A DNA stretch of 64,000 nucleotides, taken from assembly GCF_010731855.1 (NCBI RefSeq), contig NZ_AP022620.1, forward strand, positions 3,162,001 through 3,226,000. The letters are read 5' to 3'. This stretch comes from Mycolicibacterium anyangense. GTDB taxonomy: Bacteria; Actinomycetota; Actinomycetes; Mycobacteriales; Mycobacteriaceae. Below the pieces are notes generated by a model. The model worked only from the letters and a program-made list of their open reading frames with translations. It was not told the DNA's origin and did no database searches. Both the position numbers and the translations under genes were made by a program. Positions 1 to 64,000 of this stretch are shown here, piece after piece (position 1 is the stretch's first letter; each line of letters starts with the position of its first letter).

Positions 1-336
1 TCGGTGCTGCCGCCGGACTACGTCGGTCCGCGCAGTGCCGGCACCGCGATCCTGTTCGTCCTGCTGCCCGGGCAGCAGTCCGCCTGGCACACCGTACGCA
101 GCGCCGAGCTGTGGTTCCACCATCGTGGCAGCCCGCTGCTGCTGGAGATCGGCCGCGAACAGTCCAGTGCCACACCATATGTGCTGGGCCCTGACGTCAG
201 TGCCGGGCAGCACCCGCAGCTGATCGTGCCGCCCGGCTATTGGCAGCGCGCCGAGCCCCGCGACGACGAGGCGACGCTGGTCAGTTGCGTGGTGGTGCCC
301 GGGTTCGACTTCGCCGACTTCGCGCTCAGTTCCTGA
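1..336 (+). CDS. Cupin-fold protein (DUF985/cupin_5 type), 5' end outside the window
   Basis: The frame is open at the left edge, so the N-terminus is missing and about 111 residues are visible. The visible part has the features of the cupin_5/DUF985 group: a WHTVRSAELWFHHRG segment (His and Glu on the first cupin strand), then LLLEIG, and a later LIVPPGYWQRAEP segment typical of the second cupin motif. Proteins of this group are small single-domain beta-barrels of uncertain function, sometimes likened to sugar epimerases or isomerases. The 3' end overlaps the convergent BKACE gene by 11 bases. The fold assignment is fairly secure, but no substrate can be named. Confidence 0.7.
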   Translation, partial: SVLPPDYVGPRSAGTAILFVLLPGQQSAWHTVRSAELWFHHRGSPLLLEIGREQSSATPYVLGPDVSAGQHPQLIVPPGYWQRAEPRDDEATLVSCVVVPGFDFADFALSS

Positions 337-1075
337 TCTCACCGAGGATCTGCACGGCGGCCGCGACCAGTTCGGCATTGCCCGGCGCCGGCGATCCGTC
401 CGGCAGCAGCACGGTGTCCTCCAGGCCGATGCGGGTTTGCAGACCGCGCACACCGGCATGCCGCAACAGCGGCCAGCAGCTGTCGTCGAGGCCATGCAGC
501 AGCACCGGCGCCGGCGACCCGGCGCTGCGGATGCGCGCCAGCAGATCATCGGCGGTCGCGGTGTCACCGTCGGCCTGCAGTTCGATCATCACCCGCAGGC
601 AGTGCGGCGCCACCTCCGAGCGCGCCCACGACTGCGCCGCCTCGGCATGGAAGATCCCGACCTCCACCCCGAGTCCCCGGCTCAGCAGCAACTGGGCCAG
701 TTCCTCGGAACCGGGTTCGTGCCAGTTCACCGACGCGAAATCCGGCAGCACCTCCCAGGACCGGACCGCTTCCAGCCGCGCCTGCGGATCGGGCAGCGCC
801 CAGAAACCCGTCGTCACCCCCAACGGCAGCCCCGGGACGGCGTGGCGCACCGCGCTCACCGCCGCTCCCACGGTGTCGGCCAGCAGCGAGTCCACCCCGT
901 CGGGCGTCTTGGGGTGCAGATGCACGGCCTGCGCACCGGCCCGGTGGGCGGCGAGGGCGGCATCGGCGAGCTGCTGCGGGCTGACCGGAAGGCCGGGATG
1001 CTGGTCGGGGGTGCGGGCACCGTTGATACAGGCCTTGACGTACGGACGCGGGGAATCGGAAGAGGATGAAGCCAT
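326..1075 (-). CDS. Beta-keto acid cleavage enzyme family protein (DUF849/BKACE)
   Basis: This 249-residue TIM-barrel protein starts with YVKACINGARTPDQHPGLPVS, the usual opening of DUF849 proteins. An early AVHLHPKTPDG segment supplies the His-x-His zinc ligands, and the late GLQTRIGLEDTVLLPDG segment carries the conserved Glu. Characterised family members (Kce and relatives) use acetyl-CoA and zinc to split beta-keto acids into acetoacetate and a new CoA ester. The ATG at 1075 was chosen over an ATG seven codons upstream because the family homology begins just after it. It is convergent with the cupin gene and stands alone on its strand, so the substrate cannot be inferred from neighbours. 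Confidence 0.8.
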   Translation of the reverse strand: MASSSSDSPRPYVKACINGARTPDQHPGLPVSPQQLADAALAAHRAGAQAVHLHPKTPDGVDSLLADTVGAAVSAVRHAVPGLPLGVTTGFWALPDPQARLEAVRSWEVLPDFASVNWHEPGSEELAQLLLSRGLGVEVGIFHAEAAQSWARSEVAPHCLRVMIELQADGDTATADDLLARIRSAGSPAPVLLHGLDDSCWPLLRHAGVRGLQTRIGLEDTVLLPDGSPAPGNAELVAAAVQILGEIRN

Positions 1076-1125
1076 ACCCCAATCTTGACCCGTCATGGCG
1101 AAGGTTTCCGAAGTAGCGTTTCCCC

Positions 1126-2844
1126 ATGCACGGCCACACCATCGTCTGCGGCGACGATGCGCTCGCGATGCGCATCATCGACGAGCTCAACAATGCCGAG
1201 CTCAGCGTGGTCACCCTGCAGTCCCCCGACGGGCTGGAAGCGGCTGGTATCGGCACCGCCGACGCGATCATCTGCGCCGCCGACGACGATGCCCTGAACC
1301 TCGAGATCGCCCTGCTTGCCCGACAGGCCAACCCGGGGGTCCGGGTGGTCACCCGGCTGGCCAACACCGTGCTGCGCAAGGCGATGTCCGACGACAATGG
1401 TCCCGGCGCGGTGCTGGACATCGCCGATCTGGCCGCCCCCTCGGTGGTCGAGGCACTGCTGGAACGCACCACGCACACGATCACCGCCGCCGGGATCGAC
1501 TTCGTCGTCTCCGGTGCGACGGCCACTCACGAGGACACCCTGCGCTCGATGTACGGCGACCTCGCCCCAGTGGCCATCATCCGCGGCGAGCACTCCGAGC
1601 ATCCCGGCGAGGTGATCGCCTGTCCCGGCCGTGACGAACGGGTGCACCCCGGCGACTGGACGGCGATGATCGGCACCGCCGAGGAGCTGACGGAGCGTGG
1701 CATCAGGATCGCCAAGCCGATACCGTCGACGCCGCGGGAACGACCGCTGGTGGTTCGCGTCGCTGACGCGGTGCGCGCCTTCCGCGACGACCTCAACCCG
1801 ATGTTCTACCGGGCGCTGGCGGTGGCGGCCGGGCTGCTGCTGGGCTCGACGATCATGCTGCGCTTCGCCTATAAACAGCCTGGTATGAGTTGGGTTGACG
1901 CCCTGTACTTTTCGGCCGAGACCATCGCGACGGTGGGTTACGGCGACTTCAACTTCCTGCAGCAGCCGACCTGGCTTCGGCTGTGGGGTATCGCAATGAT
2001 GTTCGCCGGTGTGGCCACCACCGCCATCGTGGTGGCCTTCGTCGCCGACGTGCTGCTGTCCCGGCGGCTGTCGCAGGCGGCCAGCAGGCAGCGCATCCGC
2101 CACCTGCACCGCCACGTCGTCATCGTCGGGCTGGGCTCGTTCGGGATCCGGGTGGCCACCGTGCTGAAGGCCGCCGGACATGACGTCGCGGTGATCGAGC
2201 GCAACGAGGACAACCGGTACCTGGCCGCAGCCGCCGAACTCGAACTCCCGGTGATCTTCGGCGACGCCACCCTGCGCCAGACGCTGGCGGCCGCCCGCCT
2301 CGACGACGCCCGGGCCATCGCGGTGCTCACCCAGGACGACATGGTCAACATCGAGACCGGCATCGTGCTGCGCGAAATGTTCGGCCCGCGCACCGCACCG
2401 GAGCTGCACCGCCCGGACGTCCCGATCGTCCTGCGCATCTACGACCGCGCCCTGGGGGCCGCCGTGGGCCAGCGGTTCGGCTTCGCCTACGTGCGCTCCA
2501 CCGTCGATCTGGCCACGCCGTGGTTCATCGGCGCCGCGATGGGCCTCGACGTCCTGGGCACCTTCTCGGTAGGCCAGCGCTCGTTCATGCTCGGCGGCGT
2601 GCGGGTGCTGCCCGACAGCGAACTCGACGGGCTGCGGATGTTCGAGCTGTCCACCCAGACCCGGGTGATCGCCATCGAACGCGAGGGGTCGCCGGTGCGG
2701 TTGCATCCGCGCCGCGAGACCCAACTGGTCGCCGGGGACACCGCCTATCTGGTGGGGCCCTACCGCGAACTGATCGACACGATGCGCAAGGGCCAGCGGG
2801 CCTCGCAACCCGGCCGGGTCACGCCAACCCATTGGACGGGCTAA
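1126..2844 (+). CDS. Potassium channel protein with two TrkA/RCK-type domains
   Basis: This 572-residue membrane protein has a TrkA-N-like domain (about 3-130), a regulatory stretch, a two-helix pore module with the selectivity filter TVGYGD at residues 269-274, then a second TrkA-N domain beginning IVGLGSFGIRVA (about 333 on) and a C-terminal TrkA-C-like region. The pore implies K+ conduction across the inner membrane, with the cytoplasmic Rossmann domains gating by nucleotide or ion binding. The first Rossmann domain has IVCGDDALAMRII where a GxGxxG loop would be, so it probably binds dinucleotide poorly, whereas the second looks intact. It is a single-gene unit ending at a strong hairpin. 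The channel call is secure, but the regulatory ligand is not known. Confidence 0.88.
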   Translation: MHGHTIVCGDDALAMRIIDELNNAELSVVTLQSPDGLEAAGIGTADAIICAADDDALNLEIALLARQANPGVRVVTRLANTVLRKAMSDDNGPGAVLDIADLAAPSVVEALLERTTHTITAAGIDFVVSGATATHEDTLRSMYGDLAPVAIIRGEHSEHPGEVIACPGRDERVHPGDWTAMIGTAEELTERGIRIAKPIPSTPRERPLVVRVADAVRAFRDDLNPMFYRALAVAAGLLLGSTIMLRFAYKQPGMSWVDALYFSAETIATVGYGDFNFLQQPTWLRLWGIAMMFAGVATTAIVVAFVADVLLSRRLSQAASRQRIRHLHRHVVIVGLGSFGIRVATVLKAAGHDVAVIERNEDNRYLAAAAELELPVIFGDATLRQTLAAARLDDARAIAVLTQDDMVNIETGIVLREMFGPRTAPELHRPDVPIVLRIYDRALGAAVGQRFGFAYVRSTVDLATPWFIGAAMGLDVLGTFSVGQRSFMLGGVRVLPDSELDGLRMFELSTQTRVIAIEREGSPVRLHPRRETQLVAGDTAYLVGPYRELIDTMRKGQRASQPGRVTPTHWTG

Positions 2845-2888
2845 CCGGCGCCGACAGGTGGCGCTCACCGACGCAGTCTAGAAAGAGC

Positions 2889-2925
2889 GAGCCGGCGGAC
2901 GGGGGAGAACTCCGTCCGCCGGCTC
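2889..2925. terminator. Bidirectional stem-loop between channel and usp genes
   Basis: A perfect 14-bp inverted repeat (arms 2889-2902 and 2912-2925) with a 9-base loop lies between the convergent stops of the channel gene and the universal stress protein gene. There is no long U-tract, as is usual in mycobacteria. Position and perfection make it a good shared terminator. Confidence 0.8.
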
Positions 2926-2945
2926 AAGGCGCGCGCCGTGGGGTG

Positions 2946-3869
2946 CTAGTAACGACGCGCGACAATCAGGGGGATGGTGACGGTGTGGGCCAGCGCGGTG
3001 CCGACCGAGCCGAGCAGCATCCCGGCGAACCCGCCACGACCGTGGCTGCCCACGACCAGCAGCTGCGCGCCCTGGGCCTGCTCGGCCAGGTACCGCGCGG
3101 GCTGATCGCGTACCACCACGCGATGCACGGTGACGTCGGGGTGGTCCTCGGCCATCCCGGCCAACCGCTGCGACAAGACTTCTTCTTCGGTCACCATGAC
3201 CGCCGCCCAGTCCACTCCCGGAACCGAGAACAGGCTGTCGTCACTCCAGGCGTGCACGGCCACCAGGTCGACGCCCAGGCGAGCGGCTTCGGCGAATGCG
3301 AGTGTGACGGCCTCCACCGAGGCCGGGGATCCGTCCACGCCGACGACCACGGGTAGCTGCGGCGCCGGGGTCGGGCCGTCGTGGATCACCGCCACCGGGC
3401 AGTGCGCATGGTGCAGCAGGCCGGTGCTGGCCGACCCGAGCAGGGTGCGCCGGAAGGCACCCATGCCGCGGCTACCCACGACGATCAGCTCAGCACCCTT
3501 GGACAGGTCGATCAGCGTCGGCACCGGCGCAGCGTGATAGATGTCGGTGTCGGCGATGCGGACGGTGGCACCGGTCTCGGCCCCAACCTGGGCGACCAAC
3601 TCGGTGGCCTCCCGCAACACTTCGCGGGCCTGGGTGTCCTGCCACTGCTCGAACTCGGCGGGCACCGGCAGCATCACGTTGGTGACCGATGGTGCGGCAG
3701 CGACGTGGACCAGGCGCAGTGGGATGTTGCGGCGGGCACCCTGAGCGGCGGCCCACCGGACCGCGGCGTTCGAGGATGCCGAACCGTCGACGCCGACCAC
3801 GATCTCACCGGATGCGGCGGGGCTGTGCACCATCTCGTCCTCCCCGCTCGCGTCGGCCAGTGCGGCCAT
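2946..3869 (-). CDS. Universal stress protein, tandem UspA domains
   Basis: The 307-residue protein contains two USP domains. The first begins [18 protein letters not shown] and ends with the ATP-loop motif [17 protein letters not shown]. The second begins [15 protein letters not shown] and ends with [17 protein letters not shown]. Both have the G-2x-G-9x-G(S/T) signature of ATP-binding USPs such as mycobacterial Rv2005c and Rv2623. Such proteins are cytoplasmic and are typically induced in hypoxia or dormancy. The gene is divergent from devR, and the intervening DNA holds a DosR box. In M. tuberculosis a USP gene (Rv3134c) precedes devR on the same strand, so the arrangement here differs. 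An alternative start lies 12 codons downstream at 3833. Confidence 0.9.
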
Positions 3870-3950
3870 GTCGACTACGACAATCCCTGGTCGGGGCCCT
3901 CCAATGCCAGTAGTCTTGGGCCCCTGCCGGCAAGGCGTTGGTCAGGTGTT

Positions 3951-3970
3951 TTCGGGACCAAAGTCCCTAC
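3951..3970 (+). promoter_or_regulatory. DosR (DevR) box upstream of devR
   Basis: The core GGGACCAAAGTCCC at 3954-3967 is close to the palindromic DosR consensus GGGACTWWAGTCCC and is preceded by TTC, as in the consensus flank. It lies 35 bases upstream of the devR GTG and about 80 bases from the divergent usp start. It fits autoregulation of devRS and possible co-control of usp. Confidence 0.75.
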
Positions 3971-4002
3971 CCGGCCGGGACGCTTTCAGGCTCTACTGCG
4001 GT

Positions 4003-6199
<2,197 letters not shown>

Positions 6200-6217
6200 C
6201 TGAACTGCCCTAGCCGG

Positions 6218-6445
6218 TCAGGCCGAGATCTCGACGACGGGGTGTTGGCCGAACTCGGAGCGGCAGTAGCGCTCGACGAACAGCGGCACATAGTCCCGGA
6301 TCCGGGCACCGTCGAACCGGCTGTGCGCGACGTCCACGGTCTCGGAGATCACGTGCTCGGGCACGTAGGGGAACTCGTCGGCGAGGCGCTGCACCACCTG
6401 TGCCATCTGGCGTTGTTCTTCGGCACGTTCCACGCCCGTCATCAT
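6218..6445 (-). CDS. Small three-helix-bundle domain protein
   Basis: About 75 residues begin MMTGVERAEEQRQMAQVVQRL and continue with ADEFPYVPEHVISETVDVAH and RFDGARIRDYVPLFVERYCR. This pattern is recognisable in short actinobacterial proteins described as three-helix-bundle dimerisation domains, often seen alone in mycobacteria. Function is unknown. Either of two adjacent ATGs (6445 or 6442) could start it. The longer open frame upstream is not homologous in character and is rejected as coding. The gene is convergent with devS, with 18 bases between stops, so it may share hypoxia or stress context, though no DosR box was seen upstream of it. Confidence 0.6.
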   Translation of the reverse strand: MMTGVERAEEQRQMAQVVQRLADEFPYVPEHVISETVDVAHSRFDGARIRDYVPLFVERYCRSEFGQHPVVEISA

Positions 6446-6587
6446 CGAACGCCGAGGGCCGTTTACGCAACCGTCGATAGGTGATCTCGATGACAAGGCG
6501 TCGACGACTTGGTGAACGTAAAAAGTTGCCGCGGCAATGACTTCGGCTCGTTGCGCGGGCGCAAGAACGGTCGGATACAGTTCGCGC

Positions 6588-6962
6588 GTGACCCCACTGA
6601 GGAGCCGCGAGCAGCGCGTAGAACCCCTGTCTGAATCGGCGAATCGCCAGCAGGCCGAACACTTGCGTGAGATGCTGCTGGCCCAGTGTGACGAGCTCGA
6701 CGCCGACCTGGTCACCTATGGTTCGGCCCTGGAGCGCTACCAGCGCCGCGGCGAACAGACCCAGGCCCGGCGCATCCGCGGCATGATCCGCACCGCGGAG
6801 CGCGAGCGCAGGGCGGTCCAGGACCTCATCGCCAACCTGGAGCAGCGGTTCCTCGAGACGGGTCCCGCCCGGCCGCAACCGGCGTCGAACCCGGCCCGGC
6901 ACCCGGTCAACCGGGTGCACCCGCACCCGAGCCCGCACCGGGTCATCCGGGCCGGCCGCTAA
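6588..6962 (+). CDS. Small basic helical protein of unknown function
   Basis: The product is 124 residues from a GTG at 6588. Residues about 15-90 are strongly helical and charged (QQAEHLREMLLAQCDELDAD, then repeated Glu/Arg-rich helices), suggesting a coiled coil or helical hairpin. The tail is rich in Pro, His and Arg. I do not recognise a family. An in-frame extension to 6537 exists, but its composition is unlike the rest. The stop overlaps that of the convergent SRPBCC gene by four bases. Coding is supported by uninterrupted frame and plausible composition rather than homology. Confidence 0.55.
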   Translation: MTPLRSREQRVEPLSESANRQQAEHLREMLLAQCDELDADLVTYGSALERYQRRGEQTQARRIRGMIRTAERERRAVQDLIANLEQRFLETGPARPQPASNPARHPVNRVHPHPSPHRVIRAGR

Positions 6963-7405
6963 GCGGGCGAGAACACCGTCACGAACCGGTCCAGCGACTC
7001 CTTGATGTCGCTGCGCAGCGCACCGGCCACCAGCATGCCGATCGGCCCGAACAATGCCGGACCGCCCAGGTGGACATCCATGGTGACCACCGACGAGTCG
7101 GCGTCGGTGTCGTGCGGCCGGACCTTGCCGATGAGTTTGACCTTCACTCCCCCGACGCCGGCCCCGTTGAGCGTCATCGCCTCCGGCGGCTTGAAGTGCA
7201 CGATGGTCCACTTCACGCGGTTGGGCATGCCCTTGACCTCGACGATGGACTCCACCTCGGTGCCCTTGTCGAGGGTCTCGGGCAGCGTGGAGCGCCAGAC
7301 CCGGTGAATGGTGAGCCATTCCTTGTACCGGGACAGGTCAGAGGCGTGCTGCCAGGCTTGCTCGGGCGGTAACGGAACGTCTACGGATACGGAGAGTTTC
7401 GCCAT
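6959..7405 (-). CDS. SRPBCC-family protein, Rv0910-like (putative toxin partner)
   Basis: The 148-residue protein reads SVSVDVPLPPEQAWQHASDL near its start, then YKEWLTIHRVWRS, and ends GPIGMLVAGALRSDI and ESLDRFVTVFS. This closely resembles recalled M. tuberculosis Rv0910, a START/SRPBCC hydrophobic-pocket protein. Rv0909-Rv0910 has been proposed as a toxin-antitoxin pair in which Rv0910 is the toxin. Here it lies 12 bases downstream of an Rv0909-like gene, in the same order and behind ctpE as in H37Rv. Family assignment is strong. The toxin role is taken from the literature on the homologue and is not evident from sequence. Confidence 0.82.
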   Translation of the reverse strand: MAKLSVSVDVPLPPEQAWQHASDLSRYKEWLTIHRVWRSTLPETLDKGTEVESIVEVKGMPNRVKWTIVHFKPPEAMTLNGAGVGGVKVKLIGKVRPHDTDADSSVVTMDVHLGGPALFGPIGMLVAGALRSDIKESLDRFVTVFSPA

Positions 7406-7417
7406 GCCTTATTTCTA

Positions 7418-7630
7418 CTAGGCCGGCTTGTCGTCCGTGTCGGTCGTCTTCTTGACGGCCTCGGCGCCCTTCTCGACAGCGCTCTTCGCCGCATCCTGGA
7501 CCTTGTCGACGGCCTCGGAGAACTTGCCCTGGGTCTTCTCGTCGATGATGTCGCCGGCCTTGTCGATCGCCGCCTCCACCTTGTCGGCGTTCTGGCTCAA
7601 TACTTCCTTGGCCTTGTCGATGAAACTCAT
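7418..7630 (-). CDS. Rv0909-like small antitoxin-family protein
   Basis: About 70 residues, highly charged and helical: SFIDKAKEVLSQNADKVEAA, then IDKAGDIIDEKTQGKFSEAVDK and a Lys/Ala/Asp-rich tail. This is the Rv0909/MT0933 antitoxin family. The ATG at 7630 is preceded by an AAAGGG ribosome-binding site at good spacing and lies two bases beyond the ctpE stop. A GTG two codons upstream (7636) would overlap the ctpE stop instead. Translation is probably coupled to ctpE. Its partner is presumably the SRPBCC protein encoded next. Confidence 0.8.
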   Translation of the reverse strand: MSFIDKAKEVLSQNADKVEAAIDKAGDIIDEKTQGKFSEAVDKVQDAAKSAVEKGAEAVKKTTDTDDKPA

Positions 7631-7632
7631 GG

Positions 7633-10074
7633 TCACCCTTTCTTCTCAACGCAACCAGGCTCAATCTTGCCCCCGGCCGATGGCCGCCACAAGGTTCGCG
7701 GTTCGCCGAGTACCCGCCCCTGGATCCACCACAGCGCCTCGATGATGATCGCCGCGACCAGGCCGATCGCCAGCGCCGTCGAGGTGGTCTGGACATTCGA
7801 CGGGTCGAGCATGAACTCCTTGCGCGCCAGCGGAATGGCGAAGATCACCACGTAGGCCAGACCGGAGACGGCCACCAGGGCCACCCGCCACCACTGGTAG
7901 GGCCGGGCCACCACGGCCAGCACCCACACCGCGCCCATCAGCAGGGTGATCAGCGCGGCGGTCGAGGCCTGCATCTGCTCCACGGTGGTGGCGCTGTCGC
8001 GGTAGGCGATCACGTAGGACACGAAGGTCGCCAGGCCGATCACCACGCCCGACGGCAGCGCCGAGACCATCACCCGGCGCACGAACCCGGTATGGGCACG
8101 CTCGTTGTTGGGTGCCAGCGACAGGATGAAGGCCGGGATGCCGATGGTGAACCAGGCCGCGATGGTCACGTGGATCGGCTGGAACGGATAGAGCAGCGGG
8201 TCGGTGCCGAAGAACTTCGATGACAGCCCCGCCAGCCCGACGAGCAGGGCCAGCAACACCGAGTACACCGTCTTGGTGAGGAACAGGTTGGACACCCGCT
8301 CGATGTTGCCGATCACCCGCCTGCCCTCACCCACGACGTAGGGCAGCGTGGCGAACTTGTTGTCCAGCAACACGATCTGCGCCACCGCACGCGATGCCGG
8401 GCTGCCGGAGCCCATCGCCACACCGATGTCGGCATCCTTGAGCGCGAGCACGTCGTTGACGCCGTCGCCGGTCATCGCGACGGTGTGATCGCGGGACTGC
8501 AGCGCGTGCACCATGGCCCGCTTCTGGTCCGGGCGCACCCGCCCGAAGGTGGTGTACTCGGCCATCGTGTCGGCCAGTTCGTCGGGTTCGGACGGCAGCT
8601 GACGGGCGTCCATGGTCTCGCCCTGAAGCCCGAGCGAACCGGCCACCGCACCCACCGAAACCGCGTTGTCGCCGGAAATCACCTTCACCGAGACCTGCTG
8701 GGAGGCAAAGTATTCCAAGGTGTCACGGGCGTCCGGGCGGACCCGCTGCTCCAGGACCACCAGGGCGACGGGAGTGACGGTGCCAGGTGCCTGCGGGCTG
8801 TCGACCGGGACGTCACTGGAACCGAGCAACAGCACCCGCAGCCCGCGCGAACCGATCTCCTCGGCCTGCGCGGCAGCCGGCGAGTCCGGGTCCAGCAGCA
8901 CGTCGGGCGCACCGATCAGCCAGTTGCCGTGCTCGCCGTAGGACGCGCCGCTCCACTTGGTGGCCGACTTGAACGGCGCGCTGGCTGTGGTGGTCCAGCC
9001 CGGCGGGTCGGGATACGCCTCACCGATGGCCTGCATGCTGGCGTTGGGCTTCGGATCGTCGGCCACAAGGGCGCCAAGGACTTTCGCGACCAGATCGGGA
9101 GTGACGTCGGTGCCCTCGGCGGTTACCGACGCCACCTCGGACAACCGCATCCCGTTCTCGGTGAGGGTTCCGGTCTTGTCCGCGCACACCACGTCGACGC
9201 GGGCCAGGCCCTCGATGGCGGGCAGTTCCTGGACCAGGCACTGGCGCCGGCCAAGCCGGACCACCCCGACGGCGAAGGCGATCGACGTCATCAGCACCAG
9301 ACCTTCCGGGACCATCGGCACCAGCGCACCGACCATCCGCAGCACCGACTCCCGCCAGCCGACCCCGGTGGTGAACAGCTGGGTGTAGATGGTCAGCAGG
9401 CCCGCCGGCCACAGCAGGTAGGTGATGAACTGCAGGATCTTGTTGATGCCGCTGCGCAGTTCGGACTTCACCAGGGTGAACTTGCTGGCCTCCTCGGCCA
9501 GCCGGGCCGCGTAGGCCTCCCGGCCCACCTTGGTGGCCCGGTAGGCACCGGTGCCCGCGACGACGAAACTGCCCGACATCACCGCGGCGCCGACGTCTTT
9601 GGGAATCGGGTCGGCTTCACCGGTCAGCAGCGACTCGTCGACCTCCAGCATCGATGCCTCGAGCAATTCACCGTCGACCACGATCTGGTCACCGGGCCCC
9701 AGTTCGATGATGTCGTCGAGGACGACCTCGTTGGGCGCCAAGGGTTTCGTGCCCGACTGGCGGCGCACGGTGGGTTTGGCCTGCCCGACGATGGCCAGGT
9801 TGTCCAGGGTCTTCTTGGCCCGCAGTTCCTGGATGATGCCGATGCCGCTGTTGGCGATGATGAGCAGGCCGAACAGCCCGTTGATCAGCGATCCGGTGGC
9901 CAGCACAATCAGCAGCAGCACACCGAGGATGGCGTTGATCCGGGTGAAGACGTTGGCCCGGACGATCTCGTTGACACTGCGCGACGCCCGGCTGGGGACG
10001 TCGTTGGTCTTACCTTCGGCGGTGCGTGCGGCGACCTCGGCGTCGCTCAGACCGGTCGCGGTGCTGGCAGTCAT
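7633..10074 (-). CDS. ctpE: Cation-translocating P-type ATPase CtpE
   Basis: The 813-residue P-type ATPase has the actuator motif [11 protein letters not shown], the phosphorylation motif [14 protein letters not shown] (catalytic Asp near residue 298), the hinge motif [17 protein letters not shown] and C-terminal membrane helices. Family knowledge: mycobacterial CtpE (Rv0908) is a Ca2+ uptake ATPase that affects cell-surface integrity. It sits within the echA6-to-Rv0910-like operon, overlapping the upstream lipoprotein gene by 4 bases (ATGA). Length is close to that of Rv0908. Identity as CtpE rests on family resemblance plus the conserved neighbourhood on both sides. Confidence 0.9.
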
Positions 10075-11663
10075 TTGGTGAAAGTGCCCATCTTCTCGTC
10101 GTCGTAGTACTCCAGCGTGAGTTTGTCGCCGTCGAAACGGGCCGCGGAAATGCTTCCGGGCGGCGAGTTTTCGTCGACGAAGCTCAGGGCGAACTCATCA
10201 CCGTCCCAGTGGGTCAGCTCGAAGGTCTGCCCCTTGGGTCCCAGTGCCACGGTGAGCTTGCCGTCCTTCTCGGCGACGGTGGCCGGCCCCCAGAACGCAT
10301 TGGCGTAGGTGCCGGCGTAACTGGCCAGCGGCTTGGCCGGCGCGGCATTGGCCGGCGGCTGCTTACCGGACAGCGACCCCACCGGCGCGTCCATCGTGGC
10401 GAAGGCATCGCCGTAGAGCTTGCGCCAGTCTTCGCGGACCTGGCCGAATTGGACGAGGTCGGCGAACTCAGCGGTCAGCGTCTCCGGGATCCCGCGCGGG
10501 GTGGCGTTGGTCAGCGCGACGATCGCGACATCGGCCGACGGGATGATCACGAAGTTCGTTCCGCTTCCGAGTTCGAAGGCCCCGGAATGGCTGATCTCAG
10601 TGCGCGCCGCGGAGGTGGTGCCGACGTTGAATCCGTAGCCGTAGAAACCCGACCGCATGGCCGGCTCACTGGGCGGGCTGGACACGATCTGCGGAGTCAG
10701 CGCCGGCAGCAGCGCGGCGGGATCCACGATCTGCCGGCCGTTGTAGGTTCCGTTGGCCAGCAGCATGGTCAGCCAGTGCGTCATGTCGTTGACCGACGAG
10801 CTGACCCCGCCCGCCGGAGACTCCGGATCGGGGTCACGCTGGTAGCGCGGCTGGTAGCCGCCGTCGATGCGGATGTGACCGAGCGCCTTGTCGGCGCGGG
10901 CCTCGAAGTCGGCGAACGTTGAACTGGTGGAGGCCATCCCCAGCGGCCGGTAGAGCACCTCGTCGCTGAGATCCTCCCAGGACTTACCCGCTGCGGCAGC
11001 AACGGCCTCGGCAGCGGCGGTGAGCCCGAAGTTGGTGTAGGCGTAGGAGATTCGGAACGGGCTCAGCGGATAGTTCCGCAGCCGCTCCAGCACGGCGCGG
11101 CGGTCGTAGCCCAGGTCCTCCAGCTTGTCACCGGCGTGGTCGGGCAGACCGGAACGGTGCGAGTACAGGTCACCGATGGCTACCATCCTGGTGACCGCCG
11201 GATCGGACAGCGCGAACCAGGGCAGCTTGTCGACCACCGGGGTGTCCCAGGTGATCGCCCTGGTGCCAACCTGATGGGCCACCACGGTGGACCCGATCGA
11301 CTTGGACACCGAGGCCAGCTGGAACACCGTGTCGGGATCCACCTTGTTCGACGGGTCATCGGCGGGCCTGGTGTTGTCCTTGACACCAAATCCCTTGGCG
11401 TACACCGTCTTCCCGCCGTGAACGACCGCTACAGCCATCCCCGGGATACCGGAGGACCTCATCAGGTCTGCGGCGATCCCGTCGAGTTTGGCCACCGCGT
11501 TGTCGACGGCGTTGTCCGGCAGCGCCATCGCAGGCACCAGGGGCGGCGGAACGTCGGAGGGCACGGTGGCGGGTTCAGACTTGGGGCTGGTGCTGCAGGC
11601 GGTGAGAGTGGCCAACAGAACGACGGTCACGAGAAGTCTGCCCAGAGCGGTCATGGCTTGCAC
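10071..11663 (-). CDS. Beta-lactamase-fold serine hydrolase lipoprotein (Rv0907-like)
   Basis: The 530-residue protein begins with a lipoprotein signal peptide ([15 protein letters not shown], with lipidated Cys after the LTA lipobox). It carries class C beta-lactamase/PBP-like motifs: SVSK (SxxK) in [16 protein letters not shown] (YxN) in YAYTNFGLT, and HSGAFELG (HxG). A C-terminal beta domain of about 110 residues follows. It would be anchored outside the membrane and act as a peptidase, esterase or cell-wall hydrolase; the substrate is unknown. It corresponds by position and length to Rv0907. A second ATG three codons in (11654) is an equally good start. It is co-transcribed with ctpE (4-base overlap). 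Confidence 0.85.
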
Positions 11664-11672
11664 CGTAGTGCG

Positions 11673-12782
11673 TCAGGGCCGCCACCACCGCTCTATCCCT
11701 GGTGATGCCGTGGTGACCACCCGCCCGCCCGGCTTGGGGATCGCGACCGGAATTCCGGCGGCGTCGGCCGCGGTGAGCAGCCGTTCGACCGGCTCGGCCC
11801 ACGGGTGCGGGGCCAGCCGGAAGGTGCACCAGTGCACCGGCACGAGCAGGCCGGCATCGGTGACGTCGCGGTGCGCCTGCACCGCCTCCTCGGGGTTCAT
11901 GTGGATATCGGGCCAGGAGTTGTTGTAGGCCCCGATCGGCATCAGCGTCAGGTCGAAGGGGCCGTGCGCGGCGCCGATGTCGGCGAAGCTGCGGGTGTAG
12001 CCGGTGTCGCCGCCGAAGTAGGCGCGATGGCGGGGCCCGATGATGGCCCAGGACGACCACAACGTGGTGTTGCGGGTCAGGAACCGCCCCGAGAAGTGCC
12101 GCGCCGGGGTGCACACCAGGGTCAGGTCGCCGATACGGGTCTCTTCGTGCCAGTCCAGTTCGATCACCCTGCCGTCCGGGATACCCCAGTGCCGCAGGTG
12201 AGCGCCCACTCCGAGCGGGACCACGAACGGGGCGCGCTGGCTGCGGGTCAGCGCCAGCGCGGTGTCCATGTCGAGGTGGTCGTAGTGGTCGTGGCTGACC
12301 ACCACGGCGTCCAGTGCGGGCAGGGCTTCCAGCGGGGTGGGCACCGGGTGCAGCCGTTGCGGGCCGACCGCGCGCGACGGGGAGCATCGCTGGCTCCAGA
12401 TCGGGTCGGTGAGCACCCGGTAGCCGTCGATCTCCAGAAGTGCGGTGGAGTGGCCCAGCCAGCTCACCGCCAGTGGTTCGGGCGGCGCGGGCACCGGCGG
12501 CTCGTCGAGCGGGATCGTGCTCCGCGGACGGCTGGCCGAACGGCTCGACAGCATGTCGAACAGGACGAGGCGGTTCTCCTCGGCGTCCAGCCGCAGCGGC
12601 GAGGCCGGCTCCAGGTTGTGGAAGACCCCGTCGCGGTAGTGCGGCGAACGGCCGGCGACCGGGCCGATCAGGCCGGGCCCGGCGCCCAGCGAGGCGGGCG
12701 CGTCGTTGAGAGCGCGCAGGACCCACCCGCCGGTGGCCAGCGATGCGGTCCCGGCGGCGAAGCGCAGCGCCGCCCTCAACAA
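11673..12782 (-). CDS. Metallo-beta-lactamase-fold hydrolase (Rv0906-like)
   Basis: This 369-residue protein has the metallo-hydrolase motif SHDHYDHLD (HxHxDH), a later ARHFSGR segment, GGDTGYTRSF carrying the bridging Asp, and VHWCTF carrying a C-terminal His. The arrangement resembles the NAPE-PLD/UlaG-like branch. A hydrophobic N-terminal segment (RFAAGTASLATGGWVL) may anchor it in the membrane. It corresponds to Rv0906 by position and size. It lies 3 bases after echA6 and 9 bases before the lipoprotein gene. The substrate could be a phosphodiester, a lactone or a beta-lactam, and cannot be decided from sequence. Confidence 0.85.
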   Translation of the reverse strand: MLRAALRFAAGTASLATGGWVLRALNDAPASLGAGPGLIGPVAGRSPHYRDGVFHNLEPASPLRLDAEENRLVLFDMLSSRSASRPRSTIPLDEPPVPAPPEPLAVSWLGHSTALLEIDGYRVLTDPIWSQRCSPSRAVGPQRLHPVPTPLEALPALDAVVVSHDHYDHLDMDTALALTRSQRAPFVVPLGVGAHLRHWGIPDGRVIELDWHEETRIGDLTLVCTPARHFSGRFLTRNTTLWSSWAIIGPRHRAYFGGDTGYTRSFADIGAAHGPFDLTLMPIGAYNNSWPDIHMNPEEAVQAHRDVTDAGLLVPVHWCTFRLAPHPWAEPVERLLTAADAAGIPVAIPKPGGRVVTTASPGIERWWRP

Positions 12783-12785
12783 GTC

Positions 12786-13517
12786 CTAGGCCCCCTGGAA
12801 CTTCGGGGCGCGCTTCTCGATGCGCGCCACCTGGGCTTCGATGACGTCCTTGCTGCCCCAGGCCTTGTCGAACAGTTCCTTGTGCAGCGGACCCTGCTCC
12901 TCGTAGGCGCCGTCGTCGTTCAGTACCCGCTTGGACGCCTGCAGCGACAGCGGGGCGAACCCGGCGATCTCGGCGGCCCAGGTCTGCGCGTCGGCCAGAT
13001 CACCGATCCGGTTGGCCATCCCGGTCATCAGCGCGGTCTGCGCGTCAAGCCGCTCGGCGGCCAGCAGCATGGCCCGCGCGCGGCCGTAACCGGCCAGCGA
13101 GCTCAACCGTCGCACGCTCCAGTTATCCAGTGCCAGGCCGTATTTCGCGATCGGAAACTGGAAGTACGCCTCCGGTGCCACCACCCGCAGGTCGCAGATC
13201 ATGGCCAGCTGGACGCCGGCGCCGATGGCCGGACCGTTGATGGCGCCGATCACCGGCATCGGTACGGCGTCGATGGCCTTGTTCAGCGCGATCGCCTTGT
13301 CGGGGAAGTCCGCGGCGAACACGTCGCCGGACAGGTCGGCGCCGGCGCAGAACACCGTGCCCTGCCCGGTGATCACGATGGCCCGCACATCGTCGGCCGC
13401 CGCCTTCTCCACGGCGTCGCGCAACGAGTCGACCAACTCGGAGTTCAGCGCATTGCGCCGCTCGGAACGCTGCAGCTCGATGGTCGTCACATCACCCACA
13501 CGGTTGACTCCGATCAT
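12786..13517 (-). CDS. echA6: Enoyl-CoA hydratase-like protein EchA6
   Basis: The 243-residue crotonase-fold protein equals EchA6 (Rv0905) in length and position. The oxyanion region is present ([10 protein letters not shown] and [17 protein letters not shown]). The two acidic positions used by active hydratases are not Glu here: the first reads Gln in GVQLA, and the second falls in [10 protein letters not shown]. That agrees with published work describing EchA6 as catalytically inert and binding long-chain acyl-CoA to feed FAS-II/mycolic acid synthesis. It is the first gene of the six-gene operon. The start ATG is 7 bases after a TACTCT -10-like element, suggesting a leaderless message. Confidence 0.9.
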
Positions 13518-13524
13518 GAAACCC

Positions 13525-13545
13525 AGAGTACTGGGCCGTTAACCT
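13525..13545. promoter_or_regulatory. Back-to-back -10 elements for echA6 and accD3
   Basis: Only 34 bases separate the two start codons. On the minus strand TACTCT (13530-13525) ends 7 bases before the echA6 ATG. On the plus strand TAACCT (13540-13545) ends 6 bases before the accD3 GTG. Both fit the mycobacterial TANNNT -10 at leaderless spacing. This is inference from position, as transcription starts are not mapped. Confidence 0.5.
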
Positions 13546-13551
13546 CGTCTG

Positions 13552-15057
13552 GTGAGTCGCATCGGGGCAGTCGAACTGCGCGACGCTGTCCTGGACGCCG
13601 GGTCGTTCCGCAGCTGGGACGACGCGCCGCTGGAGGTGCCCGTCGATCAGGTCTACGCGGCCGAGCTGGCCCGGGCCCGGGCGGCCACCGGGCTCGACGA
13701 GTCGGTGCTGACCGGCGAGGGCACTGTATTCGGCCGCCGGGTGGCCGTGGTGGCCTGCGAGTTCGACTTCCTGGCCGGGTCGATCGGCGTGGCCGCGGCC
13801 GAACGGATCACCGCCGCCGTGCAGCGCGCGACCGCGGAGCGTCTTCCGTTGCTGGCCTCGCCCAGCTCGGGCGGCACGCGCATGCAGGAGGGCACCGTCG
13901 CCTTCCTGCAGATGGTCAAGATCGCCGCCGCCGTCACGCTGCACAAGCAGGCGCATCTGCCCTATCTGGTGTATCTGCGCCACCCGACCACCGGTGGGGT
14001 GTTCGCCTCGTGGGGGTCGCTAGGCCACATCACCGTCGCCCAGCCCGGCGCGCTGATCGGCTTCCTGGGCCCGCGGGTCTACGAACAGCTCTACGGGGAA
14101 CCCTTCCCCGCCGGCGTGCAAACCGCCGAGAACCTGCTGCGCCACGGTGTCATCGACGGCGTGGTGGACATCGACCTGCTGCGCCCGACGCTTGACCGGG
14201 CGTTGAGCGTCATCGCCGATACACCCGGGCCCGCACCGGATGCCGCTGCGGCCGAGCCGATCCCGGACGTGCCGGCGTGGGGTTCCGTGGTGGCCTCCCG
14301 ACGCCCGGACCGGCCGGGTGTGAGCTGGTTGCTGCGGACCGGTGCCACCGACCGGGTGCTGCTGTCCGGGACGCACGGCGAGGCCGCCTCCACGGTGCTG
14401 GCGCTGGCCCGCTTCGGCGGGCAGCCCGCCGTCGTCGTCGGCCAGCGGCGCGTCACCGGCGGGCTCGATCCATCCCCGGGTCGCTTCGCTCCTGCCCACC
14501 GGACCGGCCCCGCCGCCCTCGCCGAGGCCCGCCGCGGCATGGCACTGGCCGCCAGCCTGCAACTGCCGCTGGTCCTCGTCATCGATACCGCCGGCCCGGC
14601 GCTGTCGGCCGACGCCGAACAGAACGGCCTGGCCGGTGAGATCGCCCGCTGCCTGTCCGACCTGGTCACCCTGGACACCCCGACGGTGTCGGTGCTGCTC
14701 GGTCAGGGCAGTGGCGGCCCGGCACTGGCGATGGTGCCCGCCGACCGGGTGCTGGCCGCCCAGAACGGCTGGCTGGCGCCGCTGCCCCCGGAGGGCGCCA
14801 GCGCGATCGTCTTCCGCGATACCACCCATGCAGCGGAACTGGCTGGCGCACAAGGCATTCGGTCCGCGGATCTGTTGCGCAACGGGATCGTCGATGCGAT
14901 CGTGCCTGAACATCCCGACGCCGCCGACGAACCAGTCGAGTTCACCCGCCGGTTGGGCACCGCGATCGCCCGCGAACTGCACGGCCTGCGCACGCAGCCG
15001 GCCGCCGACCGGTACGCGGCGCGGCTGGAACGCTACCGGCGCATCGGTCTGCCCTGA
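13552..15057 (+). CDS. accD3: Acyl-CoA carboxylase beta subunit AccD3
   Basis: The 501-residue carboxyltransferase has two crotonase-like halves. The N-half carries GTVFGRRVAVVACEFDFLAGS and PSSGGTRMQEG. The C-half contains PAVVVGQRRVTGG and LPLVLVIDTAGPALS, with GQGSGGPALAMVPADRV. It corresponds to AccD3 (Rv0904c) in size and in its divergent position next to echA6. Family members transfer CO2 from carboxybiotin on an AccA subunit to an acyl-CoA; no biotin-carrier gene is nearby. The GTG start at 13552 lacks a Shine-Dalgarno sequence but sits at leaderless distance from a -10-like element. Confidence 0.88.
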   Translation: MSRIGAVELRDAVLDAGSFRSWDDAPLEVPVDQVYAAELARARAATGLDESVLTGEGTVFGRRVAVVACEFDFLAGSIGVAAAERITAAVQRATAERLPLLASPSSGGTRMQEGTVAFLQMVKIAAAVTLHKQAHLPYLVYLRHPTTGGVFASWGSLGHITVAQPGALIGFLGPRVYEQLYGEPFPAGVQTAENLLRHGVIDGVVDIDLLRPTLDRALSVIADTPGPAPDAAAAEPIPDVPAWGSVVASRRPDRPGVSWLLRTGATDRVLLSGTHGEAASTVLALARFGGQPAVVVGQRRVTGGLDPSPGRFAPAHRTGPAALAEARRGMALAASLQLPLVLVIDTAGPALSADAEQNGLAGEIARCLSDLVTLDTPTVSVLLGQGSGGPALAMVPADRVLAAQNGWLAPLPPEGASAIVFRDTTHAAELAGAQGIRSADLLRNGIVDAIVPEHPDAADEPVEFTRRLGTAIARELHGLRTQPAADRYAARLERYRRIGLP

Positions 15058-15059
15058 CC

Positions 15060-15086
15060 CCCATTCCGCCGAAACCGACGAATGGG
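15060..15086. terminator. Weak hairpin between accD3 and the ABC genes
   Basis: A 7-bp perfect stem (arms 15060-15066 and 15080-15086) with a 13-base loop lies three bases beyond the accD3 stop, in the 75-base convergent gap. It could terminate either strand, but the stem is short. Confidence 0.35.
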
Positions 15087-15132
15087 CGCGGAATCACGAG
15101 TGGAACCCGCCACACCGTCGATCTCGGCGCAG

Positions 15133-16953
15133 CTACGCCAGCGATTCGACCCAGGCTCGGTGCAGCGCGGCATACCGGCCCTGCCCGTCGCCGATCAGCT
15201 CGCCGGGCGGCCCGTCCTCCAGGATGCGGCCGTGCTCGAGCACCAGCACCCGGTCGGCGACCTCCACGGTCGACAGCCGGTGGGCGATGATCAGCGCGGT
15301 CCGGTCGGCCAGCACGGTGTGCAGTGCGCGCTGCACCAGGCGCTCGCTGGGGATGTCGAGCGAGGACGTCGCCTCGTCCAGGATCAGCACCGCGGGATCG
15401 GCCAGGAACGCCCGGGCGAAGGCGATGAGCTGGCGCTGCCCGGCCGACAGCCGTCCACCCCGCTTGGCGACGTCGGTGCGGTAGCCGTCCGGCAGTGCCG
15501 CGATGAACCCGTCGGCGCCGACCGCGGCGGCGGCCGCGGCCACCTCCTCGTCGGAGGCCTCGGGCCGGCCGAACCGGATGTTGTCGGCGACCGTGCCGGA
15601 GAACAGGAAGTTCTCCTGGGTCACCATGACCACGTGGCGGCGCAGGTCGCTCTGCGCGACGTCGCGCAGGTCGACGCCGTCGAGGGTGACCGCCCCCGAG
15701 GTGGGGTCGTAGAACCGGGCGATCAGCTTGGCGATGGTGGTCTTGCCCGCCCCGGTGGTGCCCACCAGTGCGACGGTCTGCCCCGCCGGGATGGTGAGGT
15801 TCAGTCCGGGCAGTACCGGCCGGTCGGGGACATAGGCGAACTGGACATCACGCAGGGCGACGTCGCCACGGACGTCGTGCAGCCGCACCGGGTGCGCGGG
15901 ATCGGCGATACCCGGCTTCTCGGCCAGCACGCCGGCGAGCTTCTCCAGCGCCGAGGACGCCGACTGGAAGGTGTTGAAGAACTGCGAGATCTCCTGCATG
16001 GGTTCGAAGAACATCCGCAGGTACAACAGGAAGGCGGCCAGGGTGCCGATCGTCATCTCACCGTGCAGCACCCGGTAGCCGCCATAGAGCAGCACCACAC
16101 CGGTCGTCAGGTTGCCGACCAGTTTGACCCCCGGCATGAAGATCGCCAACAACCGGAAGGTGCGTTCGTTGTCCGCGCTGTACTGGTCGGCGACGTCGTC
16201 GAAGATCTCCTGGTTGCGCGGCTCCCGCCGGTAGGCCTGGACGGCCTTGATCCCGGTCATCGTCTCGACGAACTGCACGATCACCAGGGCCGCGCTCTCC
16301 CGGACCTTGCGGTAGGTCTTGGCCGACTCCGCCGAGAACCACCACACCAGGGCGACCAGGATCGGGAACGCCGCCAGACACATCAACCCGAGCCGAACAT
16401 CAAGGGCCACAAGCAGGATCGCGGTACCGAACAGTGTCAGCACCGCGGTGACCAGGCTGTCGAACCCGGTCTCCAGCATGTCCTGGATGGCCTCGACGTC
16501 ATTGGTCAGCCTGCTGACCACCCGCCCCGAGGTGTAGCGGTCATGAAAGGCGACGTCGAGACGCTGGAAATGCCGGAACACCCGCCTGCGCACCTCGAGC
16601 AGCATCCGCTGGCCGATGCGTCCGGACCGGTTCAGGAAGATCAGCCGACTGACCGCCTGCAGCACCACCACACCGCACAGCGTGGCGACCACCAGGATCA
16701 GTTCACGCGACGAACCACCGCTGAGCAGCGGCGGTATCGCATGGTCGATTCCCCGCTGCACCAGCAGCGGAACCGACAGTCGCGCAGCGTTTTCCACGAC
16801 GACCACCAGGGCCAGCACGCCGACGGTGGCGCGGTAGGGCCGCAACAGCGAGCCGAGCAGGGCGCGCGCCTCGCGGCGCCGCGGCACGGCCTCGTCGATC
16901 GGCAGGTCGTCGGGCTGTTCGTCGAACTTGCCGCGCCATTCGGTGGTGGTCAT
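15133..16953 (-). CDS. ABC exporter half-transporter (TMD-NBD), canonical Walker B partner
   Basis: The 606-residue protein has six predicted membrane helices in an ABC exporter type 1 domain (about 40-330) and a nucleotide-binding domain. Walker A is GTTGAGKTT (near 398), the signature is a non-standard LSAGQRQL (near 501), Walker B is LILDEATSSLD with the catalytic Glu, and the H-loop is AHRLS. It overlaps the upstream half-transporter by 4 bases (ATGA), so the two very likely form a heterodimer. Similar mycobacterial pairs or fusions (Rv1272c-Rv1273c, Rv0194) are annotated as drug or lipid exporters, but the substrate here is unknown. In the recalled H37Rv order no ABC genes lie between accD3 and prrA. 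Confidence 0.88.
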   Translation of the reverse strand: MTTTEWRGKFDEQPDDLPIDEAVPRRREARALLGSLLRPYRATVGVLALVVVVENAARLSVPLLVQRGIDHAIPPLLSGGSSRELILVVATLCGVVVLQAVSRLIFLNRSGRIGQRMLLEVRRRVFRHFQRLDVAFHDRYTSGRVVSRLTNDVEAIQDMLETGFDSLVTAVLTLFGTAILLVALDVRLGLMCLAAFPILVALVWWFSAESAKTYRKVRESAALVIVQFVETMTGIKAVQAYRREPRNQEIFDDVADQYSADNERTFRLLAIFMPGVKLVGNLTTGVVLLYGGYRVLHGEMTIGTLAAFLLYLRMFFEPMQEISQFFNTFQSASSALEKLAGVLAEKPGIADPAHPVRLHDVRGDVALRDVQFAYVPDRPVLPGLNLTIPAGQTVALVGTTGAGKTTIAKLIARFYDPTSGAVTLDGVDLRDVAQSDLRRHVVMVTQENFLFSGTVADNIRFGRPEASDEEVAAAAAAVGADGFIAALPDGYRTDVAKRGGRLSAGQRQLIAFARAFLADPAVLILDEATSSLDIPSERLVQRALHTVLADRTALIIAHRLSTVEVADRVLVLEHGRILEDGPPGELIGDGQGRYAALHRAWVESLA

Positions 16954-18980
16954 CGCTGACCTCCCTCGAAAGTGACGTAACCGACTGGGCCGCGGACGGA
17001 TTCGCGCTCCTCACAGGACTCGTCGTAGGCCCGGCCCAGCCGTTGCCGCTCGTCGTCGTCCTCCCACTGCTCGCGCGGTTCGCACCCGTCGTCGAGGTCG
17101 TCATCGGCGGCCAGCAGATAGCGGTAGCGCGGAACGGTCGCGAGCAGTTCGGCGTGGGTGCCGAGGTGCGTGATGGTGCCGGCCCCGTCGACAGTGTCCA
17201 GCAACGCGACCTTGTCCGCCAGCAGCACCGTCGACGCGCGGTGGGCCACCACCACACCGGTCACCCCGGCCAGCACTCGCCGCAGCGCCTCGGTGACCAC
17301 CGCCTCGGTGTGCACGTCCAGCGCCGACAGGGTGTCGTCGAGAACCAGGATCCGCGGGGCGGCCAGAATCGCCCGCGCCAGCGAAAGCCGTTGGCGCTGA
17401 CCGCCGGACAAGCTCATCCCCTGCTCGCCGATGCGGGTCTGCAGGCCGAAGGGCAGGTCGTAGACGAACTCGGCGGCCGCCACCTCGATGGCCCGGGCCA
17501 GCTCCTCGTCGCTCACCGGGTTGTCCGAGGACCGGCCCAGCGTGAGATTCTCGGCCACCGACATGGAGAACAGGGTCGGGTCCTCGAACGCGGTGGCCAC
17601 CGCCGACCGCAGCGCGGACAGCGAGAGGTCCCGGATATCGGTGCCGTCGACCCGGATCGAGCCTTCGCTGACGTCGTAGAGCCGAGGCAGCAGGGCGGCC
17701 AGCACCGACTTGCCCGAGCCGGTGGCGCCGACCAGCGCCAGGGTCTCCCCCGGTTCGACGGTGACAGTGACATGGCGCAACGCCCACTCGTCGCTGTCGT
17801 TGAACCTAAAACCGACGTCGATCAGTTCGAGCCGGCCGCCGCGCGGTTCCTCGGTGCGCCGGCCGTCGGTGATCTCCCGGGGAGCGTCGAAGATCTCGGC
17901 GATCCGGTTGGCCGCCGTCATCGACTCCTGCGTCATCGACAACAGGAAGCCCAGCGAGGCGATCGGCCACACCAGCGACAGCATCATCGTGATGAACGCG
18001 ACCAGCGTGCCGAGCGTGACCAGGCCGTGCCCGGCGGCGTATGCCCCGAAGCCCAGTACGACGATGAGCGTGAGGTTGGGGATGATCTCGAGCAGCGTCC
18101 AGAACTTCGCCGAGACGGCGACCTTCTTGATCTGGGTGTCGTAGAGCTCGCCGGCCTGTTCGTCGAACCGGCCGTACACGTAGTCCTCCCTGCCGAAGGA
18201 CTTGACGGCCCGCAACCCGAGTGCGGATTCCTCGACGTGGGTGGCGACGTGGCCGGCCTGATCCTGGGCCTGCCGGGACAGCCGGGTGAAGGTGCGCTCG
18301 AAGTGCAGCACGATCAAGGTGATCGGCACGATCGAGACCAGCACCACCACGCCCAGCGGCCAGTACATCGCCAGCAGGATCGCGGTCACGACGGTGATCT
18401 GCAGGACGTTGAGCATCAGGAACACCAGACCGAAGGACAGCAACCGACGAATCGTGCTCAGGTCATTCATGATTCGCGAGAGCAGCTGACCGGACTGCCA
18501 CTGCCCATGGAAGGACATCGGCAGGATCTGCAGCCGGGCGTAGAGGTCCTTGCGGATGTCGGCCTCCACACCCATCGTGGCCCGGGCCACCAGCCAGCGC
18601 CGGATGAACCACAGCACCGCCTCGGCAACCCCGACCGCCACCGCCGCCGCGCCCACCACCCACAAACCGCGCTGATCCTGATGGCGCACCGGACCGTCGA
18701 TCACCGCCTTGGTCATCAGCGGAATCGCCACGGTGGCGCCCAGGCTGCTGATAGCGATGACGATCATCGCGATCCACCGGGCGCGGTAGGGCATCAGGTA
18801 CGGCATCAAGCGCAACAGGTCGGAGGCCGCCCGCGGCCGCGGACGAGGCGGGGCGATGGCCGCAGCCAGGTGCCCTGCACCCGGCTCGTGGGTCGTCTCG
18901 CCCAACAGCCCGTCTCCCTTGTTATCGACCGCCATGCACACGGCGCGTCTGCCAACAACGCCGCGGTCGACCCCCCTCAT
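16950..18980 (-). CDS. ABC exporter half-transporter (TMD-NBD) with Asp in place of catalytic Glu
   Basis: Up to 676 residues: an exporter-type membrane domain (about 60-370), then an NBD with Walker A GATGSGKS (near 420), a standard LSGGQRQRLSLARA signature, and Walker B ILVLDDTLSALD. In the last motif Asp stands where the catalytic Glu is expected. Its Walker motifs would pair with the LSAGQ signature of the partner, so both departures fall in the same composite site, as in heterodimeric exporters with one degenerate site. The start is uncertain: 18980 gives the longest frame, and an ATG at 18935 (MAVDNKG) is also possible. The stop overlaps the partner gene by 4 bases. Confidence 0.85.
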   Translation of the reverse strand: MRGVDRGVVGRRAVCMAVDNKGDGLLGETTHEPGAGHLAAAIAPPRPRPRAASDLLRLMPYLMPYRARWIAMIVIAISSLGATVAIPLMTKAVIDGPVRHQDQRGLWVVGAAAVAVGVAEAVLWFIRRWLVARATMGVEADIRKDLYARLQILPMSFHGQWQSGQLLSRIMNDLSTIRRLLSFGLVFLMLNVLQITVVTAILLAMYWPLGVVVLVSIVPITLIVLHFERTFTRLSRQAQDQAGHVATHVEESALGLRAVKSFGREDYVYGRFDEQAGELYDTQIKKVAVSAKFWTLLEIIPNLTLIVVLGFGAYAAGHGLVTLGTLVAFITMMLSLVWPIASLGFLLSMTQESMTAANRIAEIFDAPREITDGRRTEEPRGGRLELIDVGFRFNDSDEWALRHVTVTVEPGETLALVGATGSGKSVLAALLPRLYDVSEGSIRVDGTDIRDLSLSALRSAVATAFEDPTLFSMSVAENLTLGRSSDNPVSDEELARAIEVAAAEFVYDLPFGLQTRIGEQGMSLSGGQRQRLSLARAILAAPRILVLDDTLSALDVHTEAVVTEALRRVLAGVTGVVVAHRASTVLLADKVALLDTVDGAGTITHLGTHAELLATVPRYRYLLAADDDLDDGCEPREQWEDDDERQRLGRAYDESCEERESVRGPVGYVTFEGGQR

Positions 18981-19124
18981 TCCGATGATCCCACGTCGAG
19001 CAATCCGATTTCGGCCGCGACATCGTCACGGTAGAACCTCAACTGTGATTGAGGTCAATCACGAGCCCGGACGCGACCTCCCGGCCTCCCACGCCGCCGG
19101 GCGGCGATCAGGCAAGATGTGGTC

Positions 19125-19823
19125 ATGGACAGTTCGGCCTCACCGCGGGTACTCGTCGTCGACGACGATCCCGACGTGCTCGCATCGCTGGAACGCGGAC
19201 TGCGCCTCTCGGGGTTCGAAGTGTCGACCGCCGTCGACGGCGCCGAAGCCCTGCGGTCGGCCACCGAGACCCGGCCCGATGCGATCGTCCTGGACATCAA
19301 CATGCCCGTGCTCGACGGCGTGAGCGTGGTGACCGCACTGCGCGCCATGGACAACGACGTACCGGTCTGTGTGCTCTCGGCCCGCAGTTCGGTCGACGAC
19401 CGGGTGGCCGGCCTGGAAGCCGGCGCCGACGACTACCTGGTGAAACCCTTCCAGCTCGCCGAGCTGGTCGCGCGGGTCAAGGCACTGCTGCGCAGGCGGG
19501 GATCGACGGCCACCTTCTCCTCGGAGACCATCCAGGTGGGCCCGCTCGAGGTCGACATCCCGGGCCGGCGCGCGCGGGTCAACGGCGTCGACGTCGACCT
19601 GACCAAACGCGAATTCGACCTGCTCGCGGTGCTTGCCGAGCACAAGACCGCCGTGCTGAGCCGCGCCCAGTTGCTCGAACTGGTCTGGGGCTACGACTTC
19701 GCCGCCGACACCAACGTGGTCGACGTGTTCATCGGCTACCTGCGCCGCAAACTGGAGGCCGGCGGCGCGCCCCGACTGCTGCACACCGTGCGCGGCGTGG
19801 GCTTCGTGCTGCGAACCCAGTGA
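19125..19823 (+). CDS. prrA: Two-component response regulator PrrA
   Basis: This 232-residue OmpR-family regulator nearly reproduces recalled PrrA (Rv0903c). The receiver reads [20 protein letters not shown] with phospho-acceptor Asp57 (AIVLDINMP) and the Lys of DDYLVKPF. The winged helix includes [15 protein letters not shown] and [14 protein letters not shown] two codons upstream (19119) is an alternative start. PrrAB is reported essential in M. tuberculosis and linked to early intracellular adaptation and energy metabolism. prrB follows 26 bases later on the same strand. Confidence 0.93.
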
Positions 19824-19849
19824 CCTGAGCCGGGACCTGAGCCGACGTC

Positions 19850-21184
19850 ATGCTGGCGCGCATCTTCCGCCGCACCCCGTCACTGCGCACCCGGGTGGCG
19901 TTCGCGACGGCGATCGGTGCCGCGATCGTGGTCACCATCGTCGGCACCATCGTCTGGATCGGTATCACCAACGACCGGCTGGAGCGGCTGGACCGCCGAC
20001 TCGATGAGGCCGCCGGGTTCGCCGTCCCCTTCGTGCCGCGCGGGCTCGATCAGATCCCGCCCTCACCCAACGACCAGGACGTGGTGATCACCGTCCGGCG
20101 CGGCGACCAGGTGAAGTCGAACTCGCCGGTGGTTCTGCCCAAACTCACCGGTGACTACGCCACCACCGACATCGACGGCGTCAAGTACCGGGTGCGCACC
20201 GTCGAACTGGCCTACCCCGAGGCCACTTCCCTCGAAGTGGGCGCTACCTACGACGACACCATCGCCGATACCAACAACCTGCACCGCCGGGTGCTGATGA
20301 TCTGCGGGTTCGCCATCGGCGCGGCCGGGCTACTCGGCTGGCTGCTGGCCACGTTCGCGGTACGGCCGTTCCGGCGGCTGGCCGAACAGACCCGCCAGAT
20401 CGACGCCGGCGACGTGGCCCCGGACATCGACGTCCGCGGCGCCAGCGAGGCGATCGAGATCGGCGAGGCGATCACCGGTCTGCTCGGCCGGGTGCGCGCC
20501 GAGCAGGATCGCACCCGGGCCGCGTTGGCCTCGGCCCGCGACTTCGCCGCGGTGTCCGCCCACGAGTTGCGCACACCGTTGACGGCGATGCGCACCAATC
20601 TCGAGGTGCTGGCCACCCTGGACATGCCCGAGGAACAGCGCAAGGAAGTGCTCGGGGACGTGGTGCGCACCGAAGCCCGGGTGGAGGCGACGCTGGGCGC
20701 ACTCGAGCGGCTGGCCCAGGGTGAACTGACCACGGCGGCCGACCAGGTGCCGGTCGACATCACCGAGTTGCTCGACCGCGCCGCCCATGACGCGATGCGG
20801 GTGTACCCGGATCTGGAGGTTGCGCTGGCGCCGTCGCCGACATGCATCATCATCGGACTGCCCGCCGGACTGCGGCTGGCCGTGGACAACGCGATCGCCA
20901 ACGCGGTCAAGCACGGGGGCGCAACCCGGGTACAGCTCTCGGCGGTGAGCTCCCGGGACGGAGTGGAGATCGCGGTCGACGACAACGGCACAGGGGTGCC
21001 CGAGGTGGAACGCACCGAAGTGTTCGAGCGCTTCGCCCGCGGCTCGACGGCATCGGTGTCCGGTTCCGGGCTTGGCCTGGCACTCGTGGCCCAGCAAGCC
21101 GAGATCCATGGCGGCACAGCGTCATTGGAGACCAGCCCGCTGGGCGGTGCACGGCTGATGCTACGGCTGCCGGCGCCCCGCTAG
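19850..21184 (+). CDS. prrB: Two-component sensor histidine kinase PrrB
   Basis: The 444-residue kinase has two membrane helices (about 15-40 and 145-170) flanking an extracytoplasmic sensor loop, then HAMP, HisKA and HATPase domains. The H-box is VSAHELRTPLTAMRTNLEVL. The ATPase carries the N-box AVDNAIANAVKHGG, the G1 motif VDDNGTGVP, FERFARGS and GSGLGLALV. Length and position match PrrB (Rv0902c). It should phosphorylate PrrA. The gene ends inside a hairpin shared with the convergent arf operon. Confidence 0.92.
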   Translation: MLARIFRRTPSLRTRVAFATAIGAAIVVTIVGTIVWIGITNDRLERLDRRLDEAAGFAVPFVPRGLDQIPPSPNDQDVVITVRRGDQVKSNSPVVLPKLTGDYATTDIDGVKYRVRTVELAYPEATSLEVGATYDDTIADTNNLHRRVLMICGFAIGAAGLLGWLLATFAVRPFRRLAEQTRQIDAGDVAPDIDVRGASEAIEIGEAITGLLGRVRAEQDRTRAALASARDFAAVSAHELRTPLTAMRTNLEVLATLDMPEEQRKEVLGDVVRTEARVEATLGALERLAQGELTTAADQVPVDITELLDRAAHDAMRVYPDLEVALAPSPTCIIIGLPAGLRLAVDNAIANAVKHGGATRVQLSAVSSRDGVEIAVDDNGTGVPEVERTEVFERFARGSTASVSGSGLGLALVAQQAEIHGGTASLETSPLGGARLMLRLPAPR

Positions 21185-21206
21185 GCCCGGTCCAGCCGGG
21201 ACCTAG
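21181..21206. terminator. Hairpin shared by prrB and arfC stops
   Basis: CTAGGCCCGG (21181-21190) pairs with CCGGG-A-CCTAG (21196-21206), giving a 10-bp stem with one bulged A and a 5-base loop. Both convergent stop codons lie inside the stem, suiting bidirectional termination. Confidence 0.6.
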
Positions 21207-21859
21207 CGGGAGTTCTTGTCCCACCTGTCGAAGCCGGCCGCCTTGGCGGTTTCCTCGTCGAAGAACCACACCTCCGCGATCGTCTGCTTGTAAGAGGGGC
21301 TGTCCACCGTGTGGTAGAGCATGGAATCCTCGTTGCCCTTGATGGTCCAGCCGAGCGGCCCGCTGCCGCCGTCACCGGCCCTGGCCGAACCCTTGCCGTA
21401 GGGACCGGCCGGCACATCGGCCAGAGCAGCGACCGCGGCACCCTTCTCCTTGTGGTCCCACCTGTCGAAGCCGGCGGCCTGCGCGGTGGACTCGTCGGCG
21501 AACCACAACTCGGCGATCGTCTGCTCGTACCAAGGGCTTTCGACAGTGTGGTACAGCATCGAGTCCTCGTTGCCCTTGATGTCGAAGCCGGAGGGCGCTG
21601 CGGCACCGGCGGTGACGCGGGCCGACCCCTTGCCATACGGTTCCTCGAAATCGCCCGCGGCCAACTTCGCCGCAGCCGCACCCGCGGCGACACCTCCTGC
21701 CGCTGCAGCGGTACCCGAAACCCCAGAACCCTTGAGTCCGGCCGACACCGACTGCGTGACGGGGACCTCACGGGTCACCCGGCCGATCATCAAGACCAGC
21801 GTCAGGGCCAGCCCCAGCACGAAAGCCAGTGCCATCAGCCACCAATTCACATCATGCAT
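21203..21859 (-). CDS. arfC: ArfC-like membrane-anchored protein with duplicated domain (Rv0901-like)
   Basis: The 218-residue protein has one N-terminal membrane helix (about 6-26), an Ala/Gly linker, then two copies of a 61-residue unit at residues 75-135 and 154-214. Each runs from YGKGSAR through IKGNEDSMLYHTV and QTIAE(L/V)WF to AAGFDRWD. By position it is ArfC (Rv0901), the third gene of the arfABC operon. In M. tuberculosis arfABC is needed for ammonia release and adaptation to acid. Recalled Rv0901 is about 175 residues, so the extra length could reflect the second unit. Its start overlaps the arfB stop by one base. The unit is usually described only as a domain of unknown function. 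Confidence 0.8.
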   Translation of the reverse strand: MHDVNWWLMALAFVLGLALTLVLMIGRVTREVPVTQSVSAGLKGSGVSGTAAAAGGVAAGAAAAKLAAGDFEEPYGKGSARVTAGAAAPSGFDIKGNEDSMLYHTVESPWYEQTIAELWFADESTAQAAGFDRWDHKEKGAAVAALADVPAGPYGKGSARAGDGGSGPLGWTIKGNEDSMLYHTVDSPSYKQTIAEVWFFDEETAKAAGFDRWDKNSR

Positions 21860-22011
21860 CAGTTGGCTCCGATCTCACGCGAGCCGGGCAGGTCGGCCAG
21901 CGCCTCTTCCTCGCTGGTCCGCTTGACCGTCGCCACCGCGATCAGCCAGGCGGCCGCCGAGCCGACGAGGAACGCCAGCAGATACCACAACCATTGAACG
22001 ACGAATCCCAT
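21859..22011 (-). CDS. arfB: Small membrane protein ArfB (Rv0900-like)
   Basis: A 50-codon gene reads MGFVVQWLWYLLAFLVGSAA, then AWLIAVATVKRTSEEEALAD and LPGSREIGAN. A single membrane helix (about residues 5-27) is followed by a charged cytoplasmic tail. Rv0900 is also 50 residues and sits between arfA and arfC, as here. It starts 11 bases after arfA stops, and its TGA overlaps the arfC ATG by one base, indicating coupled translation. Function in the Arf system is not defined. Confidence 0.85.
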   Translation of the reverse strand: MGFVVQWLWYLLAFLVGSAAAWLIAVATVKRTSEEEALADLPGSREIGAN

Positions 22012-22022
22012 GTCGGCCTCTC

Positions 22023-23027
22023 CTAGCTCACCGTGATCTCGACGCGACGGTTCTGTGCTCGACCCGCCTCGGTGTCATTGCCGGCGATCGGACTCGCCGA
22101 ACCCAGCCCCGTGGTAGTCACCTCTCCCGCTGAAACCCCTTGGGAGACCAGGTAATCGCCGACCGACTTGGCCCGCGCACCGCTCAGCGGGATGTTGATC
22201 GCATCGTTGCCGGTGTTGTCGGTGTAGCCGGTGACCACGATCTTGGCCTGCGGGCAGGCCTTGATCTTGGCGGCCACCCCGGCCAGCATCTGCTGCGCCG
22301 CCGAAGTCAGGCTGTACCCGTCGGTCTGGAAGTTGATCGGGGCCGTCAGCGCCGCGGCAATATCGGACTGCAGCGACCCGCACCCGCCACCGGCACCGGC
22401 CGTCGGGGCCGGCGCCGGCGCGGTGGCCGACCCGGTTGCCGAGGGCAGGGCCACCACGATGTTGTCGACCACGGTCAGGTTGGGCCAGGCCGCCTTGGCC
22501 GCGGCCTCGACGGCGGCCTTGACCTCCGCAGACGGCGCGGTTCCCGTCAGCGTGACGGTGCCACCGGACAGGTCGAAGTGGAAATCCGGGATGTCGAAGG
22601 CGGCCTTGAACAATCCGCCGAGACCGGAGAAGTCGGGCACGCTGACACCGGCCTTGATGTCGAGCTTGTCGATCAGGTTCACACCAGGGCCCAGCGCCGC
22701 CTTCAGGCTGTCGAGCAGCGAGGTCTTGATCGAGAGGTCGGGAAAGTCACCGGAGAGCGTGAAGTCATTGCCGTTGCGGATGATCGACAACGGCGCGAAG
22801 TTCAGCGACGGCACGGACAGGCTCGGCGCGGTGACACCGATACTCGGAGTGCTGACGCTGACCTTCGGGCCCTTGTTCAATAGGCCCCAGCCGATCAGAC
22901 CGAGCAACAACGGGATCAAGAGCAGACCGAGCAACCAACCCAGGCCCGGCGAGCGGCGGAAGAATCTTGATTCGCGCCGCCATTGGGTTGCCGTCGCGCT
23001 TACGCGCGCATCATCCGAGTCCGCCAT
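22023..23027 (-). CDS. arfA: OmpATb/ArfA, BON and OmpA-domain membrane protein
   Basis: The 334-residue protein has a cytoplasmic N-terminus, one membrane helix (about 28-50, LGWLLGLLLIPLLLGLIGW), a central BON-type region with repeated DFTLSGDFPD and TVTLTGTAPS strands (about 70-200), an Ala/Pro linker, and a C-terminal OmpA-like peptidoglycan-binding domain. The OmpA domain is marked by VVTGYTDNTGND, SGARAKSVGDYLVSQGV and RAQNRRVEITV. It matches Rv0899 (about 326 residues). ArfA is linked to growth in acid through ammonia secretion. It is first in the operon with arfB and arfC. Confidence 0.93.
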   Translation of the reverse strand: MADSDDARVSATATQWRRESRFFRRSPGLGWLLGLLLIPLLLGLIGWGLLNKGPKVSVSTPSIGVTAPSLSVPSLNFAPLSIIRNGNDFTLSGDFPDLSIKTSLLDSLKAALGPGVNLIDKLDIKAGVSVPDFSGLGGLFKAAFDIPDFHFDLSGGTVTLTGTAPSAEVKAAVEAAAKAAWPNLTVVDNIVVALPSATGSATAPAPAPTAGAGGGCGSLQSDIAAALTAPINFQTDGYSLTSAAQQMLAGVAAKIKACPQAKIVVTGYTDNTGNDAINIPLSGARAKSVGDYLVSQGVSAGEVTTTGLGSASPIAGNDTEAGRAQNRRVEITVS

Positions 23028-23142
23028 CGGCCTGCTCCTCCGCCGCTCCGCTTGCGCATCAAAATCCGGACCGCTGCACGATACGACCGCCGCACAGCGG
23101 TTGATAGTTGAACGCAGAAATATTAACGCAAACGTCGGGCGG

Positions 23143-23178
23143 GCGCCCCGGCGAATTTCCGTCTGTTAGCCGGGGCGC
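23143..23178 (-). terminator. Stem-loop after the FKBP gene
   Basis: A perfect 10-bp GC stem (arms 23143-23152 and 23169-23178) with a 16-base loop lies 8 bases beyond the FKBP stop and upstream of the arfA promoter region. It would separate the two minus-strand units. Confidence 0.6.
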
Positions 23179-23185
23179 GCGGCGG

Positions 23186-23548
23186 TCAGCGGGTGGCCAG
23201 AAGATCGATGACGAAGATCAGCGTCTTACCGGAGAGCTGATGCCCTGAACCGGCCGGACCGTAGGCCTGCTCCGGCGGGATGGTCAGCTGACGACGGCCA
23301 CCGACCCGCATGCCGGGGATTCCGTCCTGCCAGCCCTGGATCAGTCCACGAAGCGGGAACGAGATGGACTCGCCGCGATTCCAGGAGCTGTCGAACTCGT
23401 CGCCGGTGTCGTACTCGACACCGACATAGTGCACGTCGACCACGGCACCGGGCTTGGCTTCGTCGCCGTCGCCCACCACCAGGTCTTTGATGACGAGCTC
23501 GGTGGGGGCCGGGCCGTCAGGGAATTCGATCTCGGGTTTGGTCGTCAC
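23186..23548 (-). CDS. FKBP-type peptidyl-prolyl isomerase
   Basis: The 120-residue single-domain FKBP contains GAVVDVHYVGVEYDTGDEFDSS, FPLRGLIQGWQDGIPGMRVG (the pocket Trp in GWQDG) and GRRQLTIPPEQAYG. It ends SGKTLIFVIDLL. It should catalyse cis-trans isomerisation of prolyl bonds. No signal peptide is seen, so it is probably cytoplasmic. It lies 20 bases downstream of the SDR gene and could be last in that transcript, although it is a housekeeping-type protein. Confidence 0.93.
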   Translation of the reverse strand: MTTKPEIEFPDGPAPTELVIKDLVVGDGDEAKPGAVVDVHYVGVEYDTGDEFDSSWNRGESISFPLRGLIQGWQDGIPGMRVGGRRQLTIPPEQAYGPAGSGHQLSGKTLIFVIDLLATR

Positions 23549-23568
23549 CGCTCACACCTTAGCCGGGG

Positions 23569-24318
23569 TCAGGCCCCCGGCGGCTGGAGCCACTCGATCG
23601 GTCGCAGCAGCACGATCTCGGGCACCACGCAGCTGCGCGACACCCGGATCGTCATCCGGATCGCCTCGGCGATGTCGGTGGGGGCGATCATCTCCTCGGG
23701 GCCGACGGTGTCGCGATAACCGTTGGCGATCGGAGTGTCGACCAGGCCAGGACAGATCGCGGTGGCCTTGATACCGGCGGTGGACAGCTCGTCGTGCAGG
23801 GACTCGGTGAAGCCGACGACGGCGAACTTGGTGGCCGAGTAGGAGGACAGCCCCGCCTCACCGCGCTTGCCGGCGTTGGAGGCGATATTGACCACCTGAG
23901 CCGATGTGCGTTGCTGCACCGATGCGGTGAGCAGCGGCATCGACTTGCTGGTCAGCAGGATCACCGCCCGGACGTTGACCGCGAGTTGCTCGTCGAGGAA
24001 GTCGGCGGTGATCTGGTGCACCGGCCGATCCCCCGCCACCCCGGCATTGTTGACCAGCAGGTCCAGCGACCCGTGGCGGGCGGCGTGCTCGCCGACCACC
24101 GTATCCAGGAACGCCTCGTCGGCCAGCGATCCGGCCAGCACCGCGACGGGCGGTCCCGCGCCGTCGGTCAGGCCGGCGGCCACGGTGTCGAGCTTACCCG
24201 GGTCACGGCCGACGAGGGTCAGGGCGAAGCCTTCCTCGTGCAGCATCGCCGCGATCGCCGAACCGATACCGCCCGAGGCCCCGGTGACGATGGCACTGCG
24301 TACTGGGCTGTCCACCAA
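23569..24318 (-). CDS. Short-chain dehydrogenase/reductase (classical SDR)
   Basis: The 249-residue Rossmann oxidoreductase has the cofactor loop TGASGGIG, NNAG, a Ser in VVNIASNAGK, and the catalytic YSATK (YxxxK). The loop after the second strand (VGRDPGK) has Arg where NADPH-preferring members do. Substrate is unknown. It follows the GntR gene by 24 bases and belongs to the minus-strand arm of the amino-alcohol-type island. It may oxidise or reduce an alcohol or aldehyde in that route, but it could also be a passenger. Confidence 0.82.
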   Translation of the reverse strand: MVDSPVRSAIVTGASGGIGSAIAAMLHEEGFALTLVGRDPGKLDTVAAGLTDGAGPPVAVLAGSLADEAFLDTVVGEHAARHGSLDLLVNNAGVAGDRPVHQITADFLDEQLAVNVRAVILLTSKSMPLLTASVQQRTSAQVVNIASNAGKRGEAGLSSYSATKFAVVGFTESLHDELSTAGIKATAICPGLVDTPIANGYRDTVGPEEMIAPTDIAEAIRMTIRVSRSCVVPEIVLLRPIEWLQPPGA

Positions 24319-24342
24319 TGGATTACACCTTCCTTGCGGCCG

Positions 24343-25128
24343 TCAGGCGCTGCTCACCGAACGCTCGACCCTGCCATCGGTGCCACGGCGCTCGCGCGAG
24401 GTGACGGTGGACGTGGTCGCGGTGAGCCGGACGCGGTCGGCGCGGAACAGGTCGTAGGCGTATTCGAACGGCCGGTCCGAGGAATCGTGGGTGACGCGGG
24501 TGATCGCCACCAGCGGGCGTTTGTTCGCGATGCCGAGCCACTCGGCTTCCCGGGGGCTGGCGCTGACCACCTCGATCATCTCGGTCGACGTGGCGGGCGA
24601 CAGGCCGTAGCGGACTGCCAGGAGTTCGTAGATCGAGCCGCCCAGCGGTTGCTCGAGCAGATCCACCACCTGTTCGGCGATGAAGCAGGAGAAGTCCACC
24701 GACAGCGGTACGCCGTCGGCGAATCGTAGCCGCCGGATGGCGAAAACCTCTTCGGCGGTGGTGATCTCGAGAGCCGCCGCCTCGGCGGGCGTGGCCGCCC
24801 GGCGATCGGTGGCCAGCACCCTGGTGGCGCTGGTGTGCCCACCGCTGCGGAGCCGGGCGGGCAGTCCGGCCAATTCGGCAGCATTGCGTTCGACGACGTC
24901 GGCCCGCACGAACGTCCCGCCGTTGCGGCCGGTTCGCCGCTCGAGCACGCCGGCACGGCTCAGCGGGAGCAGCGCACTGCGCAGGGTGGACCGGGAGACG
25001 TCGAACTGCTCGGCCATCTCGCGTTCGGTGCCCAACCGGGATCCGGGCCGCAACGCCCCCTGCGCCAGCATCGACAGGATGCGGCGACGGACGTCCTCGG
25101 CGATCGGCCCCCCCTCGGACTCCTCCAT
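24343..25128 (-). CDS. GntR/HutC-family transcription regulator with UTRA domain
   Basis: The 261-residue regulator has an N-terminal winged helix (about 8-75: RRRILSMLAQGALRPGSRLG, TEREMAEQFDVSRSTLRSAL) and a C-terminal UTRA effector-binding domain (about 95-245: ATRVLATDR, FAIRRLRFADGVPLSVD, RPFEYAYDLFRADRVRL). UTRA regulators commonly repress adjacent catabolic operons until a small ligand binds. It is two bases behind an SDR gene. The two AGACCA-containing motifs in the divergent promoter region match half of the TGGTCTAGACCA-type operators recognised by this subfamily, so it probably controls both arms of the island. Confidence 0.88.
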   Translation of the reverse strand: MEESEGGPIAEDVRRRILSMLAQGALRPGSRLGTEREMAEQFDVSRSTLRSALLPLSRAGVLERRTGRNGGTFVRADVVERNAAELAGLPARLRSGGHTSATRVLATDRRAATPAEAAALEITTAEEVFAIRRLRFADGVPLSVDFSCFIAEQVVDLLEQPLGGSIYELLAVRYGLSPATSTEMIEVVSASPREAEWLGIANKRPLVAITRVTHDSSDRPFEYAYDLFRADRVRLTATTSTVTSRERRGTDGRVERSVSSA

Positions 25129-25130
25129 TG

Positions 25131-25907
25131 CTAGTGACTCACGGCGTCCGGGGACTCGGGAAGTACCTGACCACCGTCGACGGCGATGGCCTGACCGGTG
25201 ATGTAGCCGGCCTCCTTGGTGGCCAGGAATGCCGCGAGGTGACCGATGTCCGCAGGCGTGCCCAGCGCACCGGCCGGGATCGCCCGGGTCATGCCGGCGA
25301 TGTAGTCCTCACCCATGTCGGCGAGCCCCTCGGTGAGGATGTTGCCGGGCAGGATGGCATTGACCGTGATCTTGCGCGGCGCCAATTCGATTGCGGCGGT
25401 GCGCATGAAGCCCAGTTGGGCGGCCTTCGAGGCCCCGTAGTGCGACCATCCGGGAAACCCGGTGATCGGCCCGGTGATCGACGAGGTCAGGATCACCCGG
25501 CCGCGCCCGGAGGCGGTCAGGGCCTCCAGGCAGGACTGCACGGTGTAGACGGTGCCCTTGACGTTGATGTCGAGAACCTCGCTCAGCTGGGCCGGTGTCA
25601 TCGAAGCGAGCGGTGCCTCGGGGAAGATGCCGGCGTTGGCGCACACCACGTCAATGGCGCCGAACGTCTCACGCACCGTTTCGGCAAGATTGGCGCACGA
25701 CATCGGATCGGCGACATCGGCCTGGATTCCGATCACCTTTCCCGATCCGCGGTCATCGAGATCGGCGACCACGGCGTCGATGTCGGCCGAGGACCGCGCC
25801 GCGATCGCCACATTGGCGCCCGCCGTGGCGAACACCGTGGCGATACCTCGGCCGATCCCCTTGCTCCCGCCTGTCACCAGGACCGACGTCGACTTCAGAT
25901 CAAACAT
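25131..25907 (-). CDS. SDR-family oxidoreductase (FabG-like)
   Basis: The 258-residue protein starts [19 protein letters not shown] at an ATG preceded by AAAGGAAACGG, a good ribosome-binding site. The much longer upstream frame is rejected. Motifs are [12 protein letters not shown], a Ser in ILTSSITG, and YGASK (YxxxK). The second-strand loop AARSS suggests NADP(H) use. It lies between the kinase and the GntR gene with gaps of 26 and 2 bases, making it part of the same transcript. A role as a dehydrogenase of an amino-alcohol or of the resulting carbonyl is plausible but unproven. Confidence 0.85.
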
Positions 25908-25933
25908 CCGTTTCCTTTCTGCTGCAGGGTCAT

Positions 25934-26965
25934 TCAGACCCTGGAACCGAAGATCGCCTCGTGGAGCCAGGTGCGGTCCTCGAGGTACCGCTGCGCCAAC
26001 CGGGCGGTGTCCGGTGCGAACCGCTCGCCGAGCCCGATCGCGGCGTCGGCGTCGTGGTGGGAGGCGATCCACGCGGTGAGATTGATGCGCCGCATCATGA
26101 CGAACGTCGGGATCAGTTCCAGATGGTTGGGGGCAATGGTCCCGACGTCGAAGTAGCCGGTGAGCCAGTCGGCGATGATGCGCTCGCCGGCCGGGGTGTC
26201 CTCGATGAACGACACCGCCGCACCCAGGTCGGCCAGATACCACGACCACCCGCAGTCGTCGAAGTCGATCACCGTGATGCCCGCGGTCAGGTCGGTGGGA
26301 TCGACCATCAGGTTGGCCAACCGCAGGTCGGCATGCACCAGGCCGAAACGGTCTGGGGCGCTGCCGAACTCGGTGAGCTTCGCGGTGATGTCATCGGAGG
26401 CACGCTGGATCCAGGATCGGTCGGCGTCGGTCAACCCGGGCGCCAGCCGCCAGTTACCCCAGCGCGCGTCGGGCCCCAGGATGGTGTCCAGATCCCAGCG
26501 GAACCTGGTGAATCCGCTCGGTGTGGGCCAGCGCCGGGAGTGCTCGTGCATCACGGCGGTGATCCGACCGAGTTCGTCGAAACCGACCGCGTCGGGGTCG
26601 TCCTCGGCGGTGCAGCCGGGGACGAAGGTCACCGCGTCGACATGCAGCGTTGATCCCTCGGCCTCGGCGACCACCACATCGGCCCCGTCTCGGGCGACGA
26701 CCAATTCCGGTGTGGTAACAGCGGTATCAGTGCGCAGCGCCTTCATCCACGCCAGCTCCGACCGGATCGCGTCCAGCGAGTGGTACCCAGGCCGGTGCAC
26801 CCGCAACACGATCGGGTCGTCGTCGGCGACCAGATAGGTGGCGTTCTCCGACAGGCTCAGCAGACGCAGGGCGGTATCGGCGGCACGGCCGTAGGCAGGA
26901 AGTGCTGCGCGCGCGAAGGACTCATGGGTCGGCGGCAATCCCGGCATGGCAACAGTGTGAACCAT
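25934..26965 (-). CDS. APH-fold small-molecule kinase (homoserine/hydroxylysine kinase type)
   Basis: The 343-residue protein has the aminoglycoside/choline kinase fold. Its catalytic loop is [11 protein letters not shown] (HxDxxxxN, near residue 210) and its metal-binding segment is VIDFDDCG. The N-lobe has [12 protein letters not shown]. Relatives phosphorylate amino alcohols, for example hydroxylysine, homoserine and choline. In animals such a kinase works with an AGXT2L phospho-lyase, and a class III aminotransferase-fold gene is encoded across the divergent promoter here. An AGGAGG lies 3 bases before the ATG at 26965. The next ATG, 26947, is a possible alternative. No resistance-type specificity is implied. 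Confidence 0.8.
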
Positions 26966-26975
26966 TACCTCCTAC

Positions 26976-26989
26976 AAAGCAGACCAAAT
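26976..26989. promoter_or_regulatory. Candidate GntR operator, copy 1
   Basis: AAAGCAGACCAAAT matches a second site at 27173 in 13 of 14 positions. It lies just upstream of the kinase start and contains AGACCA, half of the palindrome favoured by UTRA-type GntR regulators. Confidence 0.5.
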
Positions 26990-27172
26990 CGGCACATTTA
27001 ACGCCCGTGTTTCGCGGCGGGACTTTTGGAAACATTGCCGAAACACTCCGCCGAGATTCCTCCATTTTTCCTGTTGACCAGGCGATCTGACAGGGGTAAC
27101 AATGACCGCGTCGTATCACAACGTTGTCGTCGACAACCACCTCGCTCCCCGGACGCAGCCGCATCTCGGGCT

Positions 27173-27186
27173 AAACCAGACCAAAT
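27173..27186. promoter_or_regulatory. Candidate GntR operator, copy 2
   Basis: AAACCAGACCAAAT is a direct-repeat copy of the site at 26976 and sits 45 bases before the permease start. The 197-base spacing between copies would suit repression of both divergent transcripts. The DNA between the two sites shows no other gene. Confidence 0.5.
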
Positions 27187-27230
27187 AACTGCGCGACCAC
27201 CGGTCGTGTTCGAGACGGGAAAACACACAA

Positions 27231-28808
27231 ATGAGCGACATCATCGACCCGCCTGCCGCGGCAGGAGCCCAGGCCGGTTCGGCGGGTGACACCGTCCAAC
27301 GGCTCAAGCCCAATGCCGTGGGCCTGATCGGCGTGCTGTTCATGGCGGTGGCCACGGCAGCACCGATCACCGCCATGGTGGGCAACGTCCCGATCGCCGT
27401 CGGGTTCGGCAACGGCGCCTACGCGCCGGCCGGCTACTTCGTCGCCACGATCGTGCTGACCCTGTTCGCGATCGGCTACGCCGCGATGAGCAAGCACATC
27501 ACCGCAACCGGCGCCTTCTACGGCTACATCTCGCACGGGCTGGGCCGCATCGTCGGACTCGGCGCCGGCTTCCTGACGACGATGGCCTACATGGTCTTCG
27601 AGGCCTCGCTGATCGGCATCTTCGCGTTCTTCGCCAACGACACGTTCAATTCCCTGTTCCACGTCAACATCTCGTGGATCGTGTTCGCGATCGGCATGCT
27701 CGTGGTCAACCTGGTGCTGACCTACTTCGACATCAACCTGGCGGCCAAGGTGCTCGGGGTCTTCCTCATCACCGAGATCGTCATGCTGGCCCTGATGGCA
27801 CTGTCGGTTCTGTTCACCGGTGGTGGCCCGCAGGGCTGGTCGTGGGGATCGCTCAACCCGCTCAACGGTTTTGCCAGCCTGTCCGGCTCGGTGACCGGTC
27901 CGGACGGCAAGGTGCTCGCGGTGGCCGGCTCGGCCGGTATCGGTCTGTTCTTCGCCTTCTGGTCGTGGGTCGGCTTCGAGTCCAGTGCCATGTACGGCGA
28001 GGAGTCCAAGAACCCGAAGAAGATCATCCCGATCGCGGTCATCAGCTCGGTGGTCGGTATCGGCCTGTTCTACATCTTCATCTCCTGGATGGCCATCGTC
28101 GGCACCGGACCGCAGAATGCCATTGCGCTGGCGCAGGATTCGTCGACTGCCGGCGACATCTTCTTCGGCCCCGTGCAGAGGAACCTCGGCACCTGGGCGG
28201 TCGACATGTTCAAGATCCTGCTGATGACCGGTTCGTTCGCGTGCGGTATGGCCTTCCACAACTGCGCAGCACGCTACATCTACGCCCTGGGCCGCGAGAA
28301 CGTCATCCCCGGTATGCGCAAGACCCTGGGCGCCACCCATCCCGTGCACGGTTCGCCGCACATCGCCGGCCTGGCGCAGACCATCTTCGCGACCGTCGTC
28401 GTGCTGTTCTTCGCCTTCACCGGCCGTGACCCCTACACCGGTCTCTACGGGCTGATGGCGCTGCTGGGCACCACCGCGATCCTGATCGTGCAGGCCCTGG
28501 CGGCGTTCGCGGTGATCGCGTACTTCCACGTCGGAAAGCACCATCCCGAGACCGCACACTGGTTCCGCACATTCCTGGCTCCACTACTCGGCGGCATCGG
28601 CATGCTGTACGTGATCTACCTGCTCGGCAAGAATGCGTCGTTCGCGGCCGGATCGGCGGCCACCGACTGGGTGTTCACCATCATCCCCTACGTGGTCGGC
28701 ATCACCGGTCTCAGCGGGGTCCTGCTGGCTCTCTACCTGAAAGCGAAGTCGCCGCAACGGTATTCGGAGCTCGGCCGGATCGTCCTCGAAGAGGCGCACG
28801 AACGCTGA
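27231..28808 (+). CDS. APC-superfamily amino acid/amine permease
   Basis: The 525-residue transporter has about twelve membrane helices. It opens LKPNAVGLIGVLFMAVATAA followed by PITAMVGNVPIAVGFGNG, the helix-1 region of APC permeases. Other marks are GAFYGYISHGLG and FWSWVGFESSAMYGEESKN. Family members import amino acids, ethanolamine or related amines by proton or solute coupling. It is the first gene of the plus-strand arm, 42 bases before the aminotransferase-fold gene, so it probably imports that enzyme's precursor. Length is ordinary for the family. Confidence 0.88.
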   Translation: MSDIIDPPAAAGAQAGSAGDTVQRLKPNAVGLIGVLFMAVATAAPITAMVGNVPIAVGFGNGAYAPAGYFVATIVLTLFAIGYAAMSKHITATGAFYGYISHGLGRIVGLGAGFLTTMAYMVFEASLIGIFAFFANDTFNSLFHVNISWIVFAIGMLVVNLVLTYFDINLAAKVLGVFLITEIVMLALMALSVLFTGGGPQGWSWGSLNPLNGFASLSGSVTGPDGKVLAVAGSAGIGLFFAFWSWVGFESSAMYGEESKNPKKIIPIAVISSVVGIGLFYIFISWMAIVGTGPQNAIALAQDSSTAGDIFFGPVQRNLGTWAVDMFKILLMTGSFACGMAFHNCAARYIYALGRENVIPGMRKTLGATHPVHGSPHIAGLAQTIFATVVVLFFAFTGRDPYTGLYGLMALLGTTAILIVQALAAFAVIAYFHVGKHHPETAHWFRTFLAPLLGGIGMLYVIYLLGKNASFAAGSAATDWVFTIIPYVVGITGLSGVLLALYLKAKSPQRYSELGRIVLEEAHER

Positions 28809-28850
28809 GGACACGGGCCGCGATCAACCACCACGGTAAGGAGTAGCGAT

Positions 28851-30170
28851 ATGGGTTTCTCGAACATCATGGATTCCAACAGCTACTCCCCGGATCAACC
28901 GCTCGATCCGGCTATCGAATCGTTGATCGCGGCCCGCGATCGCATGCTCGGCCCGGCGTACCGGCTGTTCTACGAACGGCCGGTACACCTGGTCCGCGGC
29001 GAGGGCACCCGCCTCTACGACGCGGACGGCACCTGCTATCTCGATGCCTACAACAACGTCGCCAGCGTCGGCCACTGCCACCCGCACGTGGTCGAGGCGG
29101 TCAGCCGCCAACTCGCCACCCTGAACACCCACACCCGCTACCTACACCGGGGCATCGTCGACTACAGCGAGCGACTGCTGGCCACCATGCCCGATGCGAT
29201 CGACCAGGTGATGTATGCCTGCACCGGCTCGGAGGTCAACGACCTCGCGCTGCGGGTGGCCGAAATGCACACCGGCGCAAAGGGCGTGATCATCACGACC
29301 GACGCCTACCACGGCAACACCGCTGCCGTCACTGCGATCTCGCCGTCGATCGGCGGTTCGACCGCACTCGGCGCCCATGTCCGGGCGGTGGCCCCGCCGG
29401 ACAGCTACCGGATTCCGGCCGCCGATCTCGCCGCCCGGTTCGCCGCCGATGTCATTGCCGCGATCGAGGACCTGGGCGCCAGCGGGGCGGGGGTCAGCGC
29501 TCTGATCGTGGACACCATCTTCTCCTCCGACGGCATCTACCCCGACCCCTCGGTACTCGCTCCCGCGGTGGCGGCCGTCCGCGCCGCCGGCGGCGTGTTC
29601 ATCGCCGATGAGGTCCAGCCCGGGTTCGGGCGCACCGGTGAGGCGATGTGGGGCTTCCTGCGCCACGGCGTGGTCCCCGATCTGGTGACGACCGGCAAAC
29701 CCATGGGCAACGGCCTGCCCATCGCAGCGATGGCCGCACGATCCGAGGTGCTGGAAGCCTTCGCCCGCGGGGTGCCCTACTTCAACACCTTCGGCGGCAA
29801 TCCCGTCACCATGGCCGCCGCCGCCGCGGTGCTCGACGTCATCGAGGACGAGAAGCTGATGTCCAATGCCGACAACGTCGGCACCATGCTGCACACCGAG
29901 CTGTCCGCGCTGGCCCGCGACCATCCCCGCATCGGTGACGTGCGCGGAGCCGGACTCTACCTCGGTGTCGAAATGATCACCGCCACAGGAGAATCCGACC
30001 GCGCTGGCGCGAAAGCGGTGGTCAATGCGATGCGCGAACAGCGAGTGCTGATCTCGGTGTGCGGCCGCGACGGCAATGTGCTGAAGGTCCGGCCGCCCCT
30101 GGTGTTCTCCGAATCCGACGTCGACTGGTTCTGCACCGCTTTCACCGAGGTTCTTCGTTCCTCGCAGTAA
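28851..30170 (+). CDS. Class III aminotransferase-fold enzyme, probable phospho-lyase
   Basis: The 439-residue PLP enzyme has the class III signature: GSEVNDLALRVAEMHTGAKG, DAYHGNT, ADEVQPGFGRTGEAMWGF, and the PLP Lys at about residue 283 in TTGKPMGNGLPIAAM. The GKPMGNG wording is typical of the AGXT2L/ethanolamine-phosphate phospho-lyase branch, which eliminates ammonia and phosphate from O-phosphorylated amino alcohols. With the nearby kinase this suggests kinase-then-lyase catabolism. An ordinary omega-aminotransferase remains possible. A strong AAGGAG site precedes the ATG. Confidence 0.82.
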   Translation: MGFSNIMDSNSYSPDQPLDPAIESLIAARDRMLGPAYRLFYERPVHLVRGEGTRLYDADGTCYLDAYNNVASVGHCHPHVVEAVSRQLATLNTHTRYLHRGIVDYSERLLATMPDAIDQVMYACTGSEVNDLALRVAEMHTGAKGVIITTDAYHGNTAAVTAISPSIGGSTALGAHVRAVAPPDSYRIPAADLAARFAADVIAAIEDLGASGAGVSALIVDTIFSSDGIYPDPSVLAPAVAAVRAAGGVFIADEVQPGFGRTGEAMWGFLRHGVVPDLVTTGKPMGNGLPIAAMAARSEVLEAFARGVPYFNTFGGNPVTMAAAAAVLDVIEDEKLMSNADNVGTMLHTELSALARDHPRIGDVRGAGLYLGVEMITATGESDRAGAKAVVNAMREQRVLISVCGRDGNVLKVRPPLVFSESDVDWFCTAFTEVLRSSQ

Positions 30171-30194
30171 CCCGGCGGGTACGGGCACACTGGA

Positions 30195-30461
30195 GTGGTG
30201 GCACACGACAGCACACCGACCGATCAGGACACCCTCGCGCGCATCCACACCCTGGTGGCCGAGGAACGTCGACTTCGCGAACAACTGGTGCATCGGGAGA
30301 TCGAACCGTCCGAGGAGCACCACCGACTGCGCTCCATCGAAACCGAGCTCGACCAGTGCTGGGACCTGCTGCGGCAGCGCCGGGCCCTGCGTGAGACCGG
30401 CGGCGATCCGCGCGAGGCCAGCGTTCGCCCACCGGACGAAGTCGAGGGCTACCTCAGCTGA
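30195..30461 (+). CDS. DUF2630 family small protein
   Basis: The 88-residue helical protein contains TLARIHTLVAEERRLREQL, EEHHRLRSIETELDQCWDLL and RQRRALRETGGDP, which I recognise as the DUF2630 pattern found across actinobacteria. It is probably a two-helix coiled coil. Two consecutive GTG codons (30195, 30198) could start it. Its stop overlaps that of the convergent MarR gene by 8 bases. Function is unknown. Confidence 0.8.
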   Translation: MVAHDSTPTDQDTLARIHTLVAEERRLREQLVHREIEPSEEHHRLRSIETELDQCWDLLRQRRALRETGGDPREASVRPPDEVEGYLS

Positions 30462-30867
30462 CCACCCGGGCCAGGATCGTCTGCAGCGCGCGAAGGTCCG
30501 GCTCGGCGAGTGCGGCCAGACCGTCGGGCGCGGGATCCTCGGTGGCGTCGAGCACGGCGATCATCTGACGGCCGGCATCGGTCAACGACACCCGCTTGCA
30601 CCGCCGGTTCTGCGGGTCGATCTCGCGGGTCACCAGGCCGCGTTCTTCGAGATCGTTGACGGCCACCGTGGCCGCCGGCGCGTCGATGGTCGCCATCTCG
30701 GCAACCTGCTTGACCGTCATCGGCCGCTTGGCCAACCGCCGGAGGATGCGAACCCGGCTGAACGGCAATCCCGTTCGTTCGACCGCGGCGCGGCGCCAGG
30801 CGTCCTTGTTGTCGAGCACCAGCGCCGACATCGAACGCCACACTTCGTCGGCGAGCGGGCTAGACAC
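30454..30867 (-). CDS. MarR-family regulator
   Basis: The product is 137 residues from a GTG at 30867. Winged-helix marks are VKQVAEMATIDAPAATVAVN, DLEERGLVTREIDPQNRRCK and RVSLTDAGRQMI. The start overlaps the end of the MFS exporter gene by 8 bases, so the two are coupled and the regulator probably controls exporter expression. The longer frame extending to 30969 would lie inside the exporter gene and is rejected. The ligand is unknown. Confidence 0.82.
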   Translation of the reverse strand: MSSPLADEVWRSMSALVLDNKDAWRRAAVERTGLPFSRVRILRRLAKRPMTVKQVAEMATIDAPAATVAVNDLEERGLVTREIDPQNRRCKRVSLTDAGRQMIAVLDATEDPAPDGLAALAEPDLRALQTILARVVS

Positions 30868-32308
30868 GCGCCGCCCCGATCCGCTGATCGTCGATGAGCG
30901 GCGCCAGCCGCTCGGCGGAGCGGCGGGCCCGCGCAGAGGTCGAGGTGATCGCCAGGACGGCGATGGCAAGGCCGAGCACGATGTTGATGTACCACAGCGG
31001 GCGGGCCGTCGCAGTGAAGTCGGCGCCGAAGGTGGCCAAGGCCGGACCCGCGACCGAACCGCAGAGCGCGACCCCGATACTCACCCCGACCTGCCGCGAG
31101 GTCGAGGTCACTGCCGAGGCGGCGCCGGCCCTGTCCTGGGGCATGCCGCTGACGGCGGCGTTGGTGATCGGTGCGTTCACCATGCCGAATCCGATGCCGT
31201 ACAACGCGAAGATCACCAGCAGCGCCCACACCGGCGTACTCCGGCTCAGGAACGCCAGCATCACCGACGCGATGGCGATCAGGACACCGGAGATCAGCAG
31301 CGACGGGCGCGCACCGAAGCGTCCCACCAGCCGTCCGGACAGTGGCGAGAAGAACAGCGCGCCGACCGCGATCGGCAGATAGATCAGACCGGTGTGCGCC
31401 GCGGAGTACCCGCGCTCCCCCTGCAGGTACAGCGACATCATGAACAGGAACGATCCCCACCCGGCGAACGCACAGACCGCGGTCAGCGTCGCCGATGAGA
31501 ACGGGATGCTGCGGAAGAACCGCAGATCGATGAAGGGGTCGTGGCGGCGGGACTCGTAGCGCAGGAAGGCCACGAAGGCGACGGCGGCGGTCAGTCCGAT
31601 GGCGACGATCCGGGGGTTGGTCCAGCCCATCCCCGGCCCCTCGATCAGGACGAACACCAGCCCGAACAGGGTGGCCACGGCCAGCAGCTGACCGACGGGG
31701 TCGATATCGCGCATGGTGGCCGACTTGGTCTCGGGGACGAAGATCGCGGTCAACAGGACCGCCGCGGCGCAGATCGGCAGGTTGATCCAGAACACCGCCC
31801 GCCAGCCGACGGTTTCGATCAGCAGACCGCCGACGATGGGGCCCAGTGCCATCGAGATGCCGACCACCGCACCCCAGATACCCAGCGCGCGGGCCCGTTC
31901 GACACGACCGACAAAGATCTGCGAAATGATCGACAGCGCAACGGGATTGAGCATCGAGCCGCCGATCGCCTGCAGCAGCCGCGCTCCGATGAGCATGGTG
32001 ATGGTGGGGGCGATGCTGCACAGCAGCGATCCCAGCGCGAAGACGATCAGGCCGATCTGGAACACCCGGCGGCGGCCGAACCGGTCCCCGGTGGCACCGG
32101 ACAACATCAGCAGCGACGCCAGCATCAGCGTGTAGATGTCGACGACCCACTGCATCTGCGCTCCGGTGGCATGCAGGTCCGCGCGGATCGCCGGGATTGC
32201 GACGTTGACGATGGTGGCGTCCATCGACACGATCAGCAGGCTCAGGCAACAGGACGCCAGGATGATCGTCTTACGGCGCTCACTCAGCTCGCCGACACTT
32301 GTGTTCAC
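30860..32308 (-). CDS. MFS drug exporter, DHA2 (14-helix, EmrB/QacA) type
   Basis: The 482-residue transporter has about 14 membrane helices. It opens ILASCCLSLLIVSMDATIVN with VAIPAIRADL, the family's helix-1 motif with Asp. The motif-A loop SGATGDRFGRRRVF and motif C (GPIVGGLLIETVGWRAVFWI) follow. Members export cationic or lipophilic toxic compounds using the proton gradient. A coupled MarR regulator follows it, and a palindrome overlies its GTG start. Confidence 0.9.
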   Translation of the reverse strand: MNTSVGELSERRKTIILASCCLSLLIVSMDATIVNVAIPAIRADLHATGAQMQWVVDIYTLMLASLLMLSGATGDRFGRRRVFQIGLIVFALGSLLCSIAPTITMLIGARLLQAIGGSMLNPVALSIISQIFVGRVERARALGIWGAVVGISMALGPIVGGLLIETVGWRAVFWINLPICAAAVLLTAIFVPETKSATMRDIDPVGQLLAVATLFGLVFVLIEGPGMGWTNPRIVAIGLTAAVAFVAFLRYESRRHDPFIDLRFFRSIPFSSATLTAVCAFAGWGSFLFMMSLYLQGERGYSAAHTGLIYLPIAVGALFFSPLSGRLVGRFGARPSLLISGVLIAIASVMLAFLSRSTPVWALLVIFALYGIGFGMVNAPITNAAVSGMPQDRAGAASAVTSTSRQVGVSIGVALCGSVAGPALATFGADFTATARPLWYINIVLGLAIAVLAITSTSARARRSAERLAPLIDDQRIGAARV

Positions 32309-32312
32309 ACAA
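32299..32312. promoter_or_regulatory. Palindrome over the MFS start, candidate MarR operator
   Basis: TTGTGTTCACACAA has perfect 6-bp arms and covers the GTG start codon. Upstream the heptamer AGTTGTG (minus strand) also repeats at 17-base spacing. Position suits autoregulation by the coupled MarR protein. No binding data exist for this site. Confidence 0.4.
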
Positions 32313-32386
32313 CTATTGTTAAATCACAACTGTCGGGAAGGCAAGGCCCACCCTCGTCGAACTCGACGAAATGGCGAAGATCACTC

Positions 32387-32426
32387 GACCTTTGTCGCCC
32401 AAACGTGGGTTTGGGCGACAAAGGTC
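32387..32426 (-). terminator. Strong terminator of gltA2
   Basis: A perfect 18-bp inverted repeat (arms 32387-32404 and 32409-32426) with a 4-base loop begins at the gltA2 stop codon. It should terminate gltA2 transcription. The remaining 70 bases to the MFS gene form the exporter's promoter region. Confidence 0.85.
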
Positions 32427-33720
32427 AGCGGCCGTCGATAGCGGCGTAGTCGCGCTCGGTGTAGCCGGTGTAGATCTGGCGCGGCCGACCGATCTTGCTG
32501 TTGCCCTCGTTGTGCATTTCCCGCCAGTGCGCGATCCAGCCGGGCAGCCGGCCGAGTGCGAACAGCACGGTGAACATCCGGGTCGGGAAGCCCATGGCCC
32601 GGTAGATCACGCCGGTGTAGTAATCGACGTTCGGGTAGAGCTTGCGCTCGATGAAGAAGTCGTCGGTCAGCGCGATCTCTTCGAGCTGCTTGGCGATGTC
32701 CAGCAGCTCGTCGTCACCGCCGAGCTTGCCCAGGATCTTGTCGGCCTGCTCCTTGACGATGCGCGCCCGCGGGTCGTAGTTCTTGTACACCCGGTGGCCG
32801 AAGCCCATCAGCTTGACGCCGTCTTCGCGGTTCTTGACCTTGCGGACGAAGGTCTGGACGTCGTCGTCACCGGTCCGGATCTTCTCCAGCATCTCCAGCA
32901 CCGCCTGGTTGGCGCCGCCGTGCAGCGGGCCCCACAGTGCGTTGATGCCACCGGAGATCGAGGTGAACAGGTTGGCCTGCGACGAGCCGACCAGACGCAC
33001 CGTCGAGGTGGAGCAGTTCTGCTCGTGATCGGCGTGCAGGATCAGCAGCATGTCGAGCGCCCGGACGATCTCGGGATCCACCTCGTAGGGCTCGGCGGGC
33101 AGGCCGAACGTCATCCGCAGGAAGTTCTCGACCAGGGTCAGCGTGTTGTCCGGGTAGAGGAACGGCTGGCCCACCGACTTCTTGTAGGCATACGCCGCGA
33201 TCGTGGGCAGCTTGGCCAGCAGCCGGATCGTGGACAGCTCGACCTGCTTGGTGTCCAGCGGGTCCAGCGAATCCTGGTAGTAGGCGCTGAGCGCGTTGAC
33301 CGCGCTGGACAGCACCGGCATCGGGTGGGCGTTGCGCGGGAAGCCGTCGAAGAACCGCTTGAGATCCTCGTGCAGCAGGGTGTGCCGCTGGATCTGGGTG
33401 GTGAACGCCTCGAGCTGCTCGGTGGTGGGCAGTTCACCGTAGATCAGCAGGTAGCTGACCTCGATGAAGGTCGACTTCTCGGCGAGCTGCTCGATCGGGT
33501 AGCCCCGGTAGCGCAGGATGCCGGCGTCACCGTCGATGTAGGTGATGGCGCTCTTGGTGGAGGCGGTGTTGACGAAGCCCGAGTCGAACGTCGTGTACCC
33601 GGTCTTGGACAGCAGCGACCCCAGAGCTATTCCGTCGGAGCCCTCCGTCGCATGGACGATCTCCAGGTCCAGCTCGCCCCCCGGGTACTTCAGGGTGGCG
33701 GTGTCGTCGGTTGCGGCCAC
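32425..33720 (-). CDS. gltA2: Citrate synthase GltA2
   Basis: The 431-residue type II citrate synthase condenses oxaloacetate with acetyl-CoA. Active-site segments are [15 protein letters not shown] (His), [10 protein letters not shown] (His), [17 protein letters not shown] and the Asp region after [15 protein letters not shown]. Length equals that of GltA2 (Rv0896). The GTG start at 33720 has GAAGGGG upstream. It is a single-gene unit ended by a strong hairpin. A second citrate synthase, citA, is encoded 3 kb away. Confidence 0.95.
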
Positions 33721-33783
33721 ATGAACCCCTTCTGCGCTCTTCGACGCCCGATAAGGCTGTCCGTACTTAGGTGAAGGTAGTCG

Positions 33784-34455
33784 CTATTGTGCCGACTCGC
33801 CCGCGGGGGGCTGGCCTTGGGTATGCCATGGGGTCCACAGCCGGGCGAACAACGCGTAGGTCGACTCGATCCGCTCGCACAACAGCTCGGGTTCGATCGG
33901 GGGCGCACCCGGCGCCCCCAGCCCCGCGCAGGCCACTCCCATCAGCACAGCCCAGGTATCGAACAGGATCCGCAACGCCGGGTGATCGGGGGGTACCCGC
34001 ATGCGACGGGCGATGGCCATGAACACCGAATGCTGCGGCCCCTCCGGCCGGTAGGAGAACGCGGAGAGGCCGATGTCAGGAGCCGTCCCGAGGATCTTCA
34101 ACAGCAGCGTCATGCGATCGAACACGGCAGGGTCGGGTTGCCCGGCCGGCCCACCGCGGAACGTCTCGACCGTGGACCGCATGAGCGCCTCGTGTTCGGT
34201 GATGTCGAGCGGCTGATGATCGAATGCGGCCGCCACCCCGTCGGCCACGTCGGAGATCACCGCGACGACCACCGCCTCTTTGTTGGGGAAGTAGCGGCTG
34301 AACGTCCTGGCCGAGACGTCGGCGGCCGCCGCGATCTGGTCGACGGTGGTGTTGTCGTAGCCCTGCTCGACGCACAGCCGGGCGGCCACGTCGATCAACG
34401 TGGCCCGGGTGCGCTGTTTCTTGCGCTCGCGGAGTCCGGATGCCCCGTCGTTCAT
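33784..34455 (-). CDS. TetR-family regulator
   Basis: The product is 223 residues from the ATG at 34455. The HTH region reads RERKKQRTRATLIDVAARLC, VEQGYDNTTVDQIAAAADVS and ARTFSRYFPNKEAVV, with the conserved Tyr/Phe-Phe-x-x-Lys ending. The C-terminal ligand domain is typical in size. A frame extension to 34548 lacks family resemblance. It lies 113 bases downstream of the EntS-like MFS gene on the same strand and may regulate it. Confidence 0.85.
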   Translation of the reverse strand: MNDGASGLRERKKQRTRATLIDVAARLCVEQGYDNTTVDQIAAAADVSARTFSRYFPNKEAVVVAVISDVADGVAAAFDHQPLDITEHEALMRSTVETFRGGPAGQPDPAVFDRMTLLLKILGTAPDIGLSAFSYRPEGPQHSVFMAIARRMRVPPDHPALRILFDTWAVLMGVACAGLGAPGAPPIEPELLCERIESTYALFARLWTPWHTQGQPPAGESAQ

Positions 34456-34568
34456 CTCACCGGCCACACCCGACCAGCCCCTCGCCTCGCCAGCGTCCAT
34501 GAAGTCAGCGCACCGAGGGTATGCCCCAGCAGGTATGAGCAGCACCAATATCGACGTATTGACGCTGC

Positions 34569-35852
34569 TCAGCTGATGTCGGCGGGCCCGACCCGGTAGC
34601 GGACGAAGGCAGGAACCAGTGCCGAAGCGAGCAGGACACCGATCACCACCAGCCCGCCACCGCCGGCCGCGGTGATCGTCGTGCCGATCGCTGCCGCGGC
34701 CGCACCGTGCACCGCATCGGCGAGCCGGGGACCCCCGGCGACGACCACCAGGAACACGCCTTGCAGCCGTCCTCGCAGATCGTCAGACGCGGCCTCCTGC
34801 AGGATGGTTGACCGGAAGGCGGCCGAGACCATATCGGCCGCTCCGCCAATCGCCAAGAACGCCAAGGCAATCCACAGCACCAGACCGGCATGCCCGTTGG
34901 CGAGCCCACCGGCCACCCCGAAGCCGACCATCGCCGCGCCCCACACCAGGATCGCGGCGATGACCGCCAGCCCCTGCCTGCGCACCCGCGGGAACCACCC
35001 GGAGAACACCCCGCCCGCGACGGCACCGAACGACATCGCGGCGGCCAGCAACGCCATGGTGGTGCCGCCGGTGACCGGGCCGCCGAAGCTCTGATGCGCC
35101 ATCTGCGGGAACAACGCCCTGGGCATCCCGAAGATCATGGCGATCAAGTCGACGACGAACGACATCAACACCACCCGGTTTCCGGCCAGATAGCGGAATC
35201 CCTCCAGCACCGCACCGATCCCCCAGCGTGCCGAGCCCGCGACGTCGGCGGACTCGGTGGCCGGCATCGGCGCCAGCCGGAATGTCGCCCAGATCGGCAC
35301 CACACAGGTGATTGCGTCGATCAGGTACAGCGTGGACAGGTCGATCCAGTGCAACAGCAGACCAGCCAGCAACGGGCCCACGATCGCGCCGAACTGCTGC
35401 ACCGTCATGTTCAGTGAGTTCGCGGCGGGCAACTGCTCGATCGGCAGCATCCGGGGAATCGCCGCACCGCGAGCGGGCCAGTTGACCGCGAAGAAGGCCT
35501 GCTGCACCGACAGCAGCACCAGCACCAGCCAGACGTTGTTGCAGTGCAGTGCGGCCTGCACCCACAACAGGATCGAGGCCACCGCCAGGCCGCACGAGGC
35601 GATGATCAACAGCAAGCGACGGTCCATGGCGTCGGCCCAGGCCCCGCCGAGCAGCCCGAAGACGATGAGCGGGACCAGCGCGAAGATTCCCGACAGACCC
35701 ACGTACGCCGAGTTCTGCGTCAGGGCGTACAGCTGCACGGGAACGGCGAAGATCGTGAGGTTGCCCCCGATCACCGTGACGATGCCGGCCAGCCACAACC
35801 GCCGGAAGTCCGGCGTTCGCAGCGGGGTGGTGTCGGCGAAGAGCCGCGCCAC
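34569..35852 (-). CDS. MFS transporter, EntS-like (12-helix)
   Basis: The 427-residue protein opens LRTPDFRRLWLAGIVTVIGG with about twelve membrane helices and a motif-A loop GGAWADAMDRRLLL. The N-terminus and the segment RGAAIPRMLPIEQLPAANSLN resemble the MFS_3/EntS branch, whose known members export enterobactin or macrolides. No siderophore genes are nearby, so the substrate is unknown. It begins one base after pdxH stops, so the two genes share a transcript. Confidence 0.82.
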   Translation of the reverse strand: MARLFADTTPLRTPDFRRLWLAGIVTVIGGNLTIFAVPVQLYALTQNSAYVGLSGIFALVPLIVFGLLGGAWADAMDRRLLLIIASCGLAVASILLWVQAALHCNNVWLVLVLLSVQQAFFAVNWPARGAAIPRMLPIEQLPAANSLNMTVQQFGAIVGPLLAGLLLHWIDLSTLYLIDAITCVVPIWATFRLAPMPATESADVAGSARWGIGAVLEGFRYLAGNRVVLMSFVVDLIAMIFGMPRALFPQMAHQSFGGPVTGGTTMALLAAAMSFGAVAGGVFSGWFPRVRRQGLAVIAAILVWGAAMVGFGVAGGLANGHAGLVLWIALAFLAIGGAADMVSAAFRSTILQEAASDDLRGRLQGVFLVVVAGGPRLADAVHGAAAAAIGTTITAAGGGGLVVIGVLLASALVPAFVRYRVGPADIS

Positions 35853-35853
35853 C

Positions 35854-36582
35854 CTAGGGTTGCAGCCGCTCGATGCCGGCTCCGGTGCCAGATGTCGCCG
35901 GCCCGGCGGCTCCGCCGCTAGATGTCGCCGGCCCAGCGGCTCCGGTGCTCACGCGAATCCTGTTGTGGATCCGGTTCTCCCGGCCCTGCCAGAATTCGAT
36001 GACCTCCGGCGTGATGCGGTAGCCACCCCAGTGCGGGGGCACCGGCACCTGCTCGTCGCCGGCGAAGCGCTCGGTGACCTCGGCCAGCTGCGCCAGCAGC
36101 TCGGCCCGGGAGCCGATGGGCCGGGACTGCGCCGATGCCCAGGCACCCAGCTGCGAACCCCGCGGCCGTTTGGCCCAGTACTGGGCGGTCTCCTGCGCGC
36201 TGACCTTGGTGACCGTGCCGCGCAGGTGCACCTGCCGGCCCAGGGCGTACCAGGGGAACGTCACCGAGGCGTACGGGACGGCGGCCAGCTCGGCCCCCTT
36301 GGCCGAGTCGTAGTTCGTGTAGAAGGTGATGCCCGACTCGTCGACGCTCTTGCACAACACGGTTCGGGTCACCGGCCTGCCGTTCTCCACGGTGGCCAGC
36401 ACCATGGCGTTGGGCTCGGCGACACCCGCGGTCTCCGCGTCGGCAATCCACCTGTGCAGCAAGGCAAGCCAGCCGTCGGCCAGCCAGTCGACGTCGAGGT
36501 CGCTGCTGCCGTCCTTCTCGACCGAGCCGTACTCCACCCGCATCGCCGCCAGGCGATCACCCGCTGGAAACTCCACGGTCAC
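35854..36582 (-). CDS. pdxH: Pyridoxamine 5'-phosphate oxidase PdxH with repeat insertion near the C-terminus
   Basis: The 242-residue FMN enzyme oxidises PNP/PMP to PLP. Motifs are [51 protein letters not shown] and [20 protein letters not shown] in near form, then [20 protein letters not shown] and [10 protein letters not shown]. In the family the terminal hairpin runs directly into the IxRLxP end. Here about 25 Gly/Ala/Ser/Thr-rich residues with two copies of GAAGPATS are inserted before IERLQP. An ATG at 36543 (MRVEYGS) is an alternative start. It is cotranscribed with the MFS gene and adjacent to citA. Confidence 0.9.
35891..35950. repeat. Two 30-base tandem units inside pdxH
   Basis: Units 35891-35920 and 35921-35950 match at 26 of 30 positions, and a shorter degenerate copy precedes them at 35873-35890. 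The unit length is a multiple of three, so the reading frame is kept and each unit adds ten residues. Confidence 0.85.
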
Positions 36583-36659
36583 ACGGTACGCCGCCGGCAG
36601 CCAGCCGTTTGTTACCGGCCGGTAGCGACAGCGTCGGGACCGAGTGGAACAATCCTCCT

Positions 36660-37784
36660 ATGACCCTGGTACCGGAGGACTTCGCGCCCGGCCTGGAAGG
36701 CGTAGTGGCATTCACCACCGAGATCGCCGAACCGGACAAAGACGGCGGTGCGCTGCGCTATCGCGGCGTCGACATCGAGGATCTGGTGGGCAACCAGGTG
36801 ACCTTCGGCGACGTGTGGGGGCTGCTGGTCGACGGCCGCTTCGGCGACGGGTTGCCGCCCGCCGAGCCGTTCCCGCTGCCCATCCACACCGGCGACGTCC
36901 GGGTCGACGTGCAGGCCGGCCTGGCGATGCTGGCACCGATCTGGGGATACCGGCCCCTGTTGGACATCGACGGCGAGACCGCGCGCCAGCATCTGGCCCG
37001 TGCCTCGGTGATGGCGCTGTCCTACGTCGCACAGTCGGCACGCGGCATCTACCAGCCGGCGGTTCCGCAACGGGTGATCGATGAATGCTCCACCGTCACA
37101 CAACGTTTCATGACCCGGTGGCAGGGCGAGCCGGATCCGCGCCACGTCGCGGCGATCGACGCCTACTGGGTGTCGGCGGCCGAGCACGGGATGAATGCCT
37201 CCACGTTCACCGCCCGGGTGATCGCGTCCACCGGTGCCGATGTGGCGGCCGCCCTGTCCGGCGCCATCGGCGCGATGAGCGGCCCGCTGCACGGCGGCGC
37301 CCCCGCCCGGGTGATCCCGATGATCGAGGAAGCCGAGCGCACCGGTGACGCGCGCGCGGTGGTGCGCAACATCCTCGACAGCAAGGAGAAGCTGATGGGC
37401 TTCGGCCACCGGGTGTACCGGGCCGAGGACCCCCGGGCCCGGGTACTGCGGGCTACGGCCAAGCGGCTGGACGCGCCCCGCTACGAGGTGGCCGCCGCCC
37501 TCGAGCAGGCCGCACTCGCCGAGCTGCGGGAACGCCGCCCGGACCGGGCGATCGAGACCAACGTCGAGTTCTGGGCCGCGGTGATCCTCGACTTCGCCAA
37601 GGTGCCCCCGAAGATGATGCCGGCCATGTTCACCTGCGGCCGCACCGCAGGCTGGTGCGCCCACATCCTCGAGCAGAAGACCCTGGGCAAGCTGGTCCGG
37701 CCATCGGCGATCTACGTCGGCCCGGAACCTCGCTCACCGGAGTCGGTGCAGGGCTGGGACGAGATCGCGCACAAGCACGTCTAG
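36660..37784 (+). CDS. citA: Second citrate synthase CitA
   Basis: The 374-residue citrate/methylcitrate synthase-family enzyme matches recalled CitA (Rv0889c) nearly throughout: [72 protein letters not shown] and FTCGRTAGWCAHILEQK. The ATG at 36660 is the start matching Rv0889c; the frame upstream is not part of it. It is divergent from pdxH (77 bases). It may serve a condition different from GltA2, such as propionyl-CoA use, but substrate choice cannot be read from sequence. Confidence 0.93.
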   Translation: MTLVPEDFAPGLEGVVAFTTEIAEPDKDGGALRYRGVDIEDLVGNQVTFGDVWGLLVDGRFGDGLPPAEPFPLPIHTGDVRVDVQAGLAMLAPIWGYRPLLDIDGETARQHLARASVMALSYVAQSARGIYQPAVPQRVIDECSTVTQRFMTRWQGEPDPRHVAAIDAYWVSAAEHGMNASTFTARVIASTGADVAAALSGAIGAMSGPLHGGAPARVIPMIEEAERTGDARAVVRNILDSKEKLMGFGHRVYRAEDPRARVLRATAKRLDAPRYEVAAALEQAALAELRERRPDRAIETNVEFWAAVILDFAKVPPKMMPAMFTCGRTAGWCAHILEQKTLGKLVRPSAIYVGPEPRSPESVQGWDEIAHKHV

Positions 37785-37791
37785 TTGAGGC

Positions 37792-39129
37792 TCACGCCGC
37801 GAACGCCGAGCCCCGCTCCCGATCCAGATACGTGTCGGCCTTGTTGCGCAGGAAGAACACGTACACCACCAGCGACACCGCAATGCAGACCGTGACGTAG
37901 GCGATGAACAGCGGTACGTGGCCCTGCTCCTTGGCCGCCTGGTAGATCAGCGGCGCAGTCCCGCCGAAGATCGAGTTCGCCAGCGCATAGCCGACCCCCA
38001 CACCGAGCGCCCGCACCTGCGCCGGGAAGAGCTCCGATTTCACCAGCGCATTGATCGACGTGTACCCGGTCAGGATCACATAGCTCACCGCGACCAGCCC
38101 GAAAGATGCCAGCGGCGAACGTGTCTCGGGGAGGAACGTAATGAGCACATAGGTCCACACCAGACCGCCGACCCCGAAGAACACGAGCATCGGCTTGCGC
38201 CCGATCCGGTCACTGATGATCCCGCCGACCGGCTGCAGCAGCATCAGGAAGATCAGCCCGGTCAGATTGATCCATGTCGCGGTCATCCCGTCGCCCTTGT
38301 AGGTGGTCTTGACGATCGCCGGCGCGTTGACGCTGTAGGTGTAGAACGCGACCGTCCCGCCCAGGGTGATCAGGAAGCACAGCAGCAGCGGCCGCCAGTA
38401 GTCGGTGAACAGTGCTCGCATCGATCCCGCACCAGGGTCCTGCCCCGCCTTGGTCGCCTCGATGACCTCCTGGGACAGCGACTCGTCCATCGTGCGGCGC
38501 AGCCAGAACACCACCACCGCCGCTACGCCACCCACGGCGAATGCGATGCGCCAACCGAATTCGCGCAGCTGGTCAGTGTTGAGGACCGACTGCAGGATCA
38601 GCAGCGTGAACTGTGCCAACACATGCCCACCGACCAGCGTCACGTACTGGAACGAGGAGAAGAACCCGCGCCGCTCGCGGGTCGCCGCCTCCGACATGTA
38701 GGTCGCCGACGTGCCGTATTCACCGCCGGTGGCGAAACCCTGAACCAGCCTGGCCACGATCAGGATGACCGGCGCCGCCGCCCCGATCATCGCCTGCGAC
38801 GGCACCAGCGCAATCACCAACGAGCACAACGCCATCAGTGACACGCTCACCGTCAGTGCCGCCCGCCGGCCCCGCCGGTCGGCGAACCGGCCGAAGAACC
38901 ACGACCCGACCGGTCGCATCACGAAGGTGATCGCGAAGATCGCATACACGTAGACCGTCGAATTCTTCTCGGACTCGTCGAAGAACTGGCCCTCGAAATA
39001 CGTTGCGAACACGGTGTAGACGTAGACGTCGTACCACTCGACCAGGTTGCCCGAGGACCCGCGGATCGTGTTCCAGATCGCCCGCCGGGTCTCGGCGGCA
39101 CTCGATCGCGGCGCTGTCGTGGTGGTCAA
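37792..39129 (-). CDS. MFS metabolite:proton symporter, KgtP-like (MHS family)
   Basis: The 445-residue permease has twelve membrane helices. Its N-terminus GNLVEWYDVYVYTVFATYFE is diagnostic for the metabolite:H+ symporter family, which includes the 2-oxoglutarate carrier KgtP and the proline/betaine carrier ProP. Motif A is GRFADRRGRRAALT. It is convergent with citA, with 7 bases between stops. Proximity to two citrate synthases makes a dicarboxylate or 2-oxoglutarate substrate attractive, but this is inference. Confidence 0.85.
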   Translation of the reverse strand: MTTTTAPRSSAAETRRAIWNTIRGSSGNLVEWYDVYVYTVFATYFEGQFFDESEKNSTVYVYAIFAITFVMRPVGSWFFGRFADRRGRRAALTVSVSLMALCSLVIALVPSQAMIGAAAPVILIVARLVQGFATGGEYGTSATYMSEAATRERRGFFSSFQYVTLVGGHVLAQFTLLILQSVLNTDQLREFGWRIAFAVGGVAAVVVFWLRRTMDESLSQEVIEATKAGQDPGAGSMRALFTDYWRPLLLCFLITLGGTVAFYTYSVNAPAIVKTTYKGDGMTATWINLTGLIFLMLLQPVGGIISDRIGRKPMLVFFGVGGLVWTYVLITFLPETRSPLASFGLVAVSYVILTGYTSINALVKSELFPAQVRALGVGVGYALANSIFGGTAPLIYQAAKEQGHVPLFIAYVTVCIAVSLVVYVFFLRNKADTYLDRERGSAFAA

Positions 39130-39320
39130 TCGTCGGCCTCCCTGCCTCCGGCCCCGAACCGTACTCCAGTGTGGCCCGGCGCGGGACCATCCGAAGGACG
39201 ATCACCATGATTTGCGTCGGTGCCCGGTGGTTGCATGGCGGTGGGCGATGAGTTTGCACCGCCCACCATGTCTGTACCGGTGGCGGCCGGCCGGCCGCCT
39301 GACGTAACAGGAGGCTTTTC

Positions 39321-39773
39321 ATGGCGATCGAAGTACAACCCGGGCTGTCCCCGCATCTGGTCGTCGACGACGCCCCGGCGGCGATCGACTTCTACGTCAA
39401 GGCGTTCGGCGCCGAGGAGATCGGTCGCGTGCCGCGCCCCGACGGCAAGCTCATCCACGCCGCCGTGCTGATCAACGGCGCCATGGTGATGCTCAACGAC
39501 GACTTTCCGGAGATGTCCGGCGGCAGGTCGATGACCCCGCCGGCCCTGGGCGGCACCCCGGTGACCATCCACCTGACCGTCACCGACGTCGACGCGAAAT
39601 TCCAGCAGGCCATCGACGCGGGCGCCACCGTGGTGATGCCGCTCGAGGACCAGTTCTGGGGAGATCGCTACGGCATGGTCCGCGATCCGTTCGGCCACCA
39701 GTGGTCGTTGGGGCAGCCGGTACGCGAGGTCAGCTACGACGAGATCCAGCAGGCGATGATGAGCCAGGGCTAG
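39321..39773 (+). CDS. Glyoxalase/VOC-fold protein (PhnB-like, Rv0887c-like)
   Basis: The 150-residue VOC protein has HLVVDDAPAAIDFYVKAFGA, LMVMLNDDFPE-type strands, then HLTVTDVDAKFQQAIDAGAT and DQFWGDRYGMVRDPFGHQWS. These are typical of the PhnB-like group. Metal binding by one or more of the His/Glu residues is possible, but activity is unknown. AGGAGG precedes the ATG at good distance. Its stop codon overlaps the stop of fprB on the other strand. Confidence 0.85.
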   Translation: MAIEVQPGLSPHLVVDDAPAAIDFYVKAFGAEEIGRVPRPDGKLIHAAVLINGAMVMLNDDFPEMSGGRSMTPPALGGTPVTIHLTVTDVDAKFQQAIDAGATVVMPLEDQFWGDRYGMVRDPFGHQWSLGQPVREVSYDEIQQAMMSQG

Positions 39774-41452
39774 CGCAACAACCCGGCGAGCAGCCGTCTG
39801 GCCAGCGGGGGTTCCGGCGCGGCGGCGGCCGTCGCGACCATATCGGCCACATCGGTGAACTTCACCCGCGGGCGCCCCGCATCGCGACCGCGGGCGGTTT
39901 CTGCGTCATCGATGGCACGCCAGCCCGCCGCGTCGACGACGTCGGGCTGGCGGGCGCGGACAAACCGGTCCAGCGCCGTCGGACGGTCAACCGGATCGGT
40001 AAGCACGCCGGCGTTGAAGTCGTCGACCAGATGGGCGACGGTCTGCATGGAGCAGGACTTGTTGGTGCCGATGAAGCCGGTCGGACCGCGCTTGATCCAG
40101 CCGGCGACATAGGCACCGACGACCGGGTCACCGGTGAGCGGATCGAGGACGCGCCCCTGAAAGTTCGGGACAACGGCGGCCCCCTCGTCGAAGGGCAGTC
40201 CGGCGATCGGCGCTCCCCGGTAGCCGATCGAGGTCAGTACCAAGCCGGCTTCCACACTCACCGCCTCCTCGGTGCCGGTGCGCCGGAACTCGATGCCGCC
40301 GGCCCGATCCGCGCCGAGGATGCGATGCGGAGTCAGTCTGTAGGCCAACCGGATTCGCGGCCGGGATACCGCGGCGGTGGCCACCGGCAGCTTGGCCAGG
40401 ATCTCCAGTTTCGCGGCCGTCAGAGCGTCGTCGACGGCCTCGAGGTCACGCCGGACACGCTCGTGGTCGTCGGCGTCCAGCACGACATCGGCGACCGAGG
40501 TCAACCCGATCAGCTCCGGCAGCGTGAACGCGGAGTCGGCCGGACCGCGCCGGGCCGCGATGACGACCTCGCGCACCGCCGATCCACGCAGTGTCTGCAG
40601 TGCGGTGTCGGAGATGTCGGTACGCGCCAGGTCGTCGGGATCGGCGGTCAGGATCCGGGCCACGTCGAGGGCCACGTTGCCGTTGCCGACGATCACCACT
40701 CGTTCATGGCTCAGGTCGACGTCGAGCCCGGCGAAGTCGGGGTGGCCGTTGATCCAGGCCACCGTCTCCGTCGCGGTCTGCGTGCCGGGTATGCCCATGC
40801 CCGCAATGTCGAGGCGGCGATCAGTGGGCGCACCGACGGTGTACAGCACGGCGTGGTGGTACTGCAGCAATTCCTCGTGCGAAATATGCTGCCCGACTTC
40901 GACATTGAGGTAGAACGTGAACTTGGGGTGCTTGCTCATCCGCTCGAAGAGCCGCGTCACACCCTTGGTGTGCTGATGATCGGGCGCGACGCCGGCGCGT
41001 ACCAGGCCGAACGGCGTGGGCAACTTGTCGAAGACACTGACGCGCACGCCCTTCTGCGTCAACAACTCATCGGCGGCATACATCCCCGCCGGCCCCGAGC
41101 CGACGACGGCCACCGTCAGATCGCCGCCGCGACGCAGTTGGGGCGCCGGCAATACGGGGGCGAGCTTGGAGGTCGGCGGCAGCTTCACACCGGCGGGGCG
41201 CTCGGGGTAGAACGAAGCATTGAGTTCGACGAACGGCAGTTGGGCGGCGGTCAGATTCCGGTCGGGAGCGATCGCACCGACCGGGCATGCACTGACGCAC
41301 GCCCCGCAGTCCACGCAGGCCACCGGATCGATGTAGAGCATCTCGGCGGTGGCGAAGCCGGGTTCGTCAGGACTGGGGTGGATGCAGTTGACCGGGCAGG
41401 CGTAGACGCAGGACCCGTCGCTGCAACACGACTGGGTGATCACGTGTGGCAT
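39770..41452 (-). CDS. fprB: Ferredoxin-NADP+ reductase FprB with N-terminal ferredoxin domain
   Basis: The 560-residue fusion has an N-terminal ferredoxin with two Cys clusters (CCSDGSCVYACPVNCIHP and CVDCGACVSACPVGAI, residues 9-60). An adrenodoxin-reductase-like flavoprotein follows, with the FAD loop VVGSGPAGMYAADELL, PFGLVRAGVAPDHQHTK, and the NADP region VIVGNGNVALDVARIL. It corresponds to FprB (Rv0886). It moves electrons from NADPH to iron-sulfur partners. It starts 7 bases after the AurF-like oxygenase gene, so it may be that enzyme's reductase. Confidence 0.93.
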   Translation of the reverse strand: MPHVITQSCCSDGSCVYACPVNCIHPSPDEPGFATAEMLYIDPVACVDCGACVSACPVGAIAPDRNLTAAQLPFVELNASFYPERPAGVKLPPTSKLAPVLPAPQLRRGGDLTVAVVGSGPAGMYAADELLTQKGVRVSVFDKLPTPFGLVRAGVAPDHQHTKGVTRLFERMSKHPKFTFYLNVEVGQHISHEELLQYHHAVLYTVGAPTDRRLDIAGMGIPGTQTATETVAWINGHPDFAGLDVDLSHERVVIVGNGNVALDVARILTADPDDLARTDISDTALQTLRGSAVREVVIAARRGPADSAFTLPELIGLTSVADVVLDADDHERVRRDLEAVDDALTAAKLEILAKLPVATAAVSRPRIRLAYRLTPHRILGADRAGGIEFRRTGTEEAVSVEAGLVLTSIGYRGAPIAGLPFDEGAAVVPNFQGRVLDPLTGDPVVGAYVAGWIKRGPTGFIGTNKSCSMQTVAHLVDDFNAGVLTDPVDRPTALDRFVRARQPDVVDAAGWRAIDDAETARGRDAGRPRVKFTDVADMVATAAAAPEPPLARRLLAGLLR

Positions 41453-41459
41453 GACACTC

Positions 41460-42473
41460 CTAGGCGGCGGCCACGTGCTGGCGGGCGGGCTCGCTGCGGA
41501 ACCGGCTCGGCTGCCCGTCGATCCGGCAGATCCGCCACATCAGCTTTGCCAGCGGGTTCATCAACCCGGTGTCGGCGGCGAGCATGCGGACGTCGCCGAA
41601 CATGTCGCGCAACATCTGTCGCGACTCCGGCGAGCGGAAGAAGATCTCCTTGCGCACCGAGCGCGGGATGTCGAACTCCTTCCAGAACGCCCTGGGCGGG
41701 ACGATGATCGCCGAGCACAGCACCCGCATCACGACGGGCACGTAGAGCGACAGCCAGAACCGCTTGCGCCGCGGCAGGTGCGGCACCCGCTTGCGGAGGT
41801 ATTCGTGTGCAAACGAGATGTGCCTGGCCTCTTCGGCCACGTGGATGGCCATCACGCGCTCCATGATCGGGTGCAGCATCTTGCCTTCGCGCAGAACGTT
41901 CTTCTGGGTGTGGTCGATCGGCTCTTCGCCGGCCAGGATGCCGAACCAGAACGGGATCGGCAGCGGTCCGGCCACCAGTGGGATGGTCGGCTGCAGCCAC
42001 TTCAGCAACCGCGGCATACCCGGCACATCGGCGCCGATGCGGTTGACCATCTCCTGGAACATCATCGTGTGGTTGCACTCTTCGACCGCCTCGTGCAGGC
42101 AGTACCGGTATTCCGGTGAGCCGTTGGGGGTCCAGAACGCGTACTCCATCAAGCCCCGGATCAGAATCGACTCGAAGTGCAGGCCGACCTTGGCGACGTT
42201 GGCCTGCCGCCACATGCCGATCTCGATCTGGCGCTGCCTGGTCTGCGACTGGTACCAGGGGTGCCGCCCGATCGGATCGCTCGCCGGCAGAATCCAGCGC
42301 TCGTCGTTCGGGACGACGGTGAACTCGGGCGAATCCCAGTCGATATCGGTATAGGGATTGAAGTTTCTGCGCACCGAGCCCTCGGAAAGGGTGGCCAGCT
42401 TCTCGACGTAGGCGACGTCGTCCAGGACGTCCATGTTGCGCCGCCAGCGCCGCACGATCTTGGTTCTCGCCAT
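41460..42473 (-). CDS. AurF-type diiron oxygenase-family protein (Rv0885-like)
   Basis: The 337-residue helical protein has the ferritin-like diiron ligand pattern of p-aminobenzoate N-oxygenase AurF: a Glu in RGLMEYAFW, ExxH in EAVEECNHTMMFQEM, a Glu in GILAGEEPID, and HxxxExxH in IHVAEEARHISFAHEYL. Known relatives oxidise aryl amines or hydroxylate aromatic substrates with O2. It corresponds to Rv0885. The fprB gene follows 7 bases later. The natural substrate is unknown, and no biosynthetic cluster surrounds it. Confidence 0.85.
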   Translation of the reverse strand: MARTKIVRRWRRNMDVLDDVAYVEKLATLSEGSVRRNFNPYTDIDWDSPEFTVVPNDERWILPASDPIGRHPWYQSQTRQRQIEIGMWRQANVAKVGLHFESILIRGLMEYAFWTPNGSPEYRYCLHEAVEECNHTMMFQEMVNRIGADVPGMPRLLKWLQPTIPLVAGPLPIPFWFGILAGEEPIDHTQKNVLREGKMLHPIMERVMAIHVAEEARHISFAHEYLRKRVPHLPRRKRFWLSLYVPVVMRVLCSAIIVPPRAFWKEFDIPRSVRKEIFFRSPESRQMLRDMFGDVRMLAADTGLMNPLAKLMWRICRIDGQPSRFRSEPARQHVAAA

Positions 42474-42609
42474 GACAGCCTCCTCAGAGGTTTACATTGG
42501 GGCGGTTGTTGTCCAAACGGTACCGCAGGTATCGCCTAAGTGTCCATACCCGTTTTCGGCTCTGCCGAACGCCTGATTTCGGGAGTCGCGCGCCGACTTC
42601 TAGGCTTGA

Positions 42610-43734
<1,125 letters not shown>

Positions 43735-43798
43735 CTCCAGCGTGTCCTCACCGTGATCTTTCCGAGTCTGCGTTAGAGTGCCGACGAAGGAGGTCGGC

Positions 43799-44584
43799 AT
43801 GCGGGAACTGAAGGTGATCGGGCTCGATGTCGACGGCAAAGCCATCATTTGCGAAGGTCGCGATCCGTCCGACAAATTCCTGATCCCCGTGGACGACCGG
43901 CTGCGCGCCGCCGTCCGCGGTGACCGGTCGCTGGGTCAGACCCTGAGGGACATCGAGGTCAAAGGCGTGTTGCGGCCCAAAGACATTCAGGCTCGGATCC
44001 GAGCGGGCGCGTCCGTCGAACAGCTCGCCGAGGCGTCCGGCATGGACATCAGCAAGATCGAGCGCTTCGCCCATCCAGTGCTGCTGGAACGACAGCGCGC
44101 AGCCGAGCTGGCCACCGCCGCGCACCCAGTGCTGGCCGACGGGCCCGCGGTGGTCACCCTGCTGGAGGCCATCAGCGCATGGCTGGCCGGGCGGGGGCTG
44201 AGCTCCGAGGCCACCACGTGGGACGCCTGGCGTAACGAGGACGGCCGCTGGACCGTGCAGATGGCCTGGCAGGCCGGTCTGTCCGACAACGTGGCACACT
44301 TCCGGTTCTCCCCCGGCGCGCACGGCGGCACCGTCACCGCGCTGGACGACGCGGCCAACGAGCTGATCGACCCGAACTTCGAGCGCACCCTGCGGCCGGT
44401 CGCGCCGGTTGCCCAGCTGGATTTCGAGGAGCAGCCCGACACGGCGCCGACTCCCGCGGAGACCCAGCCGTCGCCGCCCTCGCCACCGGTCCCGCCGGTG
44501 CGAGCCAAGCGTACGAAGGCCAAGCCGACGGTTCCCGCCTGGGAAGACGTGCTGCTGGGCGTGCGCTCCAGCGGCGATCGCTGA
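43799..44584 (+). CDS. sepH: Septation protein SepH (DUF3071)
   Basis: The product is 261 residues from the ATG at 43799, which has AAGGAGGTCGGC upstream. The N-terminal DUF3071 domain reads MRELKVIGLDVDGKAIICEG, KFLIPVDDRLRAAVRGD and IRAGASVEQLAEASGMDISK, an HTH-like helix set. A Pro/Ala linker and short C-terminal conserved end (TVPAWEDVLLGVRS) follow. SepH binds FtsZ and promotes its assembly at division sites in Streptomyces and mycobacteria. The position next to serC matches Rv0883c. Confidence 0.9.
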   Translation: MRELKVIGLDVDGKAIICEGRDPSDKFLIPVDDRLRAAVRGDRSLGQTLRDIEVKGVLRPKDIQARIRAGASVEQLAEASGMDISKIERFAHPVLLERQRAAELATAAHPVLADGPAVVTLLEAISAWLAGRGLSSEATTWDAWRNEDGRWTVQMAWQAGLSDNVAHFRFSPGAHGGTVTALDDAANELIDPNFERTLRPVAPVAQLDFEEQPDTAPTPAETQPSPPSPPVPPVRAKRTKAKPTVPAWEDVLLGVRSSGDR

Positions 44585-44585
44585 G

Positions 44586-44855
44586 CTACCGCAGCACCAG
44601 CGCCAACAGGGTTATCCAGCCGCCGGCCACCCCGATACCGGCGCCCAGCACGAACCACCGTCGCACCGGCACCTGACGCCAGCCCCACAGCGTCGGCGCC
44701 AGCCCGCCGACCGCGATGAGGTTGAGCACCACCGCGACCAGTGGGTGCACCCGGATCATGCCCAGGCTCAGGACCACGATGGCGGCACCGACGATCGCGG
44801 CAACGAAGGCAGCGACCGTCAGCCCGGTCCCCCAGGGCGTCGACTCGTCGGTCAT
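44586..44855 (-). CDS. DUF2537 small membrane protein (Rv0882-like)
   Basis: The 89-residue protein has three membrane helices (about 10-32, 38-58 and 66-88) separated by MIRVHPLVA and WRQVPVRRW. It corresponds in position and size to Rv0882. It overlaps the rRNA methyltransferase gene by 4 bases (ATGA) and ends one base beyond the sepH stop. Function is unknown. Confidence 0.82.
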   Translation of the reverse strand: MTDESTPWGTGLTVAAFVAAIVGAAIVVLSLGMIRVHPLVAVVLNLIAVGGLAPTLWGWRQVPVRRWFVLGAGIGVAGGWITLLALVLR

Positions 44856-45718
44856 AGTCGGCCATCCTCCTCTGCCCGGACCACACCGGCCGATCGGGCC
44901 CGCTCGTAGAACGCCAGCGCCGCGGCCGTCGCCACATTGAGCGAGTCGGTACCCCGCGACATCGGTATCCGCACCCGCACATCGCTGGCCCGCATCGCCG
45001 TCTCGGTCAGCCCCGGCCCCTCGGCTCCGACGAGCACAGCCACCTTCTCACCGGCCACACCGTCCATCGCGTCGGCCAGGGTGTGCGCCTGCGGGTTGGG
45101 TGTCATCGCGAGCAACTGAAACCCCTGCTGGCGAAGGTCATTCAGATCAGCGGGCCAATGTTGGGCCTTGGCGAAAGGCACCAGCAGGGCGTGGCCCATC
45201 GAGACCCGCACCGCCCGCCGGTAAAGCGGATCGGCACAGCCCATCCCGAAGATGACCGCATCGACGCCGAGCCCGGCGGCGTTGCGGAAGATCGAACCGA
45301 GGTTCTCGTGGTCGTTGACGCCCTCCAGGACGGCCACGGTGCGGGCCGCGGCGACGACCTCGCCGACCGCCAGTTCCGGGGGCCGGCGGGCGGCCGCCAG
45401 CACACCGCGGTTGAGATGGAAGCCCACGACCTCGGCCATCACCTCGGCACTGGCCCGGTAGTAGGGCACCGACACGCCGGACAGGTCGGCGGCCAACTCG
45501 GCACGACGGCGCTCGGTCCCCAGCAGGGCGTGCGGACTGAACCGCGAGGCCAGCATCCGCTGGGCCACCAGCACTCCCTCGGCGATCACCAGCCCCTTGC
45601 CGGTGGGCAGGTCGGGTCGGCGGTCGACGCTGTTGAGGTCCCGGAAGTCGTCGACCCGAGGGTCGTCGGGATCGGTGATGTCGATGACGTCGGGTCCGCC
45701 AGAAGCGTTGTCGCTCAC
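44852..45718 (-). CDS. SpoU/TrmH-family RNA 2'-O-methyltransferase (Rv0881-like)
   Basis: The 288-residue SPOUT enzyme has an N-terminal substrate-binding domain and a C-terminal knot with [28 protein letters not shown] and [22 protein letters not shown]. These are the three SpoU motifs. It should methylate ribose 2'-OH in rRNA or tRNA using S-adenosylmethionine. Length equals recalled Rv0881. It overlaps both the MarR gene and the DUF2537 gene by 4 bases, forming a tight three-gene operon. Confidence 0.92.
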
Positions 45719-46146
45719 TGTTCTTCGTCGACGAGCGCAGTCATCAGATCGGCGGCGCGCAGCAGGACGTCACGGTCCTCAGGAGCCAGGGTGGCCAGCC
45801 GCTTGCTGAGCCACTCCTGGCTGGCCTGCCGTTCCTTGTCCACCAACTCCTTGCCGGTTGGCGACACCGCGATGAGCACCTGACGACCGTCGGCCGGGTG
45901 GGCGGAACGCTGCACCAGGCCGAGGTCGGTCAGCGATCCGATGATCCGCGTCATCGACGGGGGCCGGACCCGTTCCCGCACGGCCAGCGCCCCGGGTGTC
46001 ATCGCCCCTTCCTTGGCCAGCGTCGACAAGGCGGACAGCTGGGACAGCGTGGTGGTCGATTCGGCACGGCGGAACCGCAGTTGACGGGCGAGTCGGACCA
46101 CGGCCAGCGACAGATCACCGGCCAGCCGCAGCTCACCATCGTTCAC
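45715..46146 (-). CDS. MarR-family regulator (Rv0880-like)
   Basis: The product is 143 residues from a GTG at 46146, the same length as Rv0880. The winged helix is [40 protein letters not shown] and [20 protein letters not shown], with [13 protein letters not shown] in the wing. The 13-residue extension to 46185 does not match Rv0880. Published work on Rv0880 describes binding near its own promoter and a link to redox or acid response. It is coupled to the downstream methyltransferase gene. Confidence 0.88.
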
Positions 46147-46229
46147 ATCGCAAACATACGACACCACAGCTCCGAAACCTCTCAACCTGCAACTACTGAT
46201 CTGGGCACCCTACCGGCTGCCCCATCGGT

Positions 46230-46235
46230 TACCTT
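46230..46235 (+). promoter_or_regulatory. -10-like element before the DUF2530 gene
   Basis: TACCTT fits TANNNT and ends 8 bases before the ATG at 46244. No Shine-Dalgarno sequence is present, so a leaderless transcript is plausible. Confidence 0.4.
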
Positions 46236-46243
46236 GGACCGCA

Positions 46244-46519
46244 ATGCCTTCCGATCCGTCCGACCCGAGCCCCGCGCCGGTGGCCGAACCAGAGCCGCCG
46301 GCGCTGCCGCCGGGTCTGCTCGACCCGTGGCCGGTGATCGTCACCGGGGCGGTGCTGTGGGCGCTGGCGGCCATTGCCGCATTCGCGGTACCGGCGCTGG
46401 AGTCGTGGCGTCCGATCGCAGTGGCAGGCCTGGGTGTCGGCGTCGTCGGCACCTCGATTTTCCTGTGGCAGCGCACCGCTGCCAGGCGTGGTGCGCGAGG
46501 TGCGCAGACCGGTCTCTGA
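46244..46519 (+). CDS. DUF2530 small membrane protein (Rv0879c-like)
   Basis: The 91-residue protein has an acidic Pro-rich N-terminus (about 25 residues) and two membrane helices (about 29-50 and 56-76: WPVIVTGAVLWALAAIAAFA, IAVAGLGVGVVGTSIFLWQR), then a basic tail. It matches DUF2530/Rv0879c in length and position, divergent from the MarR gene. Function is unknown. Confidence 0.85.
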   Translation: MPSDPSDPSPAPVAEPEPPALPPGLLDPWPVIVTGAVLWALAAIAAFAVPALESWRPIAVAGLGVGVVGTSIFLWQRTAARRGARGAQTGL

Positions 46520-46530
46520 CCGCTCCCACG

Positions 46531-46570
46531 CCGACGAACGCCGACGAACGCCGATGAACGCCGATGAACA
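46531..46570 (+). repeat. Four tandem decamers after the DUF2530 gene
   Basis: The unit CCGACGAACG occurs twice, then CCGATGAACG and CCGATGAACA. The array lies 12 bases past the DUF2530 stop and ends 26 bases before the next start codon. Confidence 0.8.
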
Positions 46571-46596
46571 CTGAAGACACCGACGAAGGAGAACCG

Positions 46597-47049
46597 ATGG
46601 CAGCACCGCTATTGCAGGCAGAGATCGAGATCAACGCTCCGGTGAGCAAGGTCTGGAACCTCATCGCGGACTTGGGCAACATGCCGAAGTGGAGCCCGCA
46701 GTGCCGGGTGATGAGATCACTGGGTCCGCTGCGCCCGGGCACGCGCACCCTGAACCTGAACCGGCGCAACAAGCTTTTCTGGCCGACCACGTCGACCATC
46801 ACCGAGGTGATCCCGGAGCGCAAACTGGCGTTCCGCGTCAACGCCAACAACACCGTCTGGACCTATGAGCTCGAGCCGACCGCCACCGGCACCCGCGTCG
46901 TGGAGACCCGGCATGCCGAGAACGGCGTCAAGGCGATCTCGACGATGACGGTCAATGCCGTGCTGGGCGGTGTGCCGAGTTTCGAGAAGGAACTCGTCGC
47001 CGGGATGAACACCTCGCTGGCGCGCATCAAGGCCGCCGCCGAAAACTAG
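46597..47049 (+). CDS. SRPBCC-family protein (polyketide cyclase/START fold)
   Basis: The product is 150 residues from an ATG with AAGGAG seven bases upstream. The fold is shown by AEIEINAPVSKVWNLIADLG, MPKWSPQCRVM and WTYELEPTATGTRVVETRHA, with a long C-terminal helix. Such proteins bind hydrophobic ligands in a central cavity; no specific ligand can be suggested. An 11-residue longer frame starts within the decamer array (46564) and lacks a ribosome-binding site. The stop overlaps the convergent DUF3027 stop by 4 bases. Confidence 0.85.
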   Translation: MAAPLLQAEIEINAPVSKVWNLIADLGNMPKWSPQCRVMRSLGPLRPGTRTLNLNRRNKLFWPTTSTITEVIPERKLAFRVNANNTVWTYELEPTATGTRVVETRHAENGVKAISTMTVNAVLGGVPSFEKELVAGMNTSLARIKAAAEN

Positions 47050-48020
47050 TCGGCCGGGTCGGCCTGTCCGGGCTCCGGCTCGGCATCGGGTTCCGCGTCG
47101 GGATCCGCGATGGCGGCCTCGGCGATGACCTCCGGCTCGATGACGTGAAGTTCGAGCTGTTCGGCTTCGACCAGGGCCGGGGGCGTCTGCTCGACCGCAG
47201 GCTCCTGGTCAGGAGCGTGAAGAACCGGCTCGGCAGCCGCGATCTCCACGACGTCGAGCACCCCGTCGTCGAAGGGATCGAACATCGGTGATCCGGTGCC
47301 GGGCGGCTGCGGGGTATCGGAGTGCGCACCGCAGCCGTACTCGAAGTCCACGACGCGACCGTCGGCGGCCAGCTCGTTGCAGCAGACCCCGAACATCACC
47401 CCGAGCGCGCCGTCGAGGCGGACCATGAAACCGCAGTCGCGGCACACCCGCTTGGTGGATCGCGCCATCGGTGCGCCGGGGCCGTGGTCACCGTCATGCC
47501 AGCGCTGGGCGGCCAGGTCCCGACCGAAGGCACTGAGGACCTGGCGACGGCCGAAGCCGATCTCCAGGGCGGTGTCGTCGACGAGCGGATCCCCGGTGGC
47601 GGTGAAGCCCGGCGCCAGTCGCAGGTCATTGACCGGCGGCGCCAGTAGATCACCCGGGCTCAGGTCGCCCGGCTGGACCCGGTTCTCCCACGGCACCCAG
47701 GGCGGCGGGAGCAATGCGGTCGGACCGGGAACCAGGACGACTTCGCTGACGGTGGCGTGATCGGCGCCGGGGTAGGCCGCCACCACCACCGCCCACTGCC
47801 AGCCCTGATATCCCGGCATGTTCGCCAAGAAGCGGTGGGTAGCGGCCGTTTCGTCCTCGTAGGCGACGCCCAGATACTCCCCGACCGTCTCCCCGCTGAA
47901 CTCCACGATCGCGCGACGAGCCAGGTCCACCGCGCCGTCGAGTACCGCGGCAACGGCCGCCGTGGGCTCGGCCGGCTGCACCGGAGCCGCGGATTCGGCG
48001 GCGTCGATCTGGCTGTCCAT
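47046..48020 (-). CDS. DUF3027 protein with Cys cluster and acidic tail (Rv0877-like)
   Basis: The product is 324 residues from the ATG at 48020. The DUF3027 core covers about residues 25-235: MPGYQGWQWAVVVAAYPGAD, EVVLVPGPTALLPPPWVPWE, LSPGDLLAPPVNDLRLAPGF. A Cys-rich segment, CRDCGFMVRLDGALG and GVCCNELAADGRVVDFEYGC, may bind zinc. About 80 C-terminal residues are Glu/Pro/Ala/Asp-rich and probably disordered. By position it is Rv0877, recalled at about 262 residues, so the acidic tail may account for the extra length. Function is unknown. Confidence 0.85.
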   Translation of the reverse strand: MDSQIDAAESAAPVQPAEPTAAVAAVLDGAVDLARRAIVEFSGETVGEYLGVAYEDETAATHRFLANMPGYQGWQWAVVVAAYPGADHATVSEVVLVPGPTALLPPPWVPWENRVQPGDLSPGDLLAPPVNDLRLAPGFTATGDPLVDDTALEIGFGRRQVLSAFGRDLAAQRWHDGDHGPGAPMARSTKRVCRDCGFMVRLDGALGVMFGVCCNELAADGRVVDFEYGCGAHSDTPQPPGTGSPMFDPFDDGVLDVVEIAAAEPVLHAPDQEPAVEQTPPALVEAEQLELHVIEPEVIAEAAIADPDAEPDAEPEPGQADPAD

Positions 48021-48108
48021 CGTCACCAATCTTGCCTCACGACTCCCGCGGGCAGCCACACCGGTCGCGTCTGCGTCGCACTACCGCGCGATGGGGGAGA
48101 ATCGTGAC

Positions 48109-49827
48109 GTGTCTGGAAGGCGGCGTGAGCACCCGAACGCGGGACCGGAGTCCGGTCCGGTCCGCCGCTATCCGAACGACGGCACCGGCGAGCACCCCGG
48201 TATGGCCAACTACCCCAGCGACGACCATGCCACCTCCGGCTCAGGTTACGGCTCGGGCTATGACTCGGCCTCGGGGCGACGGTCGAATCCGACGCCCAGC
48301 GCGAACCGCTACCTGCCTCCGCTGGGCTCCGAGCGCGGCCACCAGTCCGATCCGGACGGGCCGCCGCGGCGCGGCGTGGGCGACCGCGCGGGCGAGCGCG
48401 TCACCGTCACCCGCGCCGCCGCGATGCGCAGCCGGGAAATGGGCGAGCGGATGTACTCGATGGTGCATCGGGCGGCCACCGCCGACGGCGCCGACAAGTC
48501 CGGCCTGACCGCACTGACCTGGCCGGTGATGGCCAACTTCGCCGTCGACTCGGCGATGGCGGTGGCACTGGCCAATACGTTGTTCTTCGCCGCCGCCTCC
48601 GGCGAGAGCAAGAGCAAGGTGGCCCTGTACCTGCTCATCACGATTGCGCCGTTCGCCGTCATCGCGCCCCTGATCGGGCCGGCCCTGGACCGGGTCCAGC
48701 ACGGCCGCCGGGCGGCCCTGGCCATGTCCTTCATGCTGCGCATGGTGCTGGCGATCGTGCTGATCATGAACTACGACGGCGCCACGGGCAGCTACCCCTC
48801 GTGGGTCCTCTACCCCTGCGCGCTGGGAATGATGGTGCTGTCCAAGTCCTTCAGCGTGCTGCGCAGCGCGGTGACCCCGCGCGTGATGCCGCCGACGATC
48901 GACCTGGTGCGGGTCAATTCCCGGCTGACCGTGTTCGGCTTGATCGGGGGAACCATCGTCGGCGGTGGTATCGCCGCGGGTATCGAATACCTCTTCACGA
49001 CCCTGTTCGCTCTGCCCGGCGCCCTGTTCGTGGTCGTCTTCCTGGCCCTGGCCGGAGCCTCCCTGTCGATGCGCATACCGCGCTGGGTCGAGGTCACCGA
49101 GGGTGAGGTTCCCACCACCCTGACGTATCACGGACCCAGCGGACCGATGGGCGGCTGGGCCTCCGATGCGGTGACCGAGCCGATCAGCTCCCCCCGGCAA
49201 CCCTTGGGCCGCAACATCATCACCTCACTGTGGGGCAACTGCACCATCAAGGCCATGGTCGGGTTCCTGTTCCTGTACCCGGCATTCGTGGCCAAGGCCC
49301 ACCAGGCCAGTGGCTGGGTGCAATTGGGGATGCTCGGCATGATCGGCGCCGCGGCCGGCATCGGGAACTTCGCCGGCAACTTCACCGCGGCGCGGTTGCG
49401 GCTGGGGCGGCCCGCGGTCCTGGTGGTGCGTGCCACGATTGCCGTCACCGTCATGGCCCTGGCCGCCGCGGTCACCGGCAATCTGTTCGTCGCCGCCGCC
49501 GCAACCTTGGTCACCTCCGGATCCACGGCCATCGCCAAGGCCTCGCTGGATGCCTCGCTGCAGGACGACCTGCCCGAGGAGTCCCGTGCGTCGGCGTTCG
49601 GCCGCTCGGAGTCGGTGCTCCAATTGGCATGGGTGCTCGGCGGTGCGCTCGGAGTTCTGGTCTACACCGAACTATGGGTAGGGTTCACGGCGATCAGTGC
49701 ACTGCTGATCCTCGGGCTGGCGCAGACCATCGTCTCGAGCCGCGGGGCGTCGCTGATCCCGGGCTTCGGCGGGAACCGGCCGGTGGTGGCTGAGCAGGAG
49801 GGAAAGTCGACGGTGACCAACCGGTGA
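48109..49827 (+). CDS. MFS-type membrane protein (Rv0876c-like)
   Basis: About 572 residues. The first 110 are polar and disordered-looking. Then come GERVTVTRAAAMRSREMGER and about twelve membrane helices, including TWPVMANFAVDSAMAVALAN, RSAVTPRVMPPTIDLVRVNS and RNIITSLWGNCTIKAMVGFL. The membrane part closely matches recalled Rv0876c. The GTG at 48109 has GGGGGAG nine bases upstream. An ATG at 48091 without a ribosome-binding site is the alternative. It overlaps the DUF2771 gene by 4 bases. Transport substrate is unknown. Confidence 0.87.
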   Translation: MSGRRREHPNAGPESGPVRRYPNDGTGEHPGMANYPSDDHATSGSGYGSGYDSASGRRSNPTPSANRYLPPLGSERGHQSDPDGPPRRGVGDRAGERVTVTRAAAMRSREMGERMYSMVHRAATADGADKSGLTALTWPVMANFAVDSAMAVALANTLFFAAASGESKSKVALYLLITIAPFAVIAPLIGPALDRVQHGRRAALAMSFMLRMVLAIVLIMNYDGATGSYPSWVLYPCALGMMVLSKSFSVLRSAVTPRVMPPTIDLVRVNSRLTVFGLIGGTIVGGGIAAGIEYLFTTLFALPGALFVVVFLALAGASLSMRIPRWVEVTEGEVPTTLTYHGPSGPMGGWASDAVTEPISSPRQPLGRNIITSLWGNCTIKAMVGFLFLYPAFVAKAHQASGWVQLGMLGMIGAAAGIGNFAGNFTAARLRLGRPAVLVVRATIAVTVMALAAAVTGNLFVAAAATLVTSGSTAIAKASLDASLQDDLPEESRASAFGRSESVLQLAWVLGGALGVLVYTELWVGFTAISALLILGLAQTIVSSRGASLIPGFGGNRPVVAEQEGKSTVTNR

Positions 49828-50318
49828 GCCGTTGGCTTCGTTGGGTTCTCGTCGTCGTGGTGATACTCGCCTCGGCAGGTGCAGGCGTCGGCGTCTGGCT
49901 TGCGAACCGCGGCAACAACGACGACCGGATGCCCCAGATCAGCGCCTACTCGCACGGGCAATCGGTCCGGGTGGGTCCGTACGTGTACTGCAATGTGGTC
50001 AATCTCAACGACTGCCGCAACCCGAAGACCCAGGGCGACCTGCCGGTCAGCGAGCGCTATCCGATCCAGTTGTCGGTGCCGACCACGATCGGGCGGGCAC
50101 CGTGGCGGCTGCTGAAGGTCTACGAGGACGAGAACAACTCGACCACGTCGGTGTTTCGCCCCAATTCGACCTTGGCCGTGACCATTCCGACAGTCGACCC
50201 GCAGCGCGGCAAGCTCACCGGCATCGTCGTGCAGCTACTGACCTTGGTGACCGATCCGCAAGGCCAGTTGCGCGACGTCCCGCATGCCGAATGGTCGGTG
50301 CGGCTGGTCTGGAATTAG
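49824..50318 (+). CDS. DUF2771 secreted or membrane-anchored protein (Rv0875c-like)
   Basis: The 164-residue protein has an uncleaved or signal-type N-terminal helix (about 5-27, WLRWVLVVVVILASAGAGVG) and a mostly beta exported domain. Two Cys in VYCNVVNLNDCRNP could form a disulfide. The rest includes YPIQLSVPTTIGRAPWRLLK and HAEWSVRLVWN. This matches DUF2771/Rv0875c. It is translated after the MFS gene (4-base GTGA overlap), and the pair may act together at the envelope. Function is unknown. Confidence 0.85.
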   Translation: MSRWLRWVLVVVVILASAGAGVGVWLANRGNNDDRMPQISAYSHGQSVRVGPYVYCNVVNLNDCRNPKTQGDLPVSERYPIQLSVPTTIGRAPWRLLKVYEDENNSTTSVFRPNSTLAVTIPTVDPQRGKLTGIVVQLLTLVTDPQGQLRDVPHAEWSVRLVWN

Positions 50319-50323
50319 GCCAG

Positions 50324-51016
50324 GTGCCGGCCCACGTCGCTCCCCCGGTATGGTCCACCGCGCTGATGTACGCCGGGTTCGCCATGTGGGGCGGCGCCTT
50401 GGTGGCCGACATGTTCCTGACCGATATGTGGATCCGGCGCCGGTTGTATTGGTACACCTGGCTCGCGGGCTCGGCGCTGTGTGGTGTCGCCCTGGTGTTC
50501 CGGGGCTGGAGCACAGCGTTGTTCGGGTTCGGTGCCATGGTCTTCATGGGCGTCATCCTCGCCATCCGCTGGACGCCATTCCTGAAGATTCGCGGCCACA
50601 TCATCGCGGCCAGCTACACCGATCGGATCGCCGAGACTCCGCCGAGCATCCCGCAGCTTCCCGCGGAGATCCGGGACACATCCGCCCGGCCGCTGTGGTG
50701 GTCGGTCGCTGGGTCCGCCCTGGTGCTCAGCGGCTCCCGGCTTGCCCTCGGGTGGAGCCTGGGCACGGTGCTCTTGACCGGGTTTTTGACGTTCATCGTG
50801 GCGTTGATGGGGGTGGACGACGGCAGACGGCGCATCCCCTTCGCCCGCCGTCAGTACCTGCAAGCCACCCTCGGGGCGGTGCTGTCACTGCCGGTGTTCG
50901 GCCTGCCCGCGCTGGCCTACGCGGTGGCCTATCGAATCGGGCTTGCGCAACCCGTCAGCATCGGCAAGCACGACGCCGAAGCGCGCTATTACCACGGCCC
51001 GGACGGCACACCGTGA
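50324..51016 (+). CDS. Unrecognised multi-helix membrane protein
   Basis: The product is up to 230 residues from a GTG at 50324, or 216 from an ATG at 50366. Membrane helices are visible at about 12-30 (MYAGFAMWGGALVADMFL), 42-60, 64-82, 125-142, 147-165 and 182-205, with a polar loop in the middle (TDRIAETPPSIPQLPAEIRD). I do not recognise a family. It begins 5 bases after the DUF2771 gene and so belongs to that operon. The last 28 bases overlap the convergent GST-like gene. Confidence 0.65.
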   Translation: MPAHVAPPVWSTALMYAGFAMWGGALVADMFLTDMWIRRRLYWYTWLAGSALCGVALVFRGWSTALFGFGAMVFMGVILAIRWTPFLKIRGHIIAASYTDRIAETPPSIPQLPAEIRDTSARPLWWSVAGSALVLSGSRLALGWSLGTVLLTGFLTFIVALMGVDDGRRRIPFARRQYLQATLGAVLSLPVFGLPALAYAVAYRIGLAQPVSIGKHDAEARYYHGPDGTP

Positions 51017-52008
51017 CCGTCGGGTACCCGCTCACTGTCGGGTGTCGGGCCGGGCGCAGTACCGTCACCGAAAGGCCTGCCGCCCAAAGCTTCTCGGCCA
51101 TGCGGCGCGAACCACGAACTCAGGTCGGGCCCCTTCGGCACGACGCCGGTGGGATTGATGTCTTTGTGCACGATGTAGTAGTGCTGCTTGATCTGGACGA
51201 AATCGACGGTGTCGCCGAACCCCGGGGTCGAGAACAGGTCCCGCGCGTAGGCCCACAGGACCGGCATCTCGGCGAGCTTGGCGCGGTTGCACTTGAAGTG
51301 GCCGTGGTACACCGGATCGAATCGGGCCAAGGTGGTGAACAGTCGCACGTCGGCCTCGGTGATGGTGTCGCCCACCAGGTATCGCTGTGCAGATAGCCGT
51401 TCGGTGAGCCAGTCGAGTGCGGTGAACAACCGGTCGTAAGCGCGTTCGTAGGCGTCCTGCGAACCGGCGAACCCGCACCGGTACACCCCGTTGTTCACTT
51501 CGGTGTAGATGCGGTATGCCACCTCGTCGATCTCGGCGCGCAGCGCCTCCGGGTAGAGCTGCGGTGCGCCGTCGCGATGAAAGGCACTCCACTCGGTGGA
51601 CAAGTCGAGAGTCATCTGGGCGAAATCGTTGGTGACGACCTTGCCGGTGGCCACCTCGACGATCGCGGGCACCGTGATGCCCTTCGGATAGTTCGGATCA
51701 CGCGCGAAGTACGCATCCTGCAGCCGGGGAATCTTCAGCACCGGATCCACCCCGCCCGGATCCAGATCGAAGGTCCAACTTCGCTCGTCATGCGTCGGCC
51801 CGCAGAACCCAATCGAGAGCACATCCTCGAGGCCGAGCAGGCGGCGCACGATGATCGCACGATTGGCCCACGGGCATGCCCTCGCCACGATCAATCGGTA
51901 GCGGCCGGGCTCGACGGGATAGCCGTCGGCACCGTCGGCGGTGATCCGCGTGGTGATGTAGTTGGTATCGCGCTTGAACTCGCCGTCGCCGGCCACGTAG
52001 GCACCCAC
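50989..52008 (-). CDS. Glutathionyl-hydroquinone reductase-type GST-fold protein
   Basis: The 339-residue protein has the Xi/omega-GST (ECM4/YqjG) layout: an N-terminal thioredoxin-like domain with redox Cys45 in VARACPWANRAIIVRRLLGL, the GFCGPTHDERSWTFD loop, and a helical C-domain with EVNNGVYRCGFAGSQDAYER and RYLVGDTITEADVRLFTTLA. Family members strip glutathione from quinol conjugates. Mycobacteria lack glutathione, so the thiol partner is probably mycothiol, which is inference. The last 45 residues are a Gly/Pro-rich tail that runs into the convergent membrane-protein gene. Confidence 0.88.
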   Translation of the reverse strand: MGAYVAGDGEFKRDTNYITTRITADGADGYPVEPGRYRLIVARACPWANRAIIVRRLLGLEDVLSIGFCGPTHDERSWTFDLDPGGVDPVLKIPRLQDAYFARDPNYPKGITVPAIVEVATGKVVTNDFAQMTLDLSTEWSAFHRDGAPQLYPEALRAEIDEVAYRIYTEVNNGVYRCGFAGSQDAYERAYDRLFTALDWLTERLSAQRYLVGDTITEADVRLFTTLARFDPVYHGHFKCNRAKLAEMPVLWAYARDLFSTPGFGDTVDFVQIKQHYYIVHKDINPTGVVPKGPDLSSWFAPHGREALGGRPFGDGTAPGPTPDSERVPDGHGVPSGPW

Positions 52009-52061
52009 GTGTTCAGTGTTCCCTACTTCGGGGACCGTGAAGCGACGGTGAACGAGCGCGC

Positions 52062-52472
52062 TCAGGCGTCGAGTTCGCGGGCGACGGCCTTGACCACCTC
52101 GGAGACCCGGCGGGCCACCTTACGGTCGGGGTAGCGGCCCTTACGCAGTTCCGGCTGTACGGCACCCTCGAGCAGGGTGATCATGTCCTCGACCATTCCG
52201 TGCAACTCGTCGGGCGAGTGCTTGCGCTCGACCGGCGCGGCCTCGCGGCGGGTGCGGGTGATGCTCGGCGGCGGGTCGATCAGCTTGACGCTCAATGCCT
52301 GTGGGCCGCGCCGGCCGGAAGCCACCCCGAACTCCACCTTCTGACCCGCCTTGAGACCCTCCACGCCCTCCGGCAGCGCCGAGGCACGCACGTAGACGTC
52401 CTCGCCTTCCTCCTGGGACAGGAAGCCGAAGCCCTTCTCGGCGTCGTACCACTTCACCTTGCCGGTCGGCAC
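52062..52472 (-). CDS. cspB: Cold-shock domain protein CspB with C-terminal extension
   Basis: The 136-residue protein has an N-terminal cold-shock domain ([43 protein letters not shown]-like aromatic residues present). A helical extension follows ([39 protein letters not shown]). This two-part form is the mycobacterial CspB (Rv0871). It binds single-stranded nucleic acid. The GTG at 52472 is preceded by AGGTGAG. Another GTG three codons upstream is possible. The 5' region holds a 6-bp inverted repeat (52515-52536). Confidence 0.92.
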
Positions 52473-52616
52473 TGGTCTCACCTGCTCTGTCTAACGGGTC
52501 CGTGACAACATGAAGCGTCCCGCGGGTGCAGGACGCGTGTGGGTGATCCTACTCGGGGAACAGTCGGCCGAGCACCCCTGTTTAGTAGGTAGGCTGGCCT
52601 AACCCCTGGAGGAGAC

Positions 52617-53009
52617 ATGCGCCTGGTCCTGAACGTCATCTGGCTGCTGTTCGGCGGGTTGTGGCTGGCGCTCGGGTACGCGCTCGCGGCGGTGGTCTGC
52701 TTCCTCCTCATCATCACCATCCCGTTCGGGTTCGCCTCGCTGCGCATCGCCTCCTATGCGCTGTGGCCGTTCGGCCGCACCATCGTGGAGAAGCCGGGCC
52801 CGCGGCCGGGCGCCCTGATCGGCAATGTCATCTGGATCCTGCTGTTCGGTCTGTGGCTGGCCATCGGCCACATCGTCAGCGCCGTGGCCATGGCCATCAC
52901 CATCGTCGGAATCCCGCTGGCGTTGGCCAACCTCAAACTCGTCCCGGTCTCGCTGGTTCCCCTCGGCAAGGAGATCGTGCCGGTCGACAGCGTCCAGGCA
53001 GCCGTATGA
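52617..53009 (+). CDS. YccF-domain inner-membrane protein (Rv0870c-like)
   Basis: The 130-residue protein has two YccF repeats, each a pair of membrane helices: LVLNVIWLLFGGLWLALGYA with ITIPFGFASLRIASYALWPFG, and LIGNVIWILLFGLWLAIGHI with IVGIPLALANLKLVPVSLVP. GGAGGAG precedes the ATG. It overlaps moaA2 by 4 bases (ATGA). Length equals recalled Rv0870c. Function is unknown. Confidence 0.9.
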   Translation: MRLVLNVIWLLFGGLWLALGYALAAVVCFLLIITIPFGFASLRIASYALWPFGRTIVEKPGPRPGALIGNVIWILLFGLWLAIGHIVSAVAMAITIVGIPLALANLKLVPVSLVPLGKEIVPVDSVQAAV

Positions 53010-54070
53010 CGGACACCATGCTCGGCCTGCCGTCGATCCGTCGCACCGCCACCGGATCTGCCGAGGGCATGCCCACCCGCGGCCCGCTGATCGATACGTT
53101 CGGCCGGGCGGCGACCGATCTGCGAGTGTCGCTGACCGACCGGTGCAACCTGCGCTGTACCTATTGCATGCCCGCCGAAGGCCTGGACTGGCTGCCGGCC
53201 GACGACCTGCTGACCCGCGACGAACTGGCCCGGCTGCTGGCCCTGGCGGTGACCCGGCTCGGCATCACCAACATCCGCTTCACCGGCGGTGAGCCGCTGC
53301 TCTACAAGGGCCTCGAAGAGATCGTCGCCGCCACGGCTGCGCTGCGGCCCCGGCCGGAGATCGCGCTGACCACCAACGGCATCGGGCTGGCGCGCCGCGC
53401 CGAGGGGCTGGCAGCCGCCGGCCTGGACCGGGTCAACGTCTCGCTGGACACCGTCGACGCGCAGCGGTTCTCGGCGATCACCCGGCGCGATCGGCTCGAT
53501 GACGTGCTCGCCGGGCTGGCCGCCGCGGCGGCCGCCGGCCTGCGGCCAGTGAAGGTCAACGCCGTGCTGGACCCGCAATCGGGTCTGGCCGACGCCGTCG
53601 AGCTGCTCACGTACTGCCTCAGGTTCGGCTACCAGCTGCGGATCATCGAGCAGATGCCACTCGACGCGGGCCACAGCTGGCAGCGCGATGCCACGCTGAG
53701 CGCCGACCAGATCTACGCAGCGTTGGCGGCCCGGTTCACCCTGACCCTCGATCCCGCACCGCGTGGCTCGGCGCCGGCGCAGCTGTGGCGGGTCGGCGGC
53801 GGCGAGGCGACCGTCGGCATCATCGCGTCGGTGTCTCACGCGTTCTGCTCGGCCTGTGACCGCACCCGGTTGACCGCGGACGGGCAGGTCCGCAGTTGCC
53901 TGTTCGCCACCGAGGAGACCGATCTTCGCGCACTGCTGCGGGGCGGCGCCGACGATGACGCGCTCGAGTCGGCCTGGCGCGCGGCGATGTGGCGCAAGGC
54001 TGCCGGCCACGGCATCAACGACCCCGGGTTCGTTCAGCCGCAGCGGCCGATGAGCGCGATCGGCGGCTGA
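53006..54070 (+). CDS. moaA2: GTP 3',8-cyclase MoaA (MoaA2)
   Basis: The 354-residue radical-SAM enzyme performs the first step of molybdenum cofactor synthesis, converting GTP to 3',8-cyclo-dehydro-GTP. The radical-SAM cluster motif is CNLRCTYC (near residues 48-55) followed by FTGGEPLLYKGLEE. The C-terminal cluster is HAFCSACDRTRLTADGQVRSCLF. The protein ends SAIGG, with the two C-terminal Gly that MoaA needs. The ATG at 53006 overlaps the yccF stop. Position matches Rv0869c. Confidence 0.95.
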   Translation: MTDTMLGLPSIRRTATGSAEGMPTRGPLIDTFGRAATDLRVSLTDRCNLRCTYCMPAEGLDWLPADDLLTRDELARLLALAVTRLGITNIRFTGGEPLLYKGLEEIVAATAALRPRPEIALTTNGIGLARRAEGLAAAGLDRVNVSLDTVDAQRFSAITRRDRLDDVLAGLAAAAAAGLRPVKVNAVLDPQSGLADAVELLTYCLRFGYQLRIIEQMPLDAGHSWQRDATLSADQIYAALAARFTLTLDPAPRGSAPAQLWRVGGGEATVGIIASVSHAFCSACDRTRLTADGQVRSCLFATEETDLRALLRGGADDDALESAWRAAMWRKAAGHGINDPGFVQPQRPMSAIGG

Positions 54071-54071
54071 G

Positions 54072-54350
54072 GTGGCTGGTGTATCCGAGGTTTCGCGGCC
54101 GGTCGAGGTGACCGTTCGCTTCTTTGCGGCGGCCAGGGCGGCGGCTGGCACGGAAAGCGACCAACTCGCCCTGCCATCGGGCGCGACGGTGGCCGATGTG
54201 ATCAACGAACTCTGTTGCCGCAGTGACGACTTAGCACGCGTGTTGCAGCGGTGCTCCTATCTGTGCGACGGCGTGGCAGTCCGAAATAAGGCCGCCGGAC
54301 TGCGATCCGGGCAGACAGTCGACGTCCTACCCCCATTCGCGGGCGGATGA
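54072..54350 (+). CDS. moaD2: Molybdopterin synthase small subunit MoaD (MoaD2)
   Basis: The 92-residue beta-grasp protein carries the sulfur for molybdopterin synthase as a C-terminal thiocarboxylate. It reads VTVRFFAAARAAAGTES, LPSGATVADVINEL and ends VDVLPPFAGG with the essential Gly-Gly. Length equals recalled Rv0868c. The GTG start is one base past the moaA2 stop. Its partner, MoaE, is encoded beyond rpfA on the other strand. Confidence 0.93.
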   Translation: MAGVSEVSRPVEVTVRFFAAARAAAGTESDQLALPSGATVADVINELCCRSDDLARVLQRCSYLCDGVAVRNKAAGLRSGQTVDVLPPFAGG

Positions 54351-54376
54351 TCGTGATTTGCATCACATCACGATCA
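54348..54376. promoter_or_regulatory. CRP-like site within an inverted repeat upstream of rpfA
   Basis: CGTGATTTGCATCACA at 54352-54367 differs in one base from the CRP palindrome TGTGA-N6-TCACA. It sits within wider 10-bp inverted arms (54348-54357, 54367-54376) that begin at the moaD2 stop. CRP (Rv3676) is known to regulate rpfA in M. tuberculosis. The arms could also form a terminator for moaD2. Confidence 0.65.
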
Positions 54377-54576
54377 GGTCACGAGATGGCCAAACCGGGG
54401 GGAAGTGCCTGATTCAGCAGGGACAACGTCCCGATGTCATGGGCATTTAGACCTTTATTAAGATTTGCCAGTAGCAGAAACGCCTGTTTTTGCAAAAGGT
54501 GACGACTCTCTCCACAGCCATTACCGTTCCTCAACAGGTCAGCCCCCTCAACCAGGGCAGGCCCTCTCCGCACCTA

Positions 54577-54767
54577 GCGCCGAGCTCCATCCGAGGAGCG
54601 GAGGGACCAACGAGATCCATGGATGGAGGCGGGGGACCCAACCGGTCCACCGAGATCGACCCGGAGCCGCCCGCGGCTCCTTGGGGTGAAGCCGAGGCCG
54701 TTCCACCCGGAACGCCGAGGCCGGGCAACCTCTCCAGCCCGAACCCGACAGCTGACCTCGCAGGCGT
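54577..54767 (+). promoter_or_regulatory. ydaO/yuaA-type c-di-AMP riboswitch in the rpfA leader
   Basis: Conserved blocks appear in the order expected for this class: GCGCCGAG, GAGGAGCGGAGGGACC, GGGGGACCCAACC, TTGGGGTGAAGCC, GGCCGGGCAACCTCTCC, GCCCGAACCCGACAGCTGAC and CTCGCAGGCGT. The final block pairs with the first (P1). It ends 24 bases before the rpfA ATG. This class is known upstream of actinobacterial rpf genes and usually switches expression off when c-di-AMP is high. The preceding 54377-54576 holds the promoter and early leader, with no gene seen. Confidence 0.88.
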
Positions 54768-54773
54768 GTTTAG

Positions 54774-55964
<1,191 letters not shown>

Positions 55965-55967
55965 AGC

Positions 55968-56393
55968 TCAGGCCGAGTTAACCCACTCGTCGGTTCCGTC
56001 GACGAAGAACTGGTGCTTCCACACCGGTAATCGCTCTTTGATGGTGTCGACCAGGCGCGCGCACGTTTCGAACGCCGCGCCCCGGTGGTCGGCTGCGACG
56101 GCAGCCACCAGGGCGGCGTCACCGATCTGAAGCGCACCAATCCGATGGCTGGCCGCGATGGCGCGGACACCGGTTGCCGTTCCGGCTACCTCTGCCAGCA
56201 CCTCGAACAGGGTCTGCTCGGCCAGCGGATGCGCCGAGTACTCCAGCCGGACCACGTCCCGGCCGCCGTCGTGGTTGCGAACCACGCCGGCGAACGCGAC
56301 CACCGCGCCCGCCGCGTCGTTGCCCACCAGTTCCTCGTGTTCGGTCAGCGAGATCGGCCCGTCGACCAGCGCTGCCCGCAGGATGCGTGTCAT
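55968..56393 (-). CDS. moaE2: Molybdopterin synthase large subunit MoaE (MoaE2)
   Basis: The 141-residue subunit inserts dithiolene sulfur into precursor Z with MoaD. It includes [55 protein letters not shown] and the catalytic Lys region [20 protein letters not shown]. Length equals recalled Rv0866. It is the last gene of a minus-strand moaC-mog-moaE set, overlapping mog by 4 bases. It ends 3 bases past rpfA, leaving no room for a separate terminator. Confidence 0.94.
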
Positions 56394-56869
56394 CGGCTGT
56401 GGTCTCCTCCCCCAAGTTGGTCGAGAGCATGGTCGAGGACGTCGGCGAGCACCGAAAGTCCATCCCGCACACCTCCAGTGGAGCCGGGCAGGTTGACCAC
56501 CAGGGTGCGACCGGCCACCCCGCAGACACCACGGGACAGGATCGAGGTCGGCACATTCGGCAGGCCGGCTCGCCGGATGGCGTCGGCCAGTCCGGGAATC
56601 TGGTAGTCCAGCAGGGCGACGGTGACCTCCGGGGTGGCATCGGTCGGCGAGATCCCGGTGCCGCCGGAGGTGATGACAACGTCCACCCCGTCATCGATGG
56701 CCGCCCGCAGGGCGTGACCCACTGCGTTGCCATCGACGACCACCACAGCGGCGGGGACGTCGAACCCACGATCGGCGAGCCAGTCCACCAGAATCGGCCC
56801 GCAGCGGTCTTCGTAGACCCCTGTGGCGGCGCGGGTGGAGGCGATGACGACGCGGGCGCGGCGGCTCAC
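56390..56869 (-). CDS. mog: Molybdopterin adenylyltransferase Mog/MogA
   Basis: The 159-residue MoaB/Mog-fold protein adenylylates molybdopterin before molybdate insertion. The signature is [20 protein letters not shown], followed by [12 protein letters not shown] and [20 protein letters not shown]. The GTG at 56869 overlaps the moaC stop (GTGA) and is preferred over an ATG five codons upstream, which would overlap moaC by 19 bases. Size fits Rv0865. Confidence 0.92.
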
Positions 56870-57354
56870 GGCTGCGGCGTCCAAACGCCCGTCTTACCGC
56901 CCTCCTTGCGCAGCACCCGGATCTCCTCGAGGCGTGCGGCCGGGTCGACGGCCTTGATCATGTCGAACACCGTCAGGGCGGCGACGCTGACGGCGGTCAG
57001 CGCTTCCATCTCGACGCCGGTGCGGTCAGTAGTGCGCACCGATGCGGTCAGGCCGATCTCGGCAGCCCCGATCGTGAATTCGACGTCGATGCCGGTCAAC
57101 GCCAGCGGATGGCACAGCGGAATCAGATCGCTGGTGCGCTTGGCGGCCAGGATGCCGGCCACCCGCGCGGTGGCCAGCGCATCTCCCTTGGGCAACCCGC
57201 CGGAGGTGATCAGCGCGATCACCTCGGCGGTGGTACGAACGGTTCCTGCTGCAACGGCGCTGCGGACGGTGGATGCCTTGTCAGAGACGTCGACCATATG
57301 CGCCGCACCGTGCTCGTCGAGGTGCGACAGGCGGCGCTGCGGTCCGCTGTTCAC
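56866..57354 (-). CDS. moaC: Cyclic pyranopterin monophosphate synthase MoaC (MoaC2)
   Basis: The 162-residue enzyme completes the first molybdenum cofactor step after MoaA. It reads [40 protein letters not shown] (with the conserved Cys-His) and [20 protein letters not shown], with the catalytic Lys in [11 protein letters not shown] start. It begins two bases after a small upstream gene and is coupled to mog. It corresponds to Rv0864. Confidence 0.94.
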
Positions 57355-57356
57355 CG

Positions 57357-57542
57357 CTATCGGTTGACGACGGTGACCGGGTGCAGGTAGGGCAGGTCAG
57401 AGGCCGGCAGCGGGAACGTGACATCACCGAACGGGGACAGTGCACCCACCCGGTCGGACGCCAGTTCGCTCACTGGATGGTCGTCGGGGTCGCGGGTCGG
57501 CCAGCCGTTGTCGACATACCGGGTCTTGGTCTTCTCAGCCAC
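57357..57542 (-). CDS. Small conserved-type protein upstream of moaC (Rv0863-like)
   Basis: The product is 61 residues from a GTG at 57542: [20 protein letters not shown], then [20 protein letters not shown] and [19 protein letters not shown]. It is rich in Pro and Asp without a membrane helix. It occupies the position of Rv0863 and stops two bases before the moaC start, so it should be cotranslated with the moa genes. The much longer frame upstream in the same phase is antisense to the next gene and is rejected. Function is unknown. Confidence 0.65.
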
Positions 57543-57607
57543 GGCATCATTCTGACACTCCTGCGGCGCAGGTGCGCACATAGCCACCTGTTTTAGGCTG
57601 GTCATCA

Positions 57608-59866
57608 ATGACAGAACCCTCCGCTCCGGCCGCGCCGCCGCTGGGTGCCTGGCTGGCTGAGCTGTCCGACGAGCGGGTGATCCGCCTGCTGGAACTGCGT
57701 CCGGACCTCGCCCAGCCTGCGCCGGGCAGCATCGCGGCCCTGGCTGCCCGGGCCGCAGCCCGGCAGTCGGTGAAGGCCGCCACCGATGAGCTGGACTTCC
57801 TGCACTTGGCGGTGCTCGACGCCCTGCTGGTGCTGCATGCCGAGGCTGCGGCCGTGCCGGTGGCCAAACTCCTCGCGCTGATCGGCGACCGCGCCGCCGA
57901 GTCCGCCGTGCTGGCCGCCCTCGACGGCCTGCGGGAGCGCGTCCTGGCGTGGGGAGACACCGCAGTGCGGGTCTCGGCGGAGGCTTCCGCGGGCCTGCCC
58001 TGGTATCCCGGACAGGCGATTCTCGAAGACACCACCCGGTCGGCCGACGAGATCGCCGCCGCCATCGACGGCCTCGACGAGCCACAGCGCGACTTGGTGG
58101 AGCGGCTGGTGACCGGATCGCCGGTGGGCCGTACCCGCGATGCCGCTCCGGGGGCCCCACCGGACCGGCCGGTGCCGCGGTTGCTGGCCGCCGGCCTGTT
58201 GCGCCAGCTCGACGAGGACACCGTGATCCTGCCGCGTCAGGTCGGCCAGGTGCTGCGCGGCGAGTTGCCCGGCCCGCGGCACCTCGTGCCACCGGACCCG
58301 GTGGTCACCACCACGACCGCGGCCGACGCGGACGCCTCGGCGGCCGGCGAGGTGCTGGACCTGCTCCGCGAGATCGAGCTCGTGCTGGAAACCCTTTCCG
58401 CCACACCGGTTCCCGAGCTGCGCAGCGGCGGCCTCGGCGTGCGCGAGGCGAAGAAGCTGACCAAGCTGACCGGTATCGACGAACAGCGGCTCGGCCTCAT
58501 CCTCGAGGTGTCGGCCGCAGCCGGGCTGATCGCCAGTGGCACGCCGGACCCGGAGCCGCCGGACGGCGCGGGCCTGTATTGGGCGCCGACGGTAGCCGCC
58601 GACCGGTTCCTGGAAACGGCGACCGCCGAGCGCTGGTACCTGCTGGCCAGCACCTGGCTGGATCTGCCGGCCCGGCCGGGTCTGATCGGCAGCCGCGGCC
58701 AGGACGGCAAACCCTATGCCGCACTGTCGGATTCGCTGTACTCGACCGCGGCACCGCTGGATCGCCGGCTGCTGCTCGGCGCGCTGGCCGATCTTTCCCC
58801 CGGTGCGGGCGTGGACGCCGAACACGCCTCGGAGTTGCTGATCTGGCTCCGGCCACGGTGGGCGGCACGCCTGCAGCCCGACCCGGTAGCCCACCTGCTC
58901 GACGAGGCCCACTCGCTCGGTTTTGTCGGCCGCGGCGCCCTGAGCACACCGGCGCGCGCGCTGCTGAGTCGCGGCGAGAAGGCCGCGATCGAGGCGATGG
59001 CCACCGTGCTGCCCGCACCGATCGACCACTTCCTGCTCCAGGCCGACCTGACAGTGGTGGTCCCCGGTCCGCTGCAACGCGAACTGGCCGACGAACTGGC
59101 CGCCGTGGCCACCGTCGAATCAGCAGGTGCGGCGATGGTCTACCGGGTCAGCGAGCAGTCGATCCGGCACGCACTGGACACCGGCCGCACCGCAGGCGCC
59201 CTGCACACCTTCTTCGAGAGTCATTCCAAAACCCCTGTCCCCCAAGGGCTTACCTATCTGATCAATGACGTAGCCCGCCGGCACGGCCAGCTGCGGGTGG
59301 GGATGGCGTCGTCGTTCGTCCGCTGCGAGGACCCTGCGTTGCTCGCCAGCGCGGTAGCCGCCCCAGCCCTGGCGCACCTGGAGGTGCGGCTGCTGGCTCC
59401 GACGGTCGCGGTATCCCAGGCACCCATCAACGAGATGCTGGCCGGGTTGCGCGCGGCCGGCTTCGCCCCCGCCGCCGAGGACTCGACGGGCGCGATCGTC
59501 GACATCCGCCAGCGCGGCGCACGGGTGCCCGCGCCGCAGCAGCGCCGGGTGTTCCGGTCGCTGCCCAAGCCGAGCGCCGAAACGCTGGCCGCGGTGGTCG
59601 GGATGCTGCGCCGGGTGGACTCGCTGCCGTTCGCCAACGTGCGCCTCGACCCGGCCGTCGCGATGGCGCTGTTGCAGCAGGCCGCCGTCGAACACAAGGA
59701 CGTGGTGATCGGTTACGTCGACGCCGCCGGGGTGGCCACCCAGCGGGTGGTGCGCCCGTTGGGCGTCAACGGCGGGCAGTTGGTGGCCTGGGACGAGACG
59801 CAGGGACGGCCGCGGGAGTTCGCCGTGCATCGCGTCACATCGGTGATGTCGGCGGACGCCGGATAA
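57608..59866 (+). CDS. Helicase-associated domain protein (Rv0862c-like)
   Basis: The 752-residue protein lacks helicase ATPase motifs. Its N-terminal 350 residues are helical and winged-helix-like ([40 protein letters not shown]). The C-terminal 300 residues include [20 protein letters not shown] and [20 protein letters not shown], the helicase_C_3 pattern resembling the N-domain of XPB. It ends with a small beta module ([35 protein letters not shown]) that looks WYL-like. It corresponds to Rv0862c. The XPB helicase gene follows 42 bases later, so the two may form a complex. Confidence 0.85.
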
Positions 59867-59908
59867 TGGAGTCATGACCTTCCCTCAAGAAGCGAAGGCG
59901 GATCGCCC

Positions 59909-61558
59909 ATGAGCGACGGCCCCCTGATCGTGCAGTCCGACAAGACGGTGCTGCTCGAGGTCGACCATGAGCAGGCCGGCGCCGCACGTGCGGCCATCGC
60001 CCCGTTCGCCGAACTCGAACGCGCACCCGAGCACGTCCACACCTATCGCATCACCCCACTGGCCTTGTGGAACGCCCGTGCAGCCGGCCACGACGCCGAG
60101 CAGGTGGTCGACGCCCTGGTCAGCTTCTCCCGCTACGCCGTGCCGCAGCCGCTGCTGGTCGACATCGTCGACACGATGGCCCGCTACGGCCGCCTGCAAC
60201 TGGTCAAGCATCCGGCGCACGGCCTGACGCTGGTCAGCCTGGACCGGGCGGTGCTCGAAGAGGTCCTGCGCAACAAGAAGATCACCCCGATGCTGGGTGC
60301 CCGCCTCGACGACGACACCGTCATCGTGCATCCCAGCGAGCGCGGCCGGGTCAAGCAGATGCTGCTCAAGATCGGCTGGCCTGCCGAGGACCTGGCCGGC
60401 TATGTCAACGGCGAGGCCCACCCGATCACCCTGGAGCAGGACGGCTGGGAGCTGCGTGACTACCAGGAGATGGCGGCCGAGTCGTTCTGGGCCGGCGGCT
60501 CGGGTGTGGTGGTCCTGCCGTGTGGTGCGGGTAAGACGCTGGTCGGCGCCGCGGCGATGGCCAAGGCGGGCGCGACCACCCTGATCCTGGTCACCAACAC
60601 CGTCGCGGGACGGCAGTGGAAGCGGGAGCTGATCGCCCGCACCTCGCTGACCGAAGAGGAGATCGGTGAATACTCCGGTGAGCGCAAGGAGATTCGGCCG
60701 GTCACCATTGCCACCTACCAGGTGATCACCCGACGCACCAAAGGCGAGTACCGGCACCTGGAGCTGTTCGACAGCCGGGACTGGGGCCTGATCATCTACG
60801 ACGAGGTGCACCTGCTGCCCGCTCCGGTTTTCCGGATGACCGCGGATCTGCAGTCGCGGCGCCGGCTCGGACTGACGGCCACCTTGATCCGCGAGGACGG
60901 CCGCGAAGGCGACGTGTTCAGCCTGATCGGCCCGAAGCGCTACGACGCACCGTGGAAGGACATCGAGGCCCAGGGCTGGATCGCACCCGCCGAATGCGTC
61001 GAGGTCCGGGTGACGATGACGGATAACGAGCGCATGCTCTACGCCGTCGCCGAGCCCGAGGAACGCTACAAGCTGTGTTCGACGGCGCACTCGAAGATCG
61101 CCGTCGTCAAGTCGATCCTGGCCCGCCATCCCGGCGAGCCGACGCTGGTGATCGGGGCGTATCTGGACCAGCTCGACGAACTCGGCACCCAACTCGACGC
61201 GCCGGTGATCCAGGGCTCGACGAAGAACGCCGAGCGCGAGGCGCTGTTCGAGGCGTTCCGCCGCGGTGAGATCAAGACCCTGGTGGTCTCGAAGGTGGCC
61301 AACTTCTCGATCGATTTGCCGGAAGCCTCAGTGGCCGTTCAGGTTTCGGGCACCTTCGGATCACGCCAGGAGGAGGCACAGCGGCTGGGCCGGCTGTTGC
61401 GCCCCAAGCATGACGGCGGCGGCGCGGTGTTCTATTCGGTGGTCTCCCGCGACAGTCTCGATGCCGAGTACGCCGCGCATCGGCAGCGTTTCCTGGCCGA
61501 GCAGGGTTACGGTTACGTCATCACCGACGCCGACGATCTACTCGGCCCGGCGATCTGA
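59909..61558 (+). CDS. XPB/Ssl2-type DNA helicase (Rv0861c-like)
   Basis: The 549-residue superfamily 2 helicase has an N-terminal XPB-type domain (about 1-160: VHTYRITPLALWNARAAGHD), Walker A VVLPCGAGKTLVG (Lys near 209), DEVH at 298 in WGLIIYDEVHLLPAP, motif III LGLTATLIREDGREGDV and C-terminal motifs VVSKVANFSIDLPEASVAVQ and RQEEAQRLGRLLRPK. RED is present in LIREDG. It unwinds DNA 3' to 5', and a role in repair is assumed from eukaryotic XPB. It matches Rv0861c (about 542 residues). Confidence 0.93.
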   Translation: MSDGPLIVQSDKTVLLEVDHEQAGAARAAIAPFAELERAPEHVHTYRITPLALWNARAAGHDAEQVVDALVSFSRYAVPQPLLVDIVDTMARYGRLQLVKHPAHGLTLVSLDRAVLEEVLRNKKITPMLGARLDDDTVIVHPSERGRVKQMLLKIGWPAEDLAGYVNGEAHPITLEQDGWELRDYQEMAAESFWAGGSGVVVLPCGAGKTLVGAAAMAKAGATTLILVTNTVAGRQWKRELIARTSLTEEEIGEYSGERKEIRPVTIATYQVITRRTKGEYRHLELFDSRDWGLIIYDEVHLLPAPVFRMTADLQSRRRLGLTATLIREDGREGDVFSLIGPKRYDAPWKDIEAQGWIAPAECVEVRVTMTDNERMLYAVAEPEERYKLCSTAHSKIAVVKSILARHPGEPTLVIGAYLDQLDELGTQLDAPVIQGSTKNAEREALFEAFRRGEIKTLVVSKVANFSIDLPEASVAVQVSGTFGSRQEEAQRLGRLLRPKHDGGGAVFYSVVSRDSLDAEYAAHRQRFLAEQGYGYVITDADDLLGPAI

Positions 61559-61652
61559 GTCCGTTCTCCAACACCCCTGCCATCCGGCGGTGAACGGCGC
61601 CCGAGCGGGATAGTCTTCGCACTAATTGTTGGCGTTGTCAATTGGGGGTGCC

Positions 61653-63419
61653 GTGAGAGCAGCAAGCGTCATCGGTCGGGTCGGTGGTCTGGCGGTCGCC
61701 CTGGGGATCGGCGCCGGTATCGGCGCCGCCGCGCTCGGCGGGTCCGCGGTGGCCTGGGCGGATGCTTCGGATTCGTCGGCCGCCCACGCCTCCTCGGCGC
61801 GCTCGACGGCCACCCATGCCGGGCCGAAGGCCGCCGCCACGCACAAGGCACAACCGGCCGTCGTCTCCCCCGCTGCCGTCTCCGCGAGGGCCATCTCCGC
61901 TCTTCCCGCCAGCGTCACCACCGCCGTCCGGGATTCCTCGAGCGGCGGCAGCCCGGCGGCACCGACCCAACCGGCAACGGACCTGACCGTGCTGGCCTAC
62001 ACCCGGCGCGAGCTCACCAGCACCGCGCACTCCGCGCGCACCACGCTGCCGGCTGCGTCCGCGGCACTGCAAACCCCGACACTGCAGAGCACGGGGGCGC
62101 CCGCCGCCGCGGCGCAGAACATCGGGATCATCATGGGGCCCAGCGGCGTGCCGGTGCCCACTGAGAACTACATCCTGAAGGTCTACCAGCTCTATGTTCA
62201 GCCCAACAGCCCGAACGGGACCATTCCCATCGAACTCACCACGCCGGAGGGGTTGTACCCCATCACCGGCGTGAAGAGCCTGCCGCTGAACATCTCGGTG
62301 ACCCAGGGCATCGCGAGCCTGCAGACTCAGATCGACCAGCAGATCGTCCAGCAGAACTCGATGACGATCTTCGGCTACTCACAGAGCGCCATCATCTCGT
62401 CGCTCATCATGAACACCGAGCCGACCAGCGAACCGATCAACTTCGTCCTGGTCGGCAACGAGATGAACCCGAACGGCGGCTTCCTGTCCCGGTTCCCCGG
62501 CCTGACCCTGCCGAGCCTGGGCCTGACCTTCTACGGCGCCACACCCAACGACCGCTTCCCGGTCGTCAACTACACCCAGGAGTACGACGGCTTCGCCGAT
62601 TTCCCCAAGTACCCGCTGAACTTCCTGGCCGACCTCAACGCCGGGCTGGGCATCGTGTTCGTCCACACCAAGTACGCCGACCTCACCCAGCAGCAGGTAG
62701 ATCAGGCCATCCTGTTGCCGAGCAGCTCTCCCACCCAGAAGTACTACATCATCCCGACCCAGAATCTGCCGCTGCTCGAGCCGCTGCGCCTGATACCGCT
62801 GATCGGCAATCCGCTGGCCGACCTGCTGCAGCCGGCGTTGAAGGTGATCGTCAACCTCGGCTACGGCAGCGATCCTTACCAGGGCTGGTCGAGCGACGGG
62901 TTCGCCGACCAGCTGCACCCGTTCGAATTCCTGCCGAACATCGACGTCGGTGAGGTGGTCGGGGCCCTCGTCGCCGGCGTCCAGCAGGGCATCCACGACT
63001 TCGTCGCGGACTTCCAGCCCGGTGGCTCCTTCTGGCAGGAAATGAGTTCCATCCACCTGCCCACCCTCGGCCCGATCGCCCTGCCCACGACACCCGATGG
63101 CATCATCACCGCGATCCAGAACGTGACGACCTCGGTGGCGTCGGCGATCTCGAACGCCGCTGCGTCGCTGTATGCGGCACTGCTGCCGACGGCCGACATC
63201 GTCAATGCCATCGTGACCATGCTGCCGGCCTACAACGTGACGTTGTTCCTCGACGGCATCCAGCAGGCGATCCACGGCGATCCGATCAACGGACTCCTCA
63301 ACGCCTTCGGTCGCCCCCTTGCCGCCGATGTCGGGCTGGTGACCACCGCCGGGCTGATCGAGTTCCTGGTCGTCGCCCAGGCCATCGCCGGTGTCTTCGG
63401 CGTCCCGGCCAGCACGTAG
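61653..63419 (+). CDS. Secreted PE-PPE-domain serine hydrolase
   Basis: The product is 588 residues from a GTG at 61653 with GGGGG upstream. A signal peptide (GLAVALGIGAGIGAAALGGS, cleavage near AWA-DAS) is followed by an Ala/Ser/Thr/Pro-rich spacer to about 140. The PE-PPE hydrolase domain (about 150-390) has the nucleophile elbow FGYSQSA with Ser243, plus LVGNEMNPNGGFLSRFPGL and LPSLGLTFYGATPNDRFPVV. It has no PE or PPE N-terminal helices. Characterised members of this fold act as esterases or in trehalose lipid assembly. A C-terminal hydrophobic region may hold it in the envelope. Confidence 0.85.
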   Translation: MRAASVIGRVGGLAVALGIGAGIGAAALGGSAVAWADASDSSAAHASSARSTATHAGPKAAATHKAQPAVVSPAAVSARAISALPASVTTAVRDSSSGGSPAAPTQPATDLTVLAYTRRELTSTAHSARTTLPAASAALQTPTLQSTGAPAAAAQNIGIIMGPSGVPVPTENYILKVYQLYVQPNSPNGTIPIELTTPEGLYPITGVKSLPLNISVTQGIASLQTQIDQQIVQQNSMTIFGYSQSAIISSLIMNTEPTSEPINFVLVGNEMNPNGGFLSRFPGLTLPSLGLTFYGATPNDRFPVVNYTQEYDGFADFPKYPLNFLADLNAGLGIVFVHTKYADLTQQQVDQAILLPSSSPTQKYYIIPTQNLPLLEPLRLIPLIGNPLADLLQPALKVIVNLGYGSDPYQGWSSDGFADQLHPFEFLPNIDVGEVVGALVAGVQQGIHDFVADFQPGGSFWQEMSSIHLPTLGPIALPTTPDGIITAIQNVTTSVASAISNAAASLYAALLPTADIVNAIVTMLPAYNVTLFLDGIQQAIHGDPINGLLNAFGRPLAADVGLVTTAGLIEFLVVAQAIAGVFGVPAST

Positions 63420-63426
63420 GGCCGCC

Positions 63427-64000
63427 TCAGGCGAGAGCGGGGATCACCTCACGCTCGAACAGCTCGATACCGGAGCGGTCGTACGCGGCCTCCGGGAAGT
63501 AGCAGATGACGTACTCGCAGCCCAGGTTCCGCAGGTTCGTCAGGCTCTCCACCACCTGCTCAGGCGTGCCGGCCGCCGAACCCGGTGCGCTGAACATCGA
63601 CAGCATCGCATCGGCGGCGCCGTCGCCACAGCTGCCCGCCAGCCGGTCGCGCACCCGCCCGATCCGCTGCTGCACATCGGACTCGCTGGTGCCAAGGATC
63701 GCGTTGACGTTCGCCGACCGCACGATGGCGCCGAAATCGGTGCCGACCTCGCGACAATGCGCCGCGAGGATGTCGGACTTGCTCTTGAACCCTGCAGGCT
63801 CGGCGGTGAAGTTGGTGTACTGGGCGTACTTCGCCGCGATCTTCAGCGTCACCTTCTCGCCGCCGCCGGCGATCCACAACGGAATTCCGTTCTGCTGCAA
63901 CGGCTTCGGCGCCACAATCGCGCCGTCGACCTGGTAGTGCTTGCCCTCGAAGCTCACCCGACCGTCGCGCCAGGCGTCGCGCATGATCTGCACGCCCTCG
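63427..64000 (-). CDS. LLM-class (luciferase-like) oxidoreductase, 5' end outside the window
   Basis: About 191 C-terminal residues are visible and the frame is open at the right edge. GVQIMRDAWRDGRVSFEGKH, VAPKPLQQNGIPLWIAGGGE and LRNLGCEYVICYFPEAAYD are typical of bacterial luciferase-like F420- or FMN-dependent oxidoreductases. The mycobacterial members mostly use F420. It lies 7 bases beyond the convergent PE-PPE gene. Substrate is unknown. Confidence 0.85.
   Translation of the reverse strand, partial: EGVQIMRDAWRDGRVSFEGKHYQVDGAIVAPKPLQQNGIPLWIAGGGEKVTLKIAAKYAQYTNFTAEPAGFKSKSDILAAHCREVGTDFGAIVRSANVNAILGTSESDVQQRIGRVRDRLAGSCGDGAADAMLSMFSAPGSAAGTPEQVVESLTNLRNLGCEYVICYFPEAAYDRSGIELFEREVIPALA

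Follow-up and report, generated by a model that had tools for sequence, protein, structure and literature searches.

The six-gene island found in the closed, 5.70-Mb genome of Mycolicibacterium anyangense most likely represents a further case of a known pathway type, namely a shell-less route of aminoacetone/1-amino-2-propanol catabolism with a phospho-lyase of the ETNPPL type, and it appears quite probable that such a catabolic cluster is present here with both of its transcripts under the control of a GntR-UTRA regulator. Within the window, i.e., the whole analysed stretch of 64 kb (genome positions 3162001-3226000), the genes are arranged in two divergent groups. The minus strand encodes an APH kinase (25934-26965; Pfam APH, 91.3 bits), proposed to be an (S)-1-amino-2-propanol kinase, SDR1 (25131-25907), a proposed aminoacetone reductase/1-amino-2-propanol dehydrogenase, the GntR-UTRA regulator (24343-25128; Pfam UTRA, 124 bits; GntR, 56.5 bits) and SDR2 (23569-24318), the two SDRs matching the adh_short family with 174.2 and 162.3 bits. 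The plus strand encodes an APC permease (27231-28808; AA_permease_2, 83.6 bits), proposed as importer of an amino alcohol or aminoketone, and a class III PLP enzyme (28851-30170; Aminotran_3, 265.5 bits), regarded here as an ETNPPL/AGXT2L-type phospho-lyase. The original prediction had described the six open reading frames, their domains and their strand layout correctly, and the motifs it named are present in the translations: the HxDxxxxN loop of the kinase reads HADLRLAN, and the PLP enzyme contains the GKPMGNG motif, in which its PLP lysine is located. The core consisting of GntR, SDR1 and kinase, divergent from permease and lyase, recurs in the same arrangement, whole or partial, at many loci of Mycolicibacterium and Mycobacteroides and, minus one gene, in Gordonia (two loci seen) and Williamsia (one locus seen), and this recurrence argues against a chance grouping. 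Immediately 3' of the lyase gene lies a small gene of the DUF2630 type (30195-30461 of the window).

The PLP enzyme groups with the AGXT2L/ETNPPL phospho-lyases and not with the omega-transaminases, which is the very comparison the original prediction had proposed for judging it. Among PDB sequences, its best relative is the Arthrobacter phospholyase A1RDF1 (5g4i; 364.8 bits, 47% identity), followed by human ETNPPL (6tor; 327.7 bits, 43% identity), and the best transaminase match, GabT (4ffc), attains 177.7 bits, which is 187 bits under the top phospho-lyase. The same grouping was obtained in a maximum-likelihood tree calculated in quick mode from 56 sequences without bootstrap, in which long branches were flagged by the program and which includes the 19 class III enzymes of the M. 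anyangense genome above the Pfam cut-off. There, the island lyase falls into a clade of 37 rows together with 5g4i and 6tor (SH-aLRT 99), which also holds proteobacterial homologues and three fused kinase-lyase frames of the M. anyangense genome, with GabT, ArgD, RocD, HemL and other transaminases placed outside. Ten residues are invariant in all 37 members of this clade, and the island lyase contains all ten, being itself part of the set from which they were selected as rare in transaminases. On these sequence comparisons, the assignment of the PLP enzyme to the ETNPPL/AGXT2L-type clade is supported; the Arthrobacter and human enzymes share clade and invariant residues with the island lyase, but differ from it in genome context. 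That the enzyme should be an ordinary omega-transaminase with unrelated neighbours is suggested by its generic Pfam and NCBIfam names (class III/aminotransferase), with no NCBIfam cut-off reached, but is hardly credible in view of the scores and clade support given above and of the linkage to a kinase, which is found in Proteobacteria as well: in the two annotated plasmids inspected among 384 matching records, one of Shinella and one of Burkholderia, the gene of a lyase homologue is immediately preceded by that of a kinase.

The kinase is closest in both sequence and fold to 6ef6, whose entry is titled 'microcompartment-associated aminopropanol kinase', and the earlier reading as an amino-alcohol kinase is supported by its sequence in this respect; because the identity to this characterised kinase is only 47%, the substrate specificity may differ. 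SDR1 shows identities of 63.3% to 6ci8, 76.7% to 3pk0 and 78.6% to 3rih, and another relative alongside 6ci8 is 6ci9, titled 'RMM microcompartment-associated aminopropanol dehydrogenase NADP + aminoacetone'. Both 6ef6 and 6ci8 are products of RMM loci, because they are 78 and 84% identical, respectively, to a kinase and an SDR encoded beside a BMC shell gene (locus L083). The original suggestion that an SDR acts on a hydroxyl or carbonyl group therefore survives for SDR1, a close relative of a solved aminoacetone/aminopropanol dehydrogenase, but not for SDR2 (best solved match 99 bits), which is no conserved part of the cluster: it adjoins the GntR gene in close relatives of the M. anyangense genome only, was rejected as pathway member and is listed here as accessory.

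As to substrates and reaction directions, we infer that the permease would import an amino alcohol or aminoketone, that SDR1 would interconvert aminoacetone and (S)-1-amino-2-propanol in an NADP-dependent reaction, that the kinase would convert the latter to (S)-1-amino-2-propanol O-phosphate, and that the lyase would cleave this ester to propionaldehyde, NH3 and phosphate. Permease, kinase and lyase fit the scheme of import, phosphorylation and elimination put forward originally, and 1-aminopropan-2-ol is degraded in Pseudomonas via a kinase and then a phospho-lyase. The propionaldehyde would be taken on by an aldehyde dehydrogenase encoded elsewhere, perhaps by the 892-aa frame at 4.686 Mb (G000:C1), which is the best homologue of the RMM aldehyde dehydrogenase in the genome (4686090-4687412, 39% identical); 16 weaker matches occur elsewhere in the genome, and a tblastn search of the 64-kb window (E 1e-3) returned no homologue.

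Note that a lyase step does not by itself imply aminoacetone as substrate, because nine loci retain just kinase and lyase, without SDR1 and permease. Such clusters would also suit ethanolamine or another small amino alcohol as main substrate, with phosphoethanolamine cleaved to acetaldehyde and SDR1 serving another purpose. This proposal, which we consider rather improbable, further draws on the position of the ethanolamine-phosphate phospho-lyase 6tor as second-best solved relative of the lyase and on 5g4i, which we take to accept phosphoethanolamine too. Much less probable still is hydroxylysine or another hydroxy-amino-acid, processed as by the animal pair of hydroxylysine kinase and phospho-lyase: the two folds are shared and the phospho-lyase clade includes AGXT2L-type enzymes, AGXT2L2 presumably having the corresponding activity, but the closest characterised relatives of SDR1 and kinase use a three-carbon amino alcohol, and nothing positive was found in its favour, the tree comprising no AGXT2L2 sequence. 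Hydroxylysine, one of the substrates first suggested, was looked into and dropped for want of any support of its own.

Control of the presumed aminoacetone/1-amino-2-propanol cluster may be exerted from the region between the kinase and permease genes, which contains two copies of the motif SCAGACCAAAW, against a chance expectation of 0.04 in the window. These copies, GCAGACCAAAT (26979-26989, plus strand), adjoining the kinase start, and CCAGACCAAAT (27176-27186, plus strand), adjoining the permease start, are probable GntR operators. The GntR-UTRA protein would bind the two CAGACCAAA sites between the divergent genes and thereby control both transcripts in response to the substrate or an intermediate. 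Among loci with a lyase at least 60% identical, with identical regions counted once and for a motif chosen post hoc, CAGACCAAA is present in all 59 distinct divergent regions of GntR-bearing clusters, in 51 of them with at least two copies, as compared to about 0.15 regions in all after shuffling; loci L139, L140, L148, L177, L204 and L212, which have no divergent partner, do not enter this count. The motif occurs in none of 11 regions without a detected GntR gene (in L135, cut by a contig end, the GntR status is uncertain), nine of which are kinase-lyase regions that are short (median 57 bases), making the absence there weak evidence, and in none of 17 RMM regions and three RMM-type shell-less regions. 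As judged from this distribution, CAGACCAAA is probably the operator of the island regulator, and it offers a concrete operator to test. SCAGACCAAAW occurs three times in the whole M. anyangense genome, twice in the island and once inside a 1249-aa frame which, from a reading of its sequence, resembles 2-oxoglutarate dehydrogenase/decarboxylase; the regulon was also considered as a route to the missing aldehyde dehydrogenase, but this sole extra copy gave no lead. In 22 other genomes, the motif is found 0 to 8 times at background level, alike in carriers and non-carriers of the cluster, so single copies are meaningless and only pairs in divergent regions count. Two of the 17 RMM promoter regions (L087 and L097) contain a palindrome, TGTGGTNNAGACCACA, to which the GntR protein of the RMM loci may bind.

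The system had initially been taken as possibly undescribed, which does not hold: in published work, the RMM (Aut, AUM) locus has the same kinase, SDR, permease and GntR families (PMC6620236; PMC4207490; PMC8156839). According to these papers, the Aut cluster was reconstructed for Rhodococcus and M. smegmatis with a permease, an aminotransferase, an aldehyde dehydrogenase, a 1-amino-2-propanol dehydrogenase, a phosphotransferase and a GntR regulator (PMC6620236), the types RMM1 and RMM2 have been defined (PMC4207490), the Rhodococcus cluster is induced by 1-amino-2-propanol (PMC6620236; PMC4207490), M. tuberculosis and M. leprae are devoid of RMM1 (PMC8156839), and the RMM PLP enzyme is taken as an aminotransferase in the reaction schemes proposed (PMC6620236; PMC4207490). 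In the 16 RMM loci whose gene content was read completely (L081-L088 and L094-L101), four of the five core genes of the island have homologues, with the same kinase-SDR-GntR gene order and identities of 60-65% for SDR1, 43-46% for the kinase, 41-47% for GntR and, in 15 of the 16 loci, 60-63% for the permease, whereas the class III enzymes of these 16 loci are just 25-30% identical to the island lyase. The RMM loci further differ in possessing an aldehyde dehydrogenase, of which the island window has no RMM-type representative, in divergent regions without the CAGACCAAA regulator site of the island, and in their shell genes: no match to BMC (PF00936) or EutN_CcmL (PF03319) was obtained in the whole M. 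anyangense genome, the controls with E. coli and Synechococcus being positive. A literature search did not find a shell-less cluster of this kind, which is no proof of absence. The island can serve as a natural control for the RMM enzymes, offering a nearly identical set of permease, dehydrogenase and kinase in shell-free form in related organisms, and a comparison of the two allows asking directly what the shell adds. In an abstract from 2018, Mallette and Kimber reportedly identified the kinase of the RMM, along with a paralogue not associated with the microcompartment, as (S)-1-amino-2-propanol kinases and referred to a parallel pathway without microcompartment in M. smegmatis. As far as the SDR alone allows a comparison, the M. 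smegmatis protein 3pk0 shares 77% identity with SDR1 and differs clearly from 6ci8, the SDR of the RMM, which is expected if M. smegmatis also has an island-type cluster.

The RMM PLP enzyme matches putrescine aminotransferase with 192 bits versus 115 bits for ETNPPL among PDB sequences, and all five sequences compared differ from the phospho-lyases at seven of the ten clade-invariant residues, sharing N69, Q256 and W267. In the tree, the five RMM enzymes and the M. anyangense enzyme of locus L206 stand outside the phospho-lyase clade but adjacent to it, with a support of 95 on a branch of length 2.82 that was flagged as unsafe. A wholly unrelated origin was discarded with this placement, unsafe as it is, and the RMM enzymes could be distant sisters of the phospho-lyase clade. 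We see some chance, though not a large one, that ETNPPL-type enzymes in the island and putrescine-aminotransferase-like class III enzymes in the RMM loci and in L228-L230 have converged on the same phospho-lyase step, and that the operons swap parts, the island lyase being supplied by kinase and SDR of the RMM locus where the island kinase was lost; the possible distant sister relation lowers the probability of this idea. Through the exchange of the PLP enzyme, the RMM reaction scheme, which is unsettled, becomes accessible to testing, and this exchange and the operator are most worth pursuing. Loci L228-L230, from three genomes without a shell match, contain an RMM-type permease, PLP enzyme, kinase, SDR and GntR, with neither a shell gene nor an RMM aldehyde dehydrogenase within 20 kb, and in L228 a frame for the large and medium subunits of a diol dehydratase adjoins the permease gene.

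The distribution of the two systems was surveyed in 248 genomes of the genus, ignoring kinship and requiring at least 64% identity for an island-type lyase and at least 56% for an island-type kinase. The lyase is present in 64 genomes and the kinase in 56, both together in 51, leaving 13 of 64 with lyase and without island kinase and five of 56 with the reverse pattern; a BMC shell match occurs in 45 of the 248. All 13 lyase-only genomes contain shell genes versus nine of the 51 with lyase and kinase (Fisher p 3.8e-8), but the tree requires just three changes for kinase loss versus shell, and the independent-pairs test yields p 1 with two pairs, which gives it no power. The link between loss of the island kinase and presence of shell genes is thus suggestive, a hint that does not attain significance. 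GntR, permease and lyase are kept in 12 of the 13 genomes without island kinase. A kinase homologue is encoded beside a shell gene in 12 of these 13, and G066, in which a lone lyase gene lies about 6 kb from the RMM locus, also has one. Three genomes contain an island-type kinase without lyase near a gene which, by sequence, resembles glutamyl-Q tRNA(Asp) synthetase (L215, L216 and L217).

The M. anyangense genome harbors further genes of the same two enzyme types. In a second pair (G000:C1:4968329-4970832, corresponding to 8330-10833 of L089), the frame of an APH kinase overlaps the start of a phospho-lyase gene whose product is 53% identical to the island enzyme. In addition, fused frames of 947-1053 aa with a phospho-lyase domain are located near 4.183, 0.672 and 1.319 Mb (L090, L092 and L093), and one of the three was confirmed by Pfam as consisting of APH and Aminotran_3 domains. 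These fused proteins of about 1000 aa unite the two enzyme types of the island in one chain, but they share about 40% identity with the lyase of the island and form a separate branch.
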